From Candidatus Heimdallarchaeota archaeon (GTDB lineage Archaea > Asgardarchaeota > Heimdallarchaeia > Heimdallarchaeales > Kariarchaeaceae), in the NCBI GenBank assembly GCA_026702845.1, contig JADCLS010000001.1, positions 248,001 to 312,000 of the forward strand: 64,000 bases of DNA, written 5' to 3'. A program made the translations under genes and the position numbers. Positions 1-64,000 of the stretch are shown here, one piece after another (position 1 is the first letter of the stretch; each line of letters opens with the position of its first letter). The notes below the pieces were generated by a model, which worked only from the letters and a program-made list of their open reading frames with translations, was not told the origin of the DNA and made no database searches.

Positions 1-1599
1 ATATTTCTGTATTAAAAGTGCAGCTAATCCTGCAATATGTGGACTTGCCATAGATGTTCCCTGATATCCAACAAGATCATTTTCTACTACATTCATTCCA
101 ACTAGATTACTATCTGCTGAAAGGATGAGTCCAGCACCTTCAGCATATCCTGTTTCAAAATTCAAATATTCTGCAGAATAGGAGCCTCCAGGTGCGACAA
201 CATCCGGTTTTCGAGTATTGAAATTAACTGCATACGATCCAACACTAGAATAATATGCAATCTCATTGAATCTATTTACAGCACCAACAGTCAGAGCATC
301 TTCTGCAGATGCTGGGGAGTAGATCCCACCACTTTCTGGACCTGAATTACCTGCTGATACAACAGGTAGAATACCATTATTAACAAATGAAGTCATAGCA
401 CTATCAAGAGTTGATGAGATTTCTCCTTCTATACCGAGTGAGAGGTTTACAACAACAATATTATATGCTTGTTTATTGTCAATCACCCAATCGATACCAT
501 TGAGAATATTTGATAAAAATCCAGTTCCTTCATCATCAAGTACCTTTACAGCAACTATATTACTAGAATACGCAATTCCTGCATGAGCTGGAAAATTATC
601 TTCTGATTGTTGACTAGGGAGCTGTGGATCAATTGGCATGGTGACCCAACCCTCGTAAGTCTGATCCTGTGCTCCATTAACATTACCGAACCCTACAACG
701 TAATCTCCAGGAGGCAAATTAAATGTATCTTCCAAAAGTCCAGTTTGACTAGATGAGGAACACCCAATACATGGACTTAGGGTCTGAGAATCATAAATAT
801 AGATGCCAGCCCTTGACCCTGGATTATCTGAACCTTCTTCTGCCCAATCCAATCCAGCCGAGATTGTTGTAGTTTGGTTAATATTTGCAACAGTTATATC
901 AAGATACAAATTTCCATCAGGTGGTAGTTTACCTCTAGATGTTTGTGTAATTGTATTTCCTGAACCATAATAACCTGCCGCAATTCCTGCTACATGTGTA
1001 CCATGTCCATCAAGATCTATAGGTGCAGTTTGATTGGAATTCAATGCATTATAGCTAGCTACGATTTTTCCAGTAAATGCTGAATGAGTAAAATCAATTC
1101 CTGAGTCAAGAATAGCAATTGTCTGTTCACTTGACCCTGTATACCCCATGCTCCAAATTCCCTCTCGTACATCAATCTGATTTGATGAGTAGGCAAGATG
1201 TTTAGTTACTACCAAATTCTCCTCAATAACAGCAACTCCATTCATCTGTGAAAGTATTTGAATTGTTTGAGCATCACCTTGAATACGCAGTGCTGGTATG
1301 GAAGAATATGTCTCTGAGATTTCTATCCCTTCTATCCAATGAGGCAAAGATGCAAAATCATCAAATAATACGATCAAATCGCGTTGATCATTAACCTTTT
1401 CTAGATAATCTGCTATGTGATTATTATTTTTATCTACAAGCTTACTATTTTCAAGAATTGCAGTTTTAAGATCTTCTGCAATATTATTCATACTAGAAGT
1501 CAAAACAAACTTCCTATCTAGAGGTATAGGAGCTGCTTGTACTTGTGATTGGCTCATACATAGGATTATTAAAAGTAAAAATAGTTTGATAAATCTCAT
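1..1599 (-). CDS. Subtilisin-like (S8) secreted serine protease, 3' end beyond the window
   Basis: This is a secreted endopeptidase; 533 codons are visible and the reading frame runs off the window edge. It starts with a signal peptide (residues 1-22, hydrophobic LFLLLIILC core) and an inhibitor-I9-like propeptide (about 60-120). The catalytic domain shows the S8 triad: Asp165 in AILDSGID, His199 in DGHGTHVAG and Ser516 in GTSMASPHIAG, with the oxyanion Asn in SAGNSGPES. About 130 residues between the His motif and the VAVKVLDDEG strand are an insert with a beta-rich, PPC-like look (CIGCSSSS, PPGDYVVGF), which is uncommon at this place. The ATG at 1599 is the first in frame ahead of the signal peptide. 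The next gene on the same strand is also secreted. The protease identity is certain; the substrate is unknown. Confidence 0.93.
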   Translation of the reverse strand, partial: MRFIKLFLLLIILCMSQSQVQAAPIPLDRKFVLTSSMNNIAEDLKTAILENSKLVDKNNNHIADYLEKVNDQRDLIVLFDDFASLPHWIEGIEISETYSSIPALRIQGDAQTIQILSQMNGVAVIEENLVVTKHLAYSSNQIDVREGIWSMGYTGSSEQTIAILDSGIDFTHSAFTGKIVASYNALNSNQTAPIDLDGHGTHVAGIAAGYYGSGNTITQTSRGKLPPDGNLYLDITVANINQTTTISAGLDWAEEGSDNPGSRAGIYIYDSQTLSPCIGCSSSSQTGLLEDTFNLPPGDYVVGFGNVNGAQDQTYEGWVTMPIDPQLPSQQSEDNFPAHAGIAYSSNIVAVKVLDDEGTGFLSNILNGIDWVIDNKQAYNIVVVNLSLGIEGEISSTLDSAMTSFVNNGILPVVSAGNSGPESGGIYSPASAEDALTVGAVNRFNEIAYYSSVGSYAVNFNTRKPDVVAPGGSYSAEYLNFETGYAEGAGLILSADSNLVGMNVVENDLVGYQGTSMASPHIAGLAALLIQKY

Positions 1600-1649
1600 T
1601 ACTATGTTAATTCTTTGTTCGTATTTATCATGTTCTAATTCAACTTGAA

Positions 1650-3443
1650 TTAATATTTTCTTCGTCTAGCCGTAATGACAGCTATTCCAATTCCAAGAAC
1701 AGTGAATACTAAGTTGATTGGGGAATCAGTAGTTGTTGTAGGTGGGATATATTCAGAGAGCACTTCTATCTCAGTACTGAAGGAATTACCTGCCTTATCA
1801 AAAACGGTCAATGTAATGATGAAATATCCACCTTTACGATAGACGTGACTAGCTTGATCTAGATCTGTAGCATTTATGGCAATACCATCTCCAAAATCAA
1901 CTTCTGCGAATTTCACACCACTTCCAGTTGCTTCAGCATCTGCAAAGGAGAAGAAAATAGTGATCTTCCCTTTGCTATCCGTTTTTGTTTCACTAGTGGC
2001 AGCGAAGTTTGCTGTTGGTGGAATTGTATCTATATGAAACAGTACTAATACAGTTCGTGATCTGTTTAGATCATTGAATGCAGTAATCCAAGCAGAATGA
2101 TTTCCATTAATTATCGTTTCATTACCAAATGATACGGTGCCATTGATTTTGTCAGTTATATCAATTTCAGCTGTATAATTTGAGGTGAGTGTTGCATTGA
2201 GTATTTCTCCACGGATAGTACTAAATTTGAACTCTATTGTTGCATTCTGCTTATTCAAAATGGTATAATTACCACTTAGAATATCTATAGTTGGTCTGGA
2301 ATCTTGAATAGTAATCCGAGCGGGTACTGATTCATTATAGATACCAGTCTTGAATTCAACAAATGCTTGTATTTCTACGACTTGTGAAACATTAAAAGTC
2401 CCAAAATCATACTGATAAACATGTTCTGTAGTGTTGAAATTATTTGAATCATTGTTCAAACTGTAACTAATATTTGCAGGGAATGCATTGATAGTCCAGT
2501 TAGTTGCCTCAGCATTATCGCTGTCATTATTGAATGATCTGTAACGTACATAGAATGCATCATCATCAGTTTGGTTATAGGCTGTAACGTTGAGTTTGAT
2601 ATGATCGATATCAGTATACTGTGAGGTAATTTCTGAGAAGGCCTTGGTAAAGGAGAAGCCATTAGTGAGTATGTGAACTTTTTCAGTTTCAGGGTTAATA
2701 GCTTCACGTTCCCAACCATATTCCGTATAGGCTGAGAAGAATACCATTCTTTGGGTCAGTGTATAATTGTACTCATAAGTATTGATATTTCCTGATCTGC
2801 TAACATTACTCATGATTATTTTTGTGGCAATAGAGCTGAAAGGCTCAGTAGCATTATTCCCTAAAGCAAGGGTCAAGGTAAGATTATCATGGGGATCAAC
2901 AACAGTATATCTGATCGTTACCTCCTTACCTATTGGAGCGTAATATTGATCATTTCGAGCTTCTGCTCCAAGAATAGTTGAGAATTTTGGATACTGAGGA
3001 CCATCAATAATCCAGAGTGGATGTGCATCCAACCCATCAAATCGATCAAATTCTTCATTTGTACCGTTATCAAAGGATACACTCCACGCATAGGCATAGA
3101 ACTCCGTATATGAGCTGACATTAATATCCACTGAATAGGTGCTTTTTCCTTGAAAACTTGATACTTTGGTTAAGTTCATTGCAGTGTTGATATTTTCTGT
3201 TAAATTACTGCCAGTTCCCAGAAGTTTAACACCATCCACATCGAACCTATCTGCAGTGTAAGTGATGGTTATTGTTTCGTTAATATTGTAAAAGAAACTA
3301 CCTGCTGGTGTTCCATCAGGAGTAATAGAGACGAACTCAGCTGCAGGAACTTCTCCAGCAGTCTGAGCATAAATTGGTGTCATGGGTAAGCTACTTAGAC
3401 ACAACATAGCTAATAGCAGTACAAACTTTAACTTCATTATCAC
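1650..3443 (-). CDS. Large secreted surface protein with PKD-like domain and C-terminal membrane anchor
   Basis: The 597 residues begin with a signal peptide (about 1-27, ending near IYAQT). A long beta-rich ectodomain follows, full of N-glycosylation sequons (many NxT/NxS), and then a PKD-like Ig fold at about 490-565 (VDFGDG and YFIITLTVFDKAGN). The end is a short Thr linker (PTTTTDSP), one membrane helix and a basic RRRKY tail. That tripartite tail resembles the CTERM-type anchoring or sorting signals described for archaeal surface proteins. I infer a cell-envelope or S-layer-associated role. No enzymatic motif was found. It lies 50 bp upstream of the subtilase on the same strand, so it could be a partner or a substrate. 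Confidence 0.75.
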   Translation of the reverse strand: MIMKLKFVLLLAMLCLSSLPMTPIYAQTAGEVPAAEFVSITPDGTPAGSFFYNINETITITYTADRFDVDGVKLLGTGSNLTENINTAMNLTKVSSFQGKSTYSVDINVSSYTEFYAYAWSVSFDNGTNEEFDRFDGLDAHPLWIIDGPQYPKFSTILGAEARNDQYYAPIGKEVTIRYTVVDPHDNLTLTLALGNNATEPFSSIATKIIMSNVSRSGNINTYEYNYTLTQRMVFFSAYTEYGWEREAINPETEKVHILTNGFSFTKAFSEITSQYTDIDHIKLNVTAYNQTDDDAFYVRYRSFNNDSDNAEATNWTINAFPANISYSLNNDSNNFNTTEHVYQYDFGTFNVSQVVEIQAFVEFKTGIYNESVPARITIQDSRPTIDILSGNYTILNKQNATIEFKFSTIRGEILNATLTSNYTAEIDITDKINGTVSFGNETIINGNHSAWITAFNDLNRSRTVLVLFHIDTIPPTANFAATSETKTDSKGKITIFFSFADAEATGSGVKFAEVDFGDGIAINATDLDQASHVYRKGGYFIITLTVFDKAGNSFSTEIEVLSEYIPPTTTTDSPINLVFTVLGIGIAVITARRRKY

Positions 3444-3534
3444 AACTCACTAAATTGAGATTATATAATTGTGTGCAAAAACTCGGTAAATAAATACTAA
3501 TCGATATTGTAGTAGATAGGTTGTCACAAATTTC

Positions 3535-5622
3535 CTATTGGGTTAATAGTAGTGGCTGTAATGCATCTTCATTGATCTGGTTTCTGCAAATTGGACAGAA
3601 TTTCTTAATTTTTAGCCATTCACGTATGTGGGTATCATGAGATGGATTGGAACAATGTGGACAGATTACTATCTTTTCAGAGCTGTTCATTTTACTTCTA
3701 CATACACTACATTCAGGTGGAGGGTTGAAACACTCTGGGCAAGGTTCTCTGAAATTTGTTAACAGAGTGCCACATTCAAAACATTTTGGCTTCTCCTTGA
3801 ATTTGTACAATCCTCTTGTCCTAATGAATTTCTTATCCTTTATGTATCCTTGATAATATCCAAAACCTATCAAGTATGAGATATCCAAATTTAACTCATC
3901 AAATGTCCAATCAAGAATTTTCTGTAGTTTGGATAATTTGATACGGTGAACTACGATTTTCTCAAGATTTAGTATCAACAACCTAAGATCATGATCCAAT
4001 GTTTCAATAGAATCTATTGGGATATTTTCATAAAATTCAAGTATTGTGAATACTTGTTTATGGGTTTTTATTCTAAGTAATCCAGAACCACTCAGAAAAT
4101 ATACCCGTCTATATATTTCAATATTTGATAAATTGAAGATATCACGAAGTTTCTTAAGTGGTACTTCCTTATTTGTTACCAAATAGCAGAATATCTGTTG
4201 ATCTACTAGATCAAGATTATTAAGCTGTATCAGAGGAGGAATTCTCGGTTGAGATTTCATGGTTAAAAATGCGTTTGAGATATCTGGATCTCCGATATTT
4301 CTTGATATGAATGCCAGTGCTCGTTCCTGAGTTTGTACTTTATTTAATTCCAATAGGGCTCCGAGTTTAGCCATGGATACCTTTCCTTCTGAGATAAGTG
4401 CTCCTATAGTTATTCTCTCCCAATCCTCAAAGGTGACATATTCCTGAGATATGGCCCTAGTTGTTTTCAAATTGAAGAATTTCATTGAAATTAATGAACC
4501 ATCAATGAAACCGTGAAGATATAGGTCAATAATCCCCTTCATCACATTATGATAGGGGATTTCCATTCTATCAGAAATTTCTGATAGATAGATTTTCTTT
4601 TTGGTTTGAATTAATCCAAGTAATGACCTATAGGAAATAAGAGAATTTCGATCTATCTCTTCAATTGTTTTATCTGTATCAAAATTCGGATTAGCTATCG
4701 GAATTAATTGATCTCGTTCATTCATTCTGAATTCAAATTCACGAGTACCATTTACTAGTGATACTATTCTTAAGACCTCACTTATTTTCATTTTCATAAA
4801 ATTTGCGATCTCTTTAAGATTAATTCCTCTTTGTAAACAACTGAGGCCTATTATCATCCTTTCCTCATTACTCATCATGCTTAGTACTCTCTGATGAAAA
4901 GGAATAAGAAAATTCTTGATTTTCACTTGTATTTCAAATTTTTTGAGAATACCTGAAGATATATCAAAACTGCAAAGTATTAGGTCAGAAAGTATTAATT
5001 CTACAAGGTTGATTTGAATAATATGCTCAGGTAATTCCAGTGCATCAGCAATGCCATTTAGTGAAACCGATTCTTTTAACCTGACATATCCTACTAGTTG
5101 CTTTTCAATATCCCCTATTTCATCCTCAGATTTTTTCTCTAACTTATAATACACGATAACATTGAACGTTTCATTATCATTGAATTCAACTGAAATAACT
5201 CCCCAAGCAATGAACCTAGCAATATATTGTACTATTGCCTCATAATTAAGAGAGAATGCTTGTTCGAGTTCTGATAATGAGACAATATATCTAGCCTTGA
5301 TATATGCAAGGAGTGTCAATTCTTCTAGGTCCATTCGGGGCGTTTGCTGTAATATGCTATAATTCAATTTTTTCAAGATAAATGAAGTACGCGTGAATTC
5401 ACCCTCACAAAAATCACTCTGCATGATTCTTCCCAATTTCTCCTCCACATCGAGTCTAGGCAGTTCAAGTACCTGTTCCAACAACTTGATTTTAACATCC
5501 TTAACAAAAAGAATGATTCCAATGAGGGTGGCAATATCCTTATCTGATAAATCTCCCATGTATGGTTTAACATGGTTGATGGGATCGATTCCTTCCTCTT
5601 TTATTGGTATGAATTGTGACAA
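3535..5622 (-). CDS. Tandem winged-helix repeat protein with C-terminal zinc ribbon and RING-type finger
   Basis: This 695-residue soluble protein has about eight repeats of 50-60 residues, each reading like a winged helix (helix, a turn such as VSLSEL, recognition-like helix, then a wing with a G(V/F)I motif), near residues 25-75, 98-150, 170-225, 250-300, 320-375, 395-445, 470-525 and 540-595. A zinc ribbon (C614, C617, C628, C631) is followed by a cross-brace finger: C638-x2-C641-x12-C654-x2-C657-x4-H662-x2-H665-x10-C676-x2-C679. Its HIREWL and CPICR segments match RING-H2 E2-contact positions. RING fingers are typical of ubiquitin E3 ligases, and stacked winged helices occur in cullins and UFL1. 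I infer a candidate Asgard E3-type scaffold; a transcription-related role is the alternative. A JAMM protease gene lies 3.7 kb away. Confidence 0.6.
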   Translation of the reverse strand: MSQFIPIKEEGIDPINHVKPYMGDLSDKDIATLIGIILFVKDVKIKLLEQVLELPRLDVEEKLGRIMQSDFCEGEFTRTSFILKKLNYSILQQTPRMDLEELTLLAYIKARYIVSLSELEQAFSLNYEAIVQYIARFIAWGVISVEFNDNETFNVIVYYKLEKKSEDEIGDIEKQLVGYVRLKESVSLNGIADALELPEHIIQINLVELILSDLILCSFDISSGILKKFEIQVKIKNFLIPFHQRVLSMMSNEERMIIGLSCLQRGINLKEIANFMKMKISEVLRIVSLVNGTREFEFRMNERDQLIPIANPNFDTDKTIEEIDRNSLISYRSLLGLIQTKKKIYLSEISDRMEIPYHNVMKGIIDLYLHGFIDGSLISMKFFNLKTTRAISQEYVTFEDWERITIGALISEGKVSMAKLGALLELNKVQTQERALAFISRNIGDPDISNAFLTMKSQPRIPPLIQLNNLDLVDQQIFCYLVTNKEVPLKKLRDIFNLSNIEIYRRVYFLSGSGLLRIKTHKQVFTILEFYENIPIDSIETLDHDLRLLILNLEKIVVHRIKLSKLQKILDWTFDELNLDISYLIGFGYYQGYIKDKKFIRTRGLYKFKEKPKCFECGTLLTNFREPCPECFNPPPECSVCRSKMNSSEKIVICPHCSNPSHDTHIREWLKIKKFCPICRNQINEDALQPLLLTQ

Positions 5623-5697
5623 TTTACTACCTCAGGTCTAACTAAGCTTGATCATTCAATCCTTTTATAGATTTCAGAATGGAAATACATCATTTCT

Positions 5698-6306
5698 TCA
5701 AATTTGTTTTAAAAATTCCTTGTGGATACGACTATCATTTGTTAATTCAGGATGGAATGTGGAGGCTAAGATATTACCTTGTTTTATAAGAACTGGGTGA
5801 TTTTGAAAAGTAAGAAGTGTCTCAACATTATCTCCTACTGATTTAATAATAGGTGCACGAATGAAAACTGCTGGGAGCGGTTCTTCACCAAAATACTCCG
5901 ATAGTAAATGTGTAGAAAATGAGTCCTTTTGTCTACCATAACCATTTCTAAGGATGTTAATATCTAAAAATGGGAATGCACCTTCTGATTCAGGAGATTC
6001 TTCGTTTCTCCTCACTGATTTTGCCATGAGTATTGCACCTGCACAAGTACCAAATGCAGGCAGACCACCTTCCAATTTTGATCTCACAGCTTGCAGCATG
6101 CCATTTTTTCTTCCAATGAGTATCATTGCTGTACTCTCACCACCAGGCATAACAATTCCATCGATTTTATCTAATTCCTCTGGTAACACAATGTGAAGAA
6201 TCTCAATTTCCATCCTCAGATCTGCAGCAGCTCTACGTAAGGCTTGCTCATGCTCCACTATTGCGCCTTGTATACCAAGTATTCCAATGGTCTTCATCAA
6301 TCTCAT
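5698..6306 (-). CDS. pdxT: Pyridoxal 5'-phosphate synthase glutaminase subunit PdxT
   Basis: This subunit hydrolyses glutamine and channels ammonia to PdxS for direct PLP synthesis from ribose 5-phosphate and glyceraldehyde 3-phosphate. At 202 residues it has the family length. Visible motifs are the N-terminal GILGIQGA strand, PGGESTA (oxyanion loop), the nucleophile Cys88 in FGTCAGAILMA, and the His185/Glu187 pair in FHPEL near the C-terminus, which complete the class I glutaminase triad. The ATG at 6306 is used here; Met4 (6297) is an equally good start. The partner pdxS is on the same strand upstream, separated by a roadblock-like gene. Identity is firm. Confidence 0.96.
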   Translation of the reverse strand: MRLMKTIGILGIQGAIVEHEQALRRAAADLRMEIEILHIVLPEELDKIDGIVMPGGESTAMILIGRKNGMLQAVRSKLEGGLPAFGTCAGAILMAKSVRRNEESPESEGAFPFLDINILRNGYGRQKDSFSTHLLSEYFGEEPLPAVFIRAPIIKSVGDNVETLLTFQNHPVLIKQGNILASTFHPELTNDSRIHKEFLKQI

Positions 6307-6354
6307 ATAATTTGAAATATTTTTACGGTTTAGGGTAGATTCACAATCAATATC

Positions 6355-6837
6355 TCAGATATTATCCAATTTGCTTAGTGCATCTAAGAATGCATCACCA
6401 GTAAGTTCCTCTATGGACATGGCCTCCACAACTGTTTCTGCTTCATGTTCATAATGCTCTTCACTATCAAGGTCAAATAATTTAATCAATTCCATATCCA
6501 ATTGCTTGTTAATGGCCTGTGAAATGCCTAATGAGCAAATTGTTTTTATCGTATTAGATTGAACCGCTATATTGAGTTTACGTTCAAGCTCTTTTTGATC
6601 AATTCCGCTATTTGAATCGAATGAAAAGATGATAATATTATCTGTAAGTGGTTTGAAATATATCATCTGTTTTTTCATGATAATAGAGTTTAGCTCATCT
6701 CCGAGCTCCTTTGAGAAGGCAATGATAGCACCTGAAAGAGCACTGAATAATACGTCATCCAATCCATCATCCTTCACATAGGACTTGTGATATATGGTGA
6801 TGCCATCATTTGAGATGATAGTGATATGACGCAGCAT
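6355..6837 (-). CDS. Small roadblock/longin-like domain protein
   Basis: This 160-residue soluble protein reads as an alpha/beta domain of the roadblock/longin type. An N-terminal strand pair (HITIISNDGITIYHKSY) leads to a helix with small residues (LFSALSGAIIAFSKEL), then two further strands (MIYFKPL, NIIIFSFD) and a C-terminal helix, followed by an acidic tail. Domains of this kind dimerise and bind or regulate small GTPases, and they are expanded in Asgard archaea. The fold call comes from pattern alone and no catalytic residues are expected. It sits between pdxS (179 bp upstream) and pdxT (48 bp downstream) on the same strand, so it is probably co-transcribed with the PLP genes. No GTPase gene is in the window. 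Confidence 0.5.
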   Translation of the reverse strand: MLRHITIISNDGITIYHKSYVKDDGLDDVLFSALSGAIIAFSKELGDELNSIIMKKQMIYFKPLTDNIIIFSFDSNSGIDQKELERKLNIAVQSNTIKTICSLGISQAINKQLDMELIKLFDLDSEEHYEHEAETVVEAMSIEELTGDAFLDALSKLDNI

Positions 6838-7016
6838 TCTCTAATTTATTTATAATCCTAGTAAAATATAAAAATGCTAGCATTAATCTCTTGCAAAATT
6901 CATCAAAAAAAGTTCTAGTAGGAAAATACGCATATTTGAAATCGAAATATTTCTTATATACAGGTCATTTTGGAGTTATTATCCTTTTATTAACTCTTAT
7001 GCTACCGAATATATAT

Positions 7017-7976
7017 TTAAATAGTGGATCCTCTTGATTGTATCTTCTCATCTTCTTGCATCTTGAAAGCATCGATTCCAGGCATTGAGAGCTTTTCATT
7101 TACCATTGATTGAGCTTCAAGAACTTTGTCGGGATTATTCCAGTGAGTAACAGCATATACAATTGCAGCAGCGCGATTCTCTGGATCTTCTGACTTGTAT
7201 ATTCCAGAACCAACAAATACGCCATCAGAGCCCATCAACATCATCATAGCACCATCTGCAGGAGTTGCAACACCGCCAGCTGCAAAATTCACAACGGGTA
7301 GTCTCCCTAGTTCTGCTGTACGAAGTGCTGTCTCATAACTTACCTTCATCTCTCTTGCCTTGATCATCAATTCCTGAGCATTATCCTTGAGTGAAACTAG
7401 TTCTGCAATTCCTAGCTGTACATCTCTCATGTGTCGAACAGCCTCTTGAACATCTCCAGTACCTGCTTCTCCCTTTGTCCTAATCATTGCGCTTCCCTCT
7501 TCTATTCTCCTGAGGGCTTCTCCAAGATTTCTGCAACCATTAACAAAAGGCACAGTGAAGGGCCATTTCCAAATGTGTGAGGCTTGATTTGCTGGGGTGA
7601 GTACTTCAGATTCATCAATCATATCTACACCAATCTCCTGGAGCAATTGTGCTTCTAGTGTATGACCAATTCTAGCCTTAGCCATTACAGGAATTGATAT
7701 ATTGTCCATAACATCCTGTATGGCGGAGGTTGTGGCCATACGAGCAACACCACCAATCGCACGGATATCAGCAGGCAGTTTGTCCAGTACCATTACTGCA
7801 ACAGCACCAGCATCTTCTGCAATACCTGCTTGGGTGGGATTGGTTACGTCCATTACTACTCCATGCTGTACCATCTTTGCAAATCCTCGTTTCAATTCAG
7901 TAGATCCCAGTTGGATCTCAACATCAGTATAACTCTTAAGTGGTTTGAAACCTTTCAAATCTGTCATTAATTCCAA
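7017..7976 (-). CDS. pdxS: Pyridoxal 5'-phosphate synthase lyase subunit PdxS
   Basis: PdxS is a (beta/alpha)8 enzyme that condenses ribose 5-phosphate, glyceraldehyde 3-phosphate and PdxT-derived ammonia into PLP, usually as a dodecamer carrying PdxT subunits. At 319 residues it is within the family range. Diagnostic segments are [11 protein letters not shown] with the conserved Asp43, VMAKARIGH carrying the Schiff-base Lys100, [11 protein letters not shown] with the second lysine, and a glycine-rich phosphate site ([28 protein letters not shown]). It is followed on the same strand by a roadblock-like gene and then pdxT. An MFS gene lies 57 bp upstream in the same direction. Confidence 0.97.
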
Positions 7977-8033
7977 AAGAACCTTACATTTGTATTAATT
8001 TATTGATATAATTATTTTTTTTTGGCTACAAAT

Positions 8034-9257
8034 TCATACTTTCTTGCTAAATTTAAAATCCGAAATGGGTTTGATGGCTAGAAATAGACTAAGAATACAA
8101 AGTAATATAGGAATAAATAGAGATACTTGCATTAATTCTGCAAGACTTACCAATAAATAACCACCTGCAAGAAATTGACCTAGATTTGATAAACTGGTAT
8201 ATATGGAAAATATTGTACCCTCGTGATCTTTGGATGACGATTCTTGTATGGTTTTCAACTGATAAGCCTCATAAGCCCCTGTAATCAATCCAATGATAAT
8301 AAGAAAACTCATCTGAAGTACTCTTGAATCACTGACAATAAATACTAGACCAAATAGCAAGATTAGGCTGAATAATGAACTAAGGAAGCTGAAACTTCTT
8401 CGTGTATCATGAGTATCAAAAATAAAGCCATTTAATACAGCACCTATTAATGAACCTATTGCAAAGAATAACGATCCTAAGCCGATAGTAGAGTAATCAA
8501 ATAGGAATTCCTTTTCCATTATAATGGGAAGGATAGGAACAATTGCTAATGATGAACCGGTGAGTACCATAAATTGCATTCGGTCAGCAAAATTATACTG
8601 CTGATCCTCAACTAATAACTCACGTAATTCACCAATTATTATTTTCAATGTTCTTCCTGATTGTGTGTACTCTATCTGGGGGAGAATGAGTACGATAATT
8701 GATATGGAAATACCAAATACAGATGCTAGAGAAAACATGGATTGCCAGCTGATGTGGTCAACTAACCAAGGGGAGAGACTTGCTGCCATTCCAATTCCAA
8801 AACCTCGAGCACCCCAAGCTACTCCTTGTGTTCTTCCTGCATACTCATCTGGAGTGATCTCTACTATCTGTCCATCAATAACGGTATCTGCGAGCGCAGA
8901 ACCAGTTGCCAGAGCGAATCCTGAGATGAAAAACCCCAGGGTAGCCGCAGAGTGAATACCAATAGTTAACCATCCATATGCACTGAATGCAGTTGCAATT
9001 ATCAGAAACGGTTTACGTCTTCCAAAATTGCGAATTGGATAGTTATCTGTAATCATTCCAAAAATAAACTTTACATACCACGGACTTACAATGGTTGTGC
9101 TTATGGCTGTAGCCTTAGCATAACTCATGACAAACTCGTTTTTTATGTATAAGGGAAGTAATAATACCATCGATCCTAGTGAATAGCCCTGACCTAAGTA
9201 GAAGAAAGCCATGATGACTAGGTAATATATTTTGAATTTGGATGAGTCATAGGGCAT
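8034..9257 (-). CDS. MFS transporter, BT1/folate-biopterin-like
   Basis: This 407-residue integral membrane protein has about 12 hydrophobic helices. After the first two helices comes a signature cytosolic loop (SPWYVKFIFGMITD and then GRRKPFLI) typical of the major facilitator superfamily. The PWYVKxxxG segment recalls BT1 (folate-biopterin) carriers, whose consensus includes a similar Pro-Trp before the loop. A central hydrophilic loop (about 190-220) separates the two six-helix halves. It is 57 bp upstream of pdxS in the same direction, so co-transcription is plausible. A cofactor or vitamin-related substrate is an inference from the loop motif and the neighbour only. Confidence 0.75.
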   Translation of the reverse strand: MPYDSSKFKIYYLVIMAFFYLGQGYSLGSMVLLLPLYIKNEFVMSYAKATAISTTIVSPWYVKFIFGMITDNYPIRNFGRRKPFLIIATAFSAYGWLTIGIHSAATLGFFISGFALATGSALADTVIDGQIVEITPDEYAGRTQGVAWGARGFGIGMAASLSPWLVDHISWQSMFSLASVFGISISIIVLILPQIEYTQSGRTLKIIIGELRELLVEDQQYNFADRMQFMVLTGSSLAIVPILPIIMEKEFLFDYSTIGLGSLFFAIGSLIGAVLNGFIFDTHDTRRSFSFLSSLFSLILLFGLVFIVSDSRVLQMSFLIIIGLITGAYEAYQLKTIQESSSKDHEGTIFSIYTSLSNLGQFLAGGYLLVSLAELMQVSLFIPILLCILSLFLAIKPISDFKFSKKV

Positions 9258-9337
9258 TATCCCTTGAATTGCATCTTTATATTTGAACTGATATGGTAAA
9301 AACAGGGAATAATCCTATTCTCTGATCTTATTTTCTA

Positions 9338-9733
9338 TCAGATTTTCACAAGTTTTTCTTCCTTTAAGATATCATTATCTATTTTCCAGCACTGAATATC
9401 CTGTATTTCCATATTATATACAGAAACTATCACATAACTCAGATTTGGCCAAGCCATCTTGAGGTCTGTTTCTGATGGTTTTGAAGGGTGATCTGGATGA
9501 GAGTGGTAAATCCCAACAATTTCTTCATCAGTAAGCTCATCCTCAACTGCAATCAACTCTAAAGGGTCTAGAAGGTATTTTTTTCTTTTATTTGGACTTA
9601 TATTGGTCATGGGTCTCATTCTTACTATTCTATTTGCTTTACCGATGAGTAAGCCACAGCCTTCCTCTGGATAGGAAGAAATAGCATGAGCTAGAATTGT
9701 GTCATGACAAGAGGATGATATAAGAAGATCCAT
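9338..9733 (-). CDS. Stand-alone JAMM/MPN+ metalloprotease
   Basis: This 131-residue single-domain protein has the full JAMM zinc site. Glu23/Glu24 lie in PEEGCGLLIG, and the HSH motif His77-x-His79 is followed by Ser87 and Asp90 in exact HxH-x7-S-x2-D spacing. JAMM enzymes of this size cleave isopeptide or peptide bonds after ubiquitin-like or SAMP-like modifiers, as in Rpn11-like and HvJAMM1-type desamplyases. Related proteins also process sulfur-carrier proteins (Mec type). No E1, E2 or modifier gene is in this window. The RING protein 3.7 kb downstream on the same strand is a possible functional relative, but it is separated by four unrelated genes. Activity is well supported; the substrate is not. 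Confidence 0.88.
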   Translation of the reverse strand: MDLLISSSCHDTILAHAISSYPEEGCGLLIGKANRIVRMRPMTNISPNKRKKYLLDPLELIAVEDELTDEEIVGIYHSHPDHPSKPSETDLKMAWPNLSYVIVSVYNMEIQDIQCWKIDNDILKEEKLVKI

Positions 9734-9967
9734 AGTTCTTCTTGAACATCCTTACTTATATGCCCTTATGTAGGTGAATATCCCATTACAACACACCACG
9801 GAACAGTAGATTGATGAAATGCTCAAAGATTGAAATCAAGAACTTATCAATACTCTCTCCCAGACGCAATAACAGTGTCACTAACTACTAAAGGATAATT
9901 TCATATATAAAGCTATACAGTTTTTATTTTATTATGTGAAATTTATTAATTTATTACGATTATAGGA

Positions 9968-12742
9968 TCAATGTTCCAATTCTATCTTAGGTAGTATTTT
10001 ATCCAACCATTTAGGTATCCACCAGTTATACTCTCCCAGCAATTTCATAGCAGCTGGAAGTAGAATAATTCGACTTATGGTGGCATCAACAAAGATAGCA
10101 ATAGCCATTGCCAGACCCATGATCTTCATTATTATCATTGGACTACCTGCAAAAACCAAGAAGGTTGCGATCATCACAAGTGCAGCTGAGGTAATAACAC
10201 CTGCTGTTTTAGAAATACCCACTCCAACACTTTCGTCCATCTTACCAGTTCTCAAGTATTCTTCCTTAATTCTACTAATAATTAGGATGGAATAATCCAT
10301 GCCAAGTCCAAGAATAGTAGTGAAGAGGAATGCAGGTAGGAAGTAGGTCAAACCTACTATTTCGGCTTCAAATAGTGTCACACCAAAGATCTCAATTAGG
10401 TTGAAGTATCCATACTGGAAAACCAACACGATTGAACCGAGACCAAATAAAATTGAACCAGAGATAGTAATGATAGCTTTAATAGGTAATGCGATACTTC
10501 TGAAAAGGATTAACAGAGCTAGAAAGATTAGTGCTACTGCTAATACTATCATTTCTGGTACATCTGCATACATATCATTCATACCATCAAGAAATATGGC
10601 TGATAAACCAGTTGTATATATGCCTACAATGCCGAATTTATAATTATCACCATCATTAAAAATCTCCTTGACTTTTTCACGGATGATGTCTATTAAATCC
10701 ATGGACTGAGGTGAGCCAGTATCTAACTGGGTGGTCATATCGATTTTGATGGTGTTGTTACCATGTTCAAAATTAATATATCCCTTCATATGATTCACCA
10801 TGTTCATTGCTTGTTCATACATAGGCAGATATGGATTCTCAATCATTACCAGTGATCCATTGGGATAAGTGATGGGAAATCCAGTGGTTTGATTGATTGC
10901 TGGTATTTGATCAGTTGATGGAAGGTTTTCTACTGCAAATAGAGCATCATTTAAGGTTTGGTAATCCAAGGTGATTACTTGATCCTTACCCATACTGATG
11001 GTATTGAATGTAGCAAAAGTATCGATTTCCAGGATCGTTCCATCCTTCTCACGTTCCTCAGACATTGATAAAGCCCAATCCGATAGTTCTCCTAACGACG
11101 CGATAATATTGATGGCTGTTTCATCATCCATGGCAAAGAAATCTGTATCTTCCCCTAGGTCAATAATTATGGACATAGGGTTAATGGAACCAAAATCAAA
11201 CTCTTCTTGCATAATCTCAAATCCATCACGACTTTCTTTACCTAATGGGAGCATCTTGACCATATCAAATCCCAAGTCAGTCTCAAAAGAGAGTACAACA
11301 AATGGTACCATAGTTAACAATCCTATGAATAAGAAGGTTAAGGGTTTGTTAATTACAGTTTTCGACCAATTCTCCCAGATGGTTTTCTTGTGTTTCTTCT
11401 GGCCTCTGAGCTCCTCTACCTGTTTATTGGCACCAGACATAATTCCAGGCCAGTCCAGAGCATTTCCAAAGAGTGCAAGTAGAGCTGGTGTTAGAGTTCT
11501 AGCTGTCAGAATGGAAATTGCTACTGCAATAGATACACCCACAGCCATACCTAGGGTGAAATCCGAACCTAAAACGAGTAATGACGAGAATCCAATAATA
11601 ACAGTGAACCCAGAGTACATCACTGCCTGACCCGTTGTTTTATTGGTCCTGGCAGCAGCTTCCTCTTGTGCAAGTCTGATGTGCTCTTTATCCCATCTAC
11701 GTTTGTTCAGTAATTCTGCTTTTCTTTTTCTGAATTCCTCTCTGAATCGTACTAGGCTAAATAGATTATAATCAATAGCTACAGCTATACCAATCATACC
11801 TATGATTGCTGGGAGAAAATCACTTACTCCATACAATCCAGTTTGTGCAATCCATGTGGTTAACAAGTATGCTGGTAGCAGTGACGCAACCATTGCAATA
11901 AGTGGAATAAGTATTCCCAGTGGTGATCTAAACACTATGGATAGAATTATAACTGCTACAATCACTGCATAAACCTCTGATTGTTCAAAAGTTTCATTGG
12001 CCAGATCCAAAGTATCAAGCATATTTGCAGCAGTACCAGTTACGATGAACTCAACCTTATCTTTCATCTCTGCAACAGAATGTATGTAGAGATCAATTGG
12101 AGGGTGAAATTGCGCAGGAATTCCTTGAAACGTCATAAAAGCGATGATTTCATTGTAATATGCTTCAGCACGATCGTAGATCTCCTGCTCCAAATCCTCT
12201 ACATTGAGCAGTTCATGTATTGTTTCGAGATGCTCTCGCAAGATCTCTTCTGCATCAATAAATGACATATCAGTTCCAACTATATTCAAGAGAGCAGTAT
12301 TCTCATCATCTGAAACTAACGATCTACCAAATGCATCCATCTCTGGGTTATCCTGATACACTGCAAGGAGATGTAGGAAACTTTCTGTGATAAACTGATC
12401 ATACCCGAGGTCAAACAAAGTATCATTTAGATATTGAACGAGAAAGAAAGTATAATTTCTCCACTGTGGAGAGAGAAAACTCTCATCGTCAGGTAATTGC
12501 ATGATTACAATATGTGTCAGATCATCGGCTGTGATGTTGAATCTCTCTTCATACAGCTCACTTCCGGACATGGATTCAGATTCTGTAAGAACCATCTCAG
12601 TGGCACTCTCAACATCCTCAGTCAATGCTTCACGTGCACCCATAGCTGCACTTCCGGCAATAATGGCAATCCAGAAAATTAGCACAATAATATGCTTCAG
12701 TCTGCTGGGACTTGCCTTGAGTTTTTTCGTTCCTTTACTCAT
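9968..12742 (-). CDS. RND-superfamily exporter, MmpL/HAE2 type
   Basis: This 924-residue membrane protein has the duplicated RND layout: TM1 at about 18-36, a large extracytosolic domain (40-250), five clustered helices (250-430), TM7 near 470, a second large outer domain (490-735) and the last five helices (740-910). Each half carries the conserved proton-path segment after its fourth helix (IGIAVAIDYNLFSLVRFREE and LGLGMDYSILIISRIKEE), with Asp in membrane as in MmpL proteins. It would use the proton gradient to move lipids, glycolipids or hydrophobic compounds across the membrane. It is divergent from a PadR-like regulator gene across a 223-bp gap that holds a dyad, which suggests control by that regulator. 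Confidence 0.88.
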   Translation of the reverse strand: MSKGTKKLKASPSRLKHIIVLIFWIAIIAGSAAMGAREALTEDVESATEMVLTESESMSGSELYEERFNITADDLTHIVIMQLPDDESFLSPQWRNYTFFLVQYLNDTLFDLGYDQFITESFLHLLAVYQDNPEMDAFGRSLVSDDENTALLNIVGTDMSFIDAEEILREHLETIHELLNVEDLEQEIYDRAEAYYNEIIAFMTFQGIPAQFHPPIDLYIHSVAEMKDKVEFIVTGTAANMLDTLDLANETFEQSEVYAVIVAVIILSIVFRSPLGILIPLIAMVASLLPAYLLTTWIAQTGLYGVSDFLPAIIGMIGIAVAIDYNLFSLVRFREEFRKRKAELLNKRRWDKEHIRLAQEEAAARTNKTTGQAVMYSGFTVIIGFSSLLVLGSDFTLGMAVGVSIAVAISILTARTLTPALLALFGNALDWPGIMSGANKQVEELRGQKKHKKTIWENWSKTVINKPLTFLFIGLLTMVPFVVLSFETDLGFDMVKMLPLGKESRDGFEIMQEEFDFGSINPMSIIIDLGEDTDFFAMDDETAINIIASLGELSDWALSMSEEREKDGTILEIDTFATFNTISMGKDQVITLDYQTLNDALFAVENLPSTDQIPAINQTTGFPITYPNGSLVMIENPYLPMYEQAMNMVNHMKGYINFEHGNNTIKIDMTTQLDTGSPQSMDLIDIIREKVKEIFNDGDNYKFGIVGIYTTGLSAIFLDGMNDMYADVPEMIVLAVALIFLALLILFRSIALPIKAIITISGSILFGLGSIVLVFQYGYFNLIEIFGVTLFEAEIVGLTYFLPAFLFTTILGLGMDYSILIISRIKEEYLRTGKMDESVGVGISKTAGVITSAALVMIATFLVFAGSPMIIMKIMGLAMAIAIFVDATISRIILLPAAMKLLGEYNWWIPKWLDKILPKIELEH

Positions 12743-12893
12743 TATGGTATTTGGCTCCTTCGAATATATAAATTATCATTTTGTGTAATAAATTATTCTT
12801 ATATTTGCGAAATAAATCTAAAAATATTATCTCCAAAAATAACAATAATTATTTGATTAAAACCTCTGAAATATACATTTATTATTTGATATA

Positions 12894-12917
12894 ATTTGCA
12901 TTCGCAAACATGCAAAT
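12894..12917. promoter_or_regulatory. Dyad operator between the RND exporter and the PadR-like gene
   Basis: A perfect inverted repeat has arms ATTTGCAT (12894-12901) and ATGCAAAT (12910-12917) with an 8-nt spacer. It ends 10 nt before the TATA box of the downstream regulator gene. Its placement next to the BRE/TATA region and between divergent genes is what an autoregulatory operator would show. Winged-helix dimers such as PadR bind sites of this type. The protein-operator pairing is an inference. Confidence 0.6.
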
Positions 12918-12926
12918 ATATCAACC

Positions 12927-12934
12927 TTTATAAT
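12927..12934 (+). promoter_or_regulatory. TATA box of the PadR-like/methyltransferase-like gene
   Basis: The sequence TTTATAAT is centred 36 nt before the GTG start at 12966. Archaeal transcription starts about 25 nt downstream, giving an expected 5' leader of only about 10 nt. Confidence 0.55.
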
Positions 12935-12965
12935 CGTCTTTTTACTAGGTCATCTGAATATCATC

Positions 12966-13922
12966 GTGTTTGGGTCAAAGAGTTTGCTGGAGAAATGGTC
13001 TGAGCCGTTTCTTGGTCTAAATTTACATTTCATGGAAATAGAGATCTTGAGATGTATTCATTATTATAAATTAACTGAAATATCTGAAATTTACGATTTT
13101 ATCTCGAACAGATATCCAAATGTTTCACTCTCTAAATCACAATTTTATAGAATCATTGAAAATTTGGAAAAAGGAAAAGGAGATGGAGCTCCCTATTTGG
13201 TTTCTTCAAGAGATAAGAAGAAAAATACCAAACAATTATCATGTTCGCAACGTGGAGAGAAGGAGCTATATTTCTTTGTTCAGTACATTTTATCGTTTTT
13301 AAGGGATCAGATTTTCACCGATGAGGCATTACGTGAAATGCTTCATCTTCTTACTCCTAACCTTGGGTGTTTGCGTAAATTCAAAATACTCAGTATAAGC
13401 CCTACTCCTTTAAACCTCCCTCTCCTGCTTGATATGTGTAAAAGCTGTGACCATCCTTTCAATATTGGAGATGAAGGGATTCAAAAACCCATAATTATCT
13501 CACTTCCTGGTGCTGATAAAGAACTCATTGAGATAGATAGGGATAAAATCCAGATTATTGAGAGTGAGACCCCATATGATCTACTACCAAAAGATGAGAG
13601 TATAGATCTGATATTTAATACTCTAAGTTTGTATCGCTATAATACGGAGGATACACTCAAAGAGCTTTATCGGATGCTCAAACCAAATGGACACATTTTC
13701 TTGTTTGAACCCACTGATAATCTTCCAAATCTTGTGATTCATATATTCAATGAAATGATTAAGACCAGAACTGTATCACAATCAGTTTGGAAAATTGATC
13801 CAGTGGAGAATCCACTTTTTTCCATTAATGAATTAAGTGAATTATTAGGTACTCATGGCTTTGATAATATCACACATAGATCTGAGTTGGCCATGACACT
13901 CTTCATAGCTAGGAAAAAATGA
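12966..13922 (+). CDS. PadR-like winged-helix fused to a methyltransferase-like domain
   Basis: The N-terminal 110 residues form a PadR-type winged helix (FMEIEILRCIHYYKLTEISEIY, then SKSQFYRIIENLEK and a wing). The C-terminal 190 residues end like a class I SAM methyltransferase of the Methyltransf_11 type (SIDLIFNTLSLYR, then LKELYRMLKPNGHIFLFEP). The usual glycine-rich SAM-binding loop (D-x-G-x-G-x-G) is not present; the corresponding strand reads KFKILSISPTPLN. The domain may therefore have lost catalysis and could act as a ligand sensor. The start is GTG; no in-frame ATG fits, and a TATA box and dyad precede it. It is divergent from the RND exporter, as expected for an efflux regulator. 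The 318 residues make this an unusual fusion. Confidence 0.6.
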   Translation: MFGSKSLLEKWSEPFLGLNLHFMEIEILRCIHYYKLTEISEIYDFISNRYPNVSLSKSQFYRIIENLEKGKGDGAPYLVSSRDKKKNTKQLSCSQRGEKELYFFVQYILSFLRDQIFTDEALREMLHLLTPNLGCLRKFKILSISPTPLNLPLLLDMCKSCDHPFNIGDEGIQKPIIISLPGADKELIEIDRDKIQIIESETPYDLLPKDESIDLIFNTLSLYRYNTEDTLKELYRMLKPNGHIFLFEPTDNLPNLVIHIFNEMIKTRTVSQSVWKIDPVENPLFSINELSELLGTHGFDNITHRSELAMTLFIARKK

Positions 13923-13961
13923 TAACCTATTTTAAGGTCTCAGCAAGAGTCAATATGAGCC

Positions 13962-14825
13962 ATGCCTATTGATGTAACACATATCCCTTTTTTAGGAGAT
14001 AGACGTAAGGTTATTCTCATTTTACTATTCACGCTTCTTGTTGCCATTGCTATAGGTAGTTTATCTAATAGCAATCCATCAAGCAGTGTGGATCCTTTTG
14101 TGTTTTACATCTCTCTCATAGCATTTAGTTATATTGCTATCATTTCTCTTCTACGCGCTAGTGGAGCTGATCCGAATAAATTTGAGATGACGATAATACC
14201 TGCATTTTTTATTATCATTTTAGTAATCACCTTAAGTATTTTTGAGGGTATGGCCAGCAATGAACCTGAACCAAATAATGGTACTATAATTTCAGAACAT
14301 ACACTGGCTGAAACTTCAATCTCCAACACAACGATAAATACTGGGAATGGAGATCCTACTATTACTGAATCGATGGTTCAGGATGCTGCTTCATCAGGAT
14401 TACCTCCAATGGTATTGGCTATTATCTTGGGATTGATGTTTATTGCTTTGAGTATTGTGATCATCTATTTTCTTTCTGGAAAGGACAGGATGCTACCCAA
14501 TATCCAATTTGCCAAGGAGGTGGAATATCACAAGAATTTACCTGCAACAAACAAAAAAATTATGGAGTATTATGTAGATGCAAGTCTTGCTCTTGAGAAA
14601 CTAAAAGGAAAAGCTCCAGAGTGGTTCTCACCAACAAAATTTGCTGGCAAGATTATTCTTAATCCCGGGCCTCCTGTTGCAGGATACTTCTCAATACTTA
14701 CGAGTATGTATGAGAAAGCTAGATTCTCAAGTGTAGAAATTACCAGTGATGATGTATTGGAGGCTCATGAGTTACATGGTCAGATTATGGTTTGGGTTGA
14801 GATGCAAATGGAGGAACGTGAATGA
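13962..14825 (+). CDS. Membrane protein with C-terminal DUF4129-like domain
   Basis: The 287-residue protein has three N-terminal membrane helices (about 15-35, 45-67, 77-98), an extracytosolic Thr/Ser/Asn-rich linker, a fourth helix (149-171) and a cytosolic helical domain. The last part (PPVAGYFSILTSMYEKARFSS, within 225-265) matches the DUF4129 pattern, in which a Tyr-Glu-x-Ala-Arg-(Y/F)-(G/S) motif is conserved. In bacteria and archaea DUF4129 proteins accompany transglutaminase-like, DUF58 and MoxR genes in envelope loci, but none of those is here. Its stop overlaps the start of the next gene by 4 nt (ATGA), so the two are translationally coupled. Confidence 0.55.
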   Translation: MPIDVTHIPFLGDRRKVILILLFTLLVAIAIGSLSNSNPSSSVDPFVFYISLIAFSYIAIISLLRASGADPNKFEMTIIPAFFIIILVITLSIFEGMASNEPEPNNGTIISEHTLAETSISNTTINTGNGDPTITESMVQDAASSGLPPMVLAIILGLMFIALSIVIIYFLSGKDRMLPNIQFAKEVEYHKNLPATNKKIMEYYVDASLALEKLKGKAPEWFSPTKFAGKIILNPGPPVAGYFSILTSMYEKARFSSVEITSDDVLEAHELHGQIMVWVEMQMEERE

Positions 14826-15322
14826 TATTTGAGGATCAAATATCCTTCTTTCTGATCCAATCTATGTGGGTCTTGATGTTAATTTTCTTGTTCAGTGATC
14901 TCAGAAGACGGATACGGCTATATATTGTACAAGAATGGGATATTAATTATAGTATACAAACCTCATTTAAGCGTGGGATCATCTCTACAGTAGTGAAATT
15001 ATATACTGGATTTCAGGATAAAAAACCCAAACAACTGGCTGAGACGGTTGCCATAGAAATATGCAAAAATGCAGGCCTCTATTATAATACCTCGATATTT
15101 GCATTTCTTCAACTCAGACAAGAGCCTCAAGAGCTAAAAAAATACTTCAAAAATGACGAGTTAGTATCATTTCTATCTCGACCAGATGTATGGACAAATG
15201 TGTACATGCTTAGAAAGAAAACTATCTTTTCGAGAAAACATACAACTGTCACTCCTGATTTTCTAGCTGAGTTGGAACGAATGGTGGATATATTCCGATT
15301 TGAATTGGCTAGTCAGATATAA
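14822..15322 (+). CDS. Membrane-anchored hypothetical protein coupled to the DUF4129 protein
   Basis: I do not recognise this 166-residue protein. One membrane helix lies near the N-terminus (FFLIQSMWVLMLIFLFS, about 9-26), followed by a basic stretch (RRRIRL) that marks the cytosolic side, and then about 130 residues of mainly helical cytosolic domain without obvious catalytic motifs. Its ATG overlaps the TGA of the preceding DUF4129-like gene in ATGA, so the two are made together and probably interact. No signal peptide, zinc site or nucleotide-binding loop was seen. Confidence 0.65.
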   Translation: MIFEDQISFFLIQSMWVLMLIFLFSDLRRRIRLYIVQEWDINYSIQTSFKRGIISTVVKLYTGFQDKKPKQLAETVAIEICKNAGLYYNTSIFAFLQLRQEPQELKKYFKNDELVSFLSRPDVWTNVYMLRKKTIFSRKHTTVTPDFLAELERMVDIFRFELASQI

Positions 15323-15387
15323 AATTTCTCACCATTCAAGTGGTCAATTTCCCAACTATATTATATCTGAGCTAGTATCCTTGATGT

Positions 15388-16617
15388 ATGCACATCTATC
15401 GAATCGGTTTGGATTCAACAGATTCTCCTCTTGGTGGTTGTACTACCTGGACTGCGGTGAGATTAATTGAACTCTTGCAGAAACATAAGGTGCAACTGCT
15501 AGTTCTTCCCAGATTGATACGATTGAACCCAAATATCCCCAGTAAAACCCGGGGAAATGCTGCAATTGCCTTCATCATCTCAACTGATTTGACAATTGAA
15601 GAATTATCTAGATTGTGTATACCCATAATTGATGCTGATTACAAAAGATACTCCATTGAAGATGGTAAACTGCCTGGATTTGCTATAGCTGGAAATAATA
15701 TTTCTTCCGAATTATACTGGAGAGCAGTACAACATGTAGTTACCTTGGATGAAGCAATTCAATTAGTCAATCCTCTTTTAATCTGGCCAGAGGGTAGTAA
15801 CGGATTAATAGGTGCTTTGGCTGCAATTAGTGCTGAATTACCAGATTTCACGTTTGAGGTGATTGCGTATCGTGATTTATCTAATTGTGGATCACCACGT
15901 GTTCTCAACCTTGAAAACTTAAAATCAATAGTTAAGAAGTATCCATCTACTTTCTCATCTGTAGATGGACATCGTGAGTTGATTGCACCTTCAGGGCCTG
16001 ATCCTGTATTTTGTGGTATCAGGGGGCATAACCAACAAGAATTATATGATTTTATTCAGGATCTAGAGTTATCTGAACCAATTTCCTATTTGCAGATGTT
16101 TATTTCCAACCAAGCAACTAATGCACATGTGAGTAAAAGAAATGAGGTTCTGCATTCATATTCCTGTTTCAGTGCACCTATTGTGATTACCTCGGATCCA
16201 AAAATAATTCAAGGTGGGCATACATTCCTTAATGCAAGGGTGCATACAACATCAATTCAACTCCGTTTCTTCGAACCTACAAAAGAACTGGCGAGAAAAG
16301 CTCAATCCCTTAGAAAAGGAGATCAAATTTATATCCATGGAGCAGTATCTGATCAAACCAAAATAATTAATGTTGAATATATGGAAATCTTAGATTTGGT
16401 ATCACATATTGAAATAAATCCTCCCATTTGTATTTGTTCTCGAAGGATGACAAGTGCAGGTTTTCTAGCAGGTTATAAATGCAAAACTTGTAATTACAAA
16501 TCATTCAACTCTGAAAAGGTCAGAACTAGAAGATCCTTGTTCATTGGTGAAAGAGTGTATGCTTCAAAATCAGCACAGAGACATTTGACAAAGCCACTTG
16601 AGCGTATTCATTTATGA
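15388..16617 (+). CDS. tiaS: tRNA(Ile2) 2-agmatinylcytidine synthetase TiaS
   Basis: TiaS attaches agmatine to C34 of the CAU-anticodon isoleucine tRNA using ATP, so that it reads AUA; it is essential in most archaea. The N-terminal signature GLDSTDSPLGGCTTW is diagnostic. A ferredoxin-like/FLD domain follows (CGIRGHNQQEL and SYLQMFISNQATNAH, the latter starting the OB-fold region), and a C-terminal zinc ribbon is seen as CICSRRMTS and YKCKTCNYKS. At 409 residues it is full length. It converges on the FakA-like gene with a 10-nt overlap. The substrate tRNA gene is not in this window. Identity is firm. Confidence 0.95.
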   Translation: MHIYRIGLDSTDSPLGGCTTWTAVRLIELLQKHKVQLLVLPRLIRLNPNIPSKTRGNAAIAFIISTDLTIEELSRLCIPIIDADYKRYSIEDGKLPGFAIAGNNISSELYWRAVQHVVTLDEAIQLVNPLLIWPEGSNGLIGALAAISAELPDFTFEVIAYRDLSNCGSPRVLNLENLKSIVKKYPSTFSSVDGHRELIAPSGPDPVFCGIRGHNQQELYDFIQDLELSEPISYLQMFISNQATNAHVSKRNEVLHSYSCFSAPIVITSDPKIIQGGHTFLNARVHTTSIQLRFFEPTKELARKAQSLRKGDQIYIHGAVSDQTKIINVEYMEILDLVSHIEINPPICICSRRMTSAGFLAGYKCKTCNYKSFNSEKVRTRRSLFIGERVYASKSAQRHLTKPLERIHL

Positions 16618-17624
16618 GATAACAATGCTTGTGTTTTCATATCATCAATTTTGACTGCATGAAGTTGGCCATAGGATGAGAATGTGTAGATGGCTTCTTG
16701 GGGAGTGTCTGTATGAACATGCAATTTTAATTCATCATCATTGCCAATTATAAGTAAAGAATCACCATATTTTTCCATCATTTTTCTCATTTCTTGCTCA
16801 CTAGAATTGGATGCTATGATCATAGCTTCTGTACAGTAACGATAATTGATTTCGGTATGTGAAATATCGACTTCATTTGTTAACCCTTCTAGTCCTGCAA
16901 GCAAATTCATTACTCGTGGTCCCTTGAATTGATCAGCGATGACAAACAACCATCCCTGAATGAGATAAACAAAACCTAACGCTCCTGCATCAACAACCTT
17001 CGCCTTTTTCAATTCCTCCATTAGATTTGGTGTATCCAATGTCGCTTTTTGAGCAATTTGATAACAGTACTCAACCAGCTCCTTCCAATCAGCTCCTTCC
17101 TCAGCCTTTAATTTTGCAGCTTCAGCGGTTTCTTTGACAACGGTCAGAATTGTTCCCTCTCTTGGGTTCAGAACTGCTTTATAAGCTCGTTTACTACCTT
17201 CAATCAGTGCATCAGCAAAAATCATGGTTGTTACATCATCACAATTCTGAATAGACTTAGCAAATCCAACAAAAAATTGTGATAAAATGACTCCTGAATT
17301 TCCCTTGGCCCCCATAAATGCTCCCTTTGCAATTGCTTTACTAGCATTTTTTATAGTTAAAGCTTCTGTTTCAGAGATTTTATCCAATTCCTCAACAATA
17401 GTCCTCATAGTGGAATAGATGTTCAGTCCAGTATCGCCATCAGGCACGGGAAATACATTAATTGCATTGAGGTAATCGGTTTTTTCATCGATTTTCTTGA
17501 AACTTGATACTATCATTTGTTTTAGGAGGGTACCACTGAACGTCAATAAAATCTTCCTTAATTGGTTTATATCTGAGAACTTTATTAATTTTTTGAGATA
17601 TGAATCATTCTGTTTTACAGTCAT
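16608..17624 (-). CDS. FakA-like DAK (DhaL) domain protein, short form
   Basis: The protein has 338 residues from the ATG at 17624. The longer frame to 17795 would overlap the divergent gene and adds no recognisable domain, so I prefer the shorter start. The N-terminal DhaL/DAK2 kinase domain carries NVFPVPDGDTGLN and AKGAFMGAKGNSGVILSQ (Mg-ATP binding Asp residues and phosphate loop). A middle domain shows YRYCTEAM and LKLHVHTDTP, the Cys and His-x-His that bind zinc in FakA. Bacterial FakA is about 550 residues; the C-terminal domain is absent here, and so is a DegV/FakB lipid carrier. The substrate is therefore uncertain: fatty acid phosphorylation is the known family role, but archaeal membranes use isoprenoids. 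Confidence 0.8.
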   Translation of the reverse strand: MTVKQNDSYLKKLIKFSDINQLRKILLTFSGTLLKQMIVSSFKKIDEKTDYLNAINVFPVPDGDTGLNIYSTMRTIVEELDKISETEALTIKNASKAIAKGAFMGAKGNSGVILSQFFVGFAKSIQNCDDVTTMIFADALIEGSKRAYKAVLNPREGTILTVVKETAEAAKLKAEEGADWKELVEYCYQIAQKATLDTPNLMEELKKAKVVDAGALGFVYLIQGWLFVIADQFKGPRVMNLLAGLEGLTNEVDISHTEINYRYCTEAMIIASNSSEQEMRKMMEKYGDSLLIIGNDDELKLHVHTDTPQEAIYTFSSYGQLHAVKIDDMKTQALLSHK

Positions 17625-17739
17625 ATAATATTCTAGTACTGATATTTTACATTTCACATAAGATGAAAAAATGAAATTTTGTGTAATATCGCACTTACAT
17701 TGCATAACTATAATATTGGTAAATTTTTTCATCCTTCTT

Positions 17740-19401
17740 ATGGTAGATCTCCAAGATGAGGAGTCAAAATTCTCTGATTTGTTATTATCAATCATTGATT
17801 ATGTAGAAACTCATAAGAAACAGCTAGTATACCTGTTTTTCCTATTTATAGGGGCGGTTTTAAGGATTCAAGCAGCTCTGAAAGCTACTGGGATAGTGCA
17901 TCCAGATGAGATATTTCAAAGCATTGAGATGGCTCATTATGTGGTTTATGGTCGAGCATATATCCCTGCTGAATTTCAGATGAACAATCCATTTATTGAA
18001 TCTTATGCTAAAGCTAGATCCTATGTATTTCCTCTCATTTTCGCTGCCATAATGCAATTTGGAGAAGCTTTCCATCTTGATTATCATACTCAGACTCTAG
18101 TATTGATAAGGCTCTTCCTGGCATTTAATTCCATATTATTAATTCCTGTTGTGAAAAAGTTCAGCATTGCACTTAGTGGTGATGAGTGGACGGGGATTTT
18201 TGCAGCTGCATATGTATCTATTTGGTTTAGAGCAGTGGAATATACAGTTAGGCCATTCACTAATACTTTCTTTCTGCCTATGCTCTTTTACGGTATGTAC
18301 TGGGGCTTACGTCTAATCAATGAGGACATAATCATGAATACACGTCATCATTTGGCTATTATCTTTGGATTAGGTCTATCGACATATGTTAGAACAGACC
18401 TTGGAATACTTGTTTTTGCAATTGTTATTACCACATTTAATTATAACAAGCTAAAACTCTATCTATTCATGATCCTAGATGGAATGATTGGATGGATACT
18501 CTGTGCTATGGTTGATTTCTATTATTTTGAAGAGTGGTTTGTGGTTCCCATCAACTGGTACACGTTTAATGTTAAAGAACAACATTCGGATCTCTTTGGA
18601 CTTTATCCTCCAAGCTTTTACCTAAATGCTTTGATTTTTAGTGATGGCCTCTTTCTAATGAGCATATTGATGATTGCTCTTGCTCTATACATTGGCTTTA
18701 GATGGAATTCTGTTCAAATTACCATGATCAAACGGAAACAAATAGTGGCCTATATTGAATTGATAGGGGCGATCTTTATTTCTTGGATGATCATCAGTAA
18801 CGTATGGAGAGCAGAGGGAAGTCATAAGGAATTACGGTTTGCTATTGGTGCTTTGATCTTGGTGATAATTTTGATGGCTCATTTCACCATCCTCGTTGCC
18901 AGAATCATATACGAAACAGTTGTCTATCAAGAAATTGCTCATCAATCCCTTACAACGGAAGAGAAGATTATTTCTGTAAGATTGAATAAACAATGGCTCC
19001 GTAGGTCAATTATTGCTTTTTTCCTTATCCTTATACTTATTGTCTCAATTGATGGGTATTCTACCAGATATCATACCGAGACATTTGATGATGTGAATAA
19101 TGCCATGATCTATGTCGGTAATCAAGAAAATGTTACGGGTGTGATTATCATCTCACAATGGTTTTTAACCGGGGGTAATGCGTATTTTCATGCAGATGCT
19201 GAGATTTTCTGGTATTCACTAAGAGATTCTGAATATATAGGTCGATCATTAACAGATCATCTGGCCAATACAACTTTTAATTATCTGATTATTCCCTATT
19301 ATGAGCTAGAAGCAGCAGGAACTCTAATAGAAGTTGCTATTGATTATGGTTATAGCTTTGATACAGTTATACAAGGTCGGGTTGAGATATGGTATCGTTA
19401 A
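17740..19401 (+). CDS. GT22-family (Alg9/PIG-B-like) membrane glycosyltransferase
   Basis: Polytopic protein of 553 residues from the ATG at 17740; a start at 17671 is possible but would crowd the divergent gene. The first outer loop carries the GT22 hallmark VHPDEIFQSIEMAHYVVYG with the catalytic Asp-Glu, then KARSYVFPLIFA, which matches the R-S-x-x-x-P-L motif of Alg9, Alg12 and GPI mannosyltransferases. About ten more helices follow, with a short C-terminal outer domain. Such GT-C enzymes transfer a mannose from a dolichol-linked donor to a lipid-linked glycan on the outer membrane face. GT22 is best known from eukaryotes, so its presence fits an Asgard host. It ends in a 4-nt stop-sharing overlap with the next gene. 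Confidence 0.75.
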   Translation: MVDLQDEESKFSDLLLSIIDYVETHKKQLVYLFFLFIGAVLRIQAALKATGIVHPDEIFQSIEMAHYVVYGRAYIPAEFQMNNPFIESYAKARSYVFPLIFAAIMQFGEAFHLDYHTQTLVLIRLFLAFNSILLIPVVKKFSIALSGDEWTGIFAAAYVSIWFRAVEYTVRPFTNTFFLPMLFYGMYWGLRLINEDIIMNTRHHLAIIFGLGLSTYVRTDLGILVFAIVITTFNYNKLKLYLFMILDGMIGWILCAMVDFYYFEEWFVVPINWYTFNVKEQHSDLFGLYPPSFYLNALIFSDGLFLMSILMIALALYIGFRWNSVQITMIKRKQIVAYIELIGAIFISWMIISNVWRAEGSHKELRFAIGALILVIILMAHFTILVARIIYETVVYQEIAHQSLTTEEKIISVRLNKQWLRRSIIAFFLILILIVSIDGYSTRYHTETFDDVNNAMIYVGNQENVTGVIIISQWFLTGGNAYFHADAEIFWYSLRDSEYIGRSLTDHLANTTFNYLIIPYYELEAAGTLIEVAIDYGYSFDTVIQGRVEIWYR

Positions 19402-20984
19402 CCATCTACTTTAGTTTGATAGATATATGGTAAAACGATTTTTTCAGCTTTATGGTTGGTTTCCTGTTCAAGTATTGCAGATGCTCGATTCGGTATTATA
19501 ATATTAAAATTGGAGAAATCAAGATTATCGCTGCCTAGATATTTGAAGAATGCCATGTAAATCTGACTTTTTTCGAGATCTATCAACTTCCAACGAATTT
19601 TTTTCATGATGTCTCCTTGTTCTTCCTCAATATTACCATAATCCACATGTACCCCTTCAATTTTAAAGGTTTGAGAAACTCTATCTGTTATCAATATCTC
19701 AGGAATAGTTCCAAATGTTTGAATCGCAAATATTATCCCATACCCTTTTTGCCTATTCAGTGGTTTAACCAATTTCATAACCTCTGCAATAACTTGATCA
19801 TTATCATCTTGCAGAATTATTTTATCTCTGTATATTTTCTGGTTCTCCTTAAGATCGTATGTAACCACGAATTGAGTGTTTACTGGTACATTCTTATGCG
19901 TCCATTCAACTTCTGCTCCAGTTGAAAATTCTCGCACAACACCCAAAGGTTCTGTTGCCTCAGGTGTTGAAGATGAAAATTGGAAATTATTGGGGAACTG
20001 GTCCAAAATCTTTACATGTTCAAGTACATCAGTTTTTTCTCTGAAGGTGTATTGTGTTTCTACCCAAATATCCTGACCCTCTCTTTTTATATCCTCAAAC
20101 ATGTGGAGTAATGTGATATCATTATCATCTCTAATCAAGATTGTTCGTATCATTCTATGTTCTAATTCATAATTCACCTGAATTTTGTTTCCAGGAGGAA
20201 TATCTCCAAACTCCCAAGTGATTTCTCTTCCTGCCTCAGTTAGCCTCTCTGATTTTTTATGTTCATATTCACAATCCACCTTCACCAATTTGAAACAATA
20301 AGGTATGACATCAACAATTGATAATTCCTTAACTGGATCTGAGAATGTATTGGAATATCCTGTCCAAAGTGAAATATTCTCATCCAAAATGGGTAAAACA
20401 ATTTTTCTGTTTTCTTCCATTCCTCTTGTCTGGGCATTCGAATCTTTAAAGGAGATTGTTGATTTGGCTGAAGTATCTCTAGTAGGCTTGTTATCAGCAA
20501 GGAATTTGGTAAGTACTTTTTCAATACTGGAGAGATCTGTTAGATCTCCTTTTATAGATTTGGTTATACCTGTAATAATATAATCATCTGTTACTTCTAC
20601 AAGTTTCTGAATTTGATCTTCTTCGAGTTTTTTCTCCTCTGTAATCTCAAGGGTTTCGACTTCTTCAATCAATCCACGCATTGCATCAAGAGCTTCTTGA
20701 TACGAACACTGGATATTGAGCTCATTGAGGTATTCTTCCACCCATCTTGCCACACGAGCATCTTGGATGTTTCTATTCGGCAATACAACGGCCCACATCT
20801 CCTTAAGATATTCTATAAACATCTCAATATTCTCAAAAAGCTTTGTACTTGCTTCATGTCTACGTTCGAACAGGGTCATCTTACCTGCAAATTCTGCGTT
20901 CAGTCTCTTGCTTTCGGTAAGGATCTCAATTCGGTAGACACTACTGCCCCAAACTTGCTTACCACGTTGATTCAGATAACTCAA
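19398..20984 (-). CDS. Cytosolic protein with coiled N-terminus and repeated beta-sandwich-like domains
   Basis: I do not recognise a characterised family. The 528-residue protein has no signal peptide or membrane helix. Residues 1-170 are helical and charged, with a probable coiled coil (LIEEVETLEITEEKKLEEDQ is part of it). From about 215 onward, segments alternate strand patterns with recurring 'ipyCfkLvkv... W.fgdippg...v.Ye' and 'v.ildqFP.nf... veW...vpv.....vtYdl' units, resembling DUF11/CARDB-like beta sandwiches, normally found in surface proteins. The finding of such repeats in a protein without a signal peptide is odd. It converges on the GT22 gene (shared TTAA stop overlap). Confidence 0.65.
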   Translation of the reverse strand: MSYLNQRGKQVWGSSVYRIEILTESKRLNAEFAGKMTLFERRHEASTKLFENIEMFIEYLKEMWAVVLPNRNIQDARVARWVEEYLNELNIQCSYQEALDAMRGLIEEVETLEITEEKKLEEDQIQKLVEVTDDYIITGITKSIKGDLTDLSSIEKVLTKFLADNKPTRDTSAKSTISFKDSNAQTRGMEENRKIVLPILDENISLWTGYSNTFSDPVKELSIVDVIPYCFKLVKVDCEYEHKKSERLTEAGREITWEFGDIPPGNKIQVNYELEHRMIRTILIRDDNDITLLHMFEDIKREGQDIWVETQYTFREKTDVLEHVKILDQFPNNFQFSSSTPEATEPLGVVREFSTGAEVEWTHKNVPVNTQFVVTYDLKENQKIYRDKIILQDDNDQVIAEVMKLVKPLNRQKGYGIIFAIQTFGTIPEILITDRVSQTFKIEGVHVDYGNIEEEQGDIMKKIRWKLIDLEKSQIYMAFFKYLGSDNLDFSNFNIIIPNRASAILEQETNHKAEKIVLPYIYQTKVDG

Positions 20985-21141
20985 AGGTGTTCATTATAGC
21001 TATCGGATATGGTAAATTAAACTTTAAGGTGAACAAAGGGAAATTCTTCACAAATTGATATGATTGTTTGTTTTATTTCTCTATACCCGTTCAAGGTGTT
21101 ATCAAATAGCGTTTCAAGACTGGATTAAAAGCTGGATAGTA

Positions 21142-21750
21142 TTACTCAATCCTAATACTTCCTCCTGAGATGAAATAGATGACTTTCGCTTTGAAATTTT
21201 CCCAATTGAAAATAATGAGAAATATCAGAAAAAATATAGTGGGGATCCAAATATACTGATTGATTAATATGGCCTCTATGATAATGTATCCACAAATGAT
21301 AGTAATGTAGATCATTTGATAAAATAACTCAGTTTCACCATTTTTTATCATTTGTACGAATGCAATGAACCCTAGAAATCCAACAATATAATATAAGTAG
21401 ATGTTAATAATAATGAACTGAGCAAGATATAAATGTGCAGCTGCAACTAAGATCAGATCTATCTTACGTTCATTTCGGCCAAACCATGTTGATAGTTTAT
21501 TACGATCTTGACGTGCAAAAAGTCCGTCAAGAACATCAGTCACCCAAGCCAGTAATAATATTATTAGAATTGTATTCAATGAGTAAGGCTGAATAAAGAA
21601 AATACTGAGATTGATTATCTCAAGAATGAGAATTATCCTAATTCCAGTAAAAATATCAGCAATTTCTCTACCGTGTTCATTCAAAAAAGAAAAATTTGTT
21701 GTAATTGTTGGTGACATTCGAACTACCGGATAATTATTCATTTCACTCAT
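21142..21750 (-). CDS. CDP-alcohol phosphatidyltransferase family membrane enzyme
   Basis: This 202-residue protein has about six membrane helices and the family motif near residues 70-98: D-V-L-D-G-L-F-A-R, a ten-residue spacer, then Gly. The second half of the motif is unusual: where the family has G-x3-D-x3-D, this protein has G-R-N-E-R-K-I-D, so a Glu seems to replace the third Asp and the spacing is shortened by one. The family moves a phospho-alcohol headgroup from CDP-archaeol or a CDP-alcohol to a second alcohol in phospholipid synthesis. The headgroup cannot be told from sequence. No close operon partner is present; the tRNA-Met gene lies 200 bp away in opposite orientation. Confidence 0.75.
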   Translation of the reverse strand: MSEMNNYPVVRMSPTITTNFSFLNEHGREIADIFTGIRIILILEIINLSIFFIQPYSLNTILIILLLAWVTDVLDGLFARQDRNKLSTWFGRNERKIDLILVAAAHLYLAQFIIINIYLYYIVGFLGFIAFVQMIKNGETELFYQMIYITIICGYIIIEAILINQYIWIPTIFFLIFLIIFNWENFKAKVIYFISGGSIRIE

Positions 21751-21915
21751 ATTATTATGTATCTATAAAAAATGACCGAAAAGTAGGTTTTGGTCAATAA
21801 ATTAATCACCATTTAGTATGTAAAATCACAAAAATCAAGTGAAATTTTGAAAATATGATGATTCATAAAGAATTTCTTTTAAGTGAGAAAAATTCTATAT
21901 GATTTGCAAGTCCTT

Positions 21916-21936
21916 CTTTTGATGAAAAATCAAAAG
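21916..21936 (+). repeat. 8-bp hairpin upstream of initiator tRNA-Met
   Basis: The arms CTTTTGAT (21916-21923) and ATCAAAAG (21929-21936) are perfectly complementary around the loop GAAAA. The hairpin ends 14 nt before the mature tRNA 5' end. Similar inverted repeats precede the other two tRNA genes in this window. It could be a leader RNA hairpin or a protein-binding site, depending on where transcription starts. Confidence 0.6.
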
Positions 21937-21950
21937 GTTGGCTTTATTGG

Positions 21951-22024
21951 AGCACGGTAGAGTAGCGGTTAACTCGTTGGGCTCATAACCCAAAGATCGG
22001 TAGGTTCGAATCCACCCCGTGCTA
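21951..22024 (+). tRNA. Initiator tRNA-Met (CAT)
   Basis: The 74-nt gene has a 7-bp acceptor stem (AGCACGG with CCGTGCT), discriminator A at 22024, anticodon CAT at 21984-21986 and a T-loop TTCGAAT. The anticodon stem is TTGGG/CCCAA, giving three consecutive G-C pairs next to the loop, and the first pair is A1-T72. Both are hallmarks of archaeal initiator tRNA rather than elongator tRNA-Met. There is no intron and the CCA is not encoded. The next gene on the opposite strand has its stop codon directly abutting the discriminator. Confidence 0.95.
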
Positions 22025-22939
22025 TTATTTCTTGTTGGTTAAGGCGTTTTGTAGTAAAGGAGAATCATCTAAACCATCCCAAAATTCCGTATTCGGATGT
22101 CTGAGATCAAAATCCTCTCTTGTATCATGCAACATTCTAGAACAATAGGGATCTCCTTGTGCAATTGTATGCTCCATAGTGAGAATAATGTGTTTATTCG
22201 CATATTCTGTTGCATATTGATAATCTCCATAACAACAGACTAAGTACTTGAACTCAGTATCTTTGAGTTCATCTAAAGCATCAATCCATAAACAATTGTT
22301 ATTGCGATAAAAGTATTTTCCTGTGTCAGTCATTCCTCGTAAGATCTCCCAGTCTGAATCATTATCCTCTATTGCATTCTTAAAGGAGGTTTCTAGATTC
22401 ACAAATTTGGGGTTCTCAATATTCCTACTAATGATGTACATACTTGTGAACTTCTTGAACAGACGAATGGCCTCTTCCCTACCCAACACATCTTCTAGGG
22501 CTTGTAAATAGAAATAAGATGGAGTAAGAAATCCTTTGAAGTAGTCTCCCTGTGATATCTCTACTCTCTGATGCCAATCATGCCCGTAAGGGACTTTCAA
22601 AGTGGCAAAAAAATGACTCAAAATCCTATTAAGCAATTCATGATGTTGGCTGTTAATAGAGAATTCTTCATTAAAATGCTTGAAAATTAAATTATCTGGG
22701 AAATAAGTTCTGAACTCAAAGATTTGATATATCTGCATAAGCTTTGTCGTGAAATCCTCAACTGATACTTGGTGCTGATCTAAAAATTTAAGCATATACT
22801 CGAACCTTCTAAGTAAATTTAAGGTTCTGAGGTTTTCCATAGGTATAAAAATCAAGGTTGACTCTAATGAGTTGGGGTCGATTCTGCCAGTTTTTACTAG
22901 ATGGGTCACAATCATTAGAGGATTAAGAGTGAGTATCAT
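22025..22939 (-). CDS. L-2-amino-thiazoline-4-carboxylic acid hydrolase-like protein
   Basis: The 304-residue soluble protein has a C-terminal domain (about 190-285) with an acid-rich strand-turn pattern and the segment TMEHTIAQGDPYCSRMLHDT. This resembles the ATC_hydrolase family, in which a T-x-T-x-x-x-G-x-x-x-C-x-F-x-x motif and a preceding CYxDxxYA-like element (here CCYGDYQYATEYA) are conserved. The N-terminal half is helical and unassigned. ATC hydrolases open a thiazoline ring to give S-carbamoylcysteine, but many relatives have unknown roles. The stop codon abuts tRNA-Met. The family call is moderate and the substrate is not implied. Confidence 0.5.
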   Translation of the reverse strand: MILTLNPLMIVTHLVKTGRIDPNSLESTLIFIPMENLRTLNLLRRFEYMLKFLDQHQVSVEDFTTKLMQIYQIFEFRTYFPDNLIFKHFNEEFSINSQHHELLNRILSHFFATLKVPYGHDWHQRVEISQGDYFKGFLTPSYFYLQALEDVLGREEAIRLFKKFTSMYIISRNIENPKFVNLETSFKNAIEDNDSDWEILRGMTDTGKYFYRNNNCLWIDALDELKDTEFKYLVCCYGDYQYATEYANKHIILTMEHTIAQGDPYCSRMLHDTREDFDLRHPNTEFWDGLDDSPLLQNALTNKK

Positions 22940-23089
22940 TAAAAAGTTCTGCCTTGAGATAAATCCAATACGTCTAGTTCTGTCTCTCTTTCATTGGATA
23001 TTAGAGAACAAAAAAGTGAAATAGACTTAGATCAACAATCCTTGTCAATAATAAGATCTTGCCAGGGATTTATTTTTGATCTCCATTTG

Positions 23090-24181
23090 TTATTCTATCC
23101 TTAATGGAATATATGGAAAACAGTCAGGGATGTGTTTGTCCATTGCTTTAAAATTCCCATTATCGTCGAGTTTGTCTGTCTGAGTAAAATGATCTGCATA
23201 TTCCTTCAGAAATCTGTAAACGAATTGATCTAGACCGTAACTGAGAACATAGGAGCTATCAGTAGAAAATAATAAGAAGAAAATATTGTAATGCTCTATA
23301 TATTTCACTGTTACAACGGCATTATCCAGTGTAACTTCCTGTATATTCCCCCGTTTCACCGTCTCATTGATAAACATAGTTAAGCCCTCAAAAGCAGTAC
23401 TTATTAAATAATCTGGTAATTCATCCATCTCATTACTCCAATTATAACAATATAGAACTCCACCAGAATTAGATTTGGCAACCATCAGTTTATGTGCCCT
23501 AAATGGGAGTATATAGAGCAGCTGAGGTTGTTTATAAAATGATATAGAGGTTAGAACAACACCAATAGACACTAGAAAATCACCAATTGAAGGAATATAA
23601 AATGTCAGTCCTAAGGCAAAGACAAGAATATGAATAGGACCAAATATGATTGAGCCTATAAAAATCAATCTAGCATAGAACTTGTGGGTTGACGGTGCAT
23701 TGAGGTAAATTTTGAATGTGTAATACAAATATTTGAGAATAATAAAAATATCTAATATCATCACCCAGATTCTGAACAATCCATTATGTCCAAATGATCT
23801 GTCCCCATTAGCCCAGACAAAATCTGTGACACTTTGCGGTTGTAAAGCATAAAAGATAGTCATGGTTGAAAGCATGGTAAGAATTGCAATCATCCACGCA
23901 TTTATCTTATTACTATTAATCAAGGAGAGTGATAACTCTACACAAAATGCGAGAATTACCAAAAATATTGTCCTTATATAGAATAGTTCTCTAATCAACA
24001 GGAGATAAGATAATCCACCCATCAGAACATATACCCCAAAAGATAACCAACCAATAATCATGATTCCAAGTACTTTATCACGATGATCACGATATCTGAA
24101 CAATAAAAACAAGCTGCTCAGAAAAATTGGTATTGATGCCATCGTAGACATGATTGCCTCGAAGGTTAAATTGAACCCCAT
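23090..24181 (-). CDS. Seven-helix-type membrane protein with C-terminal longin/roadblock-like domain
   Basis: Residues 1-230 contain about seven hydrophobic helices with short loops. Residues 235-345 form a soluble domain whose pattern matches the roadblock/longin-like fold: strand KLMVAKSNSGGVLYCYNW, a helix with alanine and glycine (LISTAFEGLTMFINETVK), strands EVTLDNAVVTVKYI and YNIFFLLFSTD, then a helix (LDQFVYRFLKEYADHF). A protein with the same layout is encoded at 32243. No kinase or receptor motif is present. I infer a membrane sensor or anchor for a small-GTPase-type system. It lies 72 bp downstream of another membrane protein gene on the same strand. Confidence 0.55.
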   Translation of the reverse strand: MGFNLTFEAIMSTMASIPIFLSSLFLLFRYRDHRDKVLGIMIIGWLSFGVYVLMGGLSYLLLIRELFYIRTIFLVILAFCVELSLSLINSNKINAWMIAILTMLSTMTIFYALQPQSVTDFVWANGDRSFGHNGLFRIWVMILDIFIILKYLYYTFKIYLNAPSTHKFYARLIFIGSIIFGPIHILVFALGLTFYIPSIGDFLVSIGVVLTSISFYKQPQLLYILPFRAHKLMVAKSNSGGVLYCYNWSNEMDELPDYLISTAFEGLTMFINETVKRGNIQEVTLDNAVVTVKYIEHYNIFFLLFSTDSSYVLSYGLDQFVYRFLKEYADHFTQTDKLDDNGNFKAMDKHIPDCFPYIPLRIE

Positions 24182-24253
24182 AAATTATGCATAATCTATT
24201 CCTTCAAATTAATTTCGTCAAAATGGTGGAATAATAAAAAATCGATAAAAATA

Positions 24254-24877
24254 TTAAATCAACCCTACTGATTTCTGTCTCTTATCGTTAAAAATTATAA
24301 GATAGCCAAAGATGGCAAAACCAAGTAATGTACCGAGAACATCATGTAGTATATGGTAGATTGGATCACCTGTTGAGAAGAGAAGGGCAATGAATATCAT
24401 ATTAACCACAAAGGAAAAAATTGGGAAGAGAAATACCCTTTTATCATTGAGTACTAGCCAACTACGCCAGGTGACAATTAATAAACCAACTAATTGAATC
24501 GTCCAGATAACTTCTTTCCATTCCAAGAAATATGCTACTGGTGTAATGGGTATCAATACCCATAATATCAGATCCACTGGCTTATTTTTATGAAAGCCAA
24601 TGGCCATTAGATCGAAACCAGCCACCATAAACACATACATCAAGCCATTAAGAATATGAAACTCGTTTTGGTAATTCCAGTTTTGAACAAAATGATGCCA
24701 TAATACTTCAAACACCATGGAAAGCATGAGAAGAAGAAACGCTATTTCAACAAGCCAGAAGGAATGAAACAATTTACTTAGATGGGACTTCTTCCTGTAG
24801 ATCCCAAACGCAATCAAAGGAATCAGAATATATGGTATTAAATGTGTACCGACTAGTGCCAGTGATACTTCAGTCAT
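24254..24877 (-). CDS. Multi-pass membrane protein of unknown function
   Basis: The 207-residue protein has about seven membrane helices and little soluble sequence. Histidines recur at or near helix ends (WHHF near residue 60, HILNGLMY, HILHDVLG), which could bind a metal or heme, but no known family motif was recognised. Its ATG at 24877 gives a short outer N-terminus before the first helix. It is 72 bp upstream of the membrane-longin gene at 23090-24181 and probably shares its transcript, so the two proteins may form a complex. I cannot name a function. Confidence 0.6.
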   Translation of the reverse strand: MTEVSLALVGTHLIPYILIPLIAFGIYRKKSHLSKLFHSFWLVEIAFLLLMLSMVFEVLWHHFVQNWNYQNEFHILNGLMYVFMVAGFDLMAIGFHKNKPVDLILWVLIPITPVAYFLEWKEVIWTIQLVGLLIVTWRSWLVLNDKRVFLFPIFSFVVNMIFIALLFSTGDPIYHILHDVLGTLLGFAIFGYLIIFNDKRQKSVGLI

Positions 24878-25003
24878 GTATTCACAATTATTGCATACTT
24901 CTTAAATCTTGCATCTTCTCGTAATGTTTTTGATGAGAACAAATTATTCTTATTTATTTCACGGTCTCAAGCAAGCAATATTTTGTCAAAAATTAGATCA
25001 TGG

Positions 25004-25597
25004 TTAATCTGTAGTTTTTTTTGGTTTCATAGATTCAGACAGAGATTGCAGAAAAGCAGTCAGTTGTGAGGGTGAATGCAATACGAGGGTGGGAACCCCA
25101 TCAAGCCTCTCTTGAAGTCGAGGAAATTTATTGTAATAAAATTGAATTGAATATTTAGATAATTCCTTTACAGCCTCAATTATATGGCCTTCTCCTGCAG
25201 AACTAATGTTCTTGGGTAGATCTGTATGTGTACCCAACTGAAATCTGGTATTCCTGGAAATAGTCCTTTTCACTAATCTCCAAACAGTGATTAGGGGATG
25301 AAAATGCAGAATTATTACCAAAGTAGCTCTTGGTAAAGATAAATCCTGTGTCCGAGTGTAATTCCCATCTAGTATCCAAGAATCTTGCTGTACTATTAAT
25401 CTCACTGCTTCTCTAAGGTCATTATCAGATAACCTTTGCCAGTTTTCCAACCAGAATATATCATCCATGTGATAGGCTTTGATGTTAAGTAATATAGAAA
25501 GTTTAATAGAGAATGTAGTTTTTCCACTTCCAGACCCACCAAATACCAATATCCGTCGAAGCTTATCTGGAACTACATTCATATTTGTACAAGTCAA
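25004..25597 (-). CDS. FlaR-like small P-loop kinase
   Basis: The 197-residue protein belongs to the adenylate/shikimate-kinase-like group often annotated as 'DNA topology modulation protein FlaR'. It shows Walker A GGSGSGKTTFS (about residues 20-30), a substrate-site segment YHMDDIFWLENW, the conserved SWILDGNYTRT and a lid-like arginine-rich helix (WRLVKRTISRN). The family is a small-molecule or nucleotide kinase of unresolved substrate; the topology name is historical. The start is 8 bp after the stop of the 1019-residue receiver/ATP-grasp gene on the same strand, so they are one operon. Confidence 0.8.
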   Translation of the reverse strand: MTCTNMNVVPDKLRRILVFGGSGSGKTTFSIKLSILLNIKAYHMDDIFWLENWQRLSDNDLREAVRLIVQQDSWILDGNYTRTQDLSLPRATLVIILHFHPLITVWRLVKRTISRNTRFQLGTHTDLPKNISSAGEGHIIEAVKELSKYSIQFYYNKFPRLQERLDGVPTLVLHSPSQLTAFLQSLSESMKPKKTTD

Positions 25598-25605
25598 TAG
25601 CTGTA

Positions 25606-28600
25606 TTAATTTTCATCGATGGGTGTCTTGTCATTAGCCTCCTCTATGAGTTCATCCTTAACTAGATCAGATTCAGTTACTACAACCCCAAAAGAACTTT
25701 TTCCATCTATCATTATCTTAAGTGGTTCCTTTAATTTAAAATGAGTTGTGAATTTTTTGCTTTCTATTTTCTCTTGTTCCATAATCCAATTCCAATTAAT
25801 TTTCGATTGATAGTCCGTTCTAGAGCCTGGAACGAAATCTTCCCATTGAATGGTGAAGTATGGCTTCTTAGTGCTAGTCATATTTAAGAAGAAATGTTGC
25901 CCAGAACTGGGATCTACCTGATAATCTGCTAATTCAAGCTCTGCAATGGCTGCTGCATTATCAATCTCATGCCATTTGACTGGTACTCCAAGGAATCTAT
26001 CTGCAGTTCCCCATCGTCCAAATCCCAGAAGGAGATATTTCCTTCCCTCCAGCTTCTTATTGAAATCTGCTATTTCCATCTGTATCTCTGGTGTTCTGGT
26101 TCGATCAAAACTATCCGGGCATACAGCGATAATATCCGTAATTCCCTCATAAGCTCCATTGCCAAGTACTTTATCAGAATACATTATCGCAATGTCTTTG
26201 TAAATATGAATGTCTTCTGAGAACGGAATATCATCCACAACCATAGGTCTGATTTGCAATAAATAAAATTCATGATTTTTCTCTTCTGTATAATCTAGAT
26301 TCACAGCAAATTCCAATTCAACCTCAGTACCCATGGCCTCTTTTCCCTTGTCAAGAAGCTCTATTAGGATATTACTCAAAGGGAATCTGTTATACTTCAA
26401 AATAAATGGAAATTTGATGACTAGCGGTCCCTGGAAGGTCACACTGTCTCGTATGGAATTACTCTGGGGATCGAATACACTTGCCAACCATTTGAGTGTT
26501 TTATCCTCATTTCTGGCAAGATCTAGATCATACTTTGTTAGATTTGCCTGCTCACCCTTTTCCATATCAAACTCTGCGTTCAGGTCAAGTGCATAGAATT
26601 CTGATTGTGATGACCTGAGGCTCTGTTCAACATTAGAATGTGTGGGTAGTATTTGCGGATACTTAGGTGAGTATGTTAGTACTTTTTTTCCTGAAGTGAT
26701 GATCTCACCATGACCAACAGCAAGATATGCAACTCCATCATCAGGTTTTACAGGTTGTATGGCATAGAAATTATAACTTCGTGCCACACCGGAAAAAGTG
26801 GAATAAAACCTGCCATTAAATTCTTTTCCAGCGATTTTCTGAATGATCACAGCCATTTTTTCTATCTCTAGGTTTTGACCTATAGTTTTGATAAAACTTT
26901 TTGCCTGATCAGAAAAAGTTGATGCATAGACTAGTTTGATGGCCATTGCAATGGTTTTCGCTCTATCTTTGGATTTTTTCTCTCGGTTGGGCAACATATA
27001 TGATTTGTATATCCCTGCAAGTGGGTGATACTGGCTATCTTCGAGCAATGATGAACTTCGAACTGCAATGGGATCCGAAATCTTATTTGCGATCAAATCA
27101 ATAAACTTACGCAATTCTTTAGGTAAGGATTTGGATAAAATCAAATCACGGACCTGATTCTCGGTGAATTCAGGATCTAGTATCTGATCCATATCAAATT
27201 GCTCAATAAACTTATCATACCAGTAGGTTGTGATGACTATGGTATCTGGTATTGCAATTTTTACATCCTCATACTGTCTATCGATATCATGCAAACCAAA
27301 GGCTGTACCTGAGAAAGCCAATCCCCTTCCTTTTCCTCCAAGACTACCTGAACTGCCAAATTTGCTGAAGTGTATTCCCTCCTCAAACATATCTTCTGAG
27401 AATTCATTTATAATACCACGAGATTTTGTAATTGAGGCATGATAGATAAAATTTTTTAGAAATATTTTGAGTTCATGAGCTCCACCAAAATCACTTGCTC
27501 GGAGATCCTTAAGCATATCAGCCAATCTGAATTCAGACCTGCAGAATAACCATGTAGAGAAGTTATTTCGTCTTGCATGATATAAAATGGAGGAATCAGG
27601 AACATCATCAATAACCTCAACGAATTCCTCGAAATCCTTGGCTACTTTTACTTCTCCTCCATCCTCTGTCCTGAAAACAAAATCACCGAAACCTAGAGAA
27701 TCGTTTAGAAATTTAGAAATTGATTGAAGTAGATCTCTAGCCCCTTTAAAGATGAACGTAGTTTTTAATTCCCATGCTTTTTGTTGATTCTTGAGATCAG
27801 AACTCTGTAAACACATAGGAACATATGGATTAATATTGCGGATATATTGGACCAAATCATATCCTGCATTCCAATTTTTAATTCCTGCTTTAGGATAGGC
27901 AATATCAGATATTACTCCGAGTACATACTCAGCATACTTATCATAATATTCTTGAGCCTCCTCAAATGAGCTAGCAAGTAAGATTTTTGGCCTTCCTCTT
28001 ATCAACAACCGGCGATGATTAGAATTTACCCCTTCTTTTAGCAATCTATTAGTCTGTAATACGATCTCCCGATATAATAGAGGAAGAAATATGGAATAGT
28101 ACTGTATGGAATCCTCAACAATAATGATAACTCTAGTCTTTCCAAGCCTTGTATCATCTTCTACATTGATTTTATCCTCCATAGCCTTGACTATTGCCAT
28201 GAATATGGAACTATCTCCATTATAGAGGAATACCTGATCTACACCCTCTTTATTCTCAGGTAATGCCATGATATCAGTAATCGAGGTCAATAAAAGAATT
28301 ACTGGCAGTTCAGGATGAATCCTCTTTATTTCTTTTCCTAAATCATAGGGATTTATTCCATACAATCTACTCATTGTTATAACGAGGTCAAACTTTTTTG
28401 CTTTTACCTCTTCTATGGCATCTGCTGCATTTTTTACTCGCGAGATACGAGGTGGGGTGATATTGAAAATCCCTTGATAGGATTCGAATAACATGTCTGA
28501 GTACGTAGAATCCTCCTCTATGGTAAAATCATCATAAGCAGAACTCACAACTAGAATTTCCCGAATACGAAATTTTTGCAAGTCATAGAAATGGGAGAAC

Positions 28601-28665
28601 CTTCTGGGGTCACTTCTCCAACTGAAATCAAAGAAATTACCAAGGGGGATTTGGGGAGTCTCCAT
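25606..28665 (-). CDS. Receiver-domain protein fused to a PPDK/PEP synthase-type ATP-binding domain
   Basis: The 1019-residue soluble protein has two receiver-like folds. The first (about 35-165) is degenerate; the second (about 180-330) keeps VIIIVEDSIQ and a phospho-acceptor-like Asp in LGVISDIAYP. A PPDK N-terminal ATP-grasp-type domain (about 425-850) follows, with GSLGGKGRGLAF, DPIAVRSSSLLEDSQ and the ligand segment EFYLLQIRPM. The phosphohistidine swivel domain and the PEP-binding barrel of true PEP synthase and PPDK are absent, so it is not a pyruvate dikinase. The protein family has wide but uncharacterised occurrence. The fusion suggests a phosphotransfer enzyme controlled by signal transduction. 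It shares an operon with the FlaR-like kinase. Confidence 0.75.
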   Translation of the reverse strand: METPQIPLGNFFDFSWRSDPRRFSHFYDLQKFRIREILVVSSAYDDFTIEEDSTYSDMLFESYQGIFNITPPRISRVKNAADAIEEVKAKKFDLVITMSRLYGINPYDLGKEIKRIHPELPVILLLTSITDIMALPENKEGVDQVFLYNGDSSIFMAIVKAMEDKINVEDDTRLGKTRVIIIVEDSIQYYSIFLPLLYREIVLQTNRLLKEGVNSNHRRLLIRGRPKILLASSFEEAQEYYDKYAEYVLGVISDIAYPKAGIKNWNAGYDLVQYIRNINPYVPMCLQSSDLKNQQKAWELKTTFIFKGARDLLQSISKFLNDSLGFGDFVFRTEDGGEVKVAKDFEEFVEVIDDVPDSSILYHARRNNFSTWLFCRSEFRLADMLKDLRASDFGGAHELKIFLKNFIYHASITKSRGIINEFSEDMFEEGIHFSKFGSSGSLGGKGRGLAFSGTAFGLHDIDRQYEDVKIAIPDTIVITTYWYDKFIEQFDMDQILDPEFTENQVRDLILSKSLPKELRKFIDLIANKISDPIAVRSSSLLEDSQYHPLAGIYKSYMLPNREKKSKDRAKTIAMAIKLVYASTFSDQAKSFIKTIGQNLEIEKMAVIIQKIAGKEFNGRFYSTFSGVARSYNFYAIQPVKPDDGVAYLAVGHGEIITSGKKVLTYSPKYPQILPTHSNVEQSLRSSQSEFYALDLNAEFDMEKGEQANLTKYDLDLARNEDKTLKWLASVFDPQSNSIRDSVTFQGPLVIKFPFILKYNRFPLSNILIELLDKGKEAMGTEVELEFAVNLDYTEEKNHEFYLLQIRPMVVDDIPFSEDIHIYKDIAIMYSDKVLGNGAYEGITDIIAVCPDSFDRTRTPEIQMEIADFNKKLEGRKYLLLGFGRWGTADRFLGVPVKWHEIDNAAAIAELELADYQVDPSSGQHFFLNMTSTKKPYFTIQWEDFVPGSRTDYQSKINWNWIMEQEKIESKKFTTHFKLKEPLKIMIDGKSSFGVVVTESDLVKDELIEEANDKTPIDEN

Positions 28666-28797
28666 CTGTACTCAAAACTTGAGGGTTTTGTAATAAATGT
28701 GATTTTTGAAGTATCAGCATTTGATAGAATAGTTTTAGATATGATGGATAATGCTTATGATTTGGATTATGCACTTGAAGGTAATAGAAAATTGACA

Positions 28798-29886
28798 TTA
28801 ATCCAAAATGCTTGGTAGAATGTAATTATGCATAAATCCTAGATGAGGATAAGTGGAGGAACTGGATTGGAAAACAACGAGTAGATTATTTTCAGGAGAG
28901 ATGAAAATGTATTGTCCTTGATATCCGGCAGCATAATAAAACTCACCAGAGCCATCCACCCACCATTGATAACCATAGTTTCTACTACTATCTACAGTCC
29001 AAATGGGATTGATTGCCTGGCTGATATACGAGCTAGATATAATAGTTTCTCCTTCCCAAATTCCACTTTTTAGGAATAAATACCCAAATCTAGCCATATC
29101 TCTTGCTGTGAGATGAAGCGCGCTTCCACCATTAGAACTGCCATCCGGATCAACTTCCCAGTAAAATTGTTGAGAAGATATGCCTATTTTATCAAATAGA
29201 TTTATTCGTGCAAATTCTTCTGCATTAACATTTGTATATTCTGAGAGGATAACAGACAATAAATGTGATCCTCCTGTATTATACATCCAAGACGATCCAG
29301 GTGTATCAAACATGGGTAGATCGAGTACATATTGAACCCAGTCTTGACTACCTATCATCTGAATGTAGTTATTCTCTAGATTAGAAGGGTCAAAAGGAGC
29401 AATCTCACTCCAGCTTATTCCTGAGTCCATTTTTAATAAATTCTCAATGGATATGGATTTCTTTATCGACTCATTTGTTGCCATACTATGATCGGTAAAG
29501 ATATCCCCCAAAGTGAGATCTAGAGAAGAGATCAACAGCTTATCCAGGGCAATTCCAATCAATGAGGATGTTACACTCTTTGTTACTGAGAAAACATTTT
29601 GGGGCAGGGTTTGATAGATGTCATTTTGATAATACTCACTTACAATATTTCCGTTTCTTATAATTAGCATACTCTTTACTCCATGAGCGCCTGTTTCAAT
29701 CTCATTTATGAGGTGATTGAGTAAATCTGTGTCCATACCTTCATTTGATGGAGTAGAAATTCTCCATTCAGTTGTTGGCCAGTATTCCATATCCACAGGT
29801 TGGTTTTGATTTTGGTAAATGATAAATCCACCAAGGAGGATAATGATAGTTAAAGCTAGTATCGCTCCTATTCTTATTTTATGCAT
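28798..29886 (-). CDS. Membrane-anchored class C beta-lactamase-like serine hydrolase
   Basis: The 362-residue protein starts with an uncleaved hydrophobic helix (IGAILALTIIILLGGFII) that anchors it outside the cell. The catalytic domain shows the SxxK motif (VFSVTKSVTSSL, nucleophile Ser), the YxN-type motif (MYNTGGSHLLS) and a C-terminal GYQGQ that stands in for KTG. The family includes penicillin-binding-protein-like esterases (EstB) and D-amino peptidases, and true beta-lactamase activity is not implied in an archaeon. It is divergent from the Cys/Met lyase gene at 30205; the shared 318-bp gap holds several palindromes. Confidence 0.85.
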   Translation of the reverse strand: MHKIRIGAILALTIIILLGGFIIYQNQNQPVDMEYWPTTEWRISTPSNEGMDTDLLNHLINEIETGAHGVKSMLIIRNGNIVSEYYQNDIYQTLPQNVFSVTKSVTSSLIGIALDKLLISSLDLTLGDIFTDHSMATNESIKKSISIENLLKMDSGISWSEIAPFDPSNLENNYIQMIGSQDWVQYVLDLPMFDTPGSSWMYNTGGSHLLSVILSEYTNVNAEEFARINLFDKIGISSQQFYWEVDPDGSSNGGSALHLTARDMARFGYLFLKSGIWEGETIISSSYISQAINPIWTVDSSRNYGYQWWVDGSGEFYYAAGYQGQYIFISPENNLLVVFQSSSSTYPHLGFMHNYILPSILD

Positions 29887-30204
29887 TTTCTAATATTTGA
29901 TTCTGTACACTTATATTTTTTTTGAATTGACTAATGGGCTAGACTAGTTTGGATCAAAAATGCTTCTTACCTCGATAAGTATTAAATTACTATTTTGAGA
30001 ACAATGATAAACATCATTTTATCTAATATTGTATATGGATTTTGACGAATCGTCAAAAAGACTAAAAAAAATCAATTGATTTAATGGCTCCGAACCACGG
30101 ATTTTTTAACTATCTGCAAAATGTTTATATATTTTGCATTATGTTAACTAGTAGCGAAAAGTGATTGTTCACAATCAATTCGTCAAATTTCAAAGTGATA
30201 TAGT
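29887..30204. promoter_or_regulatory. Palindrome-rich divergent promoter region
   Basis: This 318-bp gap without a gene contains four dyads: TTTTGACGA-A-TCGTCAAAA (30040-30058), the perfect 14-bp AAATCAATTGATTT (30069-30082), TGCAAAAT-N8-ATTTTGCA (30115-30138) and TGATTGT-TC-ACAATCA (30162-30177). A weak stem TCCG/CGGA followed by six T lies at 30089-30107. A TATA-like core (TTTATATA, 30124-30131) sits between the arms of the third dyad and would place transcription near 30154, which gives the lyase gene a leader of about 50 nt. These look like operators for a metabolite-responsive regulator; no binding protein is proven. Confidence 0.55.
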
Positions 30205-31428
30205 ATGGACAAAGATAAAAAGTATGGACTCTCTACAATTCCAATTCATGGTGGTACAGAAGGCAAGGATAGCCAACATCATCCTGTCAATGTTCCCATT
30301 TATATGTCATCAACATTTGCTTTTCCAACCATGGATCATGGTGCAAGGATCTTCTCTGGAGAGGATCCTCATGGATTTACTTACACCCGGTTGGGGAATC
30401 CAACTACAGTAGATGTTGAAACTCGACTTGCACAATTGGAAGGAGGAGAGGATGCTGCACTCTTTGGTAGTGGGATGGCCGCAGTTAACACCTTATTTAC
30501 TGCATTCTTAAAAGCCGGAGATCATATCATAGCTGATCACACTCTGTATGGTGGTACCCATAGCTCACTCACCCACATGTTACCGAGTATGGGAATAGAG
30601 GTTGATATGGTTGATGCCTCTGTAGCATCTAATATTGAGGAGAAAATCAAACCTAACACCAAGATGATCTATTTTGAGACTCCCACCAATCCAACCATGC
30701 GTGTTGTGGGAATCAAACCAATTGTTGATCTAGGTAAGAAACACAATATACTCACTGCTGTTGATTCTACCTTTATGTCCCCCATTAATCAACGACCAAT
30801 TGAAATGGGTGTGGATATAGTCTTGCACAGTGTAACTAAGTACCTCAATGGTCATTCCGATATCATTGGTGGTGTTCTCATTTCCACTCAAGAACTAATG
30901 GCCACAATTAAAATGCAACGAGTACATCTTGGAGGAAATATGAGCCCCTTTGATTCATATCTGCTTGGTAGAGGGTTAAAAACCTTAAAAATTAGAATGA
31001 AACAAGTAGAAGAAAATGGAAGGATAGTAGCTGATTTCCTCAGAGATCATCCAATGGTTAAAAATCTCAAATACTTGGGCCATGAAGAACATCCTGACCA
31101 TGAACTGGCGAAGAGCCAACAGAGTGGCTTTGGAGGAATGATGGCTTTTGAGGTCAAGGGAGATATTGAGATGACAAAGAAATTTGTTGATGGATTAGAA
31201 TTAATTATTCGAGCAGTATCTCTGGGAGGAGTAGATTCGCTTGTCTCCTCACCTGCACTTACAACACATTCTGATCTTGTTGTTAGCCCTGAGGATAGGA
31301 AGAAAGCAGGTATCCCCGATACACTTGTTCGATTATCTGTGGGAATAGAAGATGCTGAGGATCTAATTAGTGATCTAAAGCAGGCATTTGACCTTATAAT
31401 GGAAACAAAAGAAATCACAGCAGATTAA
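30205..31428 (+). CDS. Cys/Met-metabolism PLP enzyme (methionine gamma-lyase or cystathionine gamma-synthase/lyase type)
   Basis: The 407-residue enzyme belongs to the gamma-family of PLP enzymes. Visible are YTRLGNPTTVDVE, the catalytic region DHTLYGGTHSS and the Schiff-base Lys in HSVTKYLNGHSD, plus the C-terminal VRLSVGIEDAEDLI. Methionine gamma-lyases usually have LYGCT at the active-site loop; here it is LYGGT, as in cystathionine gamma-lyase and synthase. The substrate (methionine, cystathionine or O-acyl-homoserine) therefore cannot be fixed. The ATG at 30205 follows a promoter rich in dyads (29887-30204). Confidence 0.88.
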   Translation: MDKDKKYGLSTIPIHGGTEGKDSQHHPVNVPIYMSSTFAFPTMDHGARIFSGEDPHGFTYTRLGNPTTVDVETRLAQLEGGEDAALFGSGMAAVNTLFTAFLKAGDHIIADHTLYGGTHSSLTHMLPSMGIEVDMVDASVASNIEEKIKPNTKMIYFETPTNPTMRVVGIKPIVDLGKKHNILTAVDSTFMSPINQRPIEMGVDIVLHSVTKYLNGHSDIIGGVLISTQELMATIKMQRVHLGGNMSPFDSYLLGRGLKTLKIRMKQVEENGRIVADFLRDHPMVKNLKYLGHEEHPDHELAKSQQSGFGGMMAFEVKGDIEMTKKFVDGLELIIRAVSLGGVDSLVSSPALTTHSDLVVSPEDRKKAGIPDTLVRLSVGIEDAEDLISDLKQAFDLIMETKEITAD

Positions 31429-31506
31429 ACAACTCACGAATAATAAATATAAAGAAATAGAATTTCCTCTCAATACATTTAAGTATGGGCTAACAATAAT
31501 TTCCTC

Positions 31507-32166
31507 ATGAACCTTTTAGAATCAAAATTTTTTGATACTAAATATGGTAAAATGTACTACTGTATGCCCATATCAGTCGATAATAGGCCTATAGTATTAT
31601 TCCTTCATGGTGCAAGTAAGAAATCACAGAATACTGAATTTTGGAAACCATTAAATAATTATATTCAGAAGCATGTGAATCCTATTTATGTGGACCGAAT
31701 GGGTTATGGAAAGTCTAAGATAAATGGAATAGCAAAGTTACGCACTGCTGATCACTATGCCTACCTCACAGATTTTCTTCATCACATAGATAAAAGCTAT
31801 AATAATCCAATTGCAATGATAGGTAGAAGTCAAGGGGGAAATTTCGCAGCAAAGCTACTATCTTCTAACGTAGATATAATAACTTCAGCTGGATTGATTG
31901 CGCCCGCTGGAGGAGAGAACACAGTGAATTATCTCAAAATGTGGAATAAACCAATTTCAGTATTATGGTCTACTAGGGATCCTGTAATCCCATTTGAACG
32001 AGTTCTTGAATTTTTTGAAATTGGAATAGAAGTCAATGTATATTCCATCGGATACTTCGATCGAGCAGCAGAATCAACAGAAAATACTAAGAAAACTCAT
32101 GTTCCTGAAATTGATTCCCCTGAATTATTTGAATCTTTCCTCATCAATATTTGTAGCAGAATCTGA
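31507..32166 (+). CDS. Alpha/beta-hydrolase fold enzyme
   Basis: The 219-residue protein has the hydrolase order: strand and oxyanion HG motif (VLFLHGASK), DRMGYGKS, the nucleophile elbow G-R-S-Q-G-G with Ser near residue 118, an Asp-bearing loop (LWSTRDPVIPFE) and a C-terminal His (KTHVPEID). It resembles small esterases or peptidase-like hydrolases without a lid domain, but the substrate is unknown. It starts 78 bp after the PLP enzyme gene in the same direction, and the membrane-longin gene follows. Co-transcription is plausible. Confidence 0.8.
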   Translation: MNLLESKFFDTKYGKMYYCMPISVDNRPIVLFLHGASKKSQNTEFWKPLNNYIQKHVNPIYVDRMGYGKSKINGIAKLRTADHYAYLTDFLHHIDKSYNNPIAMIGRSQGGNFAAKLLSSNVDIITSAGLIAPAGGENTVNYLKMWNKPISVLWSTRDPVIPFERVLEFFEIGIEVNVYSIGYFDRAAESTENTKKTHVPEIDSPELFESFLINICSRI

Positions 32167-32242
32167 AAAATGCTGTTAACTTTGCCAAAAGGAAATATGC
32201 TCTGTACAAAACTATTTCTTCCATTTAATTTCAGATTAAAGT

Positions 32243-33400
32243 GTGATCCCTCACCTATTCTTACTATTTCAAGGAACAATTTTAGTGATATTTTTAATTC
32301 TTATTGGGAAATTAATTCACCAATATTATACACTACGTTATCCCTCAATATTATATCTGATATTTGCTGTTTCCTTTCTATTTCTTGTTGGGCTTCAACA
32401 TTTAATATTATTCAATGTTAACCCAGCCATTGCGGGAATATCAATATTTTTCCTCATGCAAGGAATGATATTCTCCCTTATTTTGTTACTGATGTTCTTT
32501 GATTCTTTTAAAATGGATACAGTGTTGTCACCAAGAAATGTAATACTTCTGATCATTAGTTTCTCCTCAGTTTCAGTGATCTTTATACTGCTTATAATTG
32601 TAGCCTCGAGGATCCATGAATCTCAAGGACTTCTTGATGATTTTACGAATACCGATTTTCTCGAATTATTTATTTTATCCATTTTCATATTATTTTCCTT
32701 CTTTTATACGATTTATCTAATAATTCAAGTGCTTAAATCAATCAATAGACACAGGAAACTCGCAGTAAGTAGTTATCAAAGAAAAATCATCAAGAAATTC
32801 CAGATTGGTACTTATTTGATAATATTTGGTAGATTACTTGCAGGTCCCATATCGTTTGTTGAGTTAGGGGCAGGATTGTCTCCTGGTGATATTTTATCTA
32901 ATATATCAACAATTGTTGGTTTAATTCTTATCATGAAGAGCCTACATTTTGGATTATTCGCATTTCAAGGAGAGAATGTACGTCGTTTACTTATTATTAC
33001 AAAAACTGGAATCCCATTATATGCATATACTTTCTCACATTTTAATATCGCTGAGGATGAACGCTCGAACCTCCAAGAATCAGATGGTGAAGTTCTGTTC
33101 TCTGGGGCATTAAAGTCAATCTCGATGTTGATAGGAGAATTCACAGGTGTAAAAGAGGTGGAAGGTATCTCTCTTGAAGGCTTAGAATTACTAATTTCCA
33201 ATCAAGATGAATATTCAGTTGTCCTATTTGCTGATCGAAGTACAAGATTTCATAGACATGCTCTTCACCGCTTTGCTAAAGTTGTAGAGCCATTAGTACT
33301 TTCATTGAAACGAGGGTTGGTATTCAATAATGATCAGACAAAGGAGGCAAATAGCTTACTTGAACAGAGTTTTGGATCAAATTTGGACTGGGATTTGTAA
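32243..33400 (+). CDS. Seven-helix-type membrane protein with C-terminal longin/roadblock-like domain (paralogue)
   Basis: The 385-residue protein, from a GTG start at 32243, has about seven membrane helices in its first 235 residues. A soluble domain (about 245-370) follows: strand LLIITKTGIPLYAYTF, a helix with small residues (LFSGALKSISMLIGEF), strands ISLEGLELLISN and YSVVLFADRST, and a terminal helix (ALHRFAKVVEPLVLSLKRG). This is the same layout as the protein at 23090. The pattern of that module is close to roadblock/longin-like domains of Asgard archaea, including the LSGAL-type helix. A sensor or GTPase-associated role is inferred. The Lrp-type regulator follows 54 bp downstream. Confidence 0.55.
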   Translation: MIPHLFLLFQGTILVIFLILIGKLIHQYYTLRYPSILYLIFAVSFLFLVGLQHLILFNVNPAIAGISIFFLMQGMIFSLILLLMFFDSFKMDTVLSPRNVILLIISFSSVSVIFILLIIVASRIHESQGLLDDFTNTDFLELFILSIFILFSFFYTIYLIIQVLKSINRHRKLAVSSYQRKIIKKFQIGTYLIIFGRLLAGPISFVELGAGLSPGDILSNISTIVGLILIMKSLHFGLFAFQGENVRRLLIITKTGIPLYAYTFSHFNIAEDERSNLQESDGEVLFSGALKSISMLIGEFTGVKEVEGISLEGLELLISNQDEYSVVLFADRSTRFHRHALHRFAKVVEPLVLSLKRGLVFNNDQTKEANSLLEQSFGSNLDWDL

Positions 33401-33409
33401 AAAAAATCC

Positions 33410-33451
33410 ATCTGTAACTGATTATTATTAAGATTGTATTATCTTACAGAT
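33410..33451. promoter_or_regulatory. Long-spaced dyad at the Lrp-type regulator promoter
   Basis: Arms ATCTGTAA (33410-33417) and TTACAGAT (33444-33451) are perfectly inverted around a 26-nt spacer. The spacer holds a TATA-like TTATTAAG about 27 nt before the ATG at 33455, so the two arms flank the core promoter. Autoregulation by the downstream Lrp protein is the simplest reading. Confidence 0.55.
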
Positions 33452-33454
33452 TAT

Positions 33455-33967
33455 ATGGCAAATTGGATAATAGAGTATCTAAAGGAAAATAGTAGTAAAC
33501 TTGATGATACTGATGTTGAAATTATCAAAGCTCTCTTGGATAACTCAAGAACTAGTACCCAACAGATTGCCAATTTGGCAAATATCAAACGTACAACAGC
33601 GCATGAACGAATTAAAAAACTGGAGGAGAGGGAAATAATAACTGGATATACTGCTAAACTGAATTACAAAAATTGTGGATTACCATTGAGGGTTTTTATG
33701 CTTGTTACATATGATGCGATAAATGCTGGTGACCTGACACAAAAGGATATTGCCAAAAAAATATCATCACTCCCCTATGTTATTCAGGTTGACATCATTA
33801 CTGGACCATCTGATTTCATTGTTGAATTACAGGTTGATTTTATGGAAAATCTTGGTGAGGTTATAATGGAATCTATGCGTCAGATACCTGGGGTTGGAAA
33901 TACTCAGACTTTACTATCATTCAAAAATTTTATTGGTGGGTTAGATAGTTCCAAAATAAGAGGATAG
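33455..33967 (+). CDS. Lrp/AsnC-family transcriptional regulator
   Basis: From the ATG at 33455 the protein has 170 residues. A TTG at 33434 is in frame but would lie inside the promoter dyad, so the ATG, which fits a leaderless transcript, is chosen. The N-terminal winged helix (LDDTDVEIIKALLDNSRTS, then IKRTTAHERIKKLEEREII) and the C-terminal RAM ligand domain (VFMLVTYD, then LPYVIQVDIITGPSDFIVEL) are both present. Lrp proteins form dimers to octamers and respond to amino acids. The Cys/Met lyase is four genes upstream in the same direction, so it is a candidate target, but this is an inference. Confidence 0.9.
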   Translation: MANWIIEYLKENSSKLDDTDVEIIKALLDNSRTSTQQIANLANIKRTTAHERIKKLEEREIITGYTAKLNYKNCGLPLRVFMLVTYDAINAGDLTQKDIAKKISSLPYVIQVDIITGPSDFIVELQVDFMENLGEVIMESMRQIPGVGNTQTLLSFKNFIGGLDSSKIRG

Positions 33968-34061
33968 TTGAGAGTATCAGCTTCAATGACAGACAAAGTT
34001 AACGATAGATTATCTACTTATTACAAGAAATCTTTAAACTCTGTAATAATTCTAACAATTT

Positions 34062-35369
34062 ATGAGTGAAGAAAGCAATAAAATTTCACTTTGGCTTGTA
34101 CCCGTTGTAGGATTGGCCTTTGCATCCACTTCTCTATCATGGGCATTGTTCAATAATATAGTTCCTATAATCTTGAAGGAAACCTATGCAATTCCGCTTG
34201 GTCTTGTAGGTTTTATCATGACTTGGGATAATATCATTGCATTTTTTGTGCAACCATGGATTGGAGCGCGATCGGATAAGACTCGAACTAGATTTGGTAG
34301 ACGTATGCCATATATTATTCCAGGTATCATTTTGGGTTCAATCACATTTTACGTGATTTATCTTGCCAGCCTGCAGGCTTTATTCTATTTTCTCGCATCT
34401 ATAGTGGTTTTCAATATGTGTATGGCATTATATAGATCACCTGCTGTTTCACTCATGCCAGATTTAATATCTTCAAAGGATAGAACTGTAGGTAATGGAA
34501 TTATCAACCTAATGGGAGGTGCCTTCTCAGGGATCTCTCTCTTTGTTGGAGGAGATATGCTCAAGAATGGCAATACTTCTGGTGCCTTCACTCTCGTTTC
34601 AGCTGGAATGCTCATTTCACTGGTCATCCTTTTTATCGTGATAAAAGAACCCAAGGAATACGAAGAAAAGTTAGATGATTCCGAACCAATTTTCAGTCTT
34701 CTCAAGAAGGAGATGAAACGTATCCTTTCAGCTAGTGATAAATCTCTTCTCTTCATGTTACTTGCAATCCTATCATGGTTTGTTGCTTGGAATGCTCTTG
34801 AGGCTTTCTATTCTACGTACGTACATGAAGTCTTCCTTCCAAGAATGGATGGTGAGGAGGCAGCAGGGTATGCTTCCAAGGTTATGAGTATCTTTCCTAT
34901 CGTTTTCGTAGTCACAACAATTTTTGGAGGTTTCTTTGGTAAATACATAGGGAGATCAAGAACCATGAAAATTGGATTGGTGATAATGACCGCTGCAATA
35001 ATACTCGGGTCATTAGCCGGTTATAACTCATTTCTGGGTATGGAAATGCACTGGATGTTGAGTTTCAATATCATTTTCACCATAGCTGGCATAGGTTGGG
35101 GTCTTGTAAATGTAAATTCTATAGTGGTAATTTGGGAATTATCACCAGATAACGGTACAGGTACTGGAATGTATTACGCTTTCAGTTCTGCAGCAGCAAT
35201 TACTGGTCCTACATTTGCAGGTATCCTGATGGGTTTTTCTCCAAATGCACTCTTTCCCTTCTCCATTGCATTCCTAGTACTTGCCTTCATACTTCTCTTC
35301 TTTGTTAAATCTGGTGAAACTGGTGATAGTGAAAAGTTTTCTGAAGCTCTTGCAGAGATGGTAGACTAA
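34062..35369 (+). CDS. MFS/GPH-type sugar or nucleoside transporter
   Basis: The 435-residue protein has about 12 membrane helices and the conserved loop after helix 2 (PWIGARSDKTRTRFGRRMP), characteristic of the GPH:cation symporter/SLC45-like branch of the major facilitator superfamily. A central cytosolic loop (about 200-230, EPKEYEEKLDDSEP) divides the halves. It would import a sugar or related compound by cation symport; the substrate is unknown. A TATA box (TTTAAA near 34033-34038) lies about 27 nt before the ATG, so the transcript is probably leaderless. It ends in a 4-nt stop-sharing CTAA overlap with the SDR gene. Confidence 0.82.
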   Translation: MSEESNKISLWLVPVVGLAFASTSLSWALFNNIVPIILKETYAIPLGLVGFIMTWDNIIAFFVQPWIGARSDKTRTRFGRRMPYIIPGIILGSITFYVIYLASLQALFYFLASIVVFNMCMALYRSPAVSLMPDLISSKDRTVGNGIINLMGGAFSGISLFVGGDMLKNGNTSGAFTLVSAGMLISLVILFIVIKEPKEYEEKLDDSEPIFSLLKKEMKRILSASDKSLLFMLLAILSWFVAWNALEAFYSTYVHEVFLPRMDGEEAAGYASKVMSIFPIVFVVTTIFGGFFGKYIGRSRTMKIGLVIMTAAIILGSLAGYNSFLGMEMHWMLSFNIIFTIAGIGWGLVNVNSIVVIWELSPDNGTGTGMYYAFSSAAAITGPTFAGILMGFSPNALFPFSIAFLVLAFILLFFVKSGETGDSEKFSEALAEMVD

Positions 35370-36166
35370 TCTTCAAATTCCACAACAGGGTTTCCTTCAT
35401 TATCAAAAAATCTATTCTTATATCTTGATGCTGTAAGAAATTTTAGCATAACTTTCCATGTCTTCAAGAAATTAATGTTTTTACCTGTTCCATCTATTGA
35501 TCGTATCCTTGGAACCAGATATTTTGCCACTGTTGAAGGTTGTTCACAGAGAATATTGAATATTTTTCCCATCGATGGTTCGTAATTCTGCATAATCAGT
35601 TTAGTTAATACCATTCCTGGGCTTAGCATATGAATACCAATATTTTCATTTTTGGTTTCATCTACCAAAGTTTTTAGAAGTTGCTTATATCCAGCTTTTG
35701 AAACGCCATATGCCAAGCTATTGGGTGAGCTTCGTCCCGTTGTTCCCATCCCAGCCATCAAGAATAGATGTCCTGATGATTGATTTCGCATACTTAGCAA
35801 AGCAGCCTTTGTAGCAAGTATACTTGATGTTAAGTTGGTCTCAATGATCTCTCGCAAGTCCTCAGGATCAGTTTCATATAAAGTGGATCGTCTTTGTGAT
35901 GCAATGCCAGCATTATTGATCCAATAATCGATATTACCTATACTTGATGCATACTTTGTGAGAGCAACTAATTCATCATAATTATTTATATCTGCCTTGA
36001 AGCCAAATACTTGATTAGGATACATTGAGTTAAGTAACTCAAGTGTATTATCAAGTTTTTCTTGGTTTCTTCCATTAAGTATCACAATATCCCCAATGCG
36101 AAGAAATTCATGAGCCAAAGCTTTCCCAATACCGCTAGTACTACCGGTTATTACAACTAATGCCAT
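35366..36166 (-). CDS. Short-chain dehydrogenase/reductase
   Basis: The 266-residue protein is a classical SDR: cofactor loop ITGSTSGIGKALA, the structural NNAG element (YWINNAGIA), the catalytic Tyr-x3-Lys in LAYGVSKAGYK and an LSPGMVLTKL loop after it. The Arg/Lys content after the second strand (NGRNQEKL) favours NADP(H). The substrate is unknown; C-terminal residues 210-266 are helical and unusually hydrophobic-basic. It converges on the GPH transporter gene. The TATA-like region upstream is shared with the divergent small gene at 36293. Confidence 0.88.
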   Translation of the reverse strand: MALVVITGSTSGIGKALAHEFLRIGDIVILNGRNQEKLDNTLELLNSMYPNQVFGFKADINNYDELVALTKYASSIGNIDYWINNAGIASQRRSTLYETDPEDLREIIETNLTSSILATKAALLSMRNQSSGHLFLMAGMGTTGRSSPNSLAYGVSKAGYKQLLKTLVDETKNENIGIHMLSPGMVLTKLIMQNYEPSMGKIFNILCEQPSTVAKYLVPRIRSIDGTGKNINFLKTWKVMLKFLTASRYKNRFFDNEGNPVVEFED

Positions 36167-36292
36167 GAGATACTCTATTTATCTCAATTTATATAGGCTA
36201 CTGCATCGTTTAACCTAATACTTAAAATAATAATCAAAAAATGGTTATTTTCGGAAGATAATTTATAATGAAGTACATACAGCTTCAACTAG

Positions 36293-36523
36293 TTGTCACT
36301 GATAGAGCAAATAAAGGATCTTCTGTATAGATTTGATGATCCACAGAATCCCGCAGAATTATCATTTATCTCTAGCAAATTTGAAATAGCTGATAATGAA
36401 AGATTTGATGCAACTAGAGCCTTAGTTAAGGATGCAGTGGTAAAGTATTCAATACCTGCTGCGTATAAGGCATATGGTAAAAAACAAGGTTTTTTTGTTG
36501 TTTTGGATCCTAAATTATTGTGA
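36293..36523 (+). CDS. Small conserved-looking protein of unknown function
   Basis: The 76-residue protein begins with a TTG at 36293. The only upstream ATG (36268) is out of frame, and a TATA-like sequence (ATTTATAAT near 36261-36269) lies about 27 nt upstream, which fits a leaderless TTG start. The sequence is balanced in charge, with a strand-helix pattern (AELSFISSKFEIADNERF, then LVKDAVVKYSIPAAYKAYG), and does not look like random-frame translation. It has no Cys or membrane helix. No family was recognised. It overlaps the downstream convergent gene by 9 nt. Confidence 0.55.
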   Translation: MSLIEQIKDLLYRFDDPQNPAELSFISSKFEIADNERFDATRALVKDAVVKYSIPAAYKAYGKKQGFFVVLDPKLL

Positions 36524-37573
36524 TTCCAGTTTTGCTAGTATTTTCTTATAATCAACTTCTTCCAGAATCTCGGCCCATGCATTGATCTTGTCAGCTTGTT
36601 CTACATGCAATTTTCCATATATGGGCGACTCTGTTACTTTCTGAGTTGTGGTAAATGTATCTGTTTGCACTAATAGAATTGGAATACCTTTCTCCTCTGC
36701 AGTAGCTATTACTCTAGCTGAAGGTAGAATACCACCAGTTAATATGACTGCTGAGGTAGAGGTCTCCATTGCTGCGATTATGAGCTGAGGACGGTCACCA
36801 CCTGTGATAACTGCCTTGTTCATACTCCTTCTGAAGTACTTCAATGCAGCCTCTGGTTGCATTGCCCCAACTATATAATTCTCTATTAACTTATCAAGAT
36901 GGTTTTTACCAGCTAGAATCTTTGCATTGATTGCAGATGCAACTTCTCTGACGGTGGGGGCTGCGAGAGTGATTCTGTCTGGAACCAAGCCAAGAATATC
37001 AACACCAAATTTCTGTTCTAACTTAGGAACTATGACAGTTTTGAAATGATCAAAAATCTGATCTGGCACAAGTGTCATAATTGAACCAACTATAGTTACA
37101 TTAGCTGCTGAAAAGTATTTCATTCCTAGAATAATTCTATCTGAATCCTCCACTTCTTTTCCTTGGGCAAGAATCAATACATCTGCATTAAATTCCTGCG
37201 CAAGCTCACTTGAAGATAATTCTAGAAATGATAAGTAATTGATCCGTCGGCAGGTTTCAATTAAAAGAAAATCGTAATTTTTCTTTATTGTCTCATAGGC
37301 TGCTCTGATCTTATCAAGAATCTCATTTCTCTGCTTATCCGTCATATCATACTCATAGGAGGAAACTAATGCTGGGTTAATTATCTCAACAGGCTCTTCC
37401 ATTTTAAGTAGTGATTTTGCATCAGCAGCATCGCTATCCTCTACTCTATCTGTGATTGGTTTAAAGTACCCAACATTTTTGCCTTTCTGTCTCAATTTTA
37501 AGGCAAGAGCTAGAGTGATGGTTGTCTTACCCACTCCTGGGTTAATTGATGTTATTAGTAGGTTTTTACTCAT
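36515..37573 (-). CDS. BioD-like P-loop ATPase with C-terminal DRTGG domain
   Basis: The 352-residue protein has an N-terminal P-loop NTPase of the BioD/cobyrinate synthase type (SINPGVGKTTITLALAL, then a DSDAADAKSLL region and QGKEVEDSDR) and a DRTGG domain (about 210-320; GGDRPQLIIAAMETSTSAV). The same pair forms the N-terminal regulatory part of long phosphotransacetylases. Stand-alone forms often lie beside ADP-forming acyl-CoA synthetases, as here: the start overlaps the acd stop by 4 nt. A regulatory or chaperone role for the acyl-CoA enzyme is inferred; no direct enzyme activity is known for this arrangement. Confidence 0.8.
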   Translation of the reverse strand: MSKNLLITSINPGVGKTTITLALALKLRQKGKNVGYFKPITDRVEDSDAADAKSLLKMEEPVEIINPALVSSYEYDMTDKQRNEILDKIRAAYETIKKNYDFLLIETCRRINYLSFLELSSSELAQEFNADVLILAQGKEVEDSDRIILGMKYFSAANVTIVGSIMTLVPDQIFDHFKTVIVPKLEQKFGVDILGLVPDRITLAAPTVREVASAINAKILAGKNHLDKLIENYIVGAMQPEAALKYFRRSMNKAVITGGDRPQLIIAAMETSTSAVILTGGILPSARVIATAEEKGIPILLVQTDTFTTTQKVTESPIYGKLHVEQADKINAWAEILEEVDYKKILAKLESQ

Positions 37574-39708
37574 TTAAATCTCTCCATAACTAAGTCTCTA
37601 TCAAGGGTAATCTTGACATCAACAGCTGATACTCCTTCTCCTTTATCAAATACAAATAAAGGGTTGATATCCAGTTCAAGAATCTCTGGAAAATCAGTGA
37701 CTAGTTGTGATATACGCAAAAGAGTATCAATAGTTGCTGATATATCACTTGGGTTTTCTCCTCGTACTCCTTCCAATATTTTATGGATTTTTGTCTTGGA
37801 AAACATGGTCTTTGCTTCTCGAACAGATAAGGGTGCTAAACCGAATTGGATGTCTTTGACATAATTTGCATAGACTCCACCAGATCCGATCATTATCAGA
37901 TGACCGAATTGTGGATCTTGTGATGTACCTAATATGATTTCCCTACCCACTTTAGACATCTCTTGTATATCCACTCCAATGACCCTGGAATCTGGATAGT
38001 ACTGACGAGCTGCATTCATCATTCGCGTGAATTCAAACTTCACCTCATCTGCATCCTTTACCCCAATAACAACGCCCTTAATATCGGTTTTATGTATAAT
38101 ATCTGGTGAAGTGATCTTCATTACAATGGGGAACCCAATATCGGTAGCTGCTTTGATGGCTTCATTGACTGTGAAACAGGTCTTCGTTTGAGGTGTATTA
38201 ATACCATATGCTTTAGCCACAGCTATGGCTTCAGATCCTAGCATATTTATTCTACCCTTATTAATCACCGATTCAATAATTTCATTAACAGTCTCCCTAT
38301 CAACCTCGAGCTCAAGCGGAATATCCTCCTGTAGTTTCATTTTTCTAATTTGGGAGTATTTATACAAACCCATCAATGAATGAATTCCTCTTTCTGGAAA
38401 TGTGAAACATGGTATTCCATTTTCTTTTAGTAGTTTGGTGCCCTGTTCTAGATCAACACCACCCATGTATGCAGCTGCGATAGGTTTAGTGGGATATTTC
38501 TTATGATTTGATATGATAGCTTGAGCAGTTTTTACTGGTTCAGTCATTCCTTGTGGTGTCATTATTATCAAAATCATGTCAACATTATCATCCGCCATAG
38601 CTATTTTCATTGATTCATCATATTCTTTGGCCATACCTGTTCCTAACACATCAATTGGGTTGTAAACCGAGGCAGCAGGTGGAAGTACTTTTCTTAACTC
38701 ATCCATACTTGATGTGCTGAGATTAGCAAGCTCCAGCCCAGCAAATTCAGAAGCATCAGTTGCAATAATTCCAGGACCACCCGCATTGGTTATAATACAC
38801 ACCCTATTACTCGCAGGTAAGGGTTGTGTTGAAAATGCTGTTGCAGAATCGAATAATTCTTGAATTGAATCTGCACGTATTACACCTGCTTTTTCAAAGG
38901 CTGCATCATATGCAGTGTTAGTTCCAGCCATAGACCCTGTATGCGAGGATGCAGCCCTAGCACCTGCAGAAGACGAACCTGATTTTATTACGATAATGGG
39001 TTTTATCTGACTAACTTTTCTACATGCTTCGATAAATTGAGGTCCTTTATTAATGGATTCCAAATATGCCATAATAGCATGTGTCTGTTTATCCTCACCC
39101 AAATATTCTATCAGATCTGTCTCATCAATATCGATTTTGTTTCCCACGGAGATGAATTTCGAGAAACCCATATTCTCTGCCATACTCCAATCTAAAATCC
39201 CTGTGATCAAGGCACCAGATTGTGAAATGAACCCAAGGTTTCCTTTTAGAGGCATTCTTGAAGCAAAAGATCCATTGAGAGGTGTGTGTGCATCTAAAAT
39301 TCCAACCACGTTAGGTCCGATACATCTAATTCCATGTTCCTTTAACTTAGAGTTAAGCTCCTTCTCCAATTTAGCTCCCTCAGCACCAATTTCCTTGTAT
39401 CCTGCGGTTATAATCACCACATATTTGATACCTAATTCACCCATTTCATCTATGACAGAGTTCACATATTTCGTAGGGACTGCTATAAATACTAGCTCTA
39501 TAGGTTCTGGGTAATCTGATAATCGTTTGTATGCTTTTAATCCCTGGATTTCATCACTTTTTGGATTAATCGGTATGATTGTTCCTGGGTAACCGAACTG
39601 TTTTAAATTGTTTACTACATCATACCCAACCTTTCCAAATTGATTGGAAGCCCCAACCACTCCTATTGTCTTGGCTGTGAAAAATGTAGATAAATCACGG
39701 TTTGTCAT
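37570..39708 (-). CDS. acd: ADP-forming acyl-CoA synthetase, fused alpha-beta subunits
   Basis: The 712-residue enzyme converts acetyl- or acyl-CoA, ADP and phosphate into the acid, ATP and CoA, the main archaeal way to conserve energy from acyl-CoA. The alpha part has a CoA-binding Rossmann fold (GVVGASNQFGKVG) and the phospho-relay His in ASSHTGSMAGT. The beta part is an ATP-grasp module (IVMKITSPDIIHKTDIKGV with its second relay His, and ELDINPLFVFDKG). A direct fusion of both subunits is common in archaea. It precedes the DRTGG gene with 4-nt overlap on the same strand. The acyl preference is not determinable. Confidence 0.93.
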   Translation of the reverse strand: MTNRDLSTFFTAKTIGVVGASNQFGKVGYDVVNNLKQFGYPGTIIPINPKSDEIQGLKAYKRLSDYPEPIELVFIAVPTKYVNSVIDEMGELGIKYVVIITAGYKEIGAEGAKLEKELNSKLKEHGIRCIGPNVVGILDAHTPLNGSFASRMPLKGNLGFISQSGALITGILDWSMAENMGFSKFISVGNKIDIDETDLIEYLGEDKQTHAIMAYLESINKGPQFIEACRKVSQIKPIIVIKSGSSSAGARAASSHTGSMAGTNTAYDAAFEKAGVIRADSIQELFDSATAFSTQPLPASNRVCIITNAGGPGIIATDASEFAGLELANLSTSSMDELRKVLPPAASVYNPIDVLGTGMAKEYDESMKIAMADDNVDMILIIMTPQGMTEPVKTAQAIISNHKKYPTKPIAAAYMGGVDLEQGTKLLKENGIPCFTFPERGIHSLMGLYKYSQIRKMKLQEDIPLELEVDRETVNEIIESVINKGRINMLGSEAIAVAKAYGINTPQTKTCFTVNEAIKAATDIGFPIVMKITSPDIIHKTDIKGVVIGVKDADEVKFEFTRMMNAARQYYPDSRVIGVDIQEMSKVGREIILGTSQDPQFGHLIMIGSGGVYANYVKDIQFGLAPLSVREAKTMFSKTKIHKILEGVRGENPSDISATIDTLLRISQLVTDFPEILELDINPLFVFDKGEGVSAVDVKITLDRDLVMERFK

Positions 39709-39797
39709 GTACTTAGATGATAGTAGGTCAGAATTACTGATAAATGCAAAGATAGTTTCGGGAATTATCTACATTTTTAGTAAAAAAATAGTTAACA

Positions 39798-39814
39798 TGA
39801 TCGAATATCGATCA
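39798..39814. promoter_or_regulatory. Palindrome in the divergent region between acd and the filament ATPase
   Basis: The arms TGATCGA (39798-39804) and TCGATCA (39808-39814) are perfectly inverted around ATA. It lies 90 bp upstream of the acd start and 130 bp upstream of the ATPase start. A TATA box (TTTAAATA, 39913-39920) is closer to the ATPase. The palindrome is a candidate operator for one or both genes. Confidence 0.45.
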
Positions 39815-39943
39815 ATAGTAATTGATTTTTTCACTCTTATCATTATTTTTTGATCCATTGGCTGAATTTTTTTTTCATATTTTTGCAATTGTTGTTCAAT
39901 TTACTACCCTTGTTTAAATAAATAACTGCAAAATCTTACCATT

Positions 39944-41110
39944 GTGTCCAATAATTATTCCTATGAGTTACATGATCAACATGTTCCTCTCCCAAAATTG
40001 GTTATTACTCCGAAATTCTCATTTGTAAACTGGGAATCTTCTGTCATTCAATTACAGAATCTCTACTTGAAGGTCAGAACAGATTCAAACCCCAAATCAA
40101 TTGGAGAGACTATAGAATTATTGGCTCATCTTGGTTATTCTAATAAATTACTTGAGACCTCAGAGTTGGAATATTATCGTGCACTTGCATGGCACAGTAT
40201 TGGTCAGCAAAATATTTACAAGCTTTTTCAAGATGATGAAGTTACTGAGGCATTTTGCAATGATCTGGATAGTGCTATAGTGATTAGCCATAGAACTTAC
40301 GGTCGTTGTCTTACAAATTTATTTTTTGATACCGGGATGTGGGAGGCATTGAGAATTCGTTGTGAGTATGACTCTAAAGAACCACTATCACCTCTTTCTC
40401 CTTCATTAAAGTATTCTCTCGCCACACATTTCGGAAATCTAAGAATATCCATCCAAATTCCACCCTTAACTCCAGGATCTCCTTCCTTTAATATTCGTCG
40501 GTTACCTAAAAAACCAATTTCACTTGATTCACTCGTAAAAACTGATCAGATATCGTCCAAAAATGCCGAATACTTAATTTCCTACATAAAAGAGAGATTA
40601 ACAATTATAATTGCTGGAGAACCTGGATCAGGAAAAACAACGTTAGCTAATGCATTGCTCATGCACTCCGCACCTGATTGGAGATTGATTATCATGGAGG
40701 ATTCAAGGGAGGTGATAATACCATCTGACAAATTTCCTATGAGCACTAGATATTTCATGCCTTCTGTGGGTACTACGAACCACTATGATACAAGATCAAA
40801 TGAAATTGCTAGATTACTTCATCGATCACCTGATTATGTCTTTCTTGGTGAACTTCAAAATCGAGATGATACTCGTGTTGCCTTTGAAGGATTTTCTGCA
40901 GGATTAAGAGGAATGGCAACAACACACGCTCGTGATTTGGATGGTTTGCTTAAACGATGGCATCATTCTCATCAAATTGATGAAGCTTTGCTGTCAACCA
41001 TTGATGTTATCGTAATTACTAAACGAGAAATCGAGAATGGTAGAATGAAGCTTTCTGTTGGACCTCTATTTATTCAGAAAAATGGGCAATTCACAGAGGT
41101 GGGTCATTGA
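39944..41110 (+). CDS. VirB11/GspE-like secretion or pilus ATPase
   Basis: The 388-residue ATPase starts at GTG 39944, about 28 nt after a TATA box, so it is probably leaderless. The C-terminal domain shows Walker A IIAGEPGSGKTTLANALL, an Asp box (LIIMEDSREVII), a Walker B-like FLGELQNRDD and a His box (GMATTHARDLD), the set seen in type II/IV secretion and archaeal filament (FlaI/ArlI, GspE2) motors. The N-terminal domain (1-190) has no recognised motif and is not the usual archaellum type. The next gene, overlapping by 4 nt, encodes a candidate platform protein. Confidence 0.85.
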   Translation: MSNNYSYELHDQHVPLPKLVITPKFSFVNWESSVIQLQNLYLKVRTDSNPKSIGETIELLAHLGYSNKLLETSELEYYRALAWHSIGQQNIYKLFQDDEVTEAFCNDLDSAIVISHRTYGRCLTNLFFDTGMWEALRIRCEYDSKEPLSPLSPSLKYSLATHFGNLRISIQIPPLTPGSPSFNIRRLPKKPISLDSLVKTDQISSKNAEYLISYIKERLTIIIAGEPGSGKTTLANALLMHSAPDWRLIIMEDSREVIIPSDKFPMSTRYFMPSVGTTNHYDTRSNEIARLLHRSPDYVFLGELQNRDDTRVAFEGFSAGLRGMATTHARDLDGLLKRWHHSHQIDEALLSTIDVIVITKREIENGRMKLSVGPLFIQKNGQFTEVGH

Positions 41111-42216
41111 TTTCAAAAATTGTTTATATAAGTAGCTTTTTAGTAATTCTTTTGGCAGTAATTACAGGAATTGAAAATTTGGAAGATTTACCTACATATA
41201 TCTTGATAATGATCGGTTTAAATGGAATCTATTCATTCTTGGAAAAAAATAAAATAGACGAGATAGCAGCGATAAATAATCGCAGAAAAGTTTGGATAAA
41301 ACAAGTAGCACTGAGACTATCACAAAATCAGTCAACATTGGAGAATTATGCAAACCAAATATTAGATCTGGATCTTAAAGATTCACTTAGTCGAAATGAA
41401 TTGGGTCTAACTCAGGATATAGTCGGAAGAGATTATGTTCCACCAGACATACAGCTAGCTGAAGAAGAAATGGTAAAACTAGAAGAACGGGCCTCTTTTT
41501 TAATCGCTGGTACAATATTTCTACCAGTTTTTTTCGCAATTATTCACATTTTCAGATATGTTCCAGTTTCTGTACTACTTCTAGAACTGGCGATATTTCT
41601 CCTACTTTCATTATTATTATTGCAGACGCAGAATCCCGTATATGATTTAGATGGTTGGGAAGAAATATACTCAAAATTAGAAGATGAAAAAGTAACTATT
41701 ATTGCTGGAGGAAGGACTTCACTTCATCTCTTTCCAATGTTCTTTGCATCAACGTACCAGGAATTAGGAAATGATTCTCATTTGTTAAAACAATCTCCTT
41801 CTGCACTTTCGTTATTTCTTACCTTACAAGTTATGAACTCACTTCCAACTCAACATCGATCTGATTTATTAACAACTTACCTTCATGAGCTGAGAGAATT
41901 ACCTAAATATGAAAAACTGCACGTAATACGTTGGAAAGCATACCAAACCCGGATTTTACTTATTTCTACTGTAGGGATGGCCTTAAGTGGTATGTTGGCA
42001 TCTATTGGAAATTTTAATATTAATAATTACTCTGAAGGTTTGATCCCCATACGATCCACCCCTCATATATGGCTTCCTCTTTATTGTTTAGGGATCTGTA
42101 TAACAACATTATATTTGCAGAGGTGGATGGCTTTTAAAAAAATGATACCTTGGATATTTATATGGACGATAATTTATTTTTCTACCAATATTCTCACCAA
42201 CAGCATTTTTAATTAG
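41107..42216 (+). CDS. Membrane platform protein of a type IV filament-like system (FlaJ/TadC-like)
   Basis: The 369-residue protein starts at TTG 41107 overlapping the ATPase stop (TTGA). Two hydrophobic helices lie near the N-terminus (about 5-40), then a charged cytosolic helical segment (about 45-130), two helices (130-175), a second cytosolic segment (180-290) and three C-terminal helices. That alternation of membrane pairs and cytosolic bundles is the layout of T2SSF/TadC/FlaJ platforms. Sequence similarity is weak and no diagnostic motif was seen, so the call rests on layout and on translational coupling to the ATPase. No pilin or prepilin peptidase gene is near. Confidence 0.5.
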   Translation: MISKIVYISSFLVILLAVITGIENLEDLPTYILIMIGLNGIYSFLEKNKIDEIAAINNRRKVWIKQVALRLSQNQSTLENYANQILDLDLKDSLSRNELGLTQDIVGRDYVPPDIQLAEEEMVKLEERASFLIAGTIFLPVFFAIIHIFRYVPVSVLLLELAIFLLLSLLLLQTQNPVYDLDGWEEIYSKLEDEKVTIIAGGRTSLHLFPMFFASTYQELGNDSHLLKQSPSALSLFLTLQVMNSLPTQHRSDLLTTYLHELRELPKYEKLHVIRWKAYQTRILLISTVGMALSGMLASIGNFNINNYSEGLIPIRSTPHIWLPLYCLGICITTLYLQRWMAFKKMIPWIFIWTIIYFSTNILTNSIFN

Positions 42217-42278
42217 AAATAAAATCTTACACCACAAGAAAAAATATAAACAAATAATTCATTTTATCTATAGTCACA

Positions 42279-42665
42279 ATGTCAGAAGCTCCATCTGAAA
42301 CTGAGGAAAATTATCTTAAACAAATCTATCTCCTTACAAAGCTAAAGGGAAAAGCTCGAGTTTCAGATATCGCCAAGGACTTAGATAAACAACTAAGTAC
42401 GGTAACTGGAGCTGTCCAAAGGCTCGCAGAAAAGGGATGGATCAATTATCAACCCTATAAACACATCACCTTGACAGAAGAAGGTATGAATGTTGCAAAA
42501 GGCATTTTGAAGCATTTTGAGGTGTTATATGATCTTCTAATTACAATTGGTGTAGAAGAAGATCAAGCAAACATTGATGCTTGCTCCATGGAACATATTT
42601 CTGATGAGACGATTTTGAAGATCTCATCTTTTCTAGCTACTATTAAAGAAAAAAATCCTAGATGA
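42279..42665 (+). CDS. DtxR/MntR-like winged-helix regulator, short form
   Basis: The 128-residue protein has the DtxR N-terminal winged helix (TEENYLKQIYLLTKLKGKARVS, with helix LSTVTGAVQRLAEKGWINYQ) and a short dimerisation domain (HFEVLYDLLITIGVEEDQANIDACSMEHIS) carrying the metal-ligand-like Cys-Met-Glu-His cluster. The C-terminal SH3-like or FeoA domain of full-length DtxR is missing, as in MntR. The product probably represses metal uptake genes in response to iron or manganese. A TATA box (AATATAAA, 42243-42250) is about 32 nt upstream of the ATG. No metal transporter is adjacent; the target is unknown. Confidence 0.85.
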   Translation: MSEAPSETEENYLKQIYLLTKLKGKARVSDIAKDLDKQLSTVTGAVQRLAEKGWINYQPYKHITLTEEGMNVAKGILKHFEVLYDLLITIGVEEDQANIDACSMEHISDETILKISSFLATIKEKNPR

Positions 42666-42760
42666 TGACCAAAATATTATTCTATTCAACCTTCCTAGAT
42701 TTTCCACAATTCACGTGGTAACAATCGTGTTTTTTATAAAGGAAAACGACTACAAAAGGA

Positions 42761-42780
42761 TTGTTGGAAGTCTCCAACAA
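42761..42780 (+). repeat. 8-bp hairpin immediately upstream of tRNA-Glu
   Basis: Arms TTGTTGGA (42761-42768) and TCCAACAA (42773-42780) pair perfectly around the loop AGTC. Only 1 nt separates it from the tRNA 5' end. The TATA box TTTATAAA (42733-42740) places transcription start near 42762, so the hairpin would be the 5' leader of the precursor. Confidence 0.65.
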
Positions 42781-42781
42781 A

Positions 42782-42885
42782 GGCCCAATGGTGTAGCTCG
42801 GCCAATCATTGCTGGCTCTCAAGAAGCACTTAACTGGAAACTTTAGAGTTCCCAGCAGACCCGGGTTCAAATCCCGGTTGGGTCA
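42782..42885 (+). tRNA. tRNA-Glu (CTC) with a 29-nt intron
   Basis: The 104-nt gene has an acceptor stem GGCCCAA/TTGGGTC (one G-T pair), a discriminator A at 42885, and a T-arm CCGGG/CCCGG. The anticodon stem is GCTGG/CCAGC with the anticodon CTC at 42818-42820. The intron runs 42822-42850 after A37. The splice site forms an exact bulge-helix-bulge: CTCT pairs with AGAG, the bulges are C-A|A and T-T|C, and an inner helix GAAG/CTTT closes it. The mature tRNA is 75 nt. The FolB stop codon on the other strand overlaps its last 3 nt. Confidence 0.95.
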
Positions 42886-43245
42886 TCTTTTTCTTGTTAT
42901 AGACAATCCCACGTTTTTTACAAAATCGATAGCGTCAGGTTTAGATACTTTTACAGTTACTTGGTCCACCATTTCATATCCTAAACATAATTCTGATATT
43001 TTCTGAGCTAAAGTTTCAACGAGTAAGTGCGATGATTGTTCGACGTATTGCTTAATTTGAATTGAGAGTGCATGATAATTCACAGTATAGTGAATATCAT
43101 CAGTTTCAGCTGCTTTTCTTGAATCAAGATGTAAATGTATATCTATGAGTAATTTCTGTTTAACCAATCGTTCTTGCTCATATATTCCTAGAATGGCTGA
43201 AACCTCTAATTGGTTTATTTCAATTCTATCTTTAAAATCAGGCAT
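42883..43245 (-). CDS. folB: Dihydroneopterin aldolase-like protein FolB
   Basis: The 120-residue protein matches the tunnelling-fold aldolase family: the N-terminal DRIEINQLEVSAILGIYEQER with the conserved Gly-Ile-x-x-x-Glu, a NYHALSIQIKQYVEQSSHLLVETLA segment with the active-site Glu, and a VTVKVSKPDAI strand that carries the usual Lys-Pro. FolB makes 6-hydroxymethyl-dihydropterin (or epimerises dihydroneopterin) in folate synthesis. Its stop codon is formed by the final three nucleotides of tRNA-Glu in reverse. It is the last gene of the folE operon, overlapping the SDR gene by 8 nt. Identity is good, though archaeal homologues may have altered roles. Confidence 0.8.
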   Translation of the reverse strand: MPDFKDRIEINQLEVSAILGIYEQERLVKQKLLIDIHLHLDSRKAAETDDIHYTVNYHALSIQIKQYVEQSSHLLVETLAQKISELCLGYEMVDQVTVKVSKPDAIDFVKNVGLSITRKR

Positions 43246-43999
43246 TCAAATGTTCTCCTCCGTCTACATGTATGATACTACCTGTGATAAAATCATTTTC
43301 TATTAGGTAATGAATAGTATTTGTGATAGTTTTTCTATCTCCTGTTTGTTTCATTGGTACTTTTTCTATCATTTCATTCCATTTAGATAAATCATATTCC
43401 TCCGGTGGTAGGATAAGGCCTGGTATAATAGCATTTACTCTTATACTAGGGGCAAGATTCTTTGCTAGATATTGTGTCAGATAAAGTACTCCAGATTTGG
43501 ATAAACCATGAAGTAGGAAATTATCCCAATATTTTTCACTTGATAAATCAGAAAAATTAATAATTACTCCTTTTTCATTATTAATCATTCTTTTCATACC
43601 TTGAGAGAGAAAGAATATCGATTTTAGGTTTGTATTAATAATATTATCCCATAACTGAGGAGTAATTTCTTCTAATGACATTTTAATGAAGCTAGATGCA
43701 TTATTGATGAGTATATCTATTTTCCCAACATTTTCCATGACAAATCTCAATAATTCATCTAACTGATTTGAACTAGATAAATCAGCTTTAAATGACACTA
43801 CCTGGTTAGATGGGAAGTATTGCTCATAGATCTTTTCGATTTCTGCAATGGTTAACGCAGCTTCCTGTTGTGATTCATGATAATGAAGAATGATATTTGC
43901 TCCTTTTTCTGCTAAGTCTAGAGCTATAGCTCGGCCCAATCTTTTTGCTGCACCTGTGATTAAGACATTTTTATTTAATAAATCCATGAAATCACTCAA
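43238..43999 (-). CDS. SDR related to pteridine reductase/FolM, with an altered catalytic Tyr
   Basis: The 253-residue protein has the pteridine-reductase-style cofactor motif T-G-A-A-K-R-L-G (LITGAAKRLGRAIALD) and an H-Y-H-E-S segment after the second strand, as in FolM and PTR1. The Rossmann core (DILINNASSF) is intact. At the catalytic Tyr-x3-Lys position the protein reads H-G-L-S-K: the Tyr is replaced by His. This may reduce or change activity. It sits between folE and folB with 8-nt overlaps on both sides, so a role in reducing a dihydropterin intermediate is inferred. Confidence 0.8.
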   Translation of the reverse strand: MSDFMDLLNKNVLITGAAKRLGRAIALDLAEKGANIILHYHESQQEAALTIAEIEKIYEQYFPSNQVVSFKADLSSSNQLDELLRFVMENVGKIDILINNASSFIKMSLEEITPQLWDNIINTNLKSIFFLSQGMKRMINNEKGVIINFSDLSSEKYWDNFLLHGLSKSGVLYLTQYLAKNLAPSIRVNAIIPGLILPPEEYDLSKWNEMIEKVPMKQTGDRKTITNTIHYLIENDFITGSIIHVDGGEHLNA

Positions 44000-44600
44000 T
44001 AGTAATAAGTTTGAAGAATTCCTCTTTCCTATTGCTTTCTGTCTTAAACACTCCAGTGAATTTCATTGTTCTCATTCTAGAACCATGTTTTTTCACTCCT
44101 CGAATTGATGCACATGTATGTGTTCCAGTAACAATAATCGCAACTCCTTTTGGTTTTAATACTTCCTGCAGAGCAGTGACGATATCGGTTGTAAGTTTTT
44201 CCTGTACCTGTAACCTTTGAGAATACATATCTACAATTCGAGGAATTTTAGACAATCCGATGATATATTTATCTGGTATATATGCAATATAAGCATTTCC
44301 CATAAATGGGAGCATGTGATGCTCACAAAGAGAATTGTAAGGTATGGCCTCAACAACAACCATTTCCTGTTCTTCTTCAGAGATAGAGAAAAGTGCACCA
44401 TTGACGACTGTATTTAGATCTTTGAAATATCCTCGGAACAGCTCAGCAAACATTTTAGCAACCCGATGAGGTGTTTCAAGTAATCCCTCCCTCTTAGTAT
44501 CCTCACCGATCAATTCAAGTATTTCTTTAACACGGAGTTCTATTGCTTCCTTATTTTCCAATATAGGATTATCTTCTGATTTGATCGGTAGCTGTTCCAT
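43992..44600 (-). CDS. folE: GTP cyclohydrolase I FolE
   Basis: FolE converts GTP to 7,8-dihydroneopterin triphosphate and is the first enzyme of folate and tetrahydrobiopterin synthesis. The 202-residue protein shows the type IA zinc motif: Cys and His in SLCEHHMLPF and the distal Cys in THTCASIRGV, plus GLSKIPRIVDMYSQRLQVQE. Most archaea use the unrelated MptA (GCYH-IB), so a bacterial-type FolE here is notable. It is the first gene of an overlapping operon with an SDR and folB, 50 bp before the ClC gene on the same strand. Confidence 0.95.
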   Translation of the reverse strand: MEQLPIKSEDNPILENKEAIELRVKEILELIGEDTKREGLLETPHRVAKMFAELFRGYFKDLNTVVNGALFSISEEEQEMVVVEAIPYNSLCEHHMLPFMGNAYIAYIPDKYIIGLSKIPRIVDMYSQRLQVQEKLTTDIVTALQEVLKPKGVAIIVTGTHTCASIRGVKKHGSRMRTMKFTGVFKTESNRKEEFFKLITIE

Positions 44601-44649
44601 AGATAATTATCATCAAATTTCTTAATAAAAATTTATATGAAGGACAAAA

Positions 44650-46410
44650 TTACTCATGTGAAAAATATTTCTTGTTGAGTTCTCTAATTTTTTGATGACC
44701 TCTTAGCACATCTTTGATCGTTATGATACCTAGTACCTTATTCTGATCATCCACAACAGGTACTCGCTCAAGGTCTTTATTAATAAAAATATACATCACA
44801 TCTCTACCTGAGAGATTGATTTCTGCAGTAACAACCTCTCTAGTCATCGCCTCCTCCACAGTTGTTAGACCATTTTCAAGTGCCGTTGTCAGATCCCTAA
44901 TAGTAATTATTCCTTTTAGATGTTCATTTTCAAGAACTGGAAATGTTCTTTTATTGGTTTTAGATATATAATTTTTAAAATCTTGAAGTGAAGTCTCAGG
45001 AGTGGTATATTCAAGGAAATGTCTCCCTGTCATAATATCCTTCACATAAAATTCATCGAGTTGATCATATTCAGATAACTGTTGTAGAATCTTAGCTTCT
45101 CGAGAATGAATTTGGTTTTCATAGAGTGACTTATGCCCTGATGCCATATATGCTGCAATATTTGCCATAACTATAGGAATAATAAGTGATGGCAAACTAG
45201 TGATCTCCATTATTAAGAGTACACTCGCAATTGGAGTTTTAGTTGTTGCAGCATGGGATGCACTCATTCCAATAATAGTAAATGCTGTAATAACCTCGAT
45301 TTGAGTAATTCCTAATAAAATCGAATATATAATTCCAATCATCGCTCCAACAGCTAAACTCGGACCAAAAATTCCTCCTGGGAATCCAGATCCTATGATT
45401 ACGGATGTGCTAATGATTTGGATAAATATCGTGACTAACAATAAAAGGATTATAGATTTAGAGGCTTCAGAGATGAGCAATGGGATTGCACTAAAAGAAT
45501 CTAAACCATGGGTGAAATATAATTCAGGAAAGATCAGTGTACCTATAAAAATCAATATCAGAGCAATACTGACACTTATTATTATTCTCTGTATGAGTTC
45601 AAATCGATATATTACCGAATATTTATACCAGTAGTAGAAGCTGATAAAAAATTGCCCTACATATCCTATAATGATACCGAGTAGAAATGCTAGAAATGAG
45701 TTAAAAAAAGTAATCTCAAGATTTGCATCCCCAATCTCAAAAATATGTAAGTCTATAGGAAATAAATGTTCGTTAATGAAGAAAATTGTAGTTCTCAAGG
45801 TAACCGCAGCAATTACAGCAGCCAAGAAGCTACTCATGAGCATTGGTTCATCACTATCCTGTTTATATGGTACTTCAGACGCGAAAATAGCAGATCCCAT
45901 CGGTGCTTGGAAGAGTGCACCTGTTGCTGCTGCTGATCCTATAGTAATTGCATTGTGTTGATCCTCCTCCTTGATCCTAAAAATTTTTGCGATTTTGCAG
46001 GCCAAAGCCGAACCTATGACTAATGCTGGCCCTTCCTTTCCAATAGGTAATCCACTTCCGATGGCTATTCCTGAACTCACAAACTCCTTAGTTTCATTAA
46101 GAGGGACGATTTCTTGATGATGTTTTGTTGAGATTACGTAGTTAATCCCATTTTTTTCAGGAATTTCAAAACCAATTTTTAGGAGAATTACTATTATTAT
46201 TGTCGCTATCAACATGAGTAACAGTTGTGGTATGAATTCAAAAAGACCGTGTATCAAGAAAATAAAAATAAAAAATAATGACATCATGAGCCCTACAACC
46301 AATCCTATTACAATGGCTACAGGAAACCAAATTTTGAGGTGATTGATAAACTCCTCCTGTTCTGTAACAAATGGTTCCTTCAGCTTTCGAGCTAGAAACT
46401 TGATTGCCAT
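44650..46410 (-). CDS. ClC-family chloride channel/transporter with CBS pair
   Basis: The 586-residue protein carries the ClC anion-selectivity motifs GSGLPIGKEGP, with the gating Glu, and GSGFPGGIFGPSL. About 16-18 membrane helices occupy residues 25-430, and a tandem CBS domain (about 450-575) forms the cytosolic C-terminus (DIMTGRHFLEYTT and VEEAMTREVVTAE are the two CBS starts). Since the gating glutamate is present, it could be a channel or a proton-coupled antiporter. The proton-glutamate site is not identified. CBS domains often bind adenine nucleotides. It is 5 bp upstream of the adenosyltransferase gene's stop, on the same strand. Confidence 0.93.
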   Translation of the reverse strand: MAIKFLARKLKEPFVTEQEEFINHLKIWFPVAIVIGLVVGLMMSLFFIFIFLIHGLFEFIPQLLLMLIATIIIVILLKIGFEIPEKNGINYVISTKHHQEIVPLNETKEFVSSGIAIGSGLPIGKEGPALVIGSALACKIAKIFRIKEEDQHNAITIGSAAATGALFQAPMGSAIFASEVPYKQDSDEPMLMSSFLAAVIAAVTLRTTIFFINEHLFPIDLHIFEIGDANLEITFFNSFLAFLLGIIIGYVGQFFISFYYWYKYSVIYRFELIQRIIISVSIALILIFIGTLIFPELYFTHGLDSFSAIPLLISEASKSIILLLLVTIFIQIISTSVIIGSGFPGGIFGPSLAVGAMIGIIYSILLGITQIEVITAFTIIGMSASHAATTKTPIASVLLIMEITSLPSLIIPIVMANIAAYMASGHKSLYENQIHSREAKILQQLSEYDQLDEFYVKDIMTGRHFLEYTTPETSLQDFKNYISKTNKRTFPVLENEHLKGIITIRDLTTALENGLTTVEEAMTREVVTAEINLSGRDVMYIFINKDLERVPVVDDQNKVLGIITIKDVLRGHQKIRELNKKYFSHE

Positions 46411-46415
46411 TATTT

Positions 46416-46952
46416 CTACCTCTCAGTTCTCTGTTTCCAAATTATTTCTTCCTTACCCTCCGCAAAATTGGCCAACCTACTCCATGAAAATAAAAGATCA
46501 CTCAATCTGTTTAGGAAGGCCAAGGTGTTGGTATTAATTGTCATTATTTGTTTCGCGCTTACCAACCTTCGTTCTGCTCTTCTGCAGATGGTACGAGCCA
46601 GATGTAAATGTGCAGCACCCAAACTTCCTCCAGGAATTATAAAATTCTTTAATTCCGGTATTTTGGCTTCAGATTCATCTATGTAATTTTCTAACAATGT
46701 TACATCATCTTCAACTATATGGGGGGTGTACTCCTGGTATGCTAGTTCAGTACCTATATCAAAGAGGAAAAGTTGAATATTCAATATTTTCAAACCTATT
46801 TCTTCATCACAATACAATGCAGCAACACCTAAAGCAGAATTAAGTTCATCAATGGTACCATAGGCTTCTATTCTCAAATCATCTTTGTTTACTCTGTCTT
46901 TCCCTAGAATTCCAGTTGTTCCAGAATCACCGGTTTTTGTATAAAGTTTCAT
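46416..46952 (-). CDS. Cob(I)alamin adenosyltransferase, PduO type
   Basis: The enzyme moves the adenosyl group of ATP to cob(I)alamin to form coenzyme B12. From the ATG at 46952 it has 178 residues, the family size; the 49 extra codons upstream are basic and not conserved-looking. The ATP-binding N-terminus KLYTKTGDSGTTGI and AYGTIDELNSALG, and the RTICRRAERRLVS helix with conserved Arg residues, are clear. It is the ATP:corrinoid family typical of PduO and human MMAB. It lies directly before the ClC channel gene on the same strand. A use for coenzyme B12 is not shown in the window. Confidence 0.92.
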   Translation of the reverse strand: MKLYTKTGDSGTTGILGKDRVNKDDLRIEAYGTIDELNSALGVAALYCDEEIGLKILNIQLFLFDIGTELAYQEYTPHIVEDDVTLLENYIDESEAKIPELKNFIIPGGSLGAAHLHLARTICRRAERRLVSAKQIMTINTNTLAFLNRLSDLLFSWSRLANFAEGKEEIIWKQRTER

Positions 46953-47179
46953 TTTCCTCACCTTTGCAAAGAACTTTTTGTATATTATGCTTTCAATGAG
47001 GATAGGAACAAAAGTTAGTTTTTCATTTTTGAATCTTAACATTATCTTCCTAAGTAAATCGTATCGATTTGATATAATATCAATTTTGCGAGTAAACATA
47101 TTAATATCATTGCTTGTTGTTTCATTTCAAGTTGAGTCATGATTTAGAAATTTCGAATCCTGAAATATTTGGAGACGAA

Positions 47180-47557
47180 ATGGATGAAGATTTTAAAAAT
47201 CAATTACTTGATACCTTCTTAATTGAATTCGAGGAATTAATGGATATATATAAAGGAGGTATCATGAAATTGCGCAGTCTACGTGGTGATAAGTTGCAAG
47301 CATTACAGGATATTTTTCGTGTGTATCACACTTTGAAGGGAGATGCTGCATATTTTGAAGAGTTTGCTGAATTTGTTAAATTTTCATCTACTTTTTGTGA
47401 GAGATTACGTAATCCCAGCCTTGAGTTACTAAAAGATATTGACCTTATGTCTGATATCAGTTTGAATTATTCTCGTCTATCTAGTGCATTTATGGCTTTG
47501 AATAATGGAAAATCATTACAGGCATTTAGATTCAAATTATTCTTAAGAAATTTCTAG
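47180..47557 (+). CDS. Stand-alone HPt phosphotransfer protein
   Basis: The 125-residue protein from the ATG at 47180 is one HPt-like four-helix domain. The phospho-accepting His lies in VYHTLKGDAAYF, with the conserved x-H-x-L-K-G pattern of CheA-P1 and HPt modules. The preceding helix (QLLDTFLIEFEELMDIY) is the one that begins the bundle. The longer frame to 47114 would add 22 residues without recognised features. HPt proteins relay phosphate between hybrid kinases and response regulators; a hybrid kinase is encoded at 57879 in the same window but is not linked. It ends in a stop-sharing CTAG overlap with the next gene. Confidence 0.75.
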   Translation: MDEDFKNQLLDTFLIEFEELMDIYKGGIMKLRSLRGDKLQALQDIFRVYHTLKGDAAYFEEFAEFVKFSSTFCERLRNPSLELLKDIDLMSDISLNYSRLSSAFMALNNGKSLQAFRFKLFLRNF

Positions 47558-47841
47558 GTTCGTAATTTCTTATCTAATTCAAGAAGTGCTTTTGCTCGTA
47601 TTCCCAGCTCCTTGAAGAGATCATCTCGAAATTTGTAGATCTCACAATCTCTTTCTGTAATACATTTATCCGGTGCTAGTTCATGAGCTCTTGAACAAAT
47701 TAATTGATCAATATGTGGACAATGTTTCAATTGGATGTTATCCGGTGATACAACAGGCAAATTGTAAAATAATTCTAGATCATTGCTCTTGAAATGAAGT
47801 TGTTTATAGTATCCTTCAATTGAATCTAGTTCCTTACTCAT
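47554..47841 (-). CDS. Small Cys-rich protein of unknown function
   Basis: This 95-residue protein is mostly helical with four cysteines arranged as C-x8-C-x11-C-x5-C (HCPHIDQLICSR, then DKCITERDCEIY), which could bind zinc or an Fe-S cluster. No family is recognised. It shares a 4-nt bidirectional stop overlap with the convergent HPt gene. The peroxiredoxin and zinc-ribbon genes are upstream on the same strand. Confidence 0.55.
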   Translation of the reverse strand: MSKELDSIEGYYKQLHFKSNDLELFYNLPVVSPDNIQLKHCPHIDQLICSRAHELAPDKCITERDCEIYKFRDDLFKELGIRAKALLELDKKLRT

Positions 47842-47892
47842 AACATAGTACCTGTATTATTAAATTAAAATTTTATCATATCTCTCCATTTA

Positions 47893-48012
47893 TTATCGAT
47901 TCTCTTTCATTCTAGTAATTTTACATTCCTTGCAATAATATTTGGTTTTTTTATGATAACCACCCTTACGTTTGAAGTCCTTCATTTTTGTTTTACATAT
48001 AGGGCAATACAT
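47893..48012 (-). CDS. 39-residue zinc-ribbon microprotein
   Basis: This gene was found by reading the minus strand. An ATG at 48012 opens a 39-residue frame ending at TAA 47893-47895. It contains two CxxC knuckles, YCPICKTK and YYCKECK, 22 residues apart, in an otherwise very lysine-rich sequence (KDFKRKGGYHKK). The design is a zinc ribbon with a basic face, as in small nucleic-acid-binding archaeal ribbons. It starts 3 nt after the peroxiredoxin stop, so it is probably coupled to it. The spacing and lack of a stop codon make a chance frame unlikely. Confidence 0.7.
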   Translation of the reverse strand: MYCPICKTKMKDFKRKGGYHKKTKYYCKECKITRMKENR

Positions 48013-48015
48013 GTT

Positions 48016-48480
48016 CTACAGGCCAAGTTCATCTAATGCTTCTATGATTTCCTCTCCATGTATCTTAGTTTGCACTTTCTTAAATATCTTTCTTATCTTC
48101 TGATTTTCATCTACAATCCAAGTATACCTAAAAGTACCCATGGAAGTTTTACCATACATTTTCTTTTCTCCATACGCACCTAGCTTTTCTAGGAGTGCAT
48201 TCTCCTCATCACATAACAAAGAATACTGGAGATCATGTTTTAAAGCAAATTTCTTGTTTTTAGAAACTGGATCATTTGATATTCCAAATGGAATAACCCC
48301 ACGATCTTTGAGAAGGCTGAAATGATCTCTTACACTACATACTTCATTAGTACAACCGGGTGTTAATGCTCGAGGATAGCTGAATAACACAAATTTTTTC
48401 CCTTTAAGGTCTTTTAAGCTAATTTGTTTTTCATCTTGATCAAGCAAACTGAAATCTGGAAAAGTATCTCCTACGTTCAT
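48016..48480 (-). CDS. Peroxiredoxin, Bcp/PrxQ type
   Basis: The 154-residue thiol peroxidase has the peroxidatic Cys in TPGCTNEVC, followed five residues later by the resolving Cys, the arrangement of atypical 2-Cys PrxQ/Bcp enzymes. The preceding FVLFSYPRALTPG and the C-terminal GTFRYTWIVDE strand fit the thioredoxin fold. It removes hydroperoxides with thioredoxin-type donors. It leads an operon with the zinc-ribbon microprotein and is close to ctaB, which fits an oxygen-exposed lifestyle. Confidence 0.92.
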   Translation of the reverse strand: MNVGDTFPDFSLLDQDEKQISLKDLKGKKFVLFSYPRALTPGCTNEVCSVRDHFSLLKDRGVIPFGISNDPVSKNKKFALKHDLQYSLLCDEENALLEKLGAYGEKKMYGKTSMGTFRYTWIVDENQKIRKIFKKVQTKIHGEEIIEALDELGL

Positions 48481-48529
48481 AATTTATATATTCCATTCAT
48501 ATTTATTAATTCTCGCACAATTGAGATAA

Positions 48530-49453
48530 TCACCAATTAACAGCATTATTTAGCTCTGGTGTGATAACTACTGCAATAAAAAGCCATAAGAATGTCATTG
48601 CCATGAACATAGATGCAAATTTAAACAAAACAAATGTACCTCGGTGGCTTGGATTCTTGAAATTTTTTGCAGATAGGAAGATAATGACCAACCCCATCAC
48701 AATCAACGGTAGCTGTGCAATTACATGGATTTCAAGTAAATAACCTGTTAATACTATTACTAAACCATCGATAAATGCTGCTATTGTGATTACTGTACGA
48801 GTTTCATCAACACCTGATGCAACAGGCCACATTGGTACACCTGCATTTCGATACCCATCAAGATTGATAGGCAACGTAGCTAGGGTAAGAATATGCAACG
48901 GAATCCAAATAAGGATGAATACTAGGAATAGAACCCCAATAAGATCAATTTGATTTATTATGGCAGTTCTACCTGCCAAAGCAGGCATACCCCCTGATAT
49001 TCCTCCAAAAATGATTGACCATTTAGTTTTTCTCTTTAACCAGAGCGAATAGATAACAACATCAATAACTAATCCAGACATAATAATTATGGATGTGAGA
49101 GGATTGATAAATAAGGCAAGTACTATTCCTCCGAATGAAAAGATATATCCATGGAGTAGAACAGATTTGGGATTCACTCTACCGCTTGGTAATGCTCTAT
49201 CTTTTGTTCGTTCCATCTTTGCATCGATATCTCGATCAATATACATATTCAACAGTGTAGATCCTGATACTGAGAAAAATAGGCTTACAACAAGTAGGGT
49301 TGCTACCCCAAAAGAAAGTAATCCCATTGGATAACCTGAAATAAGATATGCGAAAAGAGAGGTGAAAATAAGTAGAAATGTCTGTTTTCCTTTAACTAAT
49401 TCACCAAAACTTTCCCAAAAGGCCCATGGAAGAAAAGATTGTGAGTGTTCCAT
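48530..49453 (-). CDS. ctaB: Heme o synthase (protoheme IX farnesyltransferase) CtaB
   Basis: The 307-residue UbiA-family membrane enzyme attaches an isoprenoid tail to heme b for cytochrome oxidases. The first Asp-rich motif is NMYIDRDIDAKMERTKDRALPSG, shown here as NMYIDRDIDAKM with RTKDRALPSG, typical of CtaB rather than other UbiA proteins. The second motif region is YSLWLKRKTKWSIIFGG with GGMPALAGR. About eight or nine helices are visible. Its presence predicts a heme-copper terminal oxidase elsewhere in the genome. It lies upstream of the peroxiredoxin gene on the same strand, 49 bp away. Confidence 0.92.
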   Translation of the reverse strand: MEHSQSFLPWAFWESFGELVKGKQTFLLIFTSLFAYLISGYPMGLLSFGVATLLVVSLFFSVSGSTLLNMYIDRDIDAKMERTKDRALPSGRVNPKSVLLHGYIFSFGGIVLALFINPLTSIIIMSGLVIDVVIYSLWLKRKTKWSIIFGGISGGMPALAGRTAIINQIDLIGVLFLVFILIWIPLHILTLATLPINLDGYRNAGVPMWPVASGVDETRTVITIAAFIDGLVIVLTGYLLEIHVIAQLPLIVMGLVIIFLSAKNFKNPSHRGTFVLFKFASMFMAMTFLWLFIAVVITPELNNAVNW

Positions 49454-49760
49454 CGTGCTTTTCCTTTATTCATTAATTCAATTGTCAAATATAAGCCAAT
49501 ATATAGTCACTTAATATTTGATTAAGGGAAAAAAGGATTTAATTCAAAAGTTTAGCTTATTATTAAATAGCAAGTTCAATTTGTGCACTAATATGAATAA
49601 AATTTGGCTCAGACATTTGCGTGCCACATATTCTTCATCGAGATTGATTAGATCCTCTGGGTGGTGCTGATTTCTTCATTGCCTATTCTAATGAGAAAAT
49701 AAGTAGATATAATAATACTGAATATATTATTTTAAGAGAGCAACTTTTTTTTTGTTATTC
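49454..49760. promoter_or_regulatory. Divergent intergenic region between ctaB and the GlcD-like gene
   Basis: This 307-bp AT-rich gap has no convincing gene. A 25-codon frame at 49592-49669 (beginning MNKIWLRH) exists, but no second signal supports it. TATA-like AATAATACTGAATATATTAT sequence near 49712-49731 could serve the downstream gene. No strong inverted repeat longer than 7 bp was seen. Confidence 0.3.
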
Positions 49761-51326
49761 ATGGCAAAAAACGTGGAATCATTTCCAATCAATGGTTTTG
49801 AACAATATCTAGTCGATGAGGCTGCATTGATAAAGGGAACTGCAGATAAGATTTTCTTTCCACGAACACCACATCAAGTTGCTGAGATTATTATTGATGC
49901 AAATATTAATAAAATACCTGTAAGTATTTCTGGAGGAGGTACTGGTTTATCTGGAGGTAGAGTCCCTCTTGGGGGTTGGATTATTGCCACAGATAAGATG
50001 GTATCAGTTGAAAAAGCCACTGGATGGCGTGATCCAGTTTCAGGGATTGAATATGGATTAGAATTAATCGAAGTAGATGATTCAACAGCACTCCTCCGGG
50101 TACCTGTTGCTATGCCTCTACAATCAATTCAAGACTTTTGTAAAGAAACGGGTTGGTATTATCCACCAGATCCAACTGAGCGCACTTCATTCATAGGGGG
50201 AAATGTAGCTACAAATGCTTCAGGTGCCCGTACTTTCAAGTATGGTCCAACGAAGGAGTGGGTATATTCTATAAAAGTAGTCGATCCAAGAGGAAGACTA
50301 TTAGAAATTTCTATGAACGATCCAATACAGAGAATTAATGAATTATTTGATGAAGACGTATCAATTCCAAAATTAACTTTACCCAACACTAGTAAACATG
50401 TCGCTGGACCTGTAATTGGAGATAACTTGATAGATGTATTCATAGGATCTGGAGGGATGTTTGGAGTTATTATTGAGGTCACCCTCAAGCTCATCAGACC
50501 CAAAGATATTCTGAATATGTTTGTTTTTTGTCCTTCTATATCGAGTGCATTGGAACTAGTGAAGATTTGTAGGCATCAGTTAGATTCATCCTCATATCCC
50601 GTCGCCTTATCAGTGGAGTATGTGGATGCTCGTTGCATAAATATTATGAAAACGAAAAAATCATCATTACCTGATTCAGATGCTCTTATTATACTTGAAC
50701 AGGAATATAGTGGTGAAAATGAACTGGATAAATGTCTTGAATTTTATCTTGATTCATTTGAAAAACTAGGAATAGAAGACACAATGGTGGCTCAAACATT
50801 CTCAGAGATTGAGAGCCATAAGGAGTTGCGTCATATCATCCCTGAAACAGTAAACACACTTGTTAAGGGTAAAGGACAAGCAAAACTAGGTACAGATTTC
50901 GCAGTACCACATGAACGATATGGAGATTTATTGAACAGATGCATGACAAAAGGCGAAGAATTTGAACGATTATTTCCTTCTGAAACAATTGGATACGCTA
51001 TCTGGTCTCATGCGGGAGATAGTCACATTCACCTCAATTTTCTTCCTCAAACTACTGAAGAGACTCAAAAAGCCAAAGAATTCATGCTGGAGTTAATGAA
51101 ATTAGTTGTTTCTTGGGATGGAACTATAGCTGCTGAACATGGTTTAGGTAAAAAAATATTTAATAATAAACCTGCACTATTTTATCAATTTGGAGATGAT
51201 GGCATATATCAGATCCACAAGTTGAAAAAACAACTTGATCCCAATAATATTCTTAATCAAGGGAATCTTGTACCAATAGCCTATTTTGATAAGACGATAG
51301 AAGCAAATGGAGGTATGTCTTCTTAA
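49761..51326 (+). CDS. GlcD/D-lactate dehydrogenase-like FAD oxidase
   Basis: Flavoprotein of 521 residues starting at the ATG 49761; the TTG three codons upstream is not needed. The PCMH-type FAD-binding domain shows SISGGGTGLSGGRVPLGG and GGNVATNASGARTFKYG; the C-terminal domain has HAGDSHIHLNFLP and AAEHGLGKK, typical of GlcD/LdhD. The enzymes oxidise 2-hydroxy acids such as glycolate or D-lactate and pass electrons to quinone or Fe-S partners. No GlcF-like Fe-S gene follows, so it may act alone or with a distant partner. Identity of the family is sure; substrate is open. Confidence 0.88.
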   Translation: MAKNVESFPINGFEQYLVDEAALIKGTADKIFFPRTPHQVAEIIIDANINKIPVSISGGGTGLSGGRVPLGGWIIATDKMVSVEKATGWRDPVSGIEYGLELIEVDDSTALLRVPVAMPLQSIQDFCKETGWYYPPDPTERTSFIGGNVATNASGARTFKYGPTKEWVYSIKVVDPRGRLLEISMNDPIQRINELFDEDVSIPKLTLPNTSKHVAGPVIGDNLIDVFIGSGGMFGVIIEVTLKLIRPKDILNMFVFCPSISSALELVKICRHQLDSSSYPVALSVEYVDARCINIMKTKKSSLPDSDALIILEQEYSGENELDKCLEFYLDSFEKLGIEDTMVAQTFSEIESHKELRHIIPETVNTLVKGKGQAKLGTDFAVPHERYGDLLNRCMTKGEEFERLFPSETIGYAIWSHAGDSHIHLNFLPQTTEETQKAKEFMLELMKLVVSWDGTIAAEHGLGKKIFNNKPALFYQFGDDGIYQIHKLKKQLDPNNILNQGNLVPIAYFDKTIEANGGMSS

Positions 51327-51423
51327 TTTTCAATATTATTTTCTGATCATAAATTTCATCTAGTTCATTCAGAGATCTAGATAGTATGAATAATTTTACA
51401 TAAATCCAGAGTATTAACTAAAT

Positions 51424-52521
51424 ATGACTATTCTTGCGATTGATATTGGAAAAGGTACTGAGGATATTTTGATTTACAATGAAAACCTCAATGTGGAAAA
51501 TAATATTCAATTGGTACTTCCATCTCAAGCTCAATTGTTAGCGAAACAATTGCAGGAAATTGATCCTGGAAAAATCCTATTCTTTTCTGGGTATACAGTG
51601 GCTGGCGAACCTTGGCATAAAGAGGTATATAAGAAGGCGAATCAATTTCCCAACTCCATTATCATGACAAAAACTGCAGCACGAAGTCTTAGATATAACA
51701 TTGAATTTTTAATTAACGATAAGGGTATTGTAGTGATAGATGATGAGACATACCCCGATTTTTACGATCTCCAGATTAAGTTATCAGATATAAGCTTTGA
51801 TGCCATATTCAAAATATTCCAAACAACAAATATTGCTGTAAGTGATATAACAAAGATCCTTATTTGCTGTCAAGATCATGGGGAACCCAAAGATCTTCAT
51901 CAAAGCACAAGAGATTACCGTATGAATGCTATCTATGCTGATTTACTTAAATTTGGTAGATTAGAAAATCTACTTGTTCAATTTCAATTTATCAGAGATG
52001 ATCTCCCCAGACATAAATCTATTGCTCAAAACGTGTTGAATAGATTCTCTCATCTTTCAGAAAGTGATGTGTATGTCATGGATTCTAGTCCTGCGGTAAT
52101 TTTGGGTATGTATTTTGATGAATCCATGAGCCATGAGAGAGAATTATTGGTTAATGTTGGAAATGGTCATACTCTTGTGATTTTACTTGAGAAGAACGAA
52201 GTAAAAGTGGTGTATGAGAAGCATACTGGTGCTGTGAGTGCAGAGACATTTATGGAAGAGATCAAAAAGGTATTACTAGGTCACATCTCACATGAAGATG
52301 TTCTCGAAGCAGGAGGTCATGGATTGTATCGACATCCAGAATTAATGATAAATGATGAAGATTTTGAGCAATTGCTTCCCTTCAAGCTAATCGGGCCTAA
52401 TAGGTCAAAATTGAAGGATCTTCCAGCCATTTATACGCATCCAGGTGGATGCATGATGATGGCAGGTCCTCTAGGTATGATAAAAGCATATCATCTTCAA
52501 AATTCATTCGCTAAAGAATAA
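51424..52521 (+). CDS. DUF1786 actin-like-fold protein
   Basis: The 365-residue protein begins with ILAIDIGKGTEDILIY, the phosphate-1 motif of the ASKHA (actin/hexokinase) fold as seen in DUF1786. A second phosphate-like motif may be MDSSPAVILGMYFD followed by LLVNVGNGHTLVILL. A C-terminal conserved segment is HPGGCMMMAGPLGMIKAYH. DUF1786 proteins are annotated as pyruvate formate-lyase-activating-like without evidence. It is followed 25 bp downstream by an amidohydrolase on the same strand, a probable partner. Confidence 0.75.
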   Translation: MTILAIDIGKGTEDILIYNENLNVENNIQLVLPSQAQLLAKQLQEIDPGKILFFSGYTVAGEPWHKEVYKKANQFPNSIIMTKTAARSLRYNIEFLINDKGIVVIDDETYPDFYDLQIKLSDISFDAIFKIFQTTNIAVSDITKILICCQDHGEPKDLHQSTRDYRMNAIYADLLKFGRLENLLVQFQFIRDDLPRHKSIAQNVLNRFSHLSESDVYVMDSSPAVILGMYFDESMSHERELLVNVGNGHTLVILLEKNEVKVVYEKHTGAVSAETFMEEIKKVLLGHISHEDVLEAGGHGLYRHPELMINDEDFEQLLPFKLIGPNRSKLKDLPAIYTHPGGCMMMAGPLGMIKAYHLQNSFAKE

Positions 52522-52546
52522 GCTAATTAATATTTAGAGAGTTAAT

Positions 52547-53608
52547 ATGTTATTGACTATCAGAAAGTATCGTTATGCACTGCTTGGAAAAAACTTAGAT
52601 CTAGTAGAAAACATCATTATTGATCTAGACGAAAACAACCAGATTATCGAGATACAGGAATTGAATCATGAAGTTAGGGATTATTCTCTGCTGATACCAA
52701 GCCTATTTAATGCCCATGTTCATAGTGCCGATATTGGATTGCGAGGAGTTGAACGCAAAACACTCGCTGAATTAGTCGGCCCAGGTGGCATAAAGGCAAA
52801 ATATCTCAGCTCATTGGATATGAACAATCTCGGGGTTGAAATTGCTAAATCAATATTAGAAGCAAGAATTCATGGAGTGCAAGGGTGGTCTGATTTTAGA
52901 GAAGGAGGTATAATGGGTATTGAGCCCTATTCCCTCATTGATCCTCATTTTCGTGCCTTTGCACGTGTAAATTCAGAAGATATATCATCATTACCTAGGC
53001 ATATTCATATAGGATTAAGAGATGTCATACAGTTCTCAGAGCAAGAGATGTACAAAATAGCTGCTATGAAACAAAAAAAGAATAAAATATTGCAGATTCA
53101 TGCTGCAGAAGATATAGAATTGCTAAATCAATGGAAGTTAGAATATGGATCATCAGATGTTATTTGGGCTATTCGAGAATTAGGGGTGGATACAATAATT
53201 CATCTAACCAATATCGATGAGCATGATCTAGACCTACTGGTGAGAACAGATACAGCTGGAGTGATTTGCTACAGATCTAATCTATTTACTAGGGCTGGGA
53301 TCCCCCCTGTCACTGATTTAATCAATTCAGGAATAGTGTTGGGATTAGGTACTGATAATGCAATGTTTCACTCACTTTCATTATGGGAAGAATTAAAGTC
53401 TGTTGCAACATTAGTCCCTACAGGATATGAAAGAAGATTGCTGAGTATGGCAACAGTAGAGGGAGCAGAAACAGCAGGATTAAAGTGGGGGGTTTCTGAG
53501 GGTTCAGATCGATTTCTAAGTATTTCCCTACCAAAAGGACATTATCGTGCCCAAGATATCTATCATTATCTTGTACATAATTTTGAGTTAAATCGAATAC
53601 TCAAATGA
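52547..53608 (+). CDS. Amidohydrolase-superfamily metal hydrolase
   Basis: The 353-residue protein shows the superfamily metal motif HxH in FNAHVHSADIG, a later His in QIHAAEDIE, an IIHLTNIDEH segment and a C-terminal Asp in GLGTDNAMFHS. This is the Atz/Trz/cytosine-deaminase-like layout with a mononuclear or binuclear zinc centre. The substrate is unknown. The gene is 25 bp after DUF1786 and converges on a small membrane protein gene with an 8-nt overlap (TCA-AA-TGA). Confidence 0.82.
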   Translation: MLLTIRKYRYALLGKNLDLVENIIIDLDENNQIIEIQELNHEVRDYSLLIPSLFNAHVHSADIGLRGVERKTLAELVGPGGIKAKYLSSLDMNNLGVEIAKSILEARIHGVQGWSDFREGGIMGIEPYSLIDPHFRAFARVNSEDISSLPRHIHIGLRDVIQFSEQEMYKIAAMKQKKNKILQIHAAEDIELLNQWKLEYGSSDVIWAIRELGVDTIIHLTNIDEHDLDLLVRTDTAGVICYRSNLFTRAGIPPVTDLINSGIVLGLGTDNAMFHSLSLWEELKSVATLVPTGYERRLLSMATVEGAETAGLKWGVSEGSDRFLSISLPKGHYRAQDIYHYLVHNFELNRILK

Positions 53609-53867
53609 TCTGTTGGTTTTCCTGATAAGCATTTGAAATGCCTATAAATGCAAAATATCCCATCACTGCCCCAGTGATTGCTGAATATAAGGGATTTAGT
53701 GGATAAAGGATAATCATTACAATAATACTCATCAATATTAAAAGAAGATGAGATGAAATAATGGTAACAAGTTTCCTACTTGCATCCACATTCTTATCCT
53801 TTAACCAAGAAATTACACTTGATTTACCTTCTTTCAGTTTTTCCCCTTTCTGGTACTCCATCACCAT
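53601..53867 (-). CDS. Small two-helix membrane protein
   Basis: The 88-residue protein has a basic N-terminus (YQKGEKLKEGKSSVISWLKD) and two hydrophobic helices (about 33-58 and 62-82), with a short cytosolic tail. No family was recognised. The start ATG at 53867 and the balanced topology suggest a real gene. It converges on the amidohydrolase gene and is 39 bp downstream of the HIT hydrolase on the same strand. Confidence 0.6.
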   Translation of the reverse strand: MVMEYQKGEKLKEGKSSVISWLKDKNVDASRKLVTIISSHLLLILMSIIVMIILYPLNPLYSAITGAVMGYFAFIGISNAYQENQQII

Positions 53868-53906
53868 ATTTGAACTAAGGTATATTTGCCTATAAATACC
53901 TATCCA

Positions 53907-54482
53907 TTATGAAAGTTTATTGATTACGTCCCCAAAGCTCTTTTTTCCAGTTATGTAATCACTATATCGCATAAGATCTTTCTGAGTGTTTTCTAAGGAT
54001 CGGACAAAAGGTCTTGTCCTTGCAATTATCTCCATGAAATTCAGCTCATTCATGTACCTTGGAACTATGTGTAGGTGAAAATGCTTGATCGATCCCCCTG
54101 AGATTGTTCCCTGATTCCATCCCACATTTAGTGAGTCAGTTTTACCATTGTGTTTCACCACTTGGATACATCTACGAGTAAGAATCGCAAGATCACCAAG
54201 TTCTTCAGCATTCAATTCTTCATAACCCATAAGATGTCTTTGAGGTGAAATGAGAAGGTGTGCATTAGTAAAGGGATATAAATTGAGAAAGATAACAAAT
54301 CGCTCAGTTCGACAGATCTCAAAACTGGGAGTATCGGGATCCTCATCAACGATACGACATATGATGCAAGATTTAATTGTTTGCTCTCCATAGTTCTTTG
54401 GTTTGATGACATACTCAAATTTATGATCGGATAGTATTGATGAATCGAACATGGGATTATGCCAACTAACTTCTTCATCCAT
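53907..54482 (-). CDS. HIT-family nucleotide hydrolase/transferase
   Basis: The 191-residue protein has the histidine triad HFHLHIV (H-x-H-x-H, catalytic His in the middle), preceded by CIICRIVDED, a Cys pair that in related HIT proteins binds zinc, and TNAHLLISPQRH. Members cleave AMP-X bonds, as in HINT or Ap4A phosphorylase-like enzymes. The substrate here is unknown. It starts with ATG 54482. Confidence 0.88.
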   Translation of the reverse strand: MDEEVSWHNPMFDSSILSDHKFEYVIKPKNYGEQTIKSCIICRIVDEDPDTPSFEICRTERFVIFLNLYPFTNAHLLISPQRHLMGYEELNAEELGDLAILTRRCIQVVKHNGKTDSLNVGWNQGTISGGSIKHFHLHIVPRYMNELNFMEIIARTRPFVRSLENTQKDLMRYSDYITGKKSFGDVINKLS

Positions 54483-54676
54483 ATGATTTTTTATCTCATT
54501 ACTTCTTTTAAAATTCCATTACAAGATTTCAATTATTTTCGTCAAAATTATGTAAAATAGGAAAATAGTCCTTTGTACTAAAAAGGGAGATTTCGTTTTT
54601 CAAATTTTATTATTACAAATTAATTATTGAGGACTTCTTTCTAATTTGTAAAAAAATCTCATAGGTTACAACAATT

Positions 54677-54684
54677 TTATATTT
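54677..54684 (+). promoter_or_regulatory. TATA box of the aconitase X operon
   Basis: The sequence TTTATATT is centred about 25 nt before the GTG at 54706, so the transcript is predicted to be leaderless. Confidence 0.5.
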
Positions 54685-54705
54685 ATATTAATAATAAACT
54701 CTTTT

Positions 54706-55923
54706 GTGTATTTAACTCCAGACGAAGAAAAAATACTGGCTGGTGAGTTTGGAGAAGCCAAGCAGATAGCATTGAAATTGCTCGTAGATTTAGGAGAATT
54801 TTTTAATGCTGAGAAATTAATCGCTGTAGATTCTGCTCATATATCAGGTGTGAGTTATCTGACCGGTGGTGAAGGGCTAATTGACCAACTTGAGTTATTT
54901 GTTTCCAAAAATGCTAAAGTAAGCATATTTTCCACGTTAAATCCATCAGGTATGGATCGAAATAACTACAAAGATATGTATATTGATCTAGAATTTGCAA
55001 CAAAACAATACCGTATATTGCAGAATTTTGCTGATTTGGGTGTAGCGACAACTTGTAGTTGCACTCCGTATGATTTTGGTCACATTCTTACGAAAGGTCA
55101 GCATGTGGCTTGGGCTGAAAGTTCAGCTGTTACTTTTGCGAATTCATTTTTTGGTGCAAGAACTAATAAAGAGGACTCACTTTCTGTCCTGGCTGCAGCT
55201 ATTATGGGTAAAACACCATATTATGGATTTCATCTTGCAGAACATAGAGTTCCCAATATTAAGATTAAACCAGAGGTGGAATTGAAAGAGTATGCAGATT
55301 ATTCAATTCTCGGGGAAATCGTTGGTAGAGAATTTGCAAAACATTCCTTTCCATTTGGGGCTATCCCTCTGTTAACAGATTTAAAACAACCACGACCACA
55401 GGAATTCAAAACATTAGGGGCTTCTCTTGCCTCGTTTGGAACCCAGTTATATCATATAGAGGGAATTTCACCTGAACAGGAATTGCTCTCTGATGCGGAA
55501 TTTGTTGATGAGTTAATTATTACCGAAGATATGATGAAGGCAACGTATGAGGAGCTCAAACCTAAGGATGATTTTGATTTGGTGGTGATTGGTTGCCCAA
55601 ATGCTAACCTTGAGGAAATAATTAATGTGGCAAATCTGGTGAGAGGAAAACATCTGAAAGAAGGTAAAGAGTTTTGGTTGTTCTCAAATGCTGCCCACAA
55701 AGCTTTATCCATTAGTGCTGGTTATATGAAGACACTTGAGGATGCAGGAGTAAAATTCTTTGTGGACACCTGTCCTGAAGTAACACCCTATAATAAGGAG
55801 AAATTCAGCAAGATATTGACTAATTCCATTAAGGCACAACATTACATCTCTGCGCCGAGCTTGAATGGTATACCTACGTATTTATTATCACTTAGGGATT
55901 GTGTTGAGGAGGCTTTTGAATAA
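54706..55923 (+). CDS. Phosphomevalonate dehydratase large subunit (aconitase X)
   Basis: This 405-residue Fe-S enzyme with its small partner removes water from mevalonate 5-phosphate to give trans-anhydromevalonate 5-phosphate in the archaeal mevalonate pathway that feeds isoprenoid ether lipids. Cysteines placed for an Fe-S cluster occur in TTCSCTPYDFG, VIGCPNANLEE and FVDTCPEVTPY; the AcnX-type TLNPSGMDRNNY segment is also present. The GTG start at 54706 lies 25 nt after a TATA box. The gene is followed by the small subunit with a 1-nt overlap (TAATG). Identity is firm. Confidence 0.93.
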   Translation: MYLTPDEEKILAGEFGEAKQIALKLLVDLGEFFNAEKLIAVDSAHISGVSYLTGGEGLIDQLELFVSKNAKVSIFSTLNPSGMDRNNYKDMYIDLEFATKQYRILQNFADLGVATTCSCTPYDFGHILTKGQHVAWAESSAVTFANSFFGARTNKEDSLSVLAAAIMGKTPYYGFHLAEHRVPNIKIKPEVELKEYADYSILGEIVGREFAKHSFPFGAIPLLTDLKQPRPQEFKTLGASLASFGTQLYHIEGISPEQELLSDAEFVDELIITEDMMKATYEELKPKDDFDLVVIGCPNANLEEIINVANLVRGKHLKEGKEFWLFSNAAHKALSISAGYMKTLEDAGVKFFVDTCPEVTPYNKEKFSKILTNSIKAQHYISAPSLNGIPTYLLSLRDCVEEAFE

Positions 55924-56333
55924 TGTACAAAGGAAAAGCTTTGAGAACTGATGATCGAGTAGAAATCGAGGGTGAGACAATAGTTACCAAGAACCCAATA
56001 ACCTTGTTGGGATTTGTAGATGCAGAATCAGGAAAGGTAACCCAAGAGAAGCATGATCTAAATGGAAAGGTCATAACTGATAAGATATTTGTATTCCCTA
56101 GAGGGATTGGTTCTACGGTTGGACCATATGTTTTGCTCAATCTAGTGAAGAATGGTTTGGGCCCAAAAGCAATTATTAATAGGGAGAGTGATCAGGGAAC
56201 AGTATCTGGTTGTAGTGTAGCTAAGATCCCTATGGCTTATGGCTTTGAGGAAGATCCAACTGAATTCCTTAAAACAGGTGATAAGGTAAAATTAGTACTT
56301 GAAAATGGTATATCCACTATTGAAAAAATGTGA
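55923..56333 (+). CDS. Phosphomevalonate dehydratase small subunit (AcnX swivel domain)
   Basis: This 136-residue subunit has the swivelling domain motif VFPRGIGSTVGPYVLLNL with the Ser-x-Val-Gly active-site loop, as in DUF126/AcnX small subunits, and a TVSGCSVAKIPM segment. Its ATG shares the A of the TAA of the large subunit, a strong coupling sign. Together they give one functional enzyme. It converges on the Nudix-MBL gene, 5 nt away. Confidence 0.93.
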   Translation: MYKGKALRTDDRVEIEGETIVTKNPITLLGFVDAESGKVTQEKHDLNGKVITDKIFVFPRGIGSTVGPYVLLNLVKNGLGPKAIINRESDQGTVSGCSVAKIPMAYGFEEDPTEFLKTGDKVKLVLENGISTIEKM

Positions 56334-56338
56334 TAAGA

Positions 56339-57721
56339 TTATTTAAACTCAATTTTATCTATTTTTTCATCTTCATATAATTTTTCTATATGTAATTGAA
56401 TATTCATTTTTGCATATTCCCACATTTTCTTAGGCACATCCGTATAAACATCTGCAACAATATCATCGAGTGTTGTAGCTCCCTTCAAGATGGAATCTAA
56501 TATTGCTTTCTCTCTTTCAAGACGATGTTCTTTGTATTGATTTAACCTATCAACAGGATCGTAAATTGGAGGACCATGTGATGGCAACGCTAAATATGGT
56601 TGCAAAGAGATCAGTTTGTCACAACTCTCAAGATACTGATTCATATTACCTGTTCTAGGATCCAATACTGCAGAACCATAACCTACGAGATGATCGCCAG
56701 CAATCAATGTTTTTGATGGCTCCACAAAAAGAGAGATATGGCCTTCGATATGGCCTGGAGTATCGATTACTTGTATAGTATGTTCTCCTAAGGCTATTGC
56801 ATCATCAATGGTATGCTTTTGTAGTGATGTGTTGATTTGAGACAGAGTTTTGTCATGTGCCATCAATATAGCATCAGGGTAGTATTTCTCAATCACCTTC
56901 AATCCATCCCAATGGTCATTGTGAGCATGTGTAATTATGACCTTAGTAATATCTGGAAATGCACCAAGTAACTGCTCTAAATGATCATGATCCTTAGTAC
57001 CGGGATCAATAATGATACTTTCATTTTTAGTCTGTATGAAAATGGTGGTTGTTGAAATAAATGGTTCTATAGTGTTTGAAATCATGGGAATTGCTGAAAT
57101 TCCTGGTGCAAACATCACTCTGGTCTGTAGTCCAATTGGCAAATTAGTTTCTACTAATGTCTTCATATGGAAATTGTGGTAATCTGTGGCCATTGTTCTT
57201 ATGAGATGCACAATTGGGGGAGGCATACGTATTTCTCTATCATTCCATGCTTTTAATGCTTCTTTTGGATGTATCCATTGAGATTCGACTAATTCTGATC
57301 CATCTACTACCACATCCAAATCATCCACCCAGTCACCTTTGAAATGGAAATATGCTGCATCAAATGTGACAGGCATAAAAGAAGGAGTTTTTTTTCTACC
57401 AACGAAGACAATTCTCTCTTTGAACTTCTTCATAATATCATCATCATATGCCCAAGAAAACCATGCTCTATTCCTTTTATCAGGAGGTATTGTTTCTTTA
57501 TATCCGACTAGAATTCCAGTTTCCTCATATAATTCTCTTATCGCTGTATGAACGGATTCAATCTCATCCCCCTGCCAGGTTTCTGGAAGTTTATCCTTAA
57601 TTTTTCCTCCAGGAAACACCCATAGATCCGGAAACGCAGATAAATCCTTATTTCTCTTACAAATCAAAACCTCTCCTCTTGTGTTTTCTAAAATGATCGA
57701 GGCTGACTGGATTACTTGCAT
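56339..57721 (-). CDS. Nudix domain fused to a metallo-beta-lactamase hydrolase
   Basis: The 460-residue protein joins two catalytic modules. The N-terminal Nudix domain (about 1-165) shows a Nudix box variant with a glycine start (FPGGKIKDKL) and the core AIRELYEETGI (R-E-x-x-E-E-x-G). The MBL domain (about 215-420) has THAHNDHWDGL (H-x-H-x-D-H) and IDTPGHIEGHISLFVE plus GDHLVGYG for the remaining zinc ligands. Nudix enzymes hydrolyse nucleoside or CoA diphosphates; MBL partners cleave esters or thioesters, LACTB2-like types also act on RNA. The substrate of this fusion is unknown. Confidence 0.85.
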   Translation of the reverse strand: MQVIQSASIILENTRGEVLICKRNKDLSAFPDLWVFPGGKIKDKLPETWQGDEIESVHTAIRELYEETGILVGYKETIPPDKRNRAWFSWAYDDDIMKKFKERIVFVGRKKTPSFMPVTFDAAYFHFKGDWVDDLDVVVDGSELVESQWIHPKEALKAWNDREIRMPPPIVHLIRTMATDYHNFHMKTLVETNLPIGLQTRVMFAPGISAIPMISNTIEPFISTTTIFIQTKNESIIIDPGTKDHDHLEQLLGAFPDITKVIITHAHNDHWDGLKVIEKYYPDAILMAHDKTLSQINTSLQKHTIDDAIALGEHTIQVIDTPGHIEGHISLFVEPSKTLIAGDHLVGYGSAVLDPRTGNMNQYLESCDKLISLQPYLALPSHGPPIYDPVDRLNQYKEHRLEREKAILDSILKGATTLDDIVADVYTDVPKKMWEYAKMNIQLHIEKLYEDEKIDKIEFK

Positions 57722-57773
57722 AATTAAACTTGAAAATTATTAATAAATAATATTGAGTTATCAAACATCAAAA

Positions 57774-57843
57774 AATATTCATTAATATTGCATATAATAA
57801 TGAAAAAGTCTAAAGTTAATTGACAAATATTTTAATGAATATT
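57774..57843. promoter_or_regulatory. Widely spaced 12-bp inverted repeat before the hybrid kinase
   Basis: Arms AATATTCATTAA (57774-57785) and TTAATGAATATT (57832-57843) are perfect inverted copies with a 46-nt spacer. The downstream arm ends about 10 nt before the TATA box CTATAAAA (57852-57859), which lies about 24 nt before the ATG at 57879. It is a candidate operator pair, although the AT-rich base composition raises the chance rate. Confidence 0.4.
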
Positions 57844-57878
57844 AGGATTACCTATAAAATAGGAGTTAGTCACTAGAA

Positions 57879-60281
57879 ATGGATAGAAATCATTTGTTTT
57901 CTGTGTTATTCAAACATGAAATCAAAGCCTATCTTCTAGCTGATCAAAATGGTAAAATTTTGGAATTTTCTTCTGATTTTGAAGATTTTCTTAGACAAGC
58001 AGGTCTTAAATGTACTGAAAATCTGTATACATTATTTCCAGAATTAAATCAAACTATAATAAAGATTACTTATGCCCAAAATTTCGATTTCTGCAAATTT
58101 CTGAAACTAAGTAATAAAGATGAATTCTGTTTTAATTTTAGATATATTCAAATTGAAGATTTGCTAGTACTCTATATCCGAAATTACTCTGATGTTGAAT
58201 TATCTCTTGAGCAAGAAAGGTATTATAAATCTCAAGAGCTATTAAGTAAGGTCGCTCAGGTAATTTTTGAAAGCCCATCTATTAAAATCTTGACCAATAA
58301 CCTCTGTGAGACTATTGTAGAAAATACTAATTATAGCTTTGCATGGATTGGCCTCAAGATGGGTGGAACTGAGAAGCTGGTTGTTCCAATCGCAAATTCA
58401 AAATTAAATGCAGAATATTTAAACGATATAATTGTCAAATGGGATGATTCCAAACAAGGGAATGGACCAACAGGTCGTGCAATTAAAGAGAACCAACCCA
58501 TAACTTCTGTAAACATCGAACAAGAATCACAAATGAGACCTTGGAAAGCAGCAGCAAGAAAAAGATCATTTGGTTCATCTATTGCGATACCATTAACACG
58601 TGAAAACAATGTTATCGGTGCTCTTAATATTTATTCTGATCAAAATCAAGTGTTCAAGAGGAGTGAAGTGGCTATACTAACTCAATTGGCAAAAAACCTC
58701 TCTTATGGTATGAACCAACTACGGAATAATGAGATTAATAGAAGAATTACTGATATGCTTACCTATAGTGAGGAAAAATATCGTACGCTTTTCAATATAG
58801 CTCCAATTTCCATCATAACAATAAAAAATAGCACAATCCAAATGGTGAATCCCAAATTTGTCGAGGTTTTTGGATACACCAGTGCTGAAGAATTAATAGG
58901 AAATGATGTATCAATTATTCAAGCTCCTAGTGTAGTAGTTGAATTGCGCAAACGGGGTAGTAGAAGAGAACAGGGATTGGAAGAACCAAATGAATATGAA
59001 ACAATTGGAATGAAAAAAAATGGTGAGGAGTTCCCAATTAATGTGTATGCCGATCATTTCCTTTCAGGAAATAAACCCTTTACGCTTGGCTTTATAGATG
59101 ATTTAACCAATAAGAAAGAAATGATATCTCAATTACTTGAGAAGGATAGGCAACTATCACAAAAATCAAAATTTGAGGCAATAGGTAGATTTGCAGGTAA
59201 TATTGCACATGATATGAACAATATACTGACAGGAATCCTTGGTTATTCAGACTTACTCAGAGATATGACTGAGGAAAGTGCAAGAGAATTTGCAGAAGAA
59301 ATAATATTTCTAGGGAAAAGAGCTAAAATAAAAATTGAAGAGTTACAATTACTATCTAGAAAAGAGATTTCCAAGCGTAAAGTAATCAATATTAATGATT
59401 TAATTTTGTCAATCTACAAATCCCATGCTGGTGCAAAAGAAATTGAATATATTTTAGAGATAGAATTGTATGAGAAAGCTCTCTTGATTCATGCAAATAA
59501 ATCGAGACTGAAACATGTATTCGAGAATATTATCTCTAATGCAAAGGAAGCCATTGAACCCAATGGCATCATTAGAATAGAAACTGATGTGATTATTATA
59601 TCCCAAACAAAAAGTGCTCAGTTTGATGATATCTCCCCTGATCGTTATATCCGGATAAGGGTAACAGATAATGGATCAGGGATAGATACAGAAATACAAA
59701 AGAAAATATTTGATCCCTATTATACCACAAAGAAAAATCATTCAGGAGTAGGATTATCTGTGGCCCTCGGGATTGTCAAACAACTAAATGGGCACATTCT
59801 TTTTGAAAGTAATCCTGGTATTGGTAGTGTATTTACAATTTTATTTCCCTTAGATTCGAATATTATGCTCAGTACAACTGATCATGAAGAAATAATCCCT
59901 GAGAATATCGATAAGAAACCAAATCTGATTATTATTGATGATGAATTTGATATAATGAACCTTCTAAAGTTGTATTTGAAGGATTATTCTGATGAAATGC
60001 GTCTTTATACTTCCTCAAAGCAACTTGTGGAGGATCTCTCAAATTGGAATGATTTTAAACCTGATATTCTTATTACTGACATCGTAATGCCTAATATCAA
60101 TGGTGTTGAGCTTGCGGATAGGATTAGAGAAGTATTTCCAGAGATTAAAATAATATTTATTTCTGGATACATTTCAGAAGTATCAGATGTGAAAATCACT
60201 CAGTATCCCAATTCAATTTTCCTAACAAAACCATTTGAGAGAAATACTTTAATCAATGGAATTCGAAAACTAATCTGCTAG
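57879..60281 (+). CDS. Hybrid sensor histidine kinase (GAF, PAS, HisKA, HATPase, receiver)
   Basis: The 800-residue cytosolic kinase has a N-terminal PAS-like region (about 1-115), a GAF domain (about 135-285; GRAIKENQPI, FGSSIAIPL), a PAS domain (about 295-415; KYRTLFNIAPISI), HisKA with the phospho-acceptor His444 in NIAHDMNNILTGILGYS, HATPase with SNAKEAI (N box), DNGSGID (G1) and HSGVGLSVALGI (G2), and a receiver (about 682-800) with the acceptor Asp734 in ILITDIVMP and the Lys in LTKPFE. No membrane segment means it senses cytosolic signals. It is probably leaderless. The receiver needs an HPt relay; one is encoded at 47180. Confidence 0.93.
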   Translation: MDRNHLFSVLFKHEIKAYLLADQNGKILEFSSDFEDFLRQAGLKCTENLYTLFPELNQTIIKITYAQNFDFCKFLKLSNKDEFCFNFRYIQIEDLLVLYIRNYSDVELSLEQERYYKSQELLSKVAQVIFESPSIKILTNNLCETIVENTNYSFAWIGLKMGGTEKLVVPIANSKLNAEYLNDIIVKWDDSKQGNGPTGRAIKENQPITSVNIEQESQMRPWKAAARKRSFGSSIAIPLTRENNVIGALNIYSDQNQVFKRSEVAILTQLAKNLSYGMNQLRNNEINRRITDMLTYSEEKYRTLFNIAPISIITIKNSTIQMVNPKFVEVFGYTSAEELIGNDVSIIQAPSVVVELRKRGSRREQGLEEPNEYETIGMKKNGEEFPINVYADHFLSGNKPFTLGFIDDLTNKKEMISQLLEKDRQLSQKSKFEAIGRFAGNIAHDMNNILTGILGYSDLLRDMTEESAREFAEEIIFLGKRAKIKIEELQLLSRKEISKRKVININDLILSIYKSHAGAKEIEYILEIELYEKALLIHANKSRLKHVFENIISNAKEAIEPNGIIRIETDVIIISQTKSAQFDDISPDRYIRIRVTDNGSGIDTEIQKKIFDPYYTTKKNHSGVGLSVALGIVKQLNGHILFESNPGIGSVFTILFPLDSNIMLSTTDHEEIIPENIDKKPNLIIIDDEFDIMNLLKLYLKDYSDEMRLYTSSKQLVEDLSNWNDFKPDILITDIVMPNINGVELADRIREVFPEIKIIFISGYISEVSDVKITQYPNSIFLTKPFERNTLINGIRKLIC

Positions 60282-61157
60282 TTCTGAGATAAATTCATCT
60301 GAGAATCCAAAACCAAGTTTTGGATAGAATGTCAATATATTTTTCATTCCTGGATTGATTATTAAAGCAGTTTCAATTGCTTCTTTCGCATCTTCTTTCT
60401 GATTATTACTGAAATATAAATTTGCTAGTGCAATCCATGTTTCATCCAGTGTTCGGTCCATTCTCCCATCAATTTTAGATTTCAGATAATTGATTGCTTC
60501 ATTTTTATTTTCCATGGTATAGGCTGTATATGCATATTCACCAAGCCGGTTGATTTCAAGTAATCTGTTGAGTTCCTCAATAGGATTCTCATGATCCTCC
60601 ACACGTAAGTCAATTTTTCGATCTCCATAACCAGCTCTCCCTCGACCTGATTGCTCTACAATCAATGCAGCAGATTGTTTTCCTCTGGCATCTCCACCTG
60701 CATTTTGAGCCTTAGTTAACGCGGTCATAATTCGAGTAGCAATATCTCCATCTGTATTTTCGAAGGCTTTTGCCATATCTGATATCACTTGAGATCCAGT
60801 CAATATATTCCCTTGACAGCAGAAATTTTCTCCTACATACCCTCCTGCCCATGAAATACACTCTTTTCCTGTAAATGAATATGCCCCATGTTTTGTAGAT
60901 AGGATTCCAAGCTGTCTTCTCTCAATTCCTGAATCTATTTCTTGGAAATATTCCATCACTTGTTCTGCAGATCTTCCATCTTCCAGTAATTCTAGTCCAA
61001 TAGGGCCTAATTTAACATTCACAAGGCTCTGTGTGGCTACAGCCCCGATACCTGCCTTTACCCATGGAACAAGGCTCCCTACTCCAAAAGCCTTGGATTG
61101 TACTCCAATCCCTATTTCTCCAGATACAGGATCATATGCCACAATACTAAATGTCAT
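60270..61157 (-). CDS. DUF1028 protein with C-terminal TPR-like segment
   Basis: The 295-residue protein begins with the DUF1028 signature MTFSIVAYDPVSGEIGIGVQS and KAFGVGSLVPWVKAGIGAVA, and the N-terminal Thr/Ser environment resembles Ntn-hydrolases. The last 80 residues (TLDETWIALANLYFSNNQKEDA) read as TPR-like helices not seen in short DUF1028 proteins. The family function is unknown. It converges on the kinase gene with a 12-nt overlap. Confidence 0.8.
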   Translation of the reverse strand: MTFSIVAYDPVSGEIGIGVQSKAFGVGSLVPWVKAGIGAVATQSLVNVKLGPIGLELLEDGRSAEQVMEYFQEIDSGIERRQLGILSTKHGAYSFTGKECISWAGGYVGENFCCQGNILTGSQVISDMAKAFENTDGDIATRIMTALTKAQNAGGDARGKQSAALIVEQSGRGRAGYGDRKIDLRVEDHENPIEELNRLLEINRLGEYAYTAYTMENKNEAINYLKSKIDGRMDRTLDETWIALANLYFSNNQKEDAKEAIETALIINPGMKNILTFYPKLGFGFSDEFISELAD

Positions 61158-61220
61158 ACTTCATTTTAGATGACTAAAAATATAAACTTTAATCAGATTA
61201 GATTTGATAATCCATAATTT

Positions 61221-63089
61221 TCAAGAGCGAAATGAATCGAGAGTAGCAATCAAAACTTCATACACCTTTTCCACAGTGCAATCCAACTGCAGCAATTGAA
61301 TGAATAGCTTATCCAATTCGAATTTAAGTTTATTATCAAGCTGCTCGGGAATTGTTGGAAGAGTCTTAGATCTCAATTTATCAAATTCGTTCAAGATTAG
61401 TTCCTTCTGATTATCAAACTGATCTGAAAAAATAACAGAAGGTATCAATTTCTCATTGATATAATCAATGATTTGCAATCTACCATATGATCTGTTTATT
61501 TCCCTTCTTGATGCAAGATACAGCAGGAGATAGAGGGATGAGCTCATCCATGCTGAGAGTAATTTTACTATATCATTCGGAAGCTGTACTACATAGAAGT
61601 TCTTCGTACAATATTGATCAGTATCTGTATAATGTATCAATGTTGAGGTTTGGAGTATATCTAATTTATCAATGAGGAATAGCCTCCCCTTGGGTTGTTT
61701 AGTGCTAATTTGATGATGAATGTGATGGATCCATTTTTCACCAAATCGCTTAATTGCTACTTCTGCCTCTTTAATAAACGAGTTTACATAATTCTGTATA
61801 AATCCCTCTTCTTCTGAAGCTAATCTATCAACACAAAGAGTATACTGATTAATAATAGGAGTAATAGTCTCTTTGTACAACTTTGGTTGACGTAATATGG
61901 GTAGAAGCATTCTGGATGGCAAATTAAATGCTCCAGGGTTGAGAATTACTTGCTCATCAATAAGTTCCACTCTTGTAATATGTTTGTTTGGGAAGAAAAA
62001 GAAATTGGGTCCATACAATTCTATCCCACGTTTTATTGTTGAGGAATCAAAACCAAAAAGTGTTAGATTCATCGATTTGATAAATCTATGTAATTCGGAT
62101 AGCCTGAAGTATCTTATCCAGTTCCATTCACTTTTCAGATCATTTTTTGGGATAACTAGAGAGGTATTGGTTGTGATTTCTCTGAATTGAACATCTGTAT
62201 CTCCCCTTGATTTTTGGGCATAGAGTAGTACTTCGTTGAATTCACTATCTTCAGAGAAAGAGAGTTTTTGATTATCTTGAATCAACTGGATCCTATCATA
62301 CTTTTTTAGCAGTACATTGATAAAATCTTTTGAATAGCTTGATGAGAATGTAGATCCAGGTAAAACAGAGAATAAATAACCCCTATGATTCAGAAGGTGA
62401 TCTGCCAGAAATAAGGCATAGGTATGTAGACCTGTATGTTTACTTACATCTGCTTTTATCCATTTATGGATGAGGGAGTGAGTGTGATCAGAGATGTGCA
62501 TCGCTCTTGTAAAAGGAGGATTCATAATGATAAGGTCAACTTTTGGTATTTCTAGGCCAAATGCATCATTTATTGATGCATGAATTGAGACATCAGGAAA
62601 TCGGTGATATATGCGAAGTTTAGCCAGTAATACTGGAAATTCTTGGATATCATTGATATACACAGTTTCTGCATGGAACTCCTTTAGAAATGCAGTTATT
62701 AGTCTACCTGATCCACAAAATGGATCTGCAATTGAGTTAATATCATCAAAAGCTAAATCTTTGATGAGGGAGATGGCATCCTGAGTATAGTTAGATGCAG
62801 TAACTTTTCTCGTAACACTATCCAAGTAATGTTGATACCAAGTGCCAATTATATCATCATCAAACAGAATATCTAAATTTCTCATCACAGTATCATAACT
62901 TGATTCTGGAATATCTATTCCAGTTGAATATTGCATAGCAAGATCTACTAGAGGATCATGGTGCCCAAATTGTGTAAGATAATACTTTCCTAGAATTGCA
63001 GAAATTAAGTCAAAAGGAGCAATATTGCCACTCTGAAGAAATTGTTCGAACGATTTGATATTCTGCAAGTCCATATGTTCTTTCTTCAC
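61221..63089 (-). CDS. Orphan N6-adenine DNA methyltransferase
   Basis: The 622-residue protein has the SAM-binding motif ADPFCGSGRLITAFL and the catalytic motif IIMNPPFTRAM of gamma-class N6-adenine methyltransferases (about residues 130-235). The C-terminal 380 residues are likely a target-recognition region with helical spacers; no nuclease motif is evident. No restriction endonuclease, specificity subunit or phage-defence partner gene is nearby, so it may be a solitary methylase, or its partner is beyond the window. It could also be a Type IIG-like enzyme that lost its nuclease. Confidence 0.85.
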   Translation of the reverse strand: MKKEHMDLQNIKSFEQFLQSGNIAPFDLISAILGKYYLTQFGHHDPLVDLAMQYSTGIDIPESSYDTVMRNLDILFDDDIIGTWYQHYLDSVTRKVTASNYTQDAISLIKDLAFDDINSIADPFCGSGRLITAFLKEFHAETVYINDIQEFPVLLAKLRIYHRFPDVSIHASINDAFGLEIPKVDLIIMNPPFTRAMHISDHTHSLIHKWIKADVSKHTGLHTYALFLADHLLNHRGYLFSVLPGSTFSSSYSKDFINVLLKKYDRIQLIQDNQKLSFSEDSEFNEVLLYAQKSRGDTDVQFREITTNTSLVIPKNDLKSEWNWIRYFRLSELHRFIKSMNLTLFGFDSSTIKRGIELYGPNFFFFPNKHITRVELIDEQVILNPGAFNLPSRMLLPILRQPKLYKETITPIINQYTLCVDRLASEEEGFIQNYVNSFIKEAEVAIKRFGEKWIHHIHHQISTKQPKGRLFLIDKLDILQTSTLIHYTDTDQYCTKNFYVVQLPNDIVKLLSAWMSSSLYLLLYLASRREINRSYGRLQIIDYINEKLIPSVIFSDQFDNQKELILNEFDKLRSKTLPTIPEQLDNKLKFELDKLFIQLLQLDCTVEKVYEVLIATLDSFRS

Positions 63090-63217
63090 TGTGTTTTAAT
63101 TCAATGTTGGTAGCTAACTGGAAATGGAAGAGTACTTTTTTTTTCCCAATATTTCTGATCAATTATCTGACGTTATTATCAATTTATTTTTATTCTCCAA
63201 ATATGATTCTGAATTGT

Positions 63218-63247
63218 TCAAGATTTGACAAATGCGCAGAATCTTGA
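63218..63247 (+). repeat. 8-bp inverted repeat upstream of tRNA-Leu
   Basis: Arms TCAAGATT (63218-63225) and AATCTTGA (63240-63247) pair perfectly around a 14-nt loop that contains TGCGCA. It ends 10 nt before the mature tRNA 5' end. A TATA-like TTTATTTTTATT lies at 63183-63194. Confidence 0.55.
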
Positions 63248-63257
63248 TTGCCCTAAC

Positions 63258-63372
63258 GAGGGGGTCGCCCAGCCTGGTCAACGGCGCAGGGTTTAGGTCA
63301 TAGCCCTCTGAGGATGGCGTGTAAACGCCCCTGTCTTTCAGAAGTTCGTGGGTTCGAATCCCACCTCCCTCA
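63258..63372 (+). tRNA. tRNA-Leu (TAG) with a 30-nt intron
   Basis: The 115-nt gene has acceptor stem GAGGGGG/CTCCCTC, discriminator A at 63372, and T-arm GTGGG/CCCAC with loop TTCGAAT. The anticodon stem CAGGG/CCCTG encloses TAG at 63294-63296. The intron (63298-63327) follows G37 in a bulge-helix-bulge: TTTA pairs with TAAA, the bulges are G-G|T and C-G|C. A 14-nt variable arm (63334-63347, with CTT/AAG pairing) identifies a class II leucine tRNA. The mature length is 85 nt. Confidence 0.94.
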
Positions 63373-63376
63373 TTAT

Positions 63377-64000
63377 TTATTTACAATCAGCAATGCTTGT
63401 GTTTCTTTTTTTATTTAAAATAGGGATAATAGCCAACGGTATCAAACCTAGGAACTCGAATCCAGGTCCATCTTCATAAATAGGATCACCAAGATCTGAA
63501 CATTCACTCTCATCAACCTCTTCTCCCTCTAGATAGATATGATAATCAGGAAGATGTTGTCCTTTGTAGATTGGTGCTTCTGCAATTTGACAGCCCATTT
63601 TCAGTAATTTCAAATCTCCAATTGATATTTTTCCATCAAACAGGTATGAGAGATATGATTGGTCAGAATCTCTTGGAAAATATTCTCCCCAGTCCCAGTT
63701 TGATCCTATGGGGTTTGCTGCATACATACCGAATCCTCCACCATTATCTCCCAAAATGACACCATACTCTTGCAATGCTATTGCAATTGTTTTATCCTGT
63801 TCATTTAAACCTAGGCTATCGATATCTATTGCTGGATCAAGCTGTAATCTTCCTCCTTCAGGAATTGCAAATTCTGCATCTGAACTACCATCCGATTCTG
63901 AAGCTGGTCGAATTGGCCCACCAGCTTTAACGTATAAGTCATCGATTGAGAAGAAGAGTGCATGATCAATCTTACCATTCAGAATCTCATTTGGCAAAAT
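63377..64000 (-). CDS. C-terminal part of a surface-exposed protein, start beyond the window
   Basis: At least 207 residues are visible and the frame runs past the window edge; an in-frame TTG at 63997 is not accepted as the start because the segment is clearly mid-domain. The sequence has a repeated beta-rich style (LQLDPAIDIDSLG, IAIALQEYGVILGDNGGGFGMY) reminiscent of secreted polysaccharide-degrading proteins, in which such 'LQEYGm...DnsG' segments occur. A C-terminal membrane helix (about the last 30 residues, GFEFLGLIPLAIIPILN) ends in NKKRN. It looks like a membrane-anchored surface enzyme; no active site is visible. Confidence 0.6.
   Translation of the reverse strand: MLPNEILNGKIDHALFFSIDDLYVKAGGPIRPASESDGSSDAEFAIPEGGRLQLDPAIDIDSLGLNEQDKTIAIALQEYGVILGDNGGGFGMYAANPIGSNWDWGEYFPRDSDQSYLSYLFDGKISIGDLKLLKMGCQIAEAPIYKGQHLPDYHIYLEGEEVDESECSDLGDPIYEDGPGFEFLGLIPLAIIPILNKKRNTSIADCK

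Follow-up and report, generated by a model that had tools for sequence, protein, structure and literature searches.

The sole archaeal E3 ubiquitin ligase that has been reconstituted in the literature examined is a small RING protein from a ubiquitin operon. This protein, srfp of Caldiarchaeum subterraneum, has the same odd RING ligand pattern as the protein described below, and its mutants I30Q, W58A, and R69A were reported to have lost or impaired ubiquitylation (PMC5654768). Tandem winged helices (WHs) within an E3 scaffold, another feature of the present protein, are found in UFL1/DDRGK1, the UFMylation E3. To our knowledge, UFL1 contains no RING; it has a WH that DDRGK1 completes and a segment that binds UFC1. 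Cullin-RING ligases combine an elongated scaffold having a winged-helix element with a RING that belongs to a separate subunit (RBX1/2), and NSE1, which works within an SMC complex, has two WHs and a C4HC3 spacing that is presumably similar to that of our RING. Zinc ribbons followed by a RING-like fold occur in IFT-A WDR19 and in GATOR2/SEA; these are WD40/coat proteins, in which the ribbon/RING modules mediate assembly. UFL1 and DDRGK1 are said to originate in Asgard archaea (PMC10183829), and E3 activity was reported for NSE1 of SMC5/6, where a winged helix is joined to a C-terminal RING (PMC11335289).

Here we analysed a gene located in a 64-kb stretch of DNA (the whole stretch is hereafter called the window). 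A preliminary description of this DNA knew of no archaeal protein with WHs, a zinc ribbon, and a RING in this order; correspondingly, we found no description of an archaeal winged-helix-RING protein in the open-access literature searched. The RING type is already known from srfp, and it is the order of eight WHs, ribbon, and RING that is undescribed in that literature.

Gene, domain architecture, and locus

The gene lies at positions 3535-5622 of the minus strand and encodes a 695-aa protein for which the ORF, the alignment of homologues, and an AlphaFold2 model indicate eight WHs, a zinc ribbon, and an srfp-type RING. TTG serves as the start codon, and a Shine-Dalgarno-like GAGGT ends 6 nt upstream. 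Five homologues (P0003-P0007) share 39-58% identity with the protein and cover 97-100% of the query. Conserved homologues rule out a chance ORF; read on the plus strand, the frame at 3535-5622 is full of stops.

When the whole protein was modelled by AlphaFold2 on a 34-row alignment, mean pLDDT was 89.8 and pTM was 0.69. The predicted model comprises eight WHs in succession, each built of a helix, (a strand), two further helices, and a two-strand wing; a zinc ribbon of C4 type comes next, and the RING finger last. According to the AlphaFold2 secondary structure, the eight units are encoded on the minus strand at 5365-5544 (WH1, residues 27-86), 5152-5328 (WH2, residues 99-157), 4909-5112 (WH3, residues 171-238, with a weak PCI profile match at 173-225), 4699-4869 (WH4, residues 252-308), 4459-4632 (WH5, residues 331-388), 4258-4425 (WH6, residues 400-455), 4033-4209 (WH7, residues 472-530), and 3814-3993 (WH8, residues 544-603). 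The model thus confirmed the eight winged-helix repeats previously proposed from the sequence, a count that applies to the window protein as the only member predicted. Separate modelling of residues 536-695 yielded a pLDDT of 90.9 and a pTM of 0.55. The order of the domains along the protein is sure; their relative orientation in the model is not.

When the whole model was searched with Foldseek, query TM-scores were 0.06-0.13 among the best 50 rows. The best match was a UFL1/DDRGK1 chimera (TM-scores of 0.09-0.21 for the UFL1 rows). In VIA, the rows for the whole model were mainly single WHs, tied with MarR-type regulators. WH8 best matched winged helices of the 26S lid, the COP9 signalosome, TREX-2, and UFL1/DDRGK1, tied within 1 Z of other WHs. 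The PCI profile scored 18.9 bits against the window protein (cut-off, 22), and it matched 26 of the 34 family members at E<=0.01, the best at 1.7e-9.

The zinc ribbon (positions 3730-3783, minus strand; ligands C614, C617, C628, and C631) and the RING finger (3583-3711, minus strand; residues 638-680) are the most conserved part of the protein (0.64, vs 0.45-0.61 for the WHs), and all 12 zinc ligands are invariant in the 34 aligned homologues. The eight RING ligands that had been read from the sequence, C638, C641, C654, C657, H662, H665, C676, and C679, are in place and follow the order C-C-C-C-H-H-C-C, with C-x2-C at the third ligand. A cross-brace is supported by this invariance and by superposition of the RING model on RING E3s, namely TRIM37 (1.1 Å, 55 alignment columns), Rad18 (1.3 Å, 54 columns), and TRAF6 (also 1.3 Å). 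The signature C-x2-C, 8-20, C-x2-C-x4-H-x2-H/C, 8-20, C-x2-C occurs once in the six frames of the 64-kb window. The HIREWL and CPICR segments were likewise present, and their earlier assignment to the E2-contacting segments of a RING-H2 domain held in part. Positions that would face E2 (V640, W669, and P677) and the linchpin R680 are V/I, W, P, and R/K, respectively, in all 34 rows; the RING-H2 (C3H2C3) label was rejected in favour of an srfp-type variant, because the canonical H4 slot (residue 659) is N in 28 rows and H in four, with S and Y in a single row each, while C657 is invariant. I30, W58, and R69 of srfp (PMC5654768) correspond to V640, W669, and R680, with spacings of 28 and 11 residues in srfp and 29 and 11 here.

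When the ribbon-RING profile was compared with solved structures, Arkadia ranked first (5.3e-9), followed by ARK2C and RNF165; WDR19 of IFT-A was matched at 1.1e-6 across both ribbon and RING, and RBX2 gave a weak RING match (3e-3). By fold, ribbon and RING together best matched IFT-A WDR19 and GATOR2/SEA, so that these proteins share the full module with the window protein by both fold and sequence. The region in question (window 3538-3810, residues 605-695) resembles the C-terminal zinc modules of WDR19 and GATOR2, a hint that eukaryotic coat zinc modules and Asgard ribbon-RINGs may have a common origin.

The gene belongs to a same-strand run consisting of pdxS, a longin-like gene, pdxT, the WH-RING gene, a PKD-domain protein gene, and a gene for an S8-protease relative. 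Upstream lies PdxT (SNO; 5698-6306, minus strand) and downstream the PKD-domain protein (1650-3443, minus strand), and both linkages are kept in several related genomes. The small longin-like protein between pdxS and pdxT (6355-6837, minus strand) matched Fuz_longin_1 at E 7e-4, below the cut-off. The WH-RING gene adjoins pdxT in one clade (window 3535-6306) and glnA in another (L044 8047-11514), two genes for glutamine-linked enzymes. Across the 22 stretches compared, the identified near neighbours were pdxS, pdxT, PKD, and S8 genes or glnA; E1, E2, and ubiquitin genes were absent among them, and the family gene was not found clustered with these genes. A JAMM-type gene (Prok-JAB, 2.7e-23) is located 3.7 kb from the family gene at window 9338-9733 on the minus strand. 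At 6 to about 7.5 kb, the distance between JAMM-type and family genes is larger in five loci of the other clade (L044, L046, L047, L048, and L053, the last with a JAB match of 2e-13), and the corresponding gap in L001 contains none. Linkage to JAMM genes, seen in the window and five loci among 22 stretches of which many are short, is weak.

The family and the ubiquitin components of related genomes

Relatives were sought in 227 genomes from the phylum of the closest available relative; the window's own genome is outside this set. We infer that this phylum is Asgard because related genomes carry genes for actin, ubiquitin, E1, and E2 (actin was matched in six of seven tested genomes of the phylum, in four at E<=1.9e-56), which supports the Asgard origin put forward earlier. 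By a profile search in which at most about five candidates per genome were scored, the family was detected in at least 33 of the 227 genomes. Thirty of these had one match over at least 519 of the 695 profile positions, two had copies split over contigs (G011 and G031), and one had a divergent copy (G227); G001 also had another match, a shorter one (254-690). Members are 22-58% identical to the window protein, and their tree has deep branches: the clade stems measure about 0.6-1.2 changes per column. The 34-row alignment leaves aside L006 (which duplicates P0004), the truncated L025, the split G011 and G031 copies, and L055 of G227. Searching 5.8 billion proteins with the single sequence, a 6-row profile, or a 34-row profile returned the same six proteins each time, one of them the window's own, in a word-limited search that scored 7999 candidates per query. 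Scanning genome contigs returned one locus.

The family co-occurs with E2 and ubiquitin, and confinement to genomes without an E2, proposed earlier as a refutation of the ligase reading, is not what was found. E2 (PF00179, E<=1e-4) was found in all 33 family-bearing genomes and in 168 of the 227 overall, and ubiquitin (PF00240, E<=0.001) in 31 of the 33 (G017 and G025 being the exceptions) and in 165 overall. The genomes are related to each other and the counts are not independent; with E2 so widespread in the phylum, co-occurrence is by itself weak evidence. At least 162 of the 227 genomes contained a match to the family profile at E<=1e-5, in most cases to its ribbon-RING part. By hand tally, 160 of the 162 genomes with a listed match had E2 and two (G096 and G141) did not, eight had E2 without a listed match, and 57 had neither, an unlisted genome being counted as having no match.

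The divergent relative in G227 (L055 2906-5035, minus strand) is located near pdxT and pdxS. Having Y in place of W669 and G in place of R680, it lacks both the W and the R/K of the other members, and on these residues may be a pseudo-E3. In the same genomes, five shorter proteins (L086, L087, L089, L091, and L092; 308-509 aa) match the end of the family profile and have a RING, which suggests that the number of WHs may vary among paralogues.

Five Asgard loci were inspected (L067-L071) in which E2 and ubiquitin genes have a small RING gene next to them; its ligand pattern is that of the window RING, and 19-24 of 44 RING residues are identical to those of the window protein. The srfp of Caldiarchaeum and of these clusters have in common with the window RING the ligand order and the I/V, W, and R positions. 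The cluster srfp, however, are open frames of only 81-131 aa, whereas the window protein, encoded by a stand-alone gene, is 695 aa long and has eight WHs and a ribbon in addition. Two ubiquitin loci of the window's own clade, L066 (14.3 kb, G001) and L084 (12.0 kb, G035), contain a ThiF-type E1, ubiquitin, and E2, and neither contains an ORF of at least 60 aa fitting either RING pattern. Read by eye, the G001 E2 has HPN with a Cys after it, and both loop 4 and loop 7 contain prolines; the G001 ubiquitin has GG plus a short tail. Given the lack of a RING in these two loci, E3 function in this clade probably comes from elsewhere.

Proposed function and its alternatives

We propose, with a probability of about 0.68, that the window protein is a single-chain RING-type E3 ubiquitin ligase whose WH array recruits substrate. 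The srfp-type RING would bind E2~ubiquitin via V640, W669, and the P677 loop, and R680 would hold ubiquitin closed for discharge onto a substrate lysine. The zinc ribbon would tie the RING to WH8, and the eight WHs would form an elongated array that binds protein rather than nucleic acid, recruits a substrate or partner complex, and places the substrate lysine near E2. Arguing for a ligase are the ligands and putative E2-facing residues retained by all 34 aligned members of a divergent family, the srfp type of the RING, the co-occurrence with E2 and ubiquitin, and the first-ranking Arkadia-type sequence matches. Other support comes from the reported srfp mutants, altered at equivalent positions; from the E1/ubiquitin/E2 set of G001, with no RING ORF in its 14.3-kb stretch; and from recognition helices that average neutral or negative in seven of the eight WHs. 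Against it stand the near neighbours, which as far as identified are not E1, E2, or ubiquitin genes, the fold of ribbon plus RING, the substitutions in the L055 relative, and the slightly positive charge of whole WHs.

The main alternative is that of a non-catalytic scaffold, in which ribbon and RING would act as an assembly module of the IFT-A WDR19 or GATOR2/SEA style and join the WH rod to a partner. It draws on the best fold matches of the two zinc elements taken together; the RING part, however, has its stronger sequence matches among E3 ligases (5e-9) and lies 1.1 Å from TRIM37, W, P, V/I, and R/K are kept in all 34 divergent homologues, and WD40 is absent among the 22 families that match the window protein up to E 10. 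On balance we regard such a scaffold as rather unlikely. Because the tandem WHs of the model also match TFIIIC, Pol III C82, SelB, and MarR-type regulators, among others, a nucleic-acid-binding regulator with an accessory RING was considered as well. Charges, averaged over 29 rows (several of the 34 are N-terminally short), lend it something: the mean is +2.2 for the WH6 recognition helix and between +0.8 and +3.7 for whole WHs, and the mean net charge of the family is +18.6 (range, -4 to +33). Yet the pI of the window protein is 6.3 and the other seven recognition helices have neutral or negative mean charges, and we hold a regulator of this kind to be very improbable. Little weight is likewise given to a ligase or E2 regulator for some other ubiquitin-like modifier, or to a subunit dependent on a second RING partner: G001 has four E2-like and five ubiquitin-like matches, and family-bearing genomes encode further RING proteins, but the RING is of the same type as the srfp in the five inspected ubiquitin clusters.

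The proposed ligase would be one E3 candidate among several RING proteins per genome. For substrate choice by Asgard ubiquitin systems, the conserved eight-WH RING protein offers a concrete candidate for a substrate-selecting E3, and no RING was seen in the two ubiquitin loci inspected from its clade.

Eukaryotic scaffolds and other Asgard RINGs

The likeness to UFL1 noted earlier stood at the level of fold, with the best Foldseek match of the whole model and a tied best match for WH8, and not as kinship, as other WH proteins also match and PF09743 (UFL1) is absent both among the 22 families matching the window protein up to E 10 and among the best 25 of 29 families matching the 34 members. 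Tandem WHs are shared with UFL1, yet are common to many unrelated proteins. Profile-profile comparison of the family with nine Asgard PF09743 proteins of about 790 aa gave 95.2% (E 2.8e-8, 287 columns); since same-fold repeats match readily and the comparison had no unrelated WH-array control, this match was not used as proof of kinship and the protein was not filed with UFL1. One such Asgard protein of about 790 aa (L056 436-2799, minus strand), like its relatives, matches PCI, UFL1 (1.6e-20), DDRGK, and, weakly, VPS28 but not RING, and PF09743 is matched in 95 of the 227 genomes. IPR018611 we take to be the UFL1 family. This entry was used for E3 in one study (PMC9192718).

The earlier comparison with cullin-RING ligases did not hold as kinship: no cullin family is among the 22 families, and the RING is in the same chain rather than in a separate subunit. 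The NSE1 family is absent among the 22 as well, and NSE1 has far fewer WHs. We assign the window protein to none of UFL1, cullin, and NSE1; any likeness would be at most in the way it works. A link from an Asgard WH-RING protein to the eukaryotic winged-helix E3 scaffolds is possible. Single-chain Asgard scaffolds, with a PCI/UFL1-like WH rod for substrate choice and an integral srfp RING for catalysis, could have preceded UFL1/DDRGK1, NSE1, and perhaps cullins, these being later splits of which some lost or outsourced the RING; we consider this scenario unlikely and offer it as speculation.

The wider Asgard RING repertoire was surveyed in hand-picked strong matches, comprising 28 rows with the srfp pattern (including the duplicate L054/L092, the family member L093, and the five cluster srfp) and eight further fetched loci that this pattern missed, whose RINGs show either a canonical-like C-x-H or a shifted spacing. 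The residue after the last cysteine (C8+1) is R/K in 20 of the 28 and seven of the eight, or 27 of 36 in all. Being frequent among these RINGs, R/K in the family is only moderate evidence; being not obligatory, it implies that Asgard RINGs of srfp type need not all be active. The same kind of RING was seen in Asgard proteins of about 120-1000 aa (L072, L073, L074, L078, L079, L081, L082, and L097-L101), most with a ribbon before the RING and several with what appears by eye to be an N-terminal membrane segment; R/K after the last cysteine is kept in some and lost in others. These sequences suggest that the Asgard RING repertoire is sizeable. A zinc ribbon followed by a RING of canonical-like or shifted ligand spacing was observed in L076, L077, L080, L088, L090, L094, L095, and L096, from the same genomes, so both RING types coexist. 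One Asgard protein (L100 363-1634, plus strand) has two srfp-type RINGs in tandem.
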